Below are positions 1-36,976 of a stretch of 36,976 bases of DNA, piece by piece. Position numbers and translations under genes: made by a program. The first letter of the stretch is position 1; every line of letters starts with the position of its first letter. The notes below the pieces were generated by a model, which saw nothing but the letters and a program-made list of their open reading frames with translations, ran no database searches and had not been told where the DNA came from. Origin of the DNA: a virus; IMG/VR virus record IMGVR_UViG_3300024252_000042, positions 1-36,976 of that record; one strand, given 5' to 3'.

Positions 1-1
1 T

Positions 2-223
2 TATTTTTTCAGTAGTGATGCGGGTCATATTATGGCTGAGAAAGAACCGTTTGCGGCATGTTACTGGGATACAGCAGAAGGCAGGACCTTTAGTTTGCGT
101 TCAGAAGAAGGTGGACAGGACGTGTCTAAAATTGCCGTTTTATTTGGTGGTGGTGGACATAAACATGCCGCCGGTTTTCAACTTGCCGCTGATGAATTGC
201 ACAAGTTGGCTAGTGCTTGTTAA
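2..223 (+). CDS. DHH-family phosphoesterase, C-terminal part (gene cut by window edge)
   Basis: The frame is open from the left edge and ends at the TAA at 221-223, so only about 73 C-terminal residues are present. The glycine-rich GGGGHKHAAGF motif near the end, preceded by FSLRSEEGGQDVSKIA, is the signature of the DHHA1 substrate-binding domain. It is found in RecJ, NrnA-type oligoribonucleases and related phosphoesterases. The catalytic DHH domain would lie left of the window. The ATG at 32 is internal: the same frame upstream (FFSSDAGHI) continues the domain, so I do not treat 32 as the start. By family, the role is probably degradation of short oligonucleotides or ssDNA ends, consistent with the replication genes that follow. 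The family call is solid; whether it is RecJ-like or NrnA-like cannot be decided. Confidence 0.85.
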   Translation, partial: YFFSSDAGHIMAEKEPFAACYWDTAEGRTFSLRSEEGGQDVSKIAVLFGGGGHKHAAGFQLAADELHKLASAC

Positions 224-246
224 CAGAGATTATTGGTAAATAAACT

Positions 247-513
247 ATGAGTAAATCAGAATTTAAACGTCTTAATATCCAAAACGGAAGACCTATGTAC
301 TCCGATAAAGGTAGATTTGTTGAGATGCACAGAAACCAAAGACAGTATGCTTACCGAAAAGCAATAGAAAAATATCCTGCAATAGCACATCCTTATTTAT
401 GGGGTAAAGGTACTCCGGTAGAACATACTGTTAATGAATATAAAGAGCATCCAAAATTTAGAGGATATTATTTTAAGTGTTTAAAAGAAATTCGAGCTAA
501 GAGATTTAAGTAA
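247..513 (+). CDS. Small basic protein of unknown function (88 aa)
   Basis: This is an 88-residue frame starting with ATG 23 bases after the DHH gene. It is rich in Lys, Arg and Tyr, with no membrane segment, signal peptide or recognisable catalytic motif. The sequence reads as a compact soluble domain (MSKSEFKRLN at the start, EIRAKRFK at the end). No clear Shine-Dalgarno precedes the ATG, so translation may depend on readthrough coupling from the upstream gene. Its stop (TAA) overlaps the ATG of a tiny downstream frame, a typical phage operon junction. I do not recognise the family; the basic composition would suit a nucleic-acid-binding protein, but that is only inference. Confidence 0.6.
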   Translation: MSKSEFKRLNIQNGRPMYSDKGRFVEMHRNQRQYAYRKAIEKYPAIAHPYLWGKGTPVEHTVNEYKEHPKFRGYYFKCLKEIRAKRFK

Positions 514-578
514 TGAATTTACCAGAAGAGTATAGCAATGAAGTTTTACAGGAAACAGAGATAGGAGCCATAAGCTGA
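513..578 (+). CDS. Possible 21-residue micro-ORF
   Basis: An ATG at 513 overlaps the stop of the preceding gene (TAATG) and opens a 21-codon frame (MNLPEEYSNEVLQETEIGAIS) that ends with TGA directly against the ATG of the next gene at 579. The exact fit between two genes suggests translational coupling. The frame also contains the AGGAG that serves as ribosome-binding site for the gene at 579. It may be a real tiny acidic peptide or simply a coupling device. Nothing in the sequence identifies a function. Confidence 0.35.
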   Translation: MNLPEEYSNEVLQETEIGAIS

Positions 579-962
579 ATGGAACAACGTGTTGAAAATA
601 TTGTAGGTGAAAAAGCCTATGAACTAAGAGTTTCTGGGCTACCCTGGAAAGACATAGCCAAAAAAATGATGTTTCAAGGCAAGAACCAGGTTGCTTATTT
701 AAATGCAGCTGCAAAGATGTATGCTATTTATTCTGGTAAAGAATGGCCTGTAAAAATTAAAAAGAAACACCCCTGGGTAGTTGTCACACCTAATATGAAA
801 TTTCCTCCAGTATCTGTCGATACAGAAATTGAAATACTGGATATGTCTGGTTGCAGGAGTTACATAGTAGGAAGAGAAGCCGAATTTGGAAGAGTACTGC
901 GAAGAAAAGCAGGAGAGTGTATTTGGCACAGAACTTCTGTTCATGCTTACAGGTTATTATAA
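579..962 (+). CDS. Hypothetical protein with possible N-terminal helix-turn-helix (127 aa)
   Basis: This 127-residue protein has an AGGAG Shine-Dalgarno about 12 bases before its ATG. The N-terminal 50 residues (KAYELRVSGLPWKDIAKKM followed by a helical stretch) look like a helix-turn-helix of the phage regulator or terminase-small-subunit kind, with 'G-x-x-W-x-D-I-A' resembling the first helices. The C-terminal half is predicted beta-rich and contains Cys, Trp and His (CIWHRTSVHAYRLL) but no clear metal site. It lies in the early operon between two tiny frames. DNA binding is an inference from the N-terminus alone; I do not recognise the family. Confidence 0.6.
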   Translation: MEQRVENIVGEKAYELRVSGLPWKDIAKKMMFQGKNQVAYLNAAAKMYAIYSGKEWPVKIKKKHPWVVVTPNMKFPPVSVDTEIEILDMSGCRSYIVGREAEFGRVLRRKAGECIWHRTSVHAYRLL

Positions 963-969
963 CAATAGC

Positions 970-1062
970 ATGGAACCTTCACATGAGCCTATCTTAGGAG
1001 AATTAGGATTTTATACTCCTTTATTCTGGTTAGTTGTAGCTATTATTATTTGGAATATATAA
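970..1062 (+). CDS. Tiny single-pass membrane protein (30 aa)
   Basis: A 31-codon frame (with stop) fills the gap between the preceding gene and the exonuclease almost exactly. The first half is soluble (MEPSHEPILGELG). The second half is a strongly hydrophobic run, FYTPLFWLVVAIIIWNI, long enough for one membrane span. The stop at 1060-1062 lies three bases before the exonuclease ATG. No strong ribosome-binding site is visible. A clean amphipathic-plus-membrane pattern in so short a frame is unlikely to be chance, and early phage operons often carry such peptides that act on the host membrane. No specific function can be given. Confidence 0.5.
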   Translation: MEPSHEPILGELGFYTPLFWLVVAIIIWNI

Positions 1063-1065
1063 ATC

Positions 1066-1746
1066 ATGAATGATTTTATAGAAGTATCCTACGAAGTATA
1101 TTCGACACCCTGGTTTATTCGTCAAAAATTAGCACAACTTGAAGAGCACATTATGCTCAGTTTTGACACAGAAACTCGTAGTGTGTACTCCAAAGAAGAA
1201 CGTAAAGAAGCTAAACTTTTACTGAAAAATCCTAAAATCAGTTTAAAAAATAAAAAGTTATCACTGCAGGTAGTTAATAGTTCAGGTTTAAGTTTTCCTT
1301 CGCTGGTAACTGTTACACATTTTATATTTGGTATCAGTGACTGCGAGAGTGTTGTCCTTATTGCCGAAAACATGGCAGTAGAAATGATTATATGGAACTG
1401 GTTAGCCAAATATGAAGGGTTAATTATTGTCCACAACAGTTTGTTTGATCTTAAACTGATGTATCACCGGGTAAAGAAATTTCCGAAGAATTATGAAGAT
1501 ACTCAATTGTTAGCTAAAACTTTTGTTAACCATGTTGATATATGGAAAGCAAAGGTTGGACTGAAAGAACTTGTTGGAGATCACTACCTGCCTGCATGGT
1601 CTTTATTTGACACATACGAACCTAAAAATTTAAGAGATCCTAAGTTTCTTATGTATGCAGCTACTGATGGATGTGCTACAATACTACTTTACGAACAATT
1701 AGAAGAGCACATCAATAAAAATGAGAGAAATTCACGGGGATACTGA
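1066..1746 (+). CDS. DnaQ-like (Pol I type) 3'-5' exonuclease, stand-alone
   Basis: This 226-residue protein has the full DEDDy exonuclease signature. Exo I is FDTET (D34, E36), Exo II is HNSLFD (N124, D128), and Exo III is YAATD (Y197, D201). All metal ligands are present, so it should be active. This is the proofreading domain that normally forms the N-terminal part of a family A DNA polymerase. Here it is a separate gene, and the polymerase gene at 2770 lacks this domain. The exonuclease end overlaps the start of an HNH endonuclease gene by 26 bases, and the last dozen residues (NKNERNSRGY) look like read-in from the inserted gene. It probably acts as the proofreading subunit or partner of the downstream polymerase. 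Confidence 0.87.
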   Translation: MNDFIEVSYEVYSTPWFIRQKLAQLEEHIMLSFDTETRSVYSKEERKEAKLLLKNPKISLKNKKLSLQVVNSSGLSFPSLVTVTHFIFGISDCESVVLIAENMAVEMIIWNWLAKYEGLIIVHNSLFDLKLMYHRVKKFPKNYEDTQLLAKTFVNHVDIWKAKVGLKELVGDHYLPAWSLFDTYEPKNLRDPKFLMYAATDGCATILLYEQLEEHINKNERNSRGY

Positions 1747-2461
1747 TACTAGACTTCATAATATTTGGAAAGGCATGAAAAATAGGTGTAGAGCAAAACA
1801 ATACGAAAAAACTTATAAAAATATTGAAGTTTGTACAGAATGGAAAAATTCTTATTTAGCCTTTAAATCTTGGGCTTTATCTAATAATTATAACGAAAAT
1901 TCTTCTATAGATAGAAAAAATAATAATGATAACTACTGCCCAGATAACTGCAGATGGACAAACCAAATAGTTCAATCTTCAAATACTAGAATTCTTTATT
2001 CCCATAATAAATCCGGATATAGAGGAGTTAGCTGGAATAAGAAATACAGTAAATGGGAGGTGTCAATAAGCGTAAAATCAAAGGTAATAAAAGTAGGGTA
2101 CTACGACTGTATAAAAGAAGCTGCTCAAGCTTATGATACCTATGTACGTGATAACAACCTACCCCATACAACTAATAATACTGCAAAACGTACTGAGTCT
2201 AATACAGGTAAATTACTACTGACTACAAATACCTCTGGGTATATAGGAGTGAGTAGACCTAAAAGAATAAGACACTTAAAAAATTCTTGGGTAGCGCAAA
2301 TCTCTATAAAGAAAAAGAAAATATTCAGTGGGTATTTTAAAACTGCTTTAATAGCTGCAATAAGAAGAGAAGAATTTATTATTGCTACAGGCTCAAGCAG
2401 TAAACGAAACTTTAGTGATAAAGATTTAGAACAACATATAGAGGAGTTTAGTGATGCCTAA
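1721..2461 (+). CDS. HNH homing endonuclease with two AP2 DNA-binding domains
   Basis: The 246-residue protein begins with the typical start of phage HNH-AP2 endonucleases (TRLHNIWKGMKNRC). It continues into an HNH/NUMOD-like core with the conserved pattern IDRKNNNDNYCPDNCRW (about residues 63-80). Two AP2-like DNA-binding domains follow, one at about residues 103-150 (GYRGVSWNKKYSKWEV, then VGYYD) and one at about 176-235 (GYIGVS, WVAQI, SGYF). Such genes are mobile and cut DNA at sites close to where they reside. This one sits between the exonuclease and polymerase genes, overlapping the exonuclease 3' end, which fits insertion into a replication operon. It is more AT-rich than its neighbours. 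The frame looks intact. Confidence 0.9.
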   Translation: MREIHGDTDTRLHNIWKGMKNRCRAKQYEKTYKNIEVCTEWKNSYLAFKSWALSNNYNENSSIDRKNNNDNYCPDNCRWTNQIVQSSNTRILYSHNKSGYRGVSWNKKYSKWEVSISVKSKVIKVGYYDCIKEAAQAYDTYVRDNNLPHTTNNTAKRTESNTGKLLLTTNTSGYIGVSRPKRIRHLKNSWVAQISIKKKKIFSGYFKTALIAAIRREEFIIATGSSSKRNFSDKDLEQHIEEFSDA

Positions 2462-2777
2462 CGTACCATTACAATTAGTAGACTCAAAATTTGCTCATTG
2501 TGAAGAAAATTCTATGAGTAATAAGACTACTATCATAAATAGCCTATCTGACAAATTTCCACAACAGTATATTGATAATTGGTTTGGTGCTGATAGCTTT
2601 TTCAGTACTAATTACCTTACCGGTGTATTAAAACAAGGGTACTTCATAACAGTAGATTACTTTATGGGTTCCGAAATATATTCCGTAAAACTGATATTGT
2701 CAGCCACGATTGAAAATGTAACTGGACCTCTTGATACACTGGAATTAGCAAGAAAATGGGTTAAAGAGAATGTCTAA
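2454..2777 (+). CDS. Hypothetical protein between endonuclease and polymerase (107 aa)
   Basis: The ATG at 2454 is preceded by a strong GAGGAG seven bases upstream and overlaps the endonuclease stop, so it is preferred over the in-frame GTG at 2451 or ATG at 2514. The stop overlaps the polymerase start by 8 bases. Residues 22-107 (from MSNKTTIINSL) look like a compact alpha/beta domain with no motif I recognise. The first 20 residues (PNVPLQLVDSKFAHCEENS) look unrelated to the rest. They could be a displaced tail of the exonuclease left after the endonuclease insertion, which is speculative. Its position suggests a replication accessory protein. Confidence 0.6.
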   Translation: MPNVPLQLVDSKFAHCEENSMSNKTTIINSLSDKFPQQYIDNWFGADSFFSTNYLTGVLKQGYFITVDYFMGSEIYSVKLILSATIENVTGPLDTLELARKWVKENV

Positions 2778-4560
2778 AAGACCTTACGAACTACTGCCGT
2801 TTCCTTATCCGGCTGACTATGATCCTTCTGAAGAACAACCTGATTTCTTTTATGAAAACTTTTTAAAGCATTTCATTCCAGATATGATCAAAATAATGGA
2901 TGCTGGACTGCATATTGATGAAAAAGCAGTCGATGAATTGCGTAAAGTTATTGATGATGTTTTGGAAAAAGTCTCCGTAGCTTTAAAAGCAAACAAGATC
3001 GTAATGCGGTATCAAAAACATAGGCTGCCTGCAGCTCAGAAAGCTCATGCAGAGAAGGCTACCCAAGCAGTAAGAACATCAGATCACTATCTGAAAGAGT
3101 ATGTGGCTTCTGACATGGTACACCGCACATGGGTAATGAACACGTATCTAGAATCTACTGGGGCTAAAGAGTATTGTAAAGAGAAGTGGTCTGTAGCCGA
3201 ATTAAAGAAGCACAATGTATGGGCTAATGATCACCTGGTAGACATGCTAATTCATAAGAATGTTTCAGTTACCAATAAATATGTGAAAGCAGGGATGGTT
3301 GCACTGGCGGAATATAAGGTGGAACTGTGGAACAGGCCACGATACGAAAATGCTAACACAAAAGTTAAGGTGAACGCATTCAACCCTGGAAGCACTAAAC
3401 AGAAACAGGAACTGTTCAGCATGCTTGGTCTAGAGTCTACTGCTACCAGCAAAACAACAGGTGATGATTCCTGGGGAAGAGATCAATTAGAAGAGTTGCA
3501 AAAAAATTCGACAGGTAAAGATCTACTGCTGTTACTGGATGCACTTATCGATCACTCCTTTAGTGGGATTATTAAGAACAATTTTATAAAGGCATTCGAC
3601 TCTTACACCATTGATGGCGTACTCCACGGCAATATTCGTTTAGGTGGAGCTAAGACTTGGAGAAATACGAGCAATTCACCAAATCTTTTGAATATGCCCT
3701 CAACCAAATCCATATACGCAAAACCTTTGAAAAAGTGCTTTATTGCTCCAAAAGGTATGCTTGTAATTCAAGCAGACTATAGCTCTTTAGAAGATGTTGT
3801 ATTAGCAAATATAACATTAGATGAAGGGAAATTAGCAATACAAAAAGATAAAACTCTAGATGCGCATTGTTACAACGCACTTGGCTACTATCCAGAAGAA
3901 ATAGAAAAAGTTATCGGAGTGCAGGGAAATTACAAAGACAAAGTACGAAGATTCAAGCAAATGGTTGAAGGTAAAAATACAATCCTAAAAGAAATACGTC
4001 AAAAAAGTAAACCTAACACCTTCAAATTAGCTTACTTGGGATTTCCGGATGCAGATAAAGGAGGAACAATAACTAAAGAAATTTATGATAATTATCATAA
4101 TGTTCTTTATCCAGAAGTTAGGGCATTCTTAGATGATTATGTTATACCTACAGCACAAAAGCAGGGTTACCTGCATTTGGGCTTAGGAGCTAGGATTTAT
4201 TGTGATAACGTAGATGATGTTTTTCGTACTCTTTTTAACAGCAACTTTCAGTTTTGGAGTATACTTACATTAATAGCTGTTAATGAACTAAATTATCGAA
4301 TAGAGCAGGAACAGCTAACCGAAGAAATTCAAATTACCTCCACCATTTACGACTCTATCTACTCTAATATTTCAAGTAATGCAGAAATAGTAAAGTGGTA
4401 TAACGATAATTTAGTCGAAATAGGTAAAAAAGATTTTCTTGTGTGCCAACAAGTCCCTAATACACTTGAATGTGGTATTGGACGGAACTGGGCAGAAGAA
4501 ATAGCACTGTCACCTAACGCAACAACAGCAGAAATACAAAAAATCTTGAATACTTTTTAG
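2770..4560 (+). CDS. Family A DNA polymerase lacking an exonuclease domain
   Basis: The 596-residue protein aligns with the polymerase part of Pol I. The region FIPDMIKIMDAGLHID matches the start of the thumb domain. HGNIRLGGAKTWR...SPNLLNMPS matches the R-x-S-S-x-x-PNLQNIP element. Motif A is DYSSLED (D336, E341), motif B is R410-QKSKPNTFKLAY-L-G (R410, K414, F418, Y422), and motif C is IYDSIY (D528). The usual HDE of motif C is YDS here, so the second carboxylate is Ser. No 3'-5' exonuclease domain precedes it; that function is in the separate gene at 1066. The start overlaps the previous stop (ATGTCTAA) and has an AAAGAG ribosome-binding site. It replicates the phage genome. Confidence 0.95.
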   Translation: MSKRPYELLPFPYPADYDPSEEQPDFFYENFLKHFIPDMIKIMDAGLHIDEKAVDELRKVIDDVLEKVSVALKANKIVMRYQKHRLPAAQKAHAEKATQAVRTSDHYLKEYVASDMVHRTWVMNTYLESTGAKEYCKEKWSVAELKKHNVWANDHLVDMLIHKNVSVTNKYVKAGMVALAEYKVELWNRPRYENANTKVKVNAFNPGSTKQKQELFSMLGLESTATSKTTGDDSWGRDQLEELQKNSTGKDLLLLLDALIDHSFSGIIKNNFIKAFDSYTIDGVLHGNIRLGGAKTWRNTSNSPNLLNMPSTKSIYAKPLKKCFIAPKGMLVIQADYSSLEDVVLANITLDEGKLAIQKDKTLDAHCYNALGYYPEEIEKVIGVQGNYKDKVRRFKQMVEGKNTILKEIRQKSKPNTFKLAYLGFPDADKGGTITKEIYDNYHNVLYPEVRAFLDDYVIPTAQKQGYLHLGLGARIYCDNVDDVFRTLFNSNFQFWSILTLIAVNELNYRIEQEQLTEEIQITSTIYDSIYSNISSNAEIVKWYNDNLVEIGKKDFLVCQQVPNTLECGIGRNWAEEIALSPNATTAEIQKILNTF

Positions 4561-4603
4561 TTGTTGATACTCGTTATGTTAATGACTACTTATAGGAAAC
4601 AGT

Positions 4604-4666
4604 ATGACTATGATGCAAACAGATAAACCAGAAATGAAAATAGGAGTAACAAAAGATAATGACTAA
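4604..4666 (+). CDS. Possible 20-residue micro-ORF before the MazG gene
   Basis: An ATG five bases after a good AGGAA ribosome-binding site (ATAGGAAACAGTATG) opens a 20-codon frame (MTMMQTDKPEMKIGVTKDND). It ends in TAA inside the start of the MazG gene (ATGACTAA overlap). The frame carries the AGGAG for the MazG gene. It could be a leader peptide that couples translation, or a real tiny peptide; no function is visible. Confidence 0.4.
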   Translation: MTMMQTDKPEMKIGVTKDND

Positions 4667-5030
4667 TTCGATTGATGAAATACTATGGGAAAACATGGTA
4701 GCTAAATTAGCTAAACCAGGAGAAGAAATTCGTAAAAGCCTTACAGCTAAAGAGGCTCATGAATTACATATGGTTATAGGTATAAGCGGAGAAGCCGGGG
4801 AGTTACTTGATGCTTTAAAAAAAGTTAGTATCTACCGAAAACCTTTAGACAGAGAAAATGTAATAGAGGAACTTGGAGATCTAGAATTCTATATGCAAGG
4901 GCTAAGAGGTAGTTTAGGTATAACCAGAACAGAAGTACTAGCACATAACTTTAATAAACTAGCTAAGCGTTATGAAGGATTTAATTATTCTGATAATGCT
5001 GCACAACAAAGAGCAGATAAAAATGACTAA
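4659..5030 (+). CDS. MazG-like nucleotide pyrophosphohydrolase
   Basis: The 123-residue protein has the paired metal-binding motifs of the all-alpha NTP-PPase (MazG) superfamily: GEAGE (E45, E48) and EELGD (E71, D74), followed by the helical stretch FYMQGLRGSLGITRTEV and LAKRY. The length is that of a single-domain phage MazG-like protein. The superfamily hydrolyses nucleoside triphosphates to monophosphates and pyrophosphate. In phages it has been linked to nucleotide-pool control and lowering of alarmone signals. An AGGAG lies 13 bases before the ATG. The 3' end overlaps the start of the next gene by 8 bases (ATGACTAA), so the two are coupled. Confidence 0.9.
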   Translation: MTNSIDEILWENMVAKLAKPGEEIRKSLTAKEAHELHMVIGISGEAGELLDALKKVSIYRKPLDRENVIEELGDLEFYMQGLRGSLGITRTEVLAHNFNKLAKRYEGFNYSDNAAQQRADKND

Positions 5031-5826
5031 CCCTCTGCAGTATAACGACCACAAAGCCGATATGCCGGATGACTGCATATTTAAAATTAGCCCGAGTCAA
5101 TTCCCTAAATTTGCGGATAAACCACATTTTTGGTATCGATCAGAAGTGCTTGGTATTAAAGACTTCGAATATAATACGTCAACAGTATTAGGTACAGTAG
5201 TTCATTACTGCGCTGATCAAGTTGCCAAACAATTACCGGTTGATACCAATATTATCACTGAGTACATAGAGTCTTTTGAAGATAAAGAAGACTACGATCC
5301 TGATGCTGTAAAACACCATTATGTTGAAATGGCTGAACACCTGGTAAATGACTATGTGCTTGAAAATGCGTTTCTCGAAACAGAGAAATTTGTTGTAGCT
5401 CCAATACGCGATGGTTACTATATTGGTGGTCAACTTGATGCTCTCCAGGGAGAAAAAGACGAGTGTATGATTGTTGATTATAAAACATACCATTCAAAGA
5501 CTACCCCCAGAGCGTTTAACTCTACTTACCGTTACCAACTGCTTACTTATGCTGCAGCTTTAGTTCGATTAGGTTATACACCCACACGTATACGTTTGGT
5601 CTATGTAAATCGCCATATTGAAGGTGCAATCAGTGAAAAGACAGGTAAACAGCTAAAGTCCTATCCACCGACAGTCACAGTGCTTACCGAGACTATTACG
5701 GAAGAAGACTATGCGTTCATAAACTCTCTTTTAGAGTTGTGTGTAGACAGTGTTGAAGCCAGTAAAGCACACCCAGAATTAACTCATGTCATTTGGCATG
5801 ACCAACGCCTTAAAGAGGAAAAATAA
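5023..5826 (+). CDS. PD-(D/E)XK nuclease, Cas4/RecB-like
   Basis: From the ATG at 5023 the protein is 267 residues. It carries the RecB/Cas4-type nuclease core: a His in GTVVHY (H61), the catalytic Asp in GGQLDA (D139), the VDYKT motif (D152, K154), and the QxxxY helix YQLLTY (Q172, Y176). No four-cysteine iron-sulphur cluster signature is evident. The longer frame that starts at 4972 was rejected because its first 17 residues only read through the MazG gene in another frame, while 5023 sits on an ATGACTAA stop-start overlap. It lies directly before a Sak4-like ATPase, so a role in end processing for phage recombination or replication is likely. Confidence 0.88.
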   Translation: MTNPLQYNDHKADMPDDCIFKISPSQFPKFADKPHFWYRSEVLGIKDFEYNTSTVLGTVVHYCADQVAKQLPVDTNIITEYIESFEDKEDYDPDAVKHHYVEMAEHLVNDYVLENAFLETEKFVVAPIRDGYYIGGQLDALQGEKDECMIVDYKTYHSKTTPRAFNSTYRYQLLTYAAALVRLGYTPTRIRLVYVNRHIEGAISEKTGKQLKSYPPTVTVLTETITEEDYAFINSLLELCVDSVEASKAHPELTHVIWHDQRLKEEK

Positions 5827-6491
5827 TGAGCAATGTAAAACTTTTGGTAGCAGCTCTTCCGGCCATCGGTAAAACAACCCTGTTACAAAATTTAACAGAC
5901 ACCCTGGTAATCGCAAGAGACGGTAAAAAATACCCTTTTGCACAACCTCATATCAATGTTCCTGATTACACATCAGTCAGTGAACTTATCGATATAATCT
6001 CAAATACTGTTGAAAAGTATGAAAACAAAATGGGTGAGTTACCAAAAACAGTAGCTATTGATTCAATATCCAAAATTTTATTAGATATTGAAGGTTACTG
6101 TCTGGCAACTATTAAGTCTTTTCCTTATGGAAAAATTAATACAGAAATTAAAGAATTTGTCGATTTCATCGAAAGGGACCTGGCTGATGCTTTTAATGTT
6201 GTTCTGGTATCACATGCCTTATACAACGAAGATACTGTTGGCTACTCACTGGTTAATGCTGGTGGAAGTTATGGTAAGAAAGGTGGAATACTTTCTGAAG
6301 TTGATGAGTCTGTATTTTTGGAACTTAAAGGTAAAAACCGTGTAATTCATTACCGTAATCCAAAAATGTGTGCCAGAACTACTGTGAAAAAATTACCAGA
6401 CAGTATCGATAACAAAGACTTCGACTTACAAAAACATTTAGATATGTTGCAAAGCAGACAATCTGAAGCTACTGCTTGGTCTTTAGGCTAA
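5826..6491 (+). CDS. Sak4/RecA-like AAA ATPase, putative phage recombinase
   Basis: The 221-residue protein is a single P-loop domain. Its Walker A is ALPAIGKTT (residues 10-18), in which Ala replaces the first Gly of GxxxxGKT. Its Walker B is KTVAIDSIS (about residues 73-81). A later VVLVSHAL strand resembles sensor or motif 3. Size and pattern match the Sak4 group of phage single-strand annealing/RecA-like recombinases, which usually sit next to a nuclease and an SSB, as here. GAGGAAAAAT precedes the ATG, which overlaps the nuclease stop (TAATG). The stop codon lies inside the first linker copy of the downstream RNA array, so the array begins exactly where the coding frame ends. Confidence 0.82.
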   Translation: MSNVKLLVAALPAIGKTTLLQNLTDTLVIARDGKKYPFAQPHINVPDYTSVSELIDIISNTVEKYENKMGELPKTVAIDSISKILLDIEGYCLATIKSFPYGKINTEIKEFVDFIERDLADAFNVVLVSHALYNEDTVGYSLVNAGGSYGKKGGILSEVDESVFLELKGKNRVIHYRNPKMCARTTVKKLPDSIDNKDFDLQKHLDMLQSRQSEATAWSLG

Positions 6492-6497
6492 TTTAAC

Positions 6498-6591
6498 GTT
6501 ATGTGCAATTTTCAAACTGCAAGGTTCGGGATAGTAGCTTGTTCTAGACACAGCTCCATCTAACGACGCGTAGCGACTATTCGCACATAAC
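6498..6591 (+). ncRNA. Array RNA 1: structured segment closed by a 9-bp stem
   Basis: The ends GTTATGTGC (6498-6506) and GCACATAAC (6583-6591) are perfectly complementary over 9 bp and enclose 76 bases. Inside, GGATAGT (6529-6535) pairs with ACTATTC (6576-6582), directly against the closing stem. Within that lies a hairpin of AGCTTGT (6536-6542) with ACA and AGCT (6548-6555) around loop TCTAG, with one bulged C. A short CGC-GTA-GCG hairpin (6567-6575) may fill the remaining arm. There is no start codon with a ribosome-binding site and no long frame. The strand is taken as + because the flanking genes are +. It has no anticodon arm, T-loop or CCA end, so it is not a tRNA. Confidence 0.7.
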
Positions 6592-6603
6592 TATTTATTT
6601 AAC

Positions 6604-6711
6604 GTTTTTAACCTTTTTATTTCAATATACTGTGCTCTGATCTACTGACTCTGATTGGCCATATACGTTGTTACATAACAGACAGATATTGTATCTTTGT
6701 CGGTTAAAAGC
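6604..6711 (+). ncRNA. Array RNA 2: structured segment closed by a 10-bp stem
   Basis: GTTTTTAACC (6604-6613) pairs with GGTTAAAAGC (6702-6711) over 10 bp with one G-U pair. It starts at the same linker G and ends at the same linker C as segment 1. Inside, CAATATACTGT (6623-6633) pairs with ACAGATATTG (6682-6691) over 10 bp with a single bulged A. A further TGTT-ACAT-AACA hairpin lies at 6669-6680. A competing 3' hairpin using GACA (6681-6684) and TGTC (6698-6701) is also possible, so the fold is not certain. The primary sequence is unrelated to segment 1. Confidence 0.7.
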
Positions 6712-6723
6712 TATTTATTTAAC

Positions 6724-6791
6724 GCCTATATTTAATGAAACGAATGTATTTTCGTTTTTGAATCTTCGATGGGAGACATCTAGAGGTAGGC
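6724..6791 (+). ncRNA. Array RNA 3: three-way-junction segment closed by an 11-position stem
   Basis: GCCTATATTTA (6724-6734) pairs with TAGAGGTAGGC (6781-6791), with one A-G mismatch and two G-U pairs. The register relative to the linkers is the same as in the other two segments. Two internal hairpins follow. AAACGAA (6738-6744) pairs with TTCGTTT (6751-6757) over 7 bp around a 6-base loop. GATG (6768-6771) pairs with CATC (6777-6780) around loop GGAGA. The second hairpin sits directly on the closing stem. This is the shortest and most clearly folded of the three segments, a simple three-way junction of tRNA size but without tRNA features. Confidence 0.7.
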
Positions 6792-6798
6792 TATTTAT

Positions 6799-6933
6799 TC
6801 AAGGGGTGTACAAATAAGAAATAATAGTAAAACATTTCATGTTGGATTATTTCATTCTCTTGTAGAGGCTGTTATAGCCAGAAACAATTTTATAAAATTA
6901 CATTCACTTAATAATACATTAAGTGGTATTTAA
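6799..6933 (+). pseudogene. Remnant of an AP2 DNA-binding domain (decayed homing endonuclease)
   Basis: The frame ending at the TAA at 6931-6933 reads SRGVQIRNNSKTFHVGLFHS and then LVEAVIARNNFIKLHSLNN. This matches the second half of an AP2 domain: a basic beta-strand, then G-x-F, then a helix with A-x-x-x-A/R-N. The pattern parallels the AP2 domains of the intact HNH endonuclease at 1721. There is no in-frame ATG, GTG or TTG after the previous stop at 6787, and no HNH core upstream, so it cannot be expressed as is. The similarity begins right where the last RNA-array linker ends. It is best read as the 3' stub of a former HNH-AP2 gene, disrupted or replaced by the array. Confidence 0.6.
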
Positions 6934-6991
6934 TAGGGAATTTTCCCGTCAAACTAAAACAACACACTGAGTGTGTAGGAATACAGCATAT
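6905..6991 (+). promoter_or_regulatory. Hairpin-rich leader of the ssDNA-binding protein gene
   Basis: Three hairpins stand in the leader. CACTTAA pairs with TTAAGTG (6905-6911 with 6919-6925, 7 bp). GGGA pairs with TCCC (6936-6947). ACACAC pairs with GTGTGT (6962-6967 with 6971-6976, 6 bp, loop TGA). The last one ends directly against the AGGA ribosome-binding site (6977-6980) of the gene at 6992. A hairpin so close to the binding site could control translation. Known phage SSBs such as T4 gp32 repress their own mRNA through leader structures, so autoregulation is a plausible but unproven reading. No clear sigma-70 promoter was found in this leader. Confidence 0.4.
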
Positions 6992-7684
6992 ATGAGCTTC
7001 TTCAAATCCTCAAAAAAAGCAGAAGATGTAAAACAAGGTGGCAGTAACCACATTACGTCGTCTGGTGTTTACCCAGTAACTTTACTTGCTCCAATCGTAA
7101 GTGTGTCCAAAGGTGGATCTACTTCGATTGATATGTTCGTTGATCATGCAGGGCAAAAACAAGTCATCTACGGCAATCTACGTATTACCAACAAAGATGG
7201 TTCTCCTAATAAAATTGGAGCCAAAATCTTTAATCAGCTGATGATCATTGCTGATGTTGAAGAAGTATCTGATCCTATTGAAATCGATCTTCCAATCGGT
7301 AAGAAAGCAGCTATTAAGACTGTAGCTGCTCTGGAAGACCTGGCTGATATTGATGTCATGATGCGTGTTCAAATGGAGTATGGCATTTACCAGGGAAATA
7401 TCACCGAAAAGAAAGTTATTAAAGCTTTCTTTCGTGCTGGTGATAACGCTTCTGCAGAAGAAATTGTTAACGATGAAGAAGCTGGTTCAGCTTTCGAACG
7501 TGAATCAAAGTACCTGGATAACATCACATTCAAGGATGAAGTAACACCAGAGCAGGTTAAACAGTGGATCTCGGACAAACGTCCAAAAGGGACTGCTGGT
7601 GACTCTGCTGGTGGAGCTGATACTTCTGAAAAGAAGCCTAGCTTCGGCAAGAAACGTGCTTTCGGCAAGAAGAAAGAAAGTTAA
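6992..7684 (+). CDS. Putative single-stranded DNA-binding protein
   Basis: From the ATG at 6992 the protein has 230 residues. The upstream GTG at 6971 was rejected because it lies inside a hairpin and has no ribosome-binding site. The N-terminal 130 residues are beta-rich (GVYPVTLLAPIVSVSKGG, then a YGNLRITNKDGSPNKIG segment), compatible with an OB fold. The C-terminal 35 residues are low-complexity, Gly/Ser-rich, and end in a basic repeat (FGKKRAFGKKK) rather than the acidic tip of bacterial SSB. It follows a nuclease and a Sak4-like recombinase, a position where phages commonly encode an SSB. I base the call mainly on this context and on general likeness to phage replication proteins beginning MSFFKS. 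Confidence 0.5.
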   Translation: MSFFKSSKKAEDVKQGGSNHITSSGVYPVTLLAPIVSVSKGGSTSIDMFVDHAGQKQVIYGNLRITNKDGSPNKIGAKIFNQLMIIADVEEVSDPIEIDLPIGKKAAIKTVAALEDLADIDVMMRVQMEYGIYQGNITEKKVIKAFFRAGDNASAEEIVNDEEAGSAFERESKYLDNITFKDEVTPEQVKQWISDKRPKGTAGDSAGGADTSEKKPSFGKKRAFGKKKES

Positions 7685-7695
7685 GGAGAAGGCTG

Positions 7696-7857
7696 GTGTT
7701 AGACACCTTAAAAGCAACTGCTGTGACTATATCAGTAGTTTTATTTTTAGGTACTCTTACCTTTCTTGTACCTATATTGATTCTAGCTGTAACAAATGCC
7801 GTAGTAGTAATTATAGTGTTTTTAATAGTTAAAGATCACATTACTTCTAAACCGTAA
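7696..7857 (+). CDS. Small membrane protein with two spans (53 aa)
   Basis: The GTG at 7696 has an excellent AAGGAG seven bases upstream, placed directly after the stop of the ssDNA-binding protein gene. The 53-residue product starts MLDTLKATAV. It has two hydrophobic stretches, about residues 10-32 (VTISVVLFLGTLTFLVPILI) and 36-46 (AVVVIIVFLIV), and ends in a short charged tail (KDHITSKP). It is the last gene before a strong terminator, so it closes the + strand operon. Such proteins in phages can be holin-like, exclusion or host-membrane factors; nothing here decides between them. Confidence 0.65.
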   Translation: MLDTLKATAVTISVVLFLGTLTFLVPILILAVTNAVVVIIVFLIVKDHITSKP

Positions 7858-7858
7858 T

Positions 7859-7886
7859 ATGTAGGGGAGCAATCCCCTACATTTTT
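7859..7886 (+). terminator. Rho-independent terminator between convergent operons
   Basis: A perfect 10-bp stem (ATGTAGGGGA, 7859-7868, with TCCCCTACAT, 7873-7882) has a GCAA tetraloop and is followed by TTTTT on the + strand. It ends the early operon and lies only a few bases from the stop of the late-strand gene at 7888. The - strand side has only a short AT-rich run, so termination there is probably weaker. Confidence 0.9.
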
Positions 7887-7887
7887 A

Positions 7888-10800
7888 CTATAGCCAGCTT
7901 ATTGCGGGAAGCTGAGCAGCTTCTTCCACAATATCATCAGGAAAATTGACTCTAGACCAAATATTAAACGGATTATCGTCAATAGAATCTGCCTCTCCAA
8001 ATGCTTTTTCTACTGCAAGAATACTAATCATAGAAGCAGCACGTTCAGTAAAGAGACTAAATATAATTTTAAATTTTCTGAAAAAGAACTTTGTAAACAT
8101 AATAGCTCCAAGATCATTAATAGTTTGAAGCTCTTTAGAAGTAACTACATCATAGTTTACAAAAGTTTCTACAACTTCTTTTAAAACCTTTTGTTTGTAT
8201 TCTAGTCTAGTTTCTCTTGATTTAAACTTCTTAGGGACGTTTGATGTTCTATGCTTGTACAAAGCAAATCTAGCAATGAAATCACTTACCTGTGTAGCCC
8301 TAAGCAGTAATTTGTAAGGTCCAGTAGTTTTATCCATATATAGGTATTTATAGGAGGTAGCTACATATTCATGTAAATACTTATCAGCAAGCTCCTTTGC
8401 TCTTTCTGCTAATTTTGCTTTACCACTATATATATCCTCTTCTAAATTAATATCTTCTATGATATTTTGAAAAATGCCTTCATCAATTAATTCTGCTACT
8501 GGATTGTTGTCTACACTGTCTTGTAACCTACTTAGCTTAAGTTCTAACTTTTTACGTTTATTTGCAGATAACTTGATATTACTTTGTAATTCTCTTTCTG
8601 TAATATCTCTTTCAGACAAATCTTTCTGATAGTTTTCCAACTCTACTAGTGCTTCTGCCTGGTATGTTGCTATATTTCTGGGATTTACCCCTTTAGCAAA
8701 AAGGATAAGATTATTACTGACAAAGTTAGGTAATAGAATAACACCTGTCTTTATGACAATATTCTCTTTAGCTATTTTAACTGTTGCTATCCACAACTTT
8801 TCAATATCTACATTAGGTGCTTTAGGAAATAGTGTATTGCCTAAAAGCCATGTTAGTGTTTTATTGACACTTCTAATTGTACCTCCAACAAAATTTTTCT
8901 TATCTGTAAATTTCATTTTTCTGAAACCGAATATCAGATTTAAGAATTCCTCCCTAATATAAACATCTTCATTTTCACCCCAAATACTTTTAATAGCCTT
9001 TTTCATTTCTAGAGGCATAAGTTTATACATTTCTGCTATTTCAGGATCTGAAGAAGTTTCAGTAAAATTCACATATTCACGTAATTGCGTACTTTTGTTT
9101 TGCTCAAATTCTTTTTTAGCTTCTATTAATACTTTTTTGTTTATTTCTGTAGAGCCTGTTTTATCCACAATACTTCCAAACATACGTCCTAATACATGAT
9201 CAAATCTGTTATCCCGGTTGAGCAAACTGTCTTTATTGTGTTCAGACATTAAGTAACGTAGATTAACTGCATTACCGTGCTCAGACACAATAGGCTGCAA
9301 CTTTACTGTTTCTGTTGGTTTAACACGCTGAGAAAGCTGCCTATAAGCCTTTAAACGTTTTTCTGCTATTACTCCAGCAGTTTTAATTTTAGCATCTCTA
9401 TAGCTCATTTCAGGGTCCATAGCCTGGTAGATATCCTGCAATGCTTCACCTTGATGTTTTTTAGCTGTAAGAGAAACAATAGCTTTAACCCAGGTAGCGT
9501 CACCTCCATTAGGATTTACCATTAACCATCTTTTTTCTGATTTATCAGAGATATCCATCGTAAGAGGTTTTTTATCCGCAGCAGCATAGGTGTAACCTTC
9601 AGAAATTAGTATGTCTATCTGGTCAGCAGTTGCTGTTCTTACATCTACTCTGGGATCAAATGTTTCTTTAGAGTATCCTTTTTCTGTTTGCATTTTATTA
9701 TTGTGAAACAGTTTTTCTAAAGACATTTCTTTATTTAACTTGTGCAAAGAAAATAACTTAGCTATTCCATTATCTAAACCATCAGCAGCATTTTCCCTCT
9801 TATATACAGCATGGGCTAAATTTCGATAATCTTGTTTACTGTGTTTAATACCATACAAGGAAGCCAGTTCATCAATAAGTTTAGTAGCCCTATTCAAGTC
9901 ACCAGATACTTCAATACCTAATCCCGCTGCATTAGCGATTGCGTAAGCATTATTTAATTGCCAGTCTACGGTATTGCTAGTAGCCATTTTTGAGCCTAAA
10001 CCTTCTGCCTGGTTTATATAAAGCAAACCATTAGCTTTATATTCTTTTCTAATTTGTTTTTCTAAAGAAGTAATTAAAAGGTCCAAAGAGCTATCTGAGC
10101 TTAGAAGCCCCAGTAGATTATCGGGCGTATATTTGTCTCTTTCAGCAGTATCCAACAAAGACACTAAATCCAGCTTTATAAATATTTTATAAAGAGCTTC
10201 ACTTTCTTCTGTAGTAACTTCTGTATGAAAACCTTTACGAATATGTTTAATTACGTTTGTAGCTTCACGCATACGTGCTTGGTCTACAATATGCTTAGAA
10301 GCTCGAAGCAAAGAATGCCATACAGCGTTATTTCCTTTTTGCTGCTGTATTTCTCTCACTAATTTAACAAAGAAATTTCTTTCTGTTATTCCTATATTGC
10401 GACTAACTTGTTTGATAACAGAACCTAATTCAGCATATATTTTAGAATCTAATAATCCTGCCAAAGTATGAAGTACTCTACCCGGAATACGTTTAGGCTT
10501 ATCTTTCCTAGCATACTTAGCTGCAGGTGCAAATATCCAAGCATGAATTTTATCTACCGTTATCTGATTAGCAGAATCAAGTACATTAAACATCCTAAAA
10601 ATACTGCGCTTTTGTTTTTCACTAGCAGTTAAGGCTTGATCTAACATTTTTCTTAAAGCTTTATCTGCAGTAAGATTTTCAATACCCCGTAGCTTATTAG
10701 CTGCATATTTAAGTGCGTCTTTATACCATTGCACTAAACGTTCCCATAAACTACCTTCACGCTTAGTTCTATTTCTTACTGTTAATGTAGATAATTTAGC

Positions 10801-13800
10801 TGCAAATCTTTCATTAGATAATCCATAAGCTACAAATTCATGCAAATAAGGATTTACAGTACGACCAGAAACAGGATCTTTATAACTACGACTATTATTA
10901 AACAAATACTCATAAGTCTCTTTAGCTGTTCGTACTTCATCTGCTGTAAAATCTTTACCTTTAGGAAGAAAATCTCTCCAAGTAGTATTTTTCTCAGCAA
11001 GTGCAAATATTTGTTTTAAACCTCTACGTAAACCGGAATTTGTATCTACTGCGTACTCAGTTACGGCATGTATAAGTTCGTGCACATACGTTTCTTGTGC
11101 AGACATCTTTACGTTGTTTTTATTGCCTGTTACTGAACCTAATACATGAATATCTTGAGTACCATCTGTAAAGGTACGCTGAGCACCTATTGTAGTGTCT
11201 CCGCTTTCACCCACTTTAATATCGATATCATGTTGTAACTTGATAAAGTTATCTAACAGTTCCTGTAAGGTAGCTGTATGTGCTGTAGATTCTTTTTCTA
11301 CTCCTACATCTTCAAGCTTACTGAAGATAGTTTGAATAGTAGTAGCATCTATAACTCCTGAAAATAAAGAGGTAAAATTTTCAAAATCTATGCTTCTTCC
11401 GATAGAACCTTTAAAGCTTTCTATTTCTTTAAAAACAGCCGCTATTGGCCCATCAGAAGAATCTAAAGGCTTAACATTTTTAGTTTCTAAAATGTACACA
11501 GATTCTGAATCATGATATGCAGAATGGTTAACAGCTATATGAGAATGATCTTTTAATAAGCTCTCCCTGGCTGCTTTAACTTCTGTATGCAATTCTTTTA
11601 ATTCTGCTATTTCTTGAATTAAGTTAAAGGCAATTCTTTTACCTTTGTCATTTTTGCTGTACAAGTTTTCTGACAAATGAGTAGAAATTTGACTACGTTC
11701 TTCTTCAGGTAGTGCTCTAACACTTTCGATAACATTATTAAGACTATCTGATACTTCCTGCATTAAGTCATATGAAGTAACTACATCTATAAAAGATTTA
11801 TTATAGACACCTGTACCTTTAGCTACATCAGCTAAAGAGTACACTGCTGCATCGTGTACATTTAATGCTGCAAAAGCAGATAAAACAGCTTGCTGTATAA
11901 CAGAGTCAATATTGTGAATATTAGTAACTGTTCCAGCTACTCCCGGGTCAAGGAACTTATAAGATTTTGCATAACTAGTGATACTGGAAGTACCTTCTTC
12001 TCGTGCAGTATTCCTTAAAGGTCTACTAAAACTTATCTGTACTTGGTATGCTTTGATATAGTTTCTTCTTAAACCTCCCTTTATGGCTATTATTCCGTCA
12101 TCTAAGCCTTTAGAAAGTGGTCCTTTGACAATGGGCATAAACTTTCTTAAAGTGTCTAAGAGGGCTTCAGTCTCCTCTAATGACGGTATTCTACCAAGTT
12201 CCTCTTTTTTAGCTTCTAAAGCAATTTCAAATTTTTTGTTAAACGTATAAAACATAATTTGAAAAGCTTTATTAATTTTCTCTCTATATTTTATAAAGTT
12301 ACCAAGTCTGTCTTCTAGAGACATGGTAAGAGCTTCACCATGAACTTCTAATACTGACTTTATAAAAGTATCCTGCTGTTTGTGTGTAAGTACAAAATCT
12401 TTATCCAGCTTCTGATCTATAGGTATAATTTCTTTTATAAGTGTCTCTAACGCATTCCCTAATACCATTAGTTCTGCATCTTCTGCTTTGGCTATTTTGG
12501 AATAAAACTGGTTCAGTACTGCGTATGCAAAATTTTCTTTAGCTTTTTTTAGCGCAGATCCATAATTGGTGACCATTAAAGGATCTTTACTAAATTCACG
12601 TCCTATATCAGATATAAGATTTCCTTCTTTTATGAATGAACCAATAATGTTTCTAGTAGCAATCGATATGGCTTTTGCGTTGTTTTTGTTCTTGTTAGCC
12701 ATATCAGATATAACTTTCTGCCATTTAGCTGTAAGTTTCTGATACAAGTCCATAGAATTAGGCAAAGCAGCATGAGAAGGATAATCAGTAGTTACATTGT
12801 CTAAAAATACTCCACCAGAAGCCAGGTCTTCTACACCGTCTAATAGTGATAACATATTACCAATCATCACTCCGCTGGTAACAGCATCTGTTTCAATACC
12901 CAAGGTAGTTAAGAAAGGCTTATCAGGAGAATACTTAGTTAAAGCCAATAATGCTTCAAATGTATGCATTTTTTCTCCACCTAACTTAACAGCTTCTTGT
13001 ATAGCTATTATGTCTTCTGGGGTCCTGTCGTTAACATTTTTCTTTAATGCATTAACAGCATCCTTTGTAGCTGCAAGAATACTTTTAAATTCTTTCAAAC
13101 TATCAAGAAAATGATGTTTATCTATTCCATAACCAAATGCTTGAGCTACTGCTAGTTGAAATGTCCTATTTAGCTTAAGACCTTCTACAGATACCAGGTG
13201 ACTTTTTAAACCAATCATGTGCCTGATTAGCTTGTCTTGAATAGGGTCAATAGTATTATTGTCTATAAACAGTCTTCCACCCCGGGATACAAAATACTTC
13301 ATGTAGAAAGATTGTTGAGGTTTACGTAACTTCCCAATAAATTCTTTAATATTGTCCAGACTACGATCAATTCTGTTATTAACAGCTTGTAAACTTTTAC
13401 GTTGAGTTACATGCGCATTTTCTATGTCAGTATTTCTTCCTGTGACAATAGCTTGTGTTGCTTCATCCAGCTCAAAGAATTTATTTACAGTACTATTTCT
13501 AACAGTCCACTTATCCTGTTGTATATTTCTAATAGTGTTACCGGTTCTTTCTGGTGTCTGTTGACGAGTACCTCTCATAAACTTAGGAGTATGTGTAGAA
13601 GGTTTACTCCCGGGAAATACTTTATAGTTTTCTAGATTAAGAAGTTCAGGAACAGCTTCAGTAGCTTTTCTTATTTCAGATAAGGTTTCAATATTTTCCT
13701 GACTAACTATTTTTACAAAAAGAGTATCTTTACCAACTGTCTGCTGTGATTCGCTGATAGTTCCTGTATCTGAAGGAAAGTCTGTAGCAGGTACAGCGGT

Positions 13801-14826
13801 TTGTTGCAGCGTTCCTCTGTCTATCATATAAGCTACAGCCAGTGCTCCTAATGCTACTTTTAACCGAGGTGCTACAGAACCATCGACATCAGATACTTTA
13901 GCTTTAAATCCAAGCATACTAAATATCTCAGAACCTAAGCTGTCTATGACACTAGACTGTACAGCTCCTATATCAGTAAATTTTTCTTCGTGTTTTGGTT
14001 TTACCCATTCACTAGTATTTCTACCAAATATTCTATTTATGTCTTCCCAGGTGTTTGTAAACGTACCGGTAGCTTGAGTAGCTAACCAATTAGTAATAGC
14101 GATACCAGTAGCTTCAATAACCATAGGATCTACTGTGTAACCGCCTGTTTCTGCTTTCTGCAGTAAATATTGATACATATCCGTATACTCATCCAGTACA
14201 GCTCTATTACCTATAGCTTTACCTTTTGTGAAGTTACCGAATCTACTGTCTGTCATGTATGGGAGAATAGGTGCGTTATCTTTATCTCCATGTACAAAAG
14301 AATTAAACCCTTCGGTATTTCTTTTAATATACTCAACAAATTGTTTATCTTCTTTGGAGTATTTTGAGTAGGCAATAGCGCCTTCTTTAGTGTTGTTGAG
14401 ATAATCAGACAAGGATTTAGAATTGTGAAACAGTACGTTCAGTTTCTTTGAGCTGGTCTCTATGAAATCAGATAACCTTCTAAGTCCTCCAATTAGTATT
14501 GAGTTGTTCAGAATATTCTCTGCTGCAGTAGCTGATATTCTCTCAATAATTTTTTGGTTCTTTAGTTCAATTTCCCTGCTAGGAGGCTGTATAACATACT
14601 CTTCTTTAAGAGCTGTTTTGCCGTAAGCATCTAACAGCAAGGTTTGCCTGGTTTTAAGGTTGATCTGAATAAGGTCATGAACAGCTTTACGCTTCTCTTC
14701 TTTAGAAGCTTCAGGATCGCTTATAATGTTAAACCCTTTTCTGTTGCCTTTAGGTAATCTACTGTTATCTAATGACAACGTAATTACATTATGCTCTTTA
14801 AGAATTTTTTCTACATTACACGCCAT
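7888..14826 (-). CDS. Giant polyvalent-type protein with zincin-like HExxH domain (2312 aa)
   Basis: This is the largest gene in the window. Most of the protein is long alpha-helical sequence with no obvious enzyme signature. A zincin-like motif stands in the middle: YVHELIHAVTEYA (HELIH, residues 1249-1253), followed about 80 residues later by NPYLHEFVAYGLSN. E1330 of that segment could be the third metal ligand. This is the pattern of metallopeptidase domains in polyvalent phage proteins, large multidomain proteins thought to enter the cell with phage DNA. The last 300 residues include coiled-coil (ELENYQKDLSERDITERE) and amphipathic stretches. No T7/N4-type RNA polymerase motif was found. 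The start overlaps the upstream stop (TAATG), so it is translated with the fibre-side genes. The role as virion or ejected protein is inferred. Confidence 0.8.
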   Translation of the reverse strand: MACNVEKILKEHNVITLSLDNSRLPKGNRKGFNIISDPEASKEEKRKAVHDLIQINLKTRQTLLLDAYGKTALKEEYVIQPPSREIELKNQKIIERISATAAENILNNSILIGGLRRLSDFIETSSKKLNVLFHNSKSLSDYLNNTKEGAIAYSKYSKEDKQFVEYIKRNTEGFNSFVHGDKDNAPILPYMTDSRFGNFTKGKAIGNRAVLDEYTDMYQYLLQKAETGGYTVDPMVIEATGIAITNWLATQATGTFTNTWEDINRIFGRNTSEWVKPKHEEKFTDIGAVQSSVIDSLGSEIFSMLGFKAKVSDVDGSVAPRLKVALGALAVAYMIDRGTLQQTAVPATDFPSDTGTISESQQTVGKDTLFVKIVSQENIETLSEIRKATEAVPELLNLENYKVFPGSKPSTHTPKFMRGTRQQTPERTGNTIRNIQQDKWTVRNSTVNKFFELDEATQAIVTGRNTDIENAHVTQRKSLQAVNNRIDRSLDNIKEFIGKLRKPQQSFYMKYFVSRGGRLFIDNNTIDPIQDKLIRHMIGLKSHLVSVEGLKLNRTFQLAVAQAFGYGIDKHHFLDSLKEFKSILAATKDAVNALKKNVNDRTPEDIIAIQEAVKLGGEKMHTFEALLALTKYSPDKPFLTTLGIETDAVTSGVMIGNMLSLLDGVEDLASGGVFLDNVTTDYPSHAALPNSMDLYQKLTAKWQKVISDMANKNKNNAKAISIATRNIIGSFIKEGNLISDIGREFSKDPLMVTNYGSALKKAKENFAYAVLNQFYSKIAKAEDAELMVLGNALETLIKEIIPIDQKLDKDFVLTHKQQDTFIKSVLEVHGEALTMSLEDRLGNFIKYREKINKAFQIMFYTFNKKFEIALEAKKEELGRIPSLEETEALLDTLRKFMPIVKGPLSKGLDDGIIAIKGGLRRNYIKAYQVQISFSRPLRNTAREEGTSSITSYAKSYKFLDPGVAGTVTNIHNIDSVIQQAVLSAFAALNVHDAAVYSLADVAKGTGVYNKSFIDVVTSYDLMQEVSDSLNNVIESVRALPEEERSQISTHLSENLYSKNDKGKRIAFNLIQEIAELKELHTEVKAARESLLKDHSHIAVNHSAYHDSESVYILETKNVKPLDSSDGPIAAVFKEIESFKGSIGRSIDFENFTSLFSGVIDATTIQTIFSKLEDVGVEKESTAHTATLQELLDNFIKLQHDIDIKVGESGDTTIGAQRTFTDGTQDIHVLGSVTGNKNNVKMSAQETYVHELIHAVTEYAVDTNSGLRRGLKQIFALAEKNTTWRDFLPKGKDFTADEVRTAKETYEYLFNNSRSYKDPVSGRTVNPYLHEFVAYGLSNERFAAKLSTLTVRNRTKREGSLWERLVQWYKDALKYAANKLRGIENLTADKALRKMLDQALTASEKQKRSIFRMFNVLDSANQITVDKIHAWIFAPAAKYARKDKPKRIPGRVLHTLAGLLDSKIYAELGSVIKQVSRNIGITERNFFVKLVREIQQQKGNNAVWHSLLRASKHIVDQARMREATNVIKHIRKGFHTEVTTEESEALYKIFIKLDLVSLLDTAERDKYTPDNLLGLLSSDSSLDLLITSLEKQIRKEYKANGLLYINQAEGLGSKMATSNTVDWQLNNAYAIANAAGLGIEVSGDLNRATKLIDELASLYGIKHSKQDYRNLAHAVYKRENAADGLDNGIAKLFSLHKLNKEMSLEKLFHNNKMQTEKGYSKETFDPRVDVRTATADQIDILISEGYTYAAADKKPLTMDISDKSEKRWLMVNPNGGDATWVKAIVSLTAKKHQGEALQDIYQAMDPEMSYRDAKIKTAGVIAEKRLKAYRQLSQRVKPTETVKLQPIVSEHGNAVNLRYLMSEHNKDSLLNRDNRFDHVLGRMFGSIVDKTGSTEINKKVLIEAKKEFEQNKSTQLREYVNFTETSSDPEIAEMYKLMPLEMKKAIKSIWGENEDVYIREEFLNLIFGFRKMKFTDKKNFVGGTIRSVNKTLTWLLGNTLFPKAPNVDIEKLWIATVKIAKENIVIKTGVILLPNFVSNNLILFAKGVNPRNIATYQAEALVELENYQKDLSERDITERELQSNIKLSANKRKKLELKLSRLQDSVDNNPVAELIDEGIFQNIIEDINLEEDIYSGKAKLAERAKELADKYLHEYVATSYKYLYMDKTTGPYKLLLRATQVSDFIARFALYKHRTSNVPKKFKSRETRLEYKQKVLKEVVETFVNYDVVTSKELQTINDLGAIMFTKFFFRKFKIIFSLFTERAASMISILAVEKAFGEADSIDDNPFNIWSRVNFPDDIVEEAAQLPAISWL

Positions 14827-15074
14827 TACAGAATACCTGATTTTAGTAGAAGAGATACTATGCTAAGTAGCTCTTCATCTTCTTGTTGAAGGTTCTGAGT
14901 ATACTCTATTTTTTTGTCTAGTGGCTGATTACGCTGCAGTACAGCTCTTTCAGCGCCTGGTCCAGAAGATACTTTTACTTTAGGAAGAACTTTTTCTATT
15001 ATCTCTTCAAAAGAATCAAATAAGAAACTGTCCGTACTAAAAGATTTTGTACTGAAAGATTTGGAAGAAAACAT
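14826..15074 (-). CDS. Small protein with N-terminal SFS repeats (82 aa)
   Basis: The 82-residue protein begins with a repeated Ser-Phe-Ser/Thr pattern (MFSSKSFSTKSFSTDSF) followed by a short charged helical part. The start overlaps the stop of the large fibre-like protein and the stop overlaps the start of the giant 2312-aa protein, both as TAATG. The three genes are therefore translationally coupled. Small proteins with FSxxSFS starts are common next to phage fibre genes, but their function is unknown to me. Confidence 0.7.
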   Translation of the reverse strand: MFSSKSFSTKSFSTDSFLFDSFEEIIEKVLPKVKVSSGPGAERAVLQRNQPLDKKIEYTQNLQQEDEELLSIVSLLLKSGIL

Positions 15075-18000
15075 TATTCATTAATACTCCTAAACAGATC
15101 CGTATCTCCACTTCCTCCTACTATTTCCGTATCATTCATAGACTTAGCATTAGCATTAACTTCACCTGTAATGGTGTAGTTTAACCCACTTGTTTTACTT
15201 TCTACTGCTGTCAGCTGTGCTTGCTCACTAGCGGTTAAAGCACTTCCACCAGTAGTTACAACAAACACTTGAGACTTCCAGTTGATCTGTACGCCATATC
15301 CTGATGTAGAAGGGTCTTTAACCGGGTAGGCACTATCCGCTCTGTAGATGCGAGCTGAGTCTGTTTGTTTAACAGTGTAAGTCACACCTGTAGGAGAGTT
15401 AAAGTAAATATCAACTACACTATTATTTATTAAATAATTGCCTGTATCATTAGCCGTTATTCCGTTCCAGAAGCCTGTAATACCTATCGCATCAGTTAAT
15501 GTATAACAGTAAAAAGCATAAAACTGAGCTGCAATAAAATCGGTATCTGTAGCAATCTCTATCTCATCTCCAGCGTAATCAGCTGTAAACACAGTTACTG
15601 CACTGCCATCTACTGAATTAATAGCGTAAATAGTATCTGCACTTATAAAGTTACTGCCATCAGCAGTAATACCATCTGTACTTGCAGTAACAATAGTTTC
15701 ACCGTACTCAAACGATGTACCTGCATCTAAATGTGCAAATCGGATACGTATTGAATCACCAGAAGAAGCGTAATCCACATGACCATTCGTGTACGAAGTG
15801 GAATAACCTGTACCTGTCGGATCACCGCTATAAATAACTTTATCTGTAGTTACATTGTATACGTGCAGCCTAGTATCACCACCTATACCATCAGGCAGGT
15901 TTGTAATAGATATATTTGCCAGCACTGGTTTAACGTAGTAAGTTCCATCATCTGCTTGGAACCGTGTAAAATCTGGGTGATCAGCACTACTTCTCGAAAC
16001 ATAAAATCCGACCAAAGTAGGTGTATTACCTTCTTCATATCCGTACTCAGTTTCTACAGCAGAAGCGTTATAAATAACCATATCAGGGAGTTCGAAGTAC
16101 CTTAACCCGGTACCACCAGCTATCACAGTGTTAGGGTTATTAGCGGCATTATAATTAAGTTGGTCTGCTATATCTGTACCACTGTTAGTACCACCATCAA
16201 CTATCTCATATGCAAACACTTTACCACCAACGGTACCGCCAGTTACTAGTGTTATGTCGACTGTAATACCTGGATCTGTACCAGCATAGTCATGACTCTC
16301 GTTAGCTAACCCTACTTGGTATAAGGTAGATCTCAATGCAGAATCACCACTGGCTGTTAGAATATCGATTCTACCTTGCTTACTACCTGCAAGAAATGAT
16401 TTAATCAGCAAATAGTTTGAGGTATCTGTTGTAGCCACTCCGTCATGATCTGGATCAGACCAATACTGAAAAGCTTCGTTAACCACATTACTAGTCAGTG
16501 CTACTGCCGTAGATGCCCCCGAATCAATTTGTCTGTAGTGCGTAGTAGAATCAGTAATTACTCCAACGGTTTTAACAGCACACCATTTCTCTATGGGATT
16601 AGCTGAGTCAGCAGCAGCGTATACCTCACTGCCAGTACCTTTCCATGTGCTCATGTCTGAGCAGGTCATGCCACCAATTAAGTCAATACGAACTAAACCA
16701 CCGATAACATCCATCAGTAGAGGGGTGTTGTAGTAACTTGAATTAGTACGGATAGCATCAGCTAATGAAGATCTTACATCCAGAGCTTCCTGATCAGCGG
16801 ATATAGACAATACCTTAGTCGTTCTGTTGTATGTATAGTCGGTAGTTATTACTAAACCGTGGGAGGAATTATAAGCCTCATCATAATCAAGTGTAATATC
16901 ATAGTCACCGTTGTAAGGAACTACGTCTTGTCTATTTACTGGTACATAACCTTGCTTAAGTACTTCAATATCCATAGGATCATCATCTGGATATGTGTAG
17001 CTTAAAGTTACCCCGGTTGTACTACCAACTATCGTTTGAGAGTCATCTTCAAAATAGCGAATTAATGCCGTTACATCTGAATTGATAACAAGTGATACTG
17101 TTGGAGTAACGACTGTTAGTGTTCCTGTACTCGAATTATTAACAGTTAATGCATTGGCAGATTGAATACTAAAATCTGTTGTTCCCGTGTACTCAATATC
17201 GTAAGTGTTGCCATATACTGTTAGATTTGGATCAGACCAAGAACCTGTTTGATCGCCCGTTATCCTTATGGCGGGTGCATTTGTATTATCCTTAAAAATA
17301 GCATCTGTTACCACATCATCAAACATCGTTTCGCTGGTAATGTCCGCTATGGATGCGGTTTCACCTGTAACTACATTGGATATCGTAGCCCCGCTTAATG
17401 ATGCACTGTTGTGTACAAGAGCCTTACACGACGATACATTAGCACCGGTAATATTTACTCCTGATTTCCATTCAACAGTACGACCTACAAAATTACATCC
17501 TGTAAATATATAAGTGGCAGATAAGCTAGAAGCTGCATCTACCGTAAAGTATTGAAACGTATCTGAAGCTACTATTGAGTTAGCAAAGTTGTAAGAGTCA
17601 GCCGCTGATGCTTTTATTGTTAAAGCAATATCTTGATCACCTACATTCCATTGATGCTTATTTTCATGTTTTAAGATATAAGCAGAAGGAGTTTCTAAGC
17701 TTGAGGCAGCAGCATAGAAGTGAGTTTCATTAACACCATCCCCAAGCTGAACACCAAACTTCTTTAAATACTGCCCTGTCCCTTGTAACTGTACATACTT
17801 GTTTCCTTGATTTGGTGAAAACTTATTGTTTAGTTCCTGTAAAGTAACGGGAGCACTAACACCTCCACCGACTATAATAGCTTTCTGGATAGAATATACA
17901 TTAGATATTCTAAAATATTGAGGGTTACTATTGTTTGGGGCTCTATGAAATAGGAAGCTTATTTTAGTAATGTCTGTGTAGTCAACAGTTCCGCTGCTAT

Positions 18001-19348
18001 CTAATATAGTTCCAGTAGCAGGGGATATAATAAAAGTGTCTTTAGTTGTATGGATAGCATTATCTCTATTAGCTGCTTGAAAGGCATTCCAGTTGCCAGA
18101 GCTGTCACCAAATACAATTACAAAACCTTTATCACCAAAAAAATCAGTTGGTTGCTCATTAATATATTGAAAAGCTAGTACCTTACCAGTAAAATCTTTT
18201 GCTGTAAAAACACTTGTAAACCCTACAAACTCACCCGCAGCAGCTAAAGGGTCGTAAGTTGTGGTACACTCCAATGACTCTGCCCCTGCTAGTATATGGT
18301 GCTTGTAGCCTGATGTATTAATACCGTCTATTGTAGCTGCAATAGAATCATCTGAATCAAAAAACAAACACTTACCTAACGTGTAGGACGATATATTAGC
18401 TGTAAAGTTTAAAGTAGGCTCATTTTCATATTTCTTAACGTAGAAAGTATCGCCAACTAAACCAGAAACAACGTAAGTCTTACCTGCGCCAAAACCGACA
18501 CCCCCACCGCTATCTGGAGTTACAGGACATATATAATCCCCATCAGTTAAACCATGTCCTGGGGAAACGCTTACAAGATCTGTAGAACTGCTTGCAGTGT
18601 AAGAAACTAAAGAAGTTACTCTATCAGAAAAATCAAAAACATCTGCTACTAAATTACCTATTATAAGAGTCTCGTCTGTAGCCTGGGTTACTCTTGGCTG
18701 CGCTATCCCGCTAGAGGCATTTTTTATAGACAATACAGATTTAGTTCCTTGATTCGGTGAGTATATACCTATCGAAGGAGTTACTCCTGCTACAGACATT
18801 ACATCATAGCCCACCCAGACACTGTGGGTTGAGTTAAGGTTATTAGCGGTTACAAGTTGTGTTACGTCTTCAATAGGTGGTAGTAGGACGCCTGTAGTAT
18901 TATAAGCTGTTCCGTGATATAGCACCAACTGATCACTGCCATTACTAGACCCATCCACTGTTAGTAGAGGTTCTAAAGCTCCGCCAGGGCTACTATAGGT
19001 TCCACCAGAATAAACATGCGGAGTTGCTGTTGTGTCAGCATCTCTGACTACGATTATAATAACTGTCCAATACGCAGTAGTATTGCCGGTAAAGGTAACT
19101 AAAGTTCCTGCCTCTGTACCAGCACTGACTTTATAACTCCATTGCGCTTTACCATTGCTCTGAGAGAGCATTGTTCCCTCTAAAGACCATCCTGATGGCT
19201 GCGTGAAAACAGTTGACCCTGTTGACACCCTCTTAGTCATTAAGGCATAGATAACATCCCCTGATACTATATCATCAGGTAAAGTAACATTAAAACTTCC
19301 TGTTGCAGTTGAAGAATAGTAAGTGGAGTTACTTATTATATAAGCCAT
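15074..19348 (-). CDS. Large tail fibre / host-range structural protein (1424 aa)
   Basis: The protein is almost entirely beta-strand sequence rich in Thr, Ser, Gly and Asn, with very few Lys or Cys, typical of fibres and adhesins. It begins MAYIISNSTYYSSTATGSF, a beta-sandwich-like start. Around residues 620-760 it has a repetitive stretch (TGCNFVG, ITGANVSSCKALVHN, SGATISNV) that could form a beta-helix. The C-terminus reads TGEVNANAKSMNDTEIVGGS followed by GDTDLFRSINE, resembling the short ends seen in phage fibre/appendage proteins. The position next to the lysis genes and its size support a receptor-contacting role. No peptidase or lyase motif was identified. Confidence 0.75.
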   Translation of the reverse strand: MAYIISNSTYYSSTATGSFNVTLPDDIVSGDVIYALMTKRVSTGSTVFTQPSGWSLEGTMLSQSNGKAQWSYKVSAGTEAGTLVTFTGNTTAYWTVIIIVVRDADTTATPHVYSGGTYSSPGGALEPLLTVDGSSNGSDQLVLYHGTAYNTTGVLLPPIEDVTQLVTANNLNSTHSVWVGYDVMSVAGVTPSIGIYSPNQGTKSVLSIKNASSGIAQPRVTQATDETLIIGNLVADVFDFSDRVTSLVSYTASSSTDLVSVSPGHGLTDGDYICPVTPDSGGGVGFGAGKTYVVSGLVGDTFYVKKYENEPTLNFTANISSYTLGKCLFFDSDDSIAATIDGINTSGYKHHILAGAESLECTTTYDPLAAAGEFVGFTSVFTAKDFTGKVLAFQYINEQPTDFFGDKGFVIVFGDSSGNWNAFQAANRDNAIHTTKDTFIISPATGTILDSSGTVDYTDITKISFLFHRAPNNSNPQYFRISNVYSIQKAIIVGGGVSAPVTLQELNNKFSPNQGNKYVQLQGTGQYLKKFGVQLGDGVNETHFYAAASSLETPSAYILKHENKHQWNVGDQDIALTIKASAADSYNFANSIVASDTFQYFTVDAASSLSATYIFTGCNFVGRTVEWKSGVNITGANVSSCKALVHNSASLSGATISNVVTGETASIADITSETMFDDVVTDAIFKDNTNAPAIRITGDQTGSWSDPNLTVYGNTYDIEYTGTTDFSIQSANALTVNNSSTGTLTVVTPTVSLVINSDVTALIRYFEDDSQTIVGSTTGVTLSYTYPDDDPMDIEVLKQGYVPVNRQDVVPYNGDYDITLDYDEAYNSSHGLVITTDYTYNRTTKVLSISADQEALDVRSSLADAIRTNSSYYNTPLLMDVIGGLVRIDLIGGMTCSDMSTWKGTGSEVYAAADSANPIEKWCAVKTVGVITDSTTHYRQIDSGASTAVALTSNVVNEAFQYWSDPDHDGVATTDTSNYLLIKSFLAGSKQGRIDILTASGDSALRSTLYQVGLANESHDYAGTDPGITVDITLVTGGTVGGKVFAYEIVDGGTNSGTDIADQLNYNAANNPNTVIAGGTGLRYFELPDMVIYNASAVETEYGYEEGNTPTLVGFYVSRSSADHPDFTRFQADDGTYYVKPVLANISITNLPDGIGGDTRLHVYNVTTDKVIYSGDPTGTGYSTSYTNGHVDYASSGDSIRIRFAHLDAGTSFEYGETIVTASTDGITADGSNFISADTIYAINSVDGSAVTVFTADYAGDEIEIATDTDFIAAQFYAFYCYTLTDAIGITGFWNGITANDTGNYLINNSVVDIYFNSPTGVTYTVKQTDSARIYRADSAYPVKDPSTSGYGVQINWKSQVFVVTTGGSALTASEQAQLTAVESKTSGLNYTITGEVNANAKSMNDTEIVGGSGDTDLFRSINE

Positions 19349-19388
19349 TACAGCAACTCAGTCCCAGCAGCTAAAAAGAAAGGACTCA

Positions 19389-19829
19389 CTATGGAAGTCT
19401 CGTAGGTCGTGGCATAGTTTGGACAATTTGCATTAACAAACTATTGTTAACATCTAATTTTTTATTGACTACTTCATCCAGTTTTTTAATAGTTCTGTTC
19501 AGGCTATTTTTATCTGCATCATGGAGTTTTTGTATTTCCCTAAGTCTGCTGTGTATATTTGAAAAAGTTAATTTAACAGTTTCTTTGCTGATTTTGCTTT
19601 TATTACTAAGTTCAACTGCATCTACTCTATAAAACATTACAGATATGCCTACAACCATTGGCAGTACAAATCCTACTATTGCTACAGCAAGTGTTCCATA
19701 TTTCTGCAACCATGTAGGTTCTCTCTTAGCTTCTTCGTGCATAGTATGTATCTCAGCTTGAAGTTCACTAATAATATCCATGTTCTCTCTGCGATTAGTG
19801 TTGTCATGGTCATCTGGATTATAGTTCAT
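19389..19829 (-). CDS. Membrane-anchored coiled-coil protein, possible spanin-like lysis partner
   Basis: The 146-residue protein has a charged N-terminus of about 45 residues and one membrane span at about 47-68 (LAVAIVGFVLPMVVGISVMF). A helical, heptad-like region follows (IHSRLREIQKLHDADKNSLN and RTIKKLDEVVNKKLDV). The start overlaps the holin stop (ATGA), so the two are coupled. One span plus a long coiled coil next to a holin suits an inner-membrane spanin, but no outer-membrane lipoprotein partner was found and the N-terminus is longer than usual. It could equally be another lysis regulator. Confidence 0.55.
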   Translation of the reverse strand: MNYNPDDHDNTNRRENMDIISELQAEIHTMHEEAKREPTWLQKYGTLAVAIVGFVLPMVVGISVMFYRVDAVELSNKSKISKETVKLTFSNIHSRLREIQKLHDADKNSLNRTIKKLDEVVNKKLDVNNSLLMQIVQTMPRPTRLP

Positions 19830-20227
19830 TTTTTTAATGCATCCGCTATCTTAGGAGTAATTTTTTCAATACTTCTACCGGCTACATAACCACCTAAACC
19901 GAGTTGTAATAGTGTCCATGCCTCTTCAGCAAGTGGGGTAGGTAAAAAACCTAACGAGTCTAAAACAACTAACACAAGAAATGTTAACATTGTTATAGGT
20001 CGCCAACTGCTTTGTATCCATGAACTACCTTGAGCTTCAGCTACTATAATATCTGATTGACTCTTTAATAATTGCTGTTCGTACTCCATAGTTTTTTCAA
20101 ATACGGAGAACTGTAATTTATAAAATTCTAATCTTAGTGATTCTCTTTCTTCATCAGAAGTATGGATATCATCTATAAGTTTTGCTACAGGAGTTATAGC
20201 AGCTTGTAAGAATTTAAAGATACTCAT
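19826..20227 (-). CDS. Holin of the GTA/3TM holin type
   Basis: The 133-residue protein has an N-terminal amphipathic part, then DEERESLRLEFYKLQ and QSDIIVAEAQGSSWIQSSWRP, a membrane span (ITMLTFLVLVVLDSLGFL) and a second hydrophobic stretch (TLLQLGLGGYVAGRSIEK). The EA-x-G-x-S-W-x-x-x-S-W-R-P core and the terminal GGYVxGRSxEK are characteristic of the 3-TM holin family found in gene transfer agents and many phages. It forms membrane lesions at the end of infection. No endolysin gene follows within the window. Confidence 0.82.
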   Translation of the reverse strand: MSIFKFLQAAITPVAKLIDDIHTSDEERESLRLEFYKLQFSVFEKTMEYEQQLLKSQSDIIVAEAQGSSWIQSSWRPITMLTFLVLVVLDSLGFLPTPLAEEAWTLLQLGLGGYVAGRSIEKITPKIADALKK

Positions 20228-20261
20228 AATAGATAATCCTCTGGAAGTATATAATTAATCA

Positions 20262-20603
20262 TTAACGAATAAACTCTAGTTCAGAAATTAAATTATATTG
20301 ATCTCTTATAACTTTGATTCCTGTAACTTCTTGTTTATCTTTATTCTGTTTCATAAGAACACCCAGAGCTTTAAGCAGTAGATCTTTATTAAATTCGTTA
20401 CTTTTAGTAACAGTTGTCTGAATTGTTTTAGCTGTATTGATATTATCAACTAAAGTTTTCTGCATAGTAGCAGAAAGCTTGTCTGTATCAACAGTTACAT
20501 TTACTTCAACAGGTTTACTATTAGTTAAAAGTTCCTCTAAAGGTACTCCTGCATCTAACAATTCTTCTATAGATAATTTAGATTTAGACACAACCTTCCT
20601 CAA
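20262..20603 (-). CDS. Small helical protein of unknown function (113 aa)
   Basis: The 113-residue frame begins inside the end of the helicase-type giant gene (20-base overlap). A GTG at codon 5 (20591), in a GTGTCTAA stop-start overlap, is an alternative start that mirrors the polymerase junction at 2770. The sequence starts with LSIEELLDAGVPLEELL, continues with a beta-like segment (VEVNVTVDTDKLS) and then mostly helices. No membrane segment or enzyme motif is visible. It lies between an ejection-type gene and the holin, so it is probably a minor virion or accessory protein; I do not recognise it. Confidence 0.6.
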   Translation of the reverse strand: MRKVVSKSKLSIEELLDAGVPLEELLTNSKPVEVNVTVDTDKLSATMQKTLVDNINTAKTIQTTVTKSNEFNKDLLLKALGVLMKQNKDKQEVTGIKVIRDQYNLISELEFIR

Positions 20604-23600
20604 CCATCTGTTTTAAAGCTCTTAATATATTATCACTTTTTACAATAAGAGTACTATACCGGGTCTTACTAATACCTGCAAAAGCAGATAGTTTAGCGTC
20701 CTTTTTATAGACAGAAGGATTTGGAATAACAAACTTACTAGTATCTATTTGACTTAACTCATCTACAAATTTAGAAACTACTGGCGGTTTAGTATTAGTA
20801 AGCAGTTTCAGTTCCTGCAGGGCATAACGGTGTGCACCAGCTTCTAGTTTAATAGCACTATCAGCTAAATATTTGTTACTAGCATCTTCAAGATTAAAGC
20901 TTTTTGCAATAGCTTGTGATGTAACAGAAAGATACTTTTCTGTTAAGTTTTTCTGTTTAGTGTGTCCAACTTCGTGTGCAACAATAAACTCTAATAGTGT
21001 TTCAATCGGTAAAGCATTTAGGATACCTGGTAAATTGATATTAAATTTGTCTAGTAAATACTGTGTGGTTACATTCTTCTGTCTACTGACTAAAGAATCT
21101 GTTTTACCGGTTATATGTGCAATAACTTCAGCTTTTGTAATTCCTTTGCGTAACGTTATTTTTCCATTAGTTGTTACCGCTAATGAACCATTATCATCAA
21201 TTTTTTCAGTAAGTGTAACTTCTACTTCTTTATCACCAACACGAACAGTACTTTTTTCTCCTGCAGGTTTAGTTATAACTTTTTCTTTTTCCCTTTTAGT
21301 TTTTGAAGTATCTCCGACTATCTCATTAACTGTTTTACCTACTCCAAGTTCTAGCTTATTGCCGACCATAACTAATTTGTCAGTAGGTCTAGAGGTGGCT
21401 ACATATAAAGATCTTAAAGTGTCTACCCATACCGGTGAACCCGTAGTTCCTGTTATGTTGCTGTAATCTACGTATACAGTTTTATATGTACTGCCTTGTG
21501 CCTTATGTGTATTAATTATGTAAGCTGGCCCTAATCCTTCAGTCAGTCCCCTAATTATACTATCTGCTATTCCTGGATACCTTTTCTGGTTAGCGGAGAA
21601 CTGCTTTATTAAAGCTTTCTTAGTATTCTTATTTCCTATAATAATATCATAATTCTTACTGTCAATTGAAACAGGAAGCAAATCTACTGGTATGCCTATA
21701 TAAGTACCGCTGCCTACCGTTTTTGGTATATCTATATAAGTTTGTCTTGTTTCCCCTGTAACAACTACTTCATCCCCGTTGTGCAAAGAAGTAGCAGATA
21801 CTTCTCCATTTTTATAAGTAGACGCAATAGCACCAATCATTAAATGCTCGTCTACCAGAAAAGGATATTTTTCTACATCGGCAGCATGTGGGTCATTCGG
21901 AAACAGTTTTGCCCGTATTCTGGCTCTTATGTTTTTACTACTTTGATGTGCAGCATTATTATAATTAATCCATTTTACATTGAATTGGTCTTCTAGGTGT
22001 TCTTCAACAAATTCATCTATTATTGGATTAATATGTCCTGATTTATACAGAACCGTACCTTGTGCAGTTTTGCTGTCTTTACCGTCAAAAATAATATTAG
22101 GGTTTCTTTTACCCCTTATAAATTTAGCTCCTTCACGGATAGTAGAATATACATATTCAACAGCATCTGCCAAGATGTCTGTTACTTGCAGTATAGGTGA
22201 GTCACCTTGTTGTCTCATACGCTGGTACAAAGACGCAGTATTTGAAGAATCTACATCTGCGCTTAATGGATTACTAAACCCGGTCAGTTTGCTGAATACA
22301 GGAGATATACCTAATTTGTTAGGATCGCCTTTCTTGTCTACTGGGGGTAACTGCACATTATCTCCCATAAAGATAATGCGTGCATGTATCTCTTCTGCCA
22401 GATCTAATAACGACTCAACAGTACTGAGCAATGTCATAGAGGCCTCATCTACCACAATTAACTTAACACCTTCAGTCCGTAGTCTTTCTACACTATTTTC
22501 GTACAACATTAAGTCTTGTTTAAAATCTTCTCCTTCTTTTTTGCTAGGTACTAATCCCAATAGAGAAGCTATAGTAGAAAAGTTACTAAATTCTTTAGCG
22601 GAATTTTTTATTACCTGTTTTGCTTTATGCGTAGGCAATGCAAACTGTACTTCACTGGCAGGTACACCCATCTCTCTTATGGCTTTACTTATTACAGTAG
22701 TTTTTCCTGTACCACCTCTGCCAGATAATATAAAAATACGGTTAGTGGTTAAGTTACTCCACCAATTTTTTAGTGAATCAATTGCTGTAGTTTGATCAGC
22801 ATTTGCATAAATATCTTTATTAGGAAACAGTCTATATTTTTTAGGCGTTACTACTTCTTTAGTCCCAGTAGATTCTAGAGGAGTACTAACAGCTTTTTCT
22901 GCTTTAACTTTTGTTTCCGTCTTTTTAGGCTCAGCCTTTGTTTTTGGTTTAGCTTTATCATCTCGTTCTTTAACCCAGGCATCTATTAAAGAATTAAATT
23001 CATCTATATTCTGTGGAGTAACTTGAGATAATTGACTAGTTACATGTGCTTTAAGTTTTGGATACTTTATACCTTCAATTTTCTTTAATAAAGCATCATA
23101 CTTCTTATTGTACTCAGTATCGCTAGATTCTGGCTCTTTAGAGGCTGTTTCAGCAGACTTCTCAGGTTTGGCTTGTGATTGCTTGTCTGTTTGCTCAGAC
23201 GGCTTAGAAGGGGCTATATTGGCTAAAGGAGACTTATTGAAAGAAGCTTTAGCTTGAGCATCAAACAGCTCAATATGTTTATCTATTAAGGCTATTTCAG
23301 AACGTAGCTGTTTTTCAAATGCAGCTGCATGCTGTTTATACCCCTTAGGAGGATGTTCTAATTTGTATACTTGGCTATCTCTAAAAGATACCAATGCCTG
23401 CATTGTCTTAACTAATGCTTTAAAGTTCTGTGATTGTATGGCAGAAGCTACTTTTTGTTTATACTGCTTAACTCCAAGAAAGCCTTTTACAGGATCTCCT
23501 TCTACAATATCTTTATTTACTTCTCCTACACTGGTAGCTTGTTGTCTAGCTTCTTCATAAGTTTTAACTACTGTTTTATCTTCAGTAGATAAGTCGTTAA

Positions 23601-25131
23601 AAAATATATTCCCTTTAATGCTGCTTAAGGTTTTAGTCTCTACATCTCCACCAGCTTTAAGTGTATTAACTACTGTGGCTACTGCTGCTTCACTAACTTC
23701 GGCAGAGACATCTTTAGAGTTGTTAATAACCTCTTCTGCCTGTTTAGGTGTAAGACCAGTAGTTTCTGCAGACTTTACAGCTAATGCTATATCGGTAAGT
23801 ATTTTAACTTTACTGCTTAATTCTAAAATACGATCTACATCTTTACTGCTTCCTTCTGCAGTAGCGTCAATACCTGCATTGGCTTTGTCTATCAGGTCCA
23901 ATACAGAAGAGAGATTATCTTTATGTTCTTCGAAAGTAGTAAATTTAGAGGTGTCTTTTTCTATAGCTGCTTCTGCAGCAGTTATAAAATCATTGCTGGC
24001 TACAGCTTTTTCTTGACGTTTAGTTGTGCTTGTTTCTATAGCTTTATCTATTGCTTTTGATGCTTTATCAAGAGTTTTAGAAGCAGCTGTTTTAACTCCT
24101 CCAGAAATTCCAGATACTGCTTTTACTCCTCCACCTACTCCAGCACCAATAGTTGCGTTGACTGCAGGAGTTTCCAGCAATGCAGGGTCTAGTAGGCCTG
24201 TAACAGTATCACCTCTACCAGACAGTTCTGTTAAATATTCTGCTGAGTATTCTTGTACACTTTCAGCAGTACTGCCTTTACCAACATTCCCCGCTGTACC
24301 TAATAGTGTTTGTTTAGATTTAACTGCTTTCGCTACATTGCCTAACTTACCAAACAAGAACTTAGATTCGATAGTTTCAATAGCAGCTGATACGCCAGCA
24401 GCAATCATTATGTTCCGCAAATCATCACCATCAGGCTCTAATCCATTATGTGTTTTTTTATGGCGGTCTATTGATTGCTGTGCTCTATCACCGAATACGC
24501 CAGCATAGGCCATTGCAAGAGCACTACCACCCTTGGCCATTGCTGCCATAGTAGCAAACGACTGACCAAATACTTGTGGCAATGCTGCAGGGTTATTAAC
24601 AATAGAGCCACCAAGTCCAATCAGCACATCTACTGCTCCACTGTTATCGCGGTAAGCCCGGGTAGCATCTTTGTGAAATTTTTCTGTAAGAAGAGGGTTA
24701 TGAAATTTATCAGTAAAAGACTGTGCATGATCTCCCAAGATGTCAAAGAAATCTAACATATTTACATTCATGGCACTTTCTTCACCACCAACAGCATTAG
24801 CTATTATATTGGGAAAAGATAGTACAGAATTTAGAAGAGTTCCACCACCACTTACAAGAGAACCGGCAGTATTGACCAAGTACCCCAAGCCAGTCTGAAC
24901 CGTAGCATCGTGAAGATAATAAGGAAATTCTCTTGGATTGTTTATAACAACCTGTTCATCTTCGACGTTAGACAAATCTACTGTGTTATAAGGCACGTTA
25001 GATAAGTCTAATGACCTATAAGGTACAGCACCAAGATCTATTTGTTTCTGAGTAGTTGTATCAAATAACTCATCTTGCTTTTTTGCAAGAATAGAGTCAA
25101 ACAGTTGAGTATCGTCAGATAGCGTAGACAT
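20584..25131 (-). CDS. Polyvalent late protein: SF1B helicase fused to HExxH metallopeptidase-like domain (1515 aa)
   Basis: Residues about 70-350 are Gly/Ala-rich with several hydrophobic stretches (GLGYLVNTAGSLVSGGGTLL, IGLGGSIV), as in ejection proteins that insert into membranes. About 350-720 is helical, then a Lys/Pro/Glu linker. Residues about 780-1260 form an SF1B RecD/Dda-like helicase. Walker A is GRGGTGKTT near 803, motif II is VDEAS (D895), motif III is GDNVQLPP, then THKAQGSTYKTVYVD and LYVATSRP near 1240. Near the C-terminus IVAHEVGHTKQ (HEVGH, 1386-1390) is a metallopeptidase-type motif. All key helicase residues are present. It lies in the virion operon, far from the replication genes, so it may be carried in the particle and act on entering DNA. 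Confidence 0.85.
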   Translation of the reverse strand: MSTLSDDTQLFDSILAKKQDELFDTTTQKQIDLGAVPYRSLDLSNVPYNTVDLSNVEDEQVVINNPREFPYYLHDATVQTGLGYLVNTAGSLVSGGGTLLNSVLSFPNIIANAVGGEESAMNVNMLDFFDILGDHAQSFTDKFHNPLLTEKFHKDATRAYRDNSGAVDVLIGLGGSIVNNPAALPQVFGQSFATMAAMAKGGSALAMAYAGVFGDRAQQSIDRHKKTHNGLEPDGDDLRNIMIAAGVSAAIETIESKFLFGKLGNVAKAVKSKQTLLGTAGNVGKGSTAESVQEYSAEYLTELSGRGDTVTGLLDPALLETPAVNATIGAGVGGGVKAVSGISGGVKTAASKTLDKASKAIDKAIETSTTKRQEKAVASNDFITAAEAAIEKDTSKFTTFEEHKDNLSSVLDLIDKANAGIDATAEGSSKDVDRILELSSKVKILTDIALAVKSAETTGLTPKQAEEVINNSKDVSAEVSEAAVATVVNTLKAGGDVETKTLSSIKGNIFFNDLSTEDKTVVKTYEEARQQATSVGEVNKDIVEGDPVKGFLGVKQYKQKVASAIQSQNFKALVKTMQALVSFRDSQVYKLEHPPKGYKQHAAAFEKQLRSEIALIDKHIELFDAQAKASFNKSPLANIAPSKPSEQTDKQSQAKPEKSAETASKEPESSDTEYNKKYDALLKKIEGIKYPKLKAHVTSQLSQVTPQNIDEFNSLIDAWVKERDDKAKPKTKAEPKKTETKVKAEKAVSTPLESTGTKEVVTPKKYRLFPNKDIYANADQTTAIDSLKNWWSNLTTNRIFILSGRGGTGKTTVISKAIREMGVPASEVQFALPTHKAKQVIKNSAKEFSNFSTIASLLGLVPSKKEGEDFKQDLMLYENSVERLRTEGVKLIVVDEASMTLLSTVESLLDLAEEIHARIIFMGDNVQLPPVDKKGDPNKLGISPVFSKLTGFSNPLSADVDSSNTASLYQRMRQQGDSPILQVTDILADAVEYVYSTIREGAKFIRGKRNPNIIFDGKDSKTAQGTVLYKSGHINPIIDEFVEEHLEDQFNVKWINYNNAAHQSSKNIRARIRAKLFPNDPHAADVEKYPFLVDEHLMIGAIASTYKNGEVSATSLHNGDEVVVTGETRQTYIDIPKTVGSGTYIGIPVDLLPVSIDSKNYDIIIGNKNTKKALIKQFSANQKRYPGIADSIIRGLTEGLGPAYIINTHKAQGSTYKTVYVDYSNITGTTGSPVWVDTLRSLYVATSRPTDKLVMVGNKLELGVGKTVNEIVGDTSKTKREKEKVITKPAGEKSTVRVGDKEVEVTLTEKIDDNGSLAVTTNGKITLRKGITKAEVIAHITGKTDSLVSRQKNVTTQYLLDKFNINLPGILNALPIETLLEFIVAHEVGHTKQKNLTEKYLSVTSQAIAKSFNLEDASNKYLADSAIKLEAGAHRYALQELKLLTNTKPPVVSKFVDELSQIDTSKFVIPNPSVYKKDAKLSAFAGISKTRYSTLIVKSDNILRALKQMVEEGCV

Positions 25132-25135
25132 CTAA

Positions 25136-27166
25136 TTAATCAGTTTTTAATTGTTTTTCTGCAGCATCAATTTGCTTACGCAATTCCTCACTACTTACTC
25201 TAGATGCTATATCTCTACTTTCTAAAAGAGTTGTTAACTCTAATTGTATGTTAAGTCTGTCTACCTTTTCTTTGCCTTTTAAATTGCTGTCTATAGTCTT
25301 TTTTAATTCTTCTTGTAAATTTCTTATTTTACTGTCTTCTAGCTGTCTTCTAGCTTTATTTACAGCACGAGTTAAAGGATCAACAACTTCTTCTTCTTCT
25401 TTAGGTCTCAATTCAGGGTCAAAACTGCTTCTTTCTATTGTTCCTGTTTTGTTTGCTTCAGAATTTTTCGTAGTATCACCTCTTAAACGGGCTTCTTCTA
25501 CGGCTTTAGAATAAGCTTTATCCGGAGTTACCAAGAAGTCTTTTACATCTCCAATAAAGTCAGTAGTAGCTTTTGTTACTTTTTTTAGATCGTTACCAAC
25601 ATTTTTACTATATTCATAGGAAGTCCTAATTCTTTTTACTTCAGTTTTTACTCTGGCATTGCTTATATTATTTACATCTTTATCCGACATAAAGGATAGC
25701 AATTCTGGGTCTAAACTAATTAAATTGAACTGGTTTATGTCAGGATCAATACCTATTATCTCACCATCTTTAAAAATTAGAGGAGAATCCGCAGTATTAG
25801 CCGCTTTTATTTTATCTTTTCTTGATTTCTGTACAACAGTTATTGGTGCAGTAATTGCAGCAGGTTTTTTGTTACCTGTATCCAACAGAGAAAACGCTTT
25901 TGCTCCACCAGTAGTTTCGGGATCAGCAACAACATTATTTTGTGCCTCAACAGCTTTATCTAGAACACGGTTATAAGCTGCTCTATTAAAAGCAGTATCT
26001 CTAATAAGAGCATCTTTCTTTATTCTAGCTAATGCTTTCTTTTTATCCTGAACAGTTCTCTGTTCTGAGTTAAGAAGGTTTTGGTCAATATCTCTTTTAG
26101 CGTTAGCAGCTGTTAATAGGTTTTGCTGCAATACAGAATCTCTTGCTATACCATCTATTAACGTTATCATATCGTCTATGTTTATAGCTTTGCTGCCTGT
26201 ATCAGGAGCTGTGTCGATAAGTGTACGTAAAGCATCATCAACCATCCAGGGTTGTACAGTATTATTGTTAACACCTTTCTTGTATAGACCATCTATAGTT
26301 CTTTTTAGCTTTTCTCCACTTTCAGCAAAGAAGTCCCTCCAAGAACTTATATTAGCTAATTCATCAACAGTATCTTTTACTGTAGATGCTTTCATAGACA
26401 ACAATGCTTGTGCTTCAGTAGGATTATGCTTGGTTTCTCTCTCTATCCGTGCCAACTGTCTATCAGCACCTAATCTTTCGTGAGCCAATGCCTGGTCCAG
26501 TTTAACTTCTTCTGCTACATACAGAGCATTTTCTTCTGAAGTAAGAGTATTTAAACTTTTTCTGTACGCAGTATGGTCAGCAGCTAATTTTTTAGCCTGT
26601 TCATCAGAAGCATTAAATTCAGTTTTAGCTCGCTGTGTAAGACCTTTAGTGTACTCACGCTCTGTCTGTACAGGAACAAATTCAGATTGTCTTAACAGTT
26701 CACCGAATTGTGCTTCTTGCTCTGGAGTAGTGCCTTCAGCAAAGTTGATAGTTCCACTTTCATCTACACCTGCAAAGTTTGCAATAGCAGGATTATTTGC
26801 AAGAATATTTTCAACGATGGGTTTATTTTCAGCTAATCTAGTATCGTATTGTCCTTGCAGCTCTGTACCTAATAATGCTAATTGGCGTTCTTGTAACTGT
26901 GCTTGAGCTTGCTGTAATGCAGCACTGTCTAAATCAGCCTGCCTTAAGCCTTCTATATTAACATTTGTCAAGTCTTGCAGATTACCGGCTTCTCTTAGCC
27001 CGGTAGCAAATAATCCTTTTTGTTCATCCTGTAAATTAGCTTTAGCGGTTTCTGCCATAGAAGTAGCTTTAGTTAGGGCTGTATTAAACAGATCTCCAGC
27101 TTTGCTCAGATCAGGTGCTTTAAGATTGGATATACCAGTCTGCGCATAAGGTATGGAAGAAGCCAT
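25136..27166 (-). CDS. Helical internal virion / ejection-type protein (676 aa)
   Basis: The 676-residue protein is dominated by long alpha-helices and coiled coils, rich in Ala, Gln, Glu and Lys (for example QADLDSAALQQAQAQLQERQ). A charged coiled-coil tail closes it (ARRQLEDSKIRNLQEELKK). There is no enzyme motif. The start overlaps the stop of the 184-aa gene (TAATG). Size, composition and position between the small core protein and the giant helicase protein match the middle internal protein of T7/N4-type short-tailed phages, thought to form part of the ejected conduit. The assignment rests on context and composition, not on a specific motif. Confidence 0.6.
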   Translation of the reverse strand: MASSIPYAQTGISNLKAPDLSKAGDLFNTALTKATSMAETAKANLQDEQKGLFATGLREAGNLQDLTNVNIEGLRQADLDSAALQQAQAQLQERQLALLGTELQGQYDTRLAENKPIVENILANNPAIANFAGVDESGTINFAEGTTPEQEAQFGELLRQSEFVPVQTEREYTKGLTQRAKTEFNASDEQAKKLAADHTAYRKSLNTLTSEENALYVAEEVKLDQALAHERLGADRQLARIERETKHNPTEAQALLSMKASTVKDTVDELANISSWRDFFAESGEKLKRTIDGLYKKGVNNNTVQPWMVDDALRTLIDTAPDTGSKAINIDDMITLIDGIARDSVLQQNLLTAANAKRDIDQNLLNSEQRTVQDKKKALARIKKDALIRDTAFNRAAYNRVLDKAVEAQNNVVADPETTGGAKAFSLLDTGNKKPAAITAPITVVQKSRKDKIKAANTADSPLIFKDGEIIGIDPDINQFNLISLDPELLSFMSDKDVNNISNARVKTEVKRIRTSYEYSKNVGNDLKKVTKATTDFIGDVKDFLVTPDKAYSKAVEEARLRGDTTKNSEANKTGTIERSSFDPELRPKEEEEVVDPLTRAVNKARRQLEDSKIRNLQEELKKTIDSNLKGKEKVDRLNIQLELTTLLESRDIASRVSSEELRKQIDAAEKQLKTD

Positions 27167-27720
27167 TAGACAGTACCTCTAACTCTACGATCAGCTGTTT
27201 GGTTTTTAACAATATCAGCTAGGTCACTTCTAGAAGCTCCACTCTGTACTGCTCTGGCTCTAGCCCTATCTGAAATAGCCGCATTCGCTATATTCGCTCG
27301 ATTGGATAAATCAGTTTTAGCCAGACCTCTACTAAAATTAAAAGCAGCCCCTTCTAACCCATACTGCTTCAGTCCAAGTATTCCACTTCCTAAAGCACTA
27401 AAGGCTTCTAGACCAGGAATTAGTTTCCCGTCTTTGCCCAGTAGTTTAGACAGGATTCCTGAACTTTCTTTATTAGCCCCACCTAACAAGTTTGTTGGCA
27501 AATTAACAGCATTTCCCATGCTTTGGTACTGAGGTATGTTAGTAAAAGTGCTTGGATCAGCTGCATTAAAGTTAGGGAAAAGAGGTTTATACCCAGTATT
27601 TTGAGGTTGCACATTTGTAGAAGGTGCAAAGGCAAATGGTTTTGAACCAGCATATTGGTCAAGAGATCCTAACCCATTAGCAGCAAAAGGTGATTGGTAT
27701 TGGTATGCTTCATTAGCCAT
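27166..27720 (-). CDS. Small internal virion protein, T7 gp14-like type (184 aa)
   Basis: The N-terminal half is low-complexity and rich in Asn, Pro, Gly and aromatic residues (SPFAANGLGSLDQYAGSKPF). The middle is Gly/Leu-rich and hydrophobic (LEAFSALGSGILGLKQYGLE). The C-terminal part is an Ala/Arg-rich helix (NRANIANAAISDRARARAV). This order, with the 'F-x-F-x-R ... N-x-A-N-x-A-x-x-N' pattern, is seen in small internal core proteins of podoviruses that insert into the outer membrane on ejection. It is followed directly by two larger internal-type proteins. Confidence 0.6.
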   Translation of the reverse strand: MANEAYQYQSPFAANGLGSLDQYAGSKPFAFAPSTNVQPQNTGYKPLFPNFNAADPSTFTNIPQYQSMGNAVNLPTNLLGGANKESSGILSKLLGKDGKLIPGLEAFSALGSGILGLKQYGLEGAAFNFSRGLAKTDLSNRANIANAAISDRARARAVQSGASRSDLADIVKNQTADRRVRGTV

Positions 27721-27725
27721 GGTGG

Positions 27726-29375
27726 TTACCGTATATAGTCAAGGTTTAAGTTATTATCTACATAATTATGCAGTTGGTCAAATACAAGCTGACCGGGAGC
27801 TGTATTCAGTGTACGGGTATAGAAGTCATTAGGATCTTCATATGCGTATGTTGAAGCATTAATTGCTGCTGAAGGATTAAGCCTATTATCTGCGTTTAAG
27901 ATATCTTGTGCTTCCTCTATTTCAGTTTCTAGTGCTTCTTTATCTTTTCTAAAATCCTCATACTCTTGTTCTAGCACAGAGTACTGAGATTTAGTGTATG
28001 TGTTTAAAACGCTGGAGGCAGAATTAGTAAGTCTGAGAAGTTTTTCTGCAGTACTTAATTTAGTAAGAGCCATTTTGCTTAAACTATTATAACTAACGTA
28101 AATAGCAGTAAAAGCCAAAATAACTTTTGCTAGATCATTATTGCCAAACTTGAGAAATAGTTCTGTTAATATAGCCTCAAAAGCGTATTGTTTGATTATT
28201 GCTTTTCCAAGCTCAATCAATACTTCTGAAGTTGAACCAGAAGGATCTCCAAGCAGTGCTACTACAGAAATAACTCTCAGAGTAAGCTGCAGTAAACTTA
28301 AAAATGCTCCTGTCTGGTACCATTTAAGATACTGAGAGTCTGAAGCGTATATCAGCAAATGTTTAGAGGAAGAAATAATAGTATCTCCTTCGGAAGTAAG
28401 AAGATCTACGATATCTAAATGTCTTAAAGGTATTATAAAATTTTTATGTTCTGGAGTAAGTTCCAGGCCTTCTGTAAAAGTAACTAGGTTAACGGGGTGA
28501 ATCTTCCCACCAGAAACAGTTTTAACCATGTGGTAAATATATAACCCATGAATTACTATTTCCGTATAAGTAGATAGAGTGGTTTGATGCCTGATAGTCA
28601 CATAGTCTAGCAGGTATTCAAGTTCTTCCTCTAAATCACCGTCAGGTACATACGTGTGTGTACCATTAATACTGAAAGTTACAGTATACGTATCACGTTC
28701 TGATACTTTGCCTTCTATTTCAGTAACTGTTACATAATTGTATATAAGATCGTAATCGAAGGTTTCTTCGTTAATCAGTAGTGTTGAAGGTGTAAACAGT
28801 ACTTCATCAGCTAGTGCAGTATCAAATGTTTCTTTAGTGCCAGCTATCGACTCTAAACTACTGAAGAGCTTAAACAGTATCTCCTTTTCTTCCTGTGTAT
28901 CAGAATAGATGTTTATGCCATATATTACAAAAATGTCTGAGATCTTATCAAGATCAGCAATATTAACTAATTCATTTTTGCTGTTATACTCTTTTGTTAC
29001 TTGGTCAGTAAAATCATCTAGATTTATTTTTGTAGTTCTTAATAAATTTTTTGTTGTTATGTACAATTCAGAAGTTTTATCGTCATTAGTATTTTTATCG
29101 TTATACCTGATAGGTACTATAGGTATAAATTCTTCAGCAGAAGATGCTGTAGGTAATCCGTAAATATAACTACTCTTTGCGTAGTTGTAACAATTTATTA
29201 AATCTCTCTTATACCCTGTAAGAGTTTGGTATTTAATAGTATCCGTTAAATCTTCGTTGCGTGAAGAAGCTAAACGGATAGCTTCTGCTATACGGTTTTT
29301 AGGTTTTTCGTTGACAAGAGGGACAGTCTGTACAGAAGTACTAACTACTGTTTTACCACTAAAAGGCCATCCCAT
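27726..29375 (-). CDS. Structural protein with hydrophobic core and C-terminal coiled coil (549 aa)
   Basis: The 549-residue protein starts MGWPFSGKTVVSTS. Its N-terminal 330 residues are mixed alpha/beta (for example DTYTVTFSINGTHTYVPDGD). About residues 345-425 are hydrophobic (FLSLLQLTLRVISVVALLG, VILAFTAIYVSYNS). A coiled coil follows (YSVLEQEYEDFRKDKEALET), and the C-terminus is YVDNNLNLDYIR. It lies between the Ig/PKD-domain protein and the small core protein, so it is most likely a tail or ejection component. I do not recognise a named family; the hydrophobic segment could reach the host membrane. Confidence 0.6.
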   Translation of the reverse strand: MGWPFSGKTVVSTSVQTVPLVNEKPKNRIAEAIRLASSRNEDLTDTIKYQTLTGYKRDLINCYNYAKSSYIYGLPTASSAEEFIPIVPIRYNDKNTNDDKTSELYITTKNLLRTTKINLDDFTDQVTKEYNSKNELVNIADLDKISDIFVIYGINIYSDTQEEKEILFKLFSSLESIAGTKETFDTALADEVLFTPSTLLINEETFDYDLIYNYVTVTEIEGKVSERDTYTVTFSINGTHTYVPDGDLEEELEYLLDYVTIRHQTTLSTYTEIVIHGLYIYHMVKTVSGGKIHPVNLVTFTEGLELTPEHKNFIIPLRHLDIVDLLTSEGDTIISSSKHLLIYASDSQYLKWYQTGAFLSLLQLTLRVISVVALLGDPSGSTSEVLIELGKAIIKQYAFEAILTELFLKFGNNDLAKVILAFTAIYVSYNSLSKMALTKLSTAEKLLRLTNSASSVLNTYTKSQYSVLEQEYEDFRKDKEALETEIEEAQDILNADNRLNPSAAINASTYAYEDPNDFYTRTLNTAPGQLVFDQLHNYVDNNLNLDYIR

Positions 29376-29383
29376 AACACATT

Positions 29384-30217
29384 TTACTCAACAGTAATTG
29401 TTACAGTATCAAAATCTGTCTGTGGGGTATCTTCATCAGACTCGATAGTAAGCCTAAATACGTAATCTCCAGGAACTATACCAATATCTGCAATAGTGGC
29501 TTGTGCTGCATCTGCGTTGATTATAGTAGGAGATGTTGCTGTATCAGGAACAGAATCTACTGTCCAGGCCCATGTAGCTATCTCTATAGACGTATCCAAG
29601 TCTGTAGGAGAAGTTGATCCTGTACCATCTAATTGTATGTAGCTGCTAACAGCTACTGTTTGATCATTACCGGCATCAGCATTGAACTTGTAAATGCTCT
29701 CTGTTATTTCAATACCTTTACGCAGTTTGATAATTAAGTCTTCTATATCATCATTTCTGGCTCCATCAGGAGCATCTATAGCGTCACCAGATACTGATTT
29801 GGATATTCCCCAGGAATCCATCATAATCTTTAATGCTTTTTGTTCAGCATCCCGGGCAAATCCGTCTGTCTGAGCTTGGTGTAAAGCTTTTTGTTTGCCT
29901 ATTGTTCCAAGCACAGTATTGCCATCTACAATATCTAAAATTTGTGCTTGTTCTGTAAGGGCTCTTTGCTCCAGCAGTGCAACTTCTGCAATTCTACGTG
30001 CTTCAGAAGAGGTAACTTGTTCTACTACTCCTACATAAGCTACAGCTTGTGCTAATGCAGTTTGCATAGATCCTAAATAGACATTAGCGTAATCCTTACC
30101 CTGCAATCTACCAAGTTTAAACTGAGAATCCAGTTGAGAGTTGATACTGTCCATGAACTTATCAAAGTAACCTGTACCGTTAGGGGTACCAGTAGTTATG
30201 TCTGTAATATCAACCAT
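29384..30217 (-). CDS. Virion protein with C-terminal PKD/Ig-like domain (277 aa)
   Basis: Residues 1-185 are helical and Ala/Gln-rich (NVYLGSMQTALAQAVAYVGV, SEARRIAEVALLEQRAL), like adaptor or connector proteins that follow the capsid gene in N4-type phages. Residues about 193-277 form a PKD/Ig-like sandwich: NADAGNDQTVAVSSYIQLDG, then ATWAWTVDS, then PGDYVFRLTIESDED and DTVTITVE. The W-x-W core and G-x-Y-x-F-R-L-T strand are typical. Ig-like domains on virions are thought to bind cell-surface sugars and aid attachment. The domain is clearly appended to a structural protein, a common mobile decoration. Confidence 0.78.
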   Translation of the reverse strand: MVDITDITTGTPNGTGYFDKFMDSINSQLDSQFKLGRLQGKDYANVYLGSMQTALAQAVAYVGVVEQVTSSEARRIAEVALLEQRALTEQAQILDIVDGNTVLGTIGKQKALHQAQTDGFARDAEQKALKIMMDSWGISKSVSGDAIDAPDGARNDDIEDLIIKLRKGIEITESIYKFNADAGNDQTVAVSSYIQLDGTGSTSPTDLDTSIEIATWAWTVDSVPDTATSPTIINADAAQATIADIGIVPGDYVFRLTIESDEDTPQTDFDTVTITVE

Positions 30218-30235
30218 CAGGATTCTCAGTATAAG

Positions 30236-30826
30236 TTAGTCTTTAGCAGCAATAGCTTGTTGCTGAGCTAAGTCTTTTAGTTCAGCTTTTGTAAGAGGAG
30301 GAAGTACCTCTATAACAAATTCAGGCAATAGCTTAGATTTTCTTACATCCTTACCATGCATGCCTTTTATAGTATAAAATTTACTGTATTTCTTTTCTTT
30401 TAACGCTTCGTAAACGATATTAGATACGTGCCAACCTGCTTCCCAATCCAAAGGTATGTACTCCTTATGAGTACCAAGTTTGGCAGATCCTACCGAAATA
30501 AATACGGTTTCGTCATTCTTTTTGTTAGGGTTATTGCAACTAAGCCTAATTCTTACCTGTCTATTAGTGTTTCTTTTTGTTGCTTTAGCTTGTTCGGCTG
30601 AATACTCTGCATGAGTCATCATGGAGAATGTTTTACCTGGTTGTTTGGTGAAAGGTTTAGCAGGCTCATCTCCTGCTGTACCGTCATTTAAAAAATTATT
30701 TACTCTAGTACGGAGTTTGTCTACTCCTGTATTAGGATGAAATTTAATACCCAGACTGGTAGCTCTTTTTTTAAGAGTAGTTAACTCGTCTGGAATAGTG
30801 TTTTCTGCTACTTCTGTATCATTCAT
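30236..30826 (-). CDS. Post-capsid protein with SAP/LEM-like N-terminus (196 aa)
   Basis: The segment LTTLKKRATSLGIKFHPNTG followed by VDKLRTRVNNFLND (about residues 15-48) matches the helix-extended-loop-helix (HeH/LEM, SAP-like) fold used for DNA binding. The rest contains QVRIRLSCNNPNKKNDETVF and GWHVSNIVYEALKEKKY, a pattern I associate with small proteins encoded after the capsid gene in N4-like phages. It may sit at the head vertex and contact packaged DNA, which is inference. A small basic gene and a hairpin separate it from the capsid gene. Confidence 0.62.
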   Translation of the reverse strand: MNDTEVAENTIPDELTTLKKRATSLGIKFHPNTGVDKLRTRVNNFLNDGTAGDEPAKPFTKQPGKTFSMMTHAEYSAEQAKATKRNTNRQVRIRLSCNNPNKKNDETVFISVGSAKLGTHKEYIPLDWEAGWHVSNIVYEALKEKKYSKFYTIKGMHGKDVRKSKLLPEFVIEVLPPLTKAELKDLAQQQAIAAKD

Positions 30827-30876
30827 TTGTATGTCCTCTGCTTAAGCAGGTTTTTGTTGGATGTATTACTTTAAAT

Positions 30877-30984
30877 TTACTTCTTCTTTACTACAGCTTT
30901 TTTCTTTACTGTTGGTTTTACTTCAGTTTCAGCTTTTCGTTGTTTCATCTTTAAACGTAGAGATTGTTTAGTGTGTACAGTCAT
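30877..30984 (-). CDS. Tiny highly basic protein (35 aa)
   Basis: This 35-codon frame lies in the gap between the capsid gene terminator and the SAP-like gene. The product MTVHTKQSLRLKMKQRKAET continues with a Lys-rich tail (KPTVKKKAVVKKK) and has 14 Lys/Arg. The ATG follows a CCGGAAAATATT leader, a weak ribosome-binding site. Short Lys-rich peptides of this kind can bind nucleic acid and are sometimes packaged in heads. The strong charge pattern suggests a real gene, but nothing else supports it. Confidence 0.5.
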   Translation of the reverse strand: MTVHTKQSLRLKMKQRKAETEVKPTVKKKAVVKKK

Positions 30985-31000
30985 AATATTTTCCGGTTAG

Positions 31001-31029
31001 CTAATAAAGGGTAGCCCCGAAGGGCTACC
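31001..31029 (-). terminator. UUCG-loop hairpin after the capsid gene
   Basis: On the - strand, GGTAGCCC (31029-31022) pairs with GGGCTACC (31017-31010) over 8 bp around a TTCG tetraloop, followed by CTTTATTAG. It lies 16 bases after the capsid stop. The T-run is short, so it may act as a partial terminator or a 3' mRNA stabiliser that sets the capsid message above the downstream genes. Confidence 0.7.
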
Positions 31030-31044
31030 GATTAGGTTAAGTGC

Positions 31045-32553
31045 TTACCACTCAGCTACAGACCATAGTACAGCCAAACGTTCAGGCCTAAGGATCATAG
31101 TACCGTAGTACCATTTGATTGAATAGAATCCTGTTTCGCCAAACTTATCCAGTGCGTAAGAAACATCACTTTCAGGTTTAACATGCTTGATCTTAAACTT
31201 CACAGTCTTTCCATCAGTTTGGAAACCGATAGTAGTAAAAGAACCATCACCAACTACTAGCATAGGATACGCGTTGTAGCTTAGTGAAGCACCATCTGCT
31301 GCTGATCCATAACGGAAAGAAGAAGTTTCTTCCAGGGCATCAGAAACATCAGCACCAGCACCTTGCTTATGCATCATTTCAGGTACAACAATGAAACGGA
31401 AGTTATCAATAGCACCAAACTCACCACGAGCAACATTACCTGCATCAGCATACTGAGCAACAGGAATAAATGCTTTGTTATCATGATAATCAGTCATACG
31501 CATGACAGTAGACTGCAGCTCTGAACCGATATAGATATACCGAGCAGCATTGACTACTTTGGTATCGACCATACGAGAACCCATAATAACCTTAGTCATT
31601 TTAGGTGTACGGTTATTGTCTAACTCAATTCCAAGTTTAACCAGGTCATCATAGTTAACAGTACTGTTTGTGTTACCAGCAGCAAAAGGATTAGCGGCTT
31701 CTTCACCATTAAGAGTAGCAATAGAAGTAGCTGCTCCAGCATAACGTACAACACCAGCACCGTTAATTAGATCAATCTGAAGTTGGTCTTCAGTGATTTC
31801 ATTAGCAGCTTTAACTGACTCACTGGTAATATGTCCCAGTAGTTCAGCATCAGAATCAAAATCTAGAGACTCTTTAGTGTACTTGTCATGAATACCGAAT
31901 TTTTCGATAGTACCTTCAATTTCAATACGCTTGTGACCAATACGGTTAACTTCTCCACCAGACTCACCTAATGCAGGAATCTTACCCTGGATAGTACCGA
32001 TATCTTTACTGGAACCGTATAGGTTACCGTAAGGGGCACTAGCAGTTGCAGCGATAGCTGTCATTGCATAATCAGTACTGATAGCAGTAACCAGTTCTGC
32101 ATAAGAAGCAGCAGCATCAGCAGCTACGTCAGTGATAGATGCACCAGCATAACCCTGACTAACTGCCCAGGCATTGAAATTAGCTTTAGCTTCTAAAAGA
32201 GCAGCAGCATCACTGGTAGTAGAGTCACCACGAAAATAAAAGGTTTGAGATTCAGCACCGTTAAGAGGAAGTACTGAAATATAAGCAATAGATAAAGTAC
32301 CAGCAGAAGGAGCAGCACCTAAAGCATCAAGTCCTTGCTCATTCTGGTTACGATCATCCAGTACAGGAAGATAATGGAACTGTTTAATCTTCTTGCCCAT
32401 ATTTTTAGGCATAGCAATAACACTTGCCAGCTGACCAAAATAGGATTCTTTAGCTGCTTCTACTAACGCTTTTTTGTTGTAGTAGTCAGTACGAGTTTGT
32501 TCACCAATACTGGAGTCACTTCCGCCAGCTGGATCATTATAAATTTGTGTCAT
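31045..32553 (-). CDS. Major capsid protein, N4-gp56 family
   Basis: The 502-residue protein matches the N4-gp56 family of HK97-fold capsid proteins. Near the start are the Y-x-x-K-A-L helix (YYNKKALVEAAKESYFGQLA) and IAMPKNMGKKIKQFHYLPVL, then the TKVIMGSRMVDTKV strand. The C-terminal half contains YIGSELQSTVMRMTDYHDNK, AFIPVAQY, and GEFGAIDNFRFIVVPEMM, which are family hallmarks. The C-terminus (WYYGTMILRPERLAVLWSV) is also typical. It is directly preceded by the scaffold gene and followed by a hairpin terminator, as expected for a highly expressed coat gene. Confidence 0.93.
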   Translation of the reverse strand: MTQIYNDPAGGSDSSIGEQTRTDYYNKKALVEAAKESYFGQLASVIAMPKNMGKKIKQFHYLPVLDDRNQNEQGLDALGAAPSAGTLSIAYISVLPLNGAESQTFYFRGDSTTSDAAALLEAKANFNAWAVSQGYAGASITDVAADAAASYAELVTAISTDYAMTAIAATASAPYGNLYGSSKDIGTIQGKIPALGESGGEVNRIGHKRIEIEGTIEKFGIHDKYTKESLDFDSDAELLGHITSESVKAANEITEDQLQIDLINGAGVVRYAGAATSIATLNGEEAANPFAAGNTNSTVNYDDLVKLGIELDNNRTPKMTKVIMGSRMVDTKVVNAARYIYIGSELQSTVMRMTDYHDNKAFIPVAQYADAGNVARGEFGAIDNFRFIVVPEMMHKQGAGADVSDALEETSSFRYGSAADGASLSYNAYPMLVVGDGSFTTIGFQTDGKTVKFKIKHVKPESDVSYALDKFGETGFYSIKWYYGTMILRPERLAVLWSVAEW

Positions 32554-32573
32554 TTGGGTTCACCATAAATTAA

Positions 32574-33701
32574 TTACATAAAGTTTCTTTCAGCCAACTT
32601 ATTAAATTCTTCATCAGAAAGACTAAGTGGGTTAAAAGCGTTATTAGCCTTCTTTCTAGCAGAACTAGAAGTAGAGCTTGCAGCTTTTTTCTTTTTACTT
32701 AGTTTAGGATCTACAACCTTTTTCGTTGTGGTACTAGTTTTAGCCGGTGCAGCAGACTTACTTTGAGAAGAATTAAATCCTCCGTTAGCATTGATTGCAT
32801 CACCTACCGTCTTGTACGCATCCAAGTCAGACATGCTTGATGGAAGTTGGCCCAACATACGTTGAGTTTCTACAGCAGCTGCAATTTTAGTATAAATGCC
32901 TGATTGCACATGGTCATTTAGTACTTTAATAGCTGCTGGGTTATCCAGTAACATCTGTTTACTTGTAGCATCCCACTCTTTGCTAATGATATTGAGAGTC
33001 TGAGAGTAAGAATCTGTGTCTCTAATACTTCCTAGAGTTTCATCTAATTCAACTTCTTTGTCATTTACAGTGTAGTTATTTGGGTTATAGTCTATTTTTT
33101 CGTCTGTGTCAATATCATGGACATCTAACCCGCTTTCCTTGACCAATTTAGTAAGTGCTGCAGGGTTTTTCTTATCTAAATCAATCAAGTAGTTTAATTT
33201 GCCTTCATCGAGCAAATCATTATTTTCAAGCATTTTAAGAATACGAAGATTAGGCTTCAATCCTGTCATTTTCTTATGGTAATTAGCACCCATCTGCATA
33301 AGCGTTCTGGCTTCTTCTACAGAGCTGATACTAATTTCTTTACCATTCGCTTTAAAAGGTTTTAAAAGCGCATTGTGTTGTGCTTCAAAATCAATCTGTT
33401 CAGCTTCTTCTGGTTCTTCCGAAACCTCTTCATCAACTTCTTCTGACTGCTCTTCTGTTTCAGTATCCGCAGAAACTTCTTCTTCTTCCTCAGTTTCTTC
33501 CTGAGGTTCTTCAGCTTCAGCTTTCTCTTCTACAGTTTCTGTACTTTCAATATTTTCAAGCACAGCTGTTTCAAATTCTTCATCAGACATTTCTAAAGGT
33601 TGAAAGGAAGATTCTTCAGCAGGACTTTCTTCCTGTTCCTGCTCTGCTGCTTCTTCAGTTTCAACTACGTCTTCTACAGTTTCGGTATCTTCTTCAGACA
33701 T
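32574..33701 (-). CDS. Acidic scaffolding protein
   Basis: The 375-residue protein opens with about 105 residues dominated by Glu/Asp (TVEDVVETEEAAEQEQEESP and similar) and has a helical middle with NGKEISISSVEEARTLMQMG. It ends with a Lys/Ser-rich hinge and a short amphipathic tail (FNPLSLSDEEFNKLAERNFM). A very acidic body with a capsid-binding C-terminal helix is the usual design of scaffold proteins. It sits between the portal-side gene and the capsid gene. The PLxxSDEEF motif also occurs near the N-terminus (QPLEMSDEEFETAVLEN), so the short tail motif is duplicated. A GGAG lies eight bases before the ATG. Confidence 0.85.
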   Translation of the reverse strand: MSEEDTETVEDVVETEEAAEQEQEESPAEESSFQPLEMSDEEFETAVLENIESTETVEEKAEAEEPQEETEEEEEVSADTETEEQSEEVDEEVSEEPEEAEQIDFEAQHNALLKPFKANGKEISISSVEEARTLMQMGANYHKKMTGLKPNLRILKMLENNDLLDEGKLNYLIDLDKKNPAALTKLVKESGLDVHDIDTDEKIDYNPNNYTVNDKEVELDETLGSIRDTDSYSQTLNIISKEWDATSKQMLLDNPAAIKVLNDHVQSGIYTKIAAAVETQRMLGQLPSSMSDLDAYKTVGDAINANGGFNSSQSKSAAPAKTSTTTKKVVDPKLSKKKKAASSTSSSARKKANNAFNPLSLSDEEFNKLAERNFM

Positions 33702-33703
33702 GA

Positions 33704-34060
33704 TTATGCTCCATCACCAAGTAACACTTCTTCACGAAGTTCATCCAGAGTTTCATTATTATCCCTGATACTCTTTTTGGCAGTATTTCCTATCAATCTG
33801 ACTTTATTGAAATGTTCTTTAAGGGTACCAATAGCCAACATGCAGTTATCGATGTATGCCTGATTTTCGGTAGATTGCATGTTTTCATCTGCTTTTAGGT
33901 GTACCAAACGTATAGCTTCATCATGAAAGTACCCGGTATCTACTACCAACTGGAAATCTTTTGTATGAATCATACGTTCTAAAGCATCAGCTTTATCGCT
34001 CAGTTTAGTAGCTTCAGCTAAAGTAATTTCTACTTCTTGTATTTGCTCACTAGTATTCAT
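33704..34060 (-). CDS. Small helical protein between portal and scaffold (118 aa)
   Basis: The 118-residue protein is predicted to be almost all alpha-helix (VEITLAEATKLSDKADALER, NETLDELREEVLLGDGA). The segment FQLVVDTGYFHDEAIRLVHL is a pattern I recall from small proteins placed between portal and scaffold in N4-type phages. A GAGGA ribosome-binding site precedes the ATG. It is probably a minor head-assembly factor; no enzymatic motif is visible. Confidence 0.65.
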   Translation of the reverse strand: MNTSEQIQEVEITLAEATKLSDKADALERMIHTKDFQLVVDTGYFHDEAIRLVHLKADENMQSTENQAYIDNCMLAIGTLKEHFNKVRLIGNTAKKSIRDNNETLDELREEVLLGDGA

Positions 34061-34133
34061 TTTCGTGTGTCCTCTTTAAGAGATTATTAAGTTAAGAGCT
34101 ATAAGGTTGCTCGTTACCTTTACTTACGTAAAT

Positions 34134-36278
34134 TTATATCGCAGAAGTTTCTGCTGTATCCTCTGCTAACATCTTATCAGCAGCTTTTAAATCTAAGGCT
34201 GCTTGTCTGTCATATTCTTTCTTTTCAATTTCCTGTTCTTGATCTTGGCCAGATTCTTTACGCAAGAAGTCCAGATCTTGCATATCTGCAGTACTTCCAA
34301 GCTGTCTAGCTTTAGCTTGTTCAGTAACAGTCTTAGCCTCTTTAAGTCCAACATCAACGGAGTTCTCTTGTCCTTTAGCTTGCTCATTGAATACTTGTGC
34401 TTCAAGCAAAGCTATCTCAAGTTCAGCTTTTTTCTGCTGTAACGGATCAGGAGTAGGTTGATAATTATCCAATTTTTTAGCAAGTTCTGGCATCTTACGT
34501 AATCTGGCAATATCAGCCATAATCATGTATGTCATTTCTGGATCAGTATTAGGACCAACAGTCTGCAGCATAAAAGATAACTCTTGAGCTTTCTCGTTAT
34601 CAGCTTCGGCAGTAGATATAGAAAGCTTGATATCAAAATTACCAGCCAGATCGTCTCTACGTATTTCTACAAATTCTGAATTGGTTATTCTAACGATTTC
34701 TACTTCAGACAGAAATTCTGCATTCATAGATATAATCTTACGACCTATCTGAATAATGCCATCAGCTATTCTACGTAACAGGATTAAGTCCCGTTTAGCG
34801 GTAGCATCTAGAGCACTTCTTATACCTGTAGCAGTGCTTCCAAGTGAAGTACCTGTAATGCCCTGGCTAAACGCTTTAACGCCTGTAAGAGCCTCTGCTT
34901 CAGCATTTTGCATATTAAGCATGAACTGAGCTGATTGTGGGATTTCAGGGTATGTATGATTAATTATGGCGGTTCTAGGGTCTACTGTGGGATTGAACTC
35001 ATAATCTTTTCCGTTTTCAAACCTGCGTTTATTAGTTACATCTAACGCATCTATACGCATACCAATTTGACCATTGGCGCTACGTCCCATGATATCAATC
35101 ATACCCCTGGTAACAGCTCCGGTAATCTTCTGATGTTCTTCTAACAATGCTCCGTCAGGTTCTCCGTATAGAGAATTTTTAACAGGAAGATACTGCCTAA
35201 TTACGAAAGGTAGTTTTTGATCCGGAAAAGGATTCTCTTCCATGCGTATAAGTGTTTCACCTACCCAGGTAACTACAATAGGTACAGTACTGCCTGTACC
35301 GTGAATATCGTAATACCCCCAGTACTCATAAGCTTCTAGTTTCTTTCTTGGTTCATCTTTAAAACTGAAAGACGGTTGAGGGGAAACATCTGTATCTGCA
35401 GTAGACAGAGGTGAGGCAGTTTCTGTAATAATATTGTTTAAATTGACATACTCAATACCAGATTTTTCTAACTCAGACTTAGAGGTTTCAAACCGGTAGA
35501 TTATGAATTCTGCTTTATCAGGATCACCTTTAGCCGTAGGATCAATGATTACATCTTTATAGTCACAGACAACTACTGTTGGCTTATTTACCAATACTTT
35601 AGTTTCTGTTTCTATTCTTGTACCAGCTTGATTAGCTACATGAGGTATGCCTGTTTGCATAAAAACATCATGAGCTTGTCTTATATCTTCTGGAAGTTGG
35701 TTATAGTCATCCGGGGATTCAAACATTAATGCATGCAGTTCTTGTTCTTGCTGCATAGCCTGTGGATCTTCTACAGGAAAAAGTTCAAATACAGGAATTT
35801 CTGTTTCTACTTCTTCGTCAGCATAATCCCAACCAACCCTGGCTATAAAAGTACCTTCATTGACTGCTGCATGAATGTAATCATCAATAAACTTAGTTTT
35901 GTTTATTTTTGTGTTGAATTGATTATTGATTATTAAACTGTTTTGAATAGCACTTTTCTTGTCTCCAGCAGCTACAGGTTCAAGATTAAATAAATCTTCA
36001 GTACTTAAGAAAGGCTCAACTAATGCTGCACACCTCCATTCTGACTGCTTACGAATAAGTTTTGGCTGTATGGAAGAATGTCCTTTAATCTTTTTAGGCT
36101 TGGCAGCACCTGTTACATTAAGATTGTCCAGCCAGGCATCTATCTTCAGCGTATAGTGCTGATGATCAGGGTATGCTTCCGTAAGTTCGCTTTTAAGATC
36201 TAACAGAGTTGGCTCGTTAACCCATTCGGTGAGCTTTTTTCTTGCAAACTCATCTGTTTTATTAGTTTCATCTGTCAC
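34134..36278 (-). CDS. Portal protein, P22/N4-like
   Basis: The 714-residue protein starts with GTG (36276-36278), with GAGG about 12 bases upstream. It has the features of large podovirus portals: an N-terminal region with KKIKGHSSIQPKLIRKQSEW, and a VVVCDYKDVIIDPTAKGDPD segment. The wing and stem contain EYWGYYDIHGTGSTVPIVVT, PFVIRQYLPVKNSLYGEPDG and GAVTRGMIDIMGRSANGQIG, then MRIDALDVTNKRRFENG. The C-terminal 120 residues are Gln/Glu/Lys-rich coiled coil (barrel-like). It forms the dodecameric DNA gate at one capsid vertex. It is followed by the small helical, scaffold and capsid genes. Confidence 0.9.
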   Translation of the reverse strand: MTDETNKTDEFARKKLTEWVNEPTLLDLKSELTEAYPDHQHYTLKIDAWLDNLNVTGAAKPKKIKGHSSIQPKLIRKQSEWRCAALVEPFLSTEDLFNLEPVAAGDKKSAIQNSLIINNQFNTKINKTKFIDDYIHAAVNEGTFIARVGWDYADEEVETEIPVFELFPVEDPQAMQQEQELHALMFESPDDYNQLPEDIRQAHDVFMQTGIPHVANQAGTRIETETKVLVNKPTVVVCDYKDVIIDPTAKGDPDKAEFIIYRFETSKSELEKSGIEYVNLNNIITETASPLSTADTDVSPQPSFSFKDEPRKKLEAYEYWGYYDIHGTGSTVPIVVTWVGETLIRMEENPFPDQKLPFVIRQYLPVKNSLYGEPDGALLEEHQKITGAVTRGMIDIMGRSANGQIGMRIDALDVTNKRRFENGKDYEFNPTVDPRTAIINHTYPEIPQSAQFMLNMQNAEAEALTGVKAFSQGITGTSLGSTATGIRSALDATAKRDLILLRRIADGIIQIGRKIISMNAEFLSEVEIVRITNSEFVEIRRDDLAGNFDIKLSISTAEADNEKAQELSFMLQTVGPNTDPEMTYMIMADIARLRKMPELAKKLDNYQPTPDPLQQKKAELEIALLEAQVFNEQAKGQENSVDVGLKEAKTVTEQAKARQLGSTADMQDLDFLRKESGQDQEQEIEKKEYDRQAALDLKAADKMLAEDTAETSAI

Positions 36279-36282
36279 AAAC

Positions 36283-36976
36283 TTAATCCTCTATTAGGTA
36301 ACCATCAAAGTCACTGGCTATACTTGTATCGTTGTCTGATACATTTTCTACTGTTACTTTTAAATCTGTTCTAGCAGAGAAAACCATAAAACCGTTGTTC
36401 TCAAATTTGTAAGGAAACCCAGTAGCTATATCAATAACCCTGTTAGATACAAATACTGTAGAACCATATTCTCTAGATCTTACAGTAGCTGTTCCTGATC
36501 CTGGTGAACCACTAGTTCTTATAAGAGATATATTACCTCGTTTGACATACAAAGTACTGCCAGCAGGTACTGTATACGCCATTATACTTGTAGCATTAAA
36601 CCCTATGGGCATTAGAGCAAAAATATTAGTTGTAGTTGTAGTATGCCTTAACGTAATTTCTCCTGCATTTGCTTCTCCACTACCCACATCAGATACCCAT
36701 ACACGACTGCATCTGCTGTATGTTTGTGCTCCTAAAGATACCGGGGTAGTTCCATTAAGAGCTACCGTGATATCAGGCATAAGTACACCATTTTCGTCTA
36801 GTAAATTCCGTACAACAACCTCTCTTGCACCTGTACCTACACTTGTATCAGTAGCATCAGAAGAGAATATTTCCATAGTTTCAGCAGCACCTGTAGGAAA
36901 GCCGGAGTAAACAGCATCTCCGTTCCATAAGTCTTTAGGGAAAGTATCTACTGTATCGATATTAGTTAACCTACCG
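36283..36976 (-). CDS. Virion structural protein, C-terminal part (gene runs past right edge)
   Basis: The frame is open to the right edge, so the start lies outside; the ATG at 36876 is internal, because the upstream sequence (LWNGDAVYSGFPTGAAETME) continues the same domain. The pattern FPTGAAETMEIFSSDATDTS followed by VGTGAREVVVRNLLDENG and VALNGTTPVSL is a beta-rich domain I have seen in podovirus structural proteins. Its order (S-S-D-A-x-D-T, G-T-G-A-R, L-N-G-T-T) is distinctive. It stands just upstream of the portal gene. The exact place in the virion is unknown to me. Confidence 0.7.
   Translation of the reverse strand, partial: GRLTNIDTVDTFPKDLWNGDAVYSGFPTGAAETMEIFSSDATDTSVGTGAREVVVRNLLDENGVLMPDITVALNGTTPVSLGAQTYSRCSRVWVSDVGSGEANAGEITLRHTTTTTNIFALMPIGFNATSIMAYTVPAGSTLYVKRGNISLIRTSGSPGSGTATVRSREYGSTVFVSNRVIDIATGFPYKFENNGFMVFSARTDLKVTVENVSDNDTSIASDFDGYLIED

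Follow-up and report, generated by a model that had tools for sequence, protein, structure and literature searches.

Linker-framed structured segments between the Sak4 and SSB genes of a marine N4-like phage, a putative small-RNA array

In a marine, N4-like virus that infects bacteria, the gap between the genes for a Sak4-like single-stranded DNA (ssDNA) annealing protein and an ssDNA-binding protein (SSB) holds three structured segments of 94, 108 and 68 nt, which are unrelated in sequence and framed by a common AU-rich linker. That this array is structured at the RNA level is well supported. We consider it probable (roughly 60%) that it represents one precursor RNA whose linkers are cut to release three stable small RNAs, with the transcription unit, the cutting and the release being inferred. 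The array seems to be a type of small-RNA cluster that has not been described before, belonging with the small RNA clusters of virulent phages. Few small RNAs of virulent phages are known. Here the ends are defined by the frame, the location is conserved and the contents can be exchanged, which supplies candidate RNAs to search for together with naturally occurring variants in different phages. Provided that the RNAs are indeed produced, the constant linker would show how they arise, and the turnover of the contents would point to selection for change.

Layout of the array and its genomic setting

The window, i.e., the whole stretch of DNA analyzed here, comprises the 36,976 bases of an IMG/VR virus record. 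Its source is an N4-like podophage, as PHROG identifies genes for a portal, a major head protein, a virion RNA polymerase (phrog_2206), a Sak4-like protein, an SSB and a DNA polymerase. Among cultured phages, the Alteromonas phages PT11-V19 and R22Y are closest, with ~67% Sak4 identity. Like the stable sRNA type of virulent phages, the array is non-coding, intergenic and conserved in structure; the longest + strand ORF inside the Sak4-SSB gap of the window comprises 49 aa and has a TTG start.

The three segments and their linkers lie where the original prediction had placed them (Table 1). The 12-nt linker TATTTATTTAAC sits precisely between the final C of one segment and the initial G of the next, and every segment of the window starts with G, ends with C and has a closing stem of its own. 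The shared linker frame that had been described stands for two exact copies and one copy with two changes; the first linker is weaker than had been implied, being a half copy that overlaps the Sak4 stop codon. Segments of relatives are likewise preceded by TTAAC, as found in the half linker.

Table 1. Features of the array and its neighbors in the window.
Feature	Position	Strand	Basis or remark
Sak4-like ssDNA annealing protein gene, upstream neighbor	5826..6491	+	PHROG phrog_124, 1.7e-20
Half linker TTTAAC (ATTTAAC with last A of Sak4 stop codon)	6492..6497	+	sequence
Structured segment 1, 94 nt	6498..6591	+	closing stem GTTATGTGC/GCACATAAC
Linker TATTTATTTAAC, exact copy	6592..6603	+	sequence
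Structured segment 2, 108 nt	6604..6711	+	closing stem GTTTTTAACC/GGTTAAAAGC
TGATTGGCCATATAC inside segment 2	6652-6666	+	common to window and an L015 segment
Linker TATTTATTTAAC, exact copy	6712..6723	+	sequence
Structured segment 3, 68 nt	6724..6791	+	closing stem GCCTAT../..GGTAGGC
Inner hairpin TCTTCGATGGGAGA of segment 3	6763-6776	+	common to window and L009
Linker variant TATTTATTCAAG, two changes	6792..6803	+	sequence
A+T-rich hairpin CACTTAATAATACATTAAGTG before GTATTT	6905..6925	+	fold; place where eight relatives carry a covarying hairpin
ssDNA-binding protein (SSB) gene, downstream neighbor	6992..7684	+	PHROG phrog_743, 6.3e-15

The SSB leader, at 6939-6976 of the window and at the same place in relatives, contains a GGG-NNNN-CCC hairpin, and also a hairpin with a 3-nt TGA loop that adjoins or holds the Shine-Dalgarno sequence and whose arms vary among relatives. 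These hairpins may serve SSB self-control, or may reflect a likeness to the hairpin promoters of the N4 virion polymerase. Elsewhere in the window, the DNA polymerase region (1066-4560) apparently consists of a part that is exonuclease-like by position (1066-1746) and a polymerase part (2770-4560), an HNH endonuclease gene at 1721-2461 lying between the two. In the virion gene block, a 1515-aa protein (20584-25131, - strand) contains a region resembling Dda helicase (phrog_325, 1.7e-52) and also matches, weakly, the N-terminal portion of the virion RNA polymerase family.

Closing stems and their conservation in relatives

As had been predicted, each segment is closed by its own inverted repeat. 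Counted inward from the linkers, segments 1 and 2 form 9 and 10 contiguous pairs, one of those in segment 2 being G-U, and segment 3 forms six contiguous pairs followed by four of the next five (10/11 with one mismatch). Shuffled sequences held in the linker-fixed register reached the stem in 0/20,000 cases for segment 1 and at frequencies of 1e-4 and 6e-3 for segments 2 and 3. As natural controls we used 118 other occurrences of the 14-mer CTATTTATTTAACG in unrelated viral contigs, with the register freely chosen in the control search. None of these showed a comparable frame; their best two-sided stem sum was at most 13.5, compared to 18.5 and 15.0 at the two linkers of the window. In whole genomes, tandem stem pairs scoring at least 8.5 are common by chance if the register is free, and a genome-wide count of such pairs was rejected as proof. 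The stems alone would thus not carry the claim, which draws its strength from the relatives and from the register fixed by the linkers.

Internal hairpins, also part of the original prediction, are predicted by folding inside the segments, but with modest z-scores (-1.5 to -2.7). When base pairs were limited to spans of at most 125 nt, the closing stems of segments 1 and 2 were near certain and that of segment 3 was weaker (0.58), with the linkers after segments 1 and 2 unpaired at 0.95 and 0.81. A global fold of the whole gap gave mean pair probabilities of 0.56 and 0.38 for the closing stems of segments 1 and 3, and the minimum of another 505-nt fold lacked both of these stems. Folding energies of the + strand were often no better than those of the - strand.

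Relatives were gathered by Sak4 and SSB searches, which yielded ~60 and ~50 viral loci. The window's array is repeated exactly in four contigs, and framed segments occur at the same Sak4-SSB gap in five relatives: four segments in L015, two each in L017 and L154 (with a different linker in L154), and one each in L009 (87% Sak4 identity) and L164. The gaps of L152, L157, L160 and L161 hold other apparently structured sequence without the linker, with less clear folding and with segment limits set by guess, and in many relatives the gap measures only 30-100 bases and holds nothing. On the Sak4 tree the framed arrays cluster, so that two changes suffice, and the unframed ones form one group. A scan of viral contigs for GATTGGCCATATAC gave matches with the surrounding segment solely in the window copies and L015. 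Annotated phages, including the nearest cultured ones, PT11-V19 and R22Y, yielded no array, and a search of bacterial genomes yielded no Sak4 relatives. Immediately before its array, L015 carries an HNH endonuclease gene inserted in the Sak4-SSB gap (L015:10667-11200; family assigned by eye). The Sak4 genes in the L343, L368 and Alteromonas phage AD45 records are apparently interrupted by group I intron-like sequence with GATATAGTC-type motifs, again judged by eye.

In the register set by the linkers, 89/96 end positions of 12 segments pair, compared to 36.9 ± 4.6 after shuffling and 32-48/96 in slid registers. Across nine segments, 93.8% of cells are paired and 28 cells are changed on both sides, with 0/500 shuffles reaching either value, and the first pair is G-C in all nine. 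Since not all nine segments are homologous, what these statistics demonstrate is that the frame is conserved, not that a single family covaries. Covariation within families rests on pairs of sequences, since segments 2 and 3 have one homologue each; segment 1 has none. Segment 2 and its homologue in L015 have the stretches TGATTGGCCATATAC and TTTTTATTT in common. Of their ten closing-stem pairs, five are changed on both sides with pairing retained, and behind the shared motif one has the hairpin TGTTA-CA-TAACA where the other has GCATG-AG-CATGC. CTTCGATGGGAG is common to segment 3 and the L009 segment, and the outer pair of the hairpin changes from U-A to C-G. Relatives with linker-framed segments and compensatory stem changes, whose absence would have spoken against the original prediction, are thus present. 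With the segment-2 family found in the window and L015 and the segment-3 family in the window and L009, different relatives carry different subsets, indicating that segments come and go one by one.

A 9-bp hairpin follows the RNAs of the gap, framed as well as unframed, in eight relatives, and a T run follows the hairpin in most of them. In the alignment of these eight phages 72/72 cells are paired, and seven of the nine pairs have changes on both sides. One pair is U-G in six phages and U-A in two, and is never A-C. This recurrent U-G, together with six G-U against one A-C in the closing stems, indicates that the + strand is the RNA. The A+T-rich hairpin at this place in the window differs from that of the relatives and lies outside the eight-phage alignment; it is a candidate terminator.

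Processing of the array and alternative readings

In the model that we favor, the gap would be transcribed from the + strand, where the middle (replication gene) transcript ends, into a precursor with three independent structured RNAs. Each RNA would fold as a unit behind a closing stem of 6-10 bp with an invariant G-C first pair. The single-stranded AU-rich linkers would then be cut, most likely by host RNase E, and exonucleases would trim back to the closing stems, which would protect the RNA ends, so that three stable small RNAs are produced. In the eight relatives, the conserved hairpin would terminate the array. RNase E prefers R-N-W-U, with U at +2, within AU-rich RNA that is single-stranded (PMC5222698). 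The linker contains AU/UUA twice (the slash marks the proposed cut), which agrees with a U at +2, whereas the third base after the cut, an A, deviates from the favored U.

Instead of ever being cut, the array might stay in the mRNA as a structured 3′ untranslated region, where it would protect the Sak4 message or insulate this message from SSB. As expected for such a barrier, structure is kept and sequence is not; moreover, the array directly follows the Sak4 stop codon and, in relatives, precedes the covarying hairpin with its U tail. However, a barrier needs neither an exactly repeated 12-nt linker nor several multi-branched units that differ from each other and contain conserved internal motifs (TGATTGGCCATATAC, CTTCGATGGGAG), and many relatives do without any such structure. 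We regard this reading as unlikely.

We also consider it rather improbable that the middle RNA polymerase (RNAPII) uses the linkers as promoters, so that the first G of each segment would be +1 and each segment would start its own transcript. The N4 RNAPII promoter is minimal and AT-rich, spanning -7 to +2 (PMC4496689), which could still fit at the linker, and every segment begins with G. Yet intergenic matches to the linker with up to two changes, searched in five genomes, all lie inside arrays and none lies before other middle genes, which argues against a general middle-region promoter. A promoter would, moreover, leave unexplained the 3′ boundary that the closing stem also needs.

We likewise give little credit to the segments acting as DNA, either as cruciform hairpins in replication, recombination or polymerase binding, or as mobile cassettes jointed by the linker. 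DNA hairpins are read by N4 enzymes (PMC4496689), and the segment subsets differ among relatives (window/L015, window/L009) as if cassettes had been swapped. Against this, the predominance of G-U over A-C in the stems and the recurrent U-G in the end hairpin point to + strand RNA, and swapping of cassettes is compatible with an RNA function.

A decayed cluster of tRNA-like genes, to which the tandem units, closing stems and AU-rich spacers reminiscent of a tRNA operon and the tRNA genes with large insertions in two relatives might point, is largely refuted and most improbable, as the segments are without anticodon, T arm and CCA, ARAGORN finds no tRNA cloverleaf and Rfam no tRNA match even at E of 5 to 10, in keeping with the earlier statement that these are not tRNAs.

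Among the tRNA genes of relatives, the genome of L164 encodes a tRNA-Ile(GAU) (L377:3567-3716, - strand; Rfam tRNA score 31.9, cut-off 29) in which ~80 nt, with a closing stem of their own, are inserted directly behind the anticodon arm; conceivably, this insertion could shield the tRNA from tRNA-cutting defenses. A tRNA-like gene with ~115 extra bases in the genome of L015 (L374:4380-4569, - strand) is seen in ARAGORN intron mode only and is not listed by Rfam at E of 1.

Comparison with known elements and possible roles

None of the 4227 Rfam covariance models gave a gathering-level match in the window, and at permissive thresholds the array and its relatives gave only chance-level matches. 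CRISPR arrays combine near-identical repeats of ~23-50 nt with unique spacers of similar length; here, the repeat measures 12-14 nt and the “spacers” 68-108 nt with their own closing stems, which bears out the original view that the array is not a CRISPR. ToxI of type III toxin-antitoxin systems also consists of tandem folded RNAs cut from one precursor, but these are near-identical ~36-nt repeats before toxN, whereas the window segments are unrelated and adjoin Sak4 and SSB rather than a toxN-type gene. As to integron attC sites, ATTTAAC fits RYYYAAC, but segments 2 and 3 start with GTTTTTA and GCCTATA, and the matching inverted core GTTRRRY is absent. PeSL cassettes of T4-type phages are likewise intergenic, structured and shuffled between relatives; they comprise a promoter and a simple stem-loop, whereas the window segments are longer and branched, and a search for an excess of sigma-70-like promoters gave none.

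The band C and D RNAs of phage T4 are made within the tRNA cluster transcript. Unlike the array, they are two RNAs beside tRNAs with no repeated linker frame, and no sequence relation to the array could be shown. As with the RNAs proposed here, they are small RNAs of a virulent phage with unknown function, and since the 1970s no function has been assigned to the small RNAs of T4 (PMC4933390). sRNA1 and sRNA2 of the virulent Pseudomonas phage PAK_P3, whose function is also unknown, resemble the array in being intergenic and ~100 nt long, and are abundant in infection (PMC4933390). In contrast to the array, they come from two neighboring intergenic regions without a framed tandem array, in a different phage group. 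Literature searches for a described element with this layout turned up only unrelated phage sRNAs, and those for non-coding RNA in this phage family found nothing beyond one paper with a passing mention of the two.

In a search for antisense targets of the two conserved motifs in phage genomes, the best matches lay inside genes, not at start codons, and did not correspond between genomes. Our tentative guess is that the released RNAs bind host or phage proteins in trans and change fast because their partner does; a fast change of content in a fixed frame might fit RNAs that bind a changing partner, e.g., a host defense protein. More speculatively, and in our judgment unlikely, the array could stand for a class of phage RNA cassette arrays, in which unrelated, fast-changing units are joined by a constant linker serving as both cutting site and recombination joint and are swapped like anti-defense genes, the units being protein-binding RNAs against host defenses.

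A second kind of array is present in the genome of L150 (L383:10745-11016, - strand), with three segments that have very long closing stems (scores 18, 14 and 15.5) and are separated by CCAAAC and ACTTAAC, with ACTAAAC after the last segment. The genomes of L015 (L374) and L164 (L376) contain another probable structured RNA elsewhere, with the common stretch GTCCGAAGCGTATG within its closing stem.
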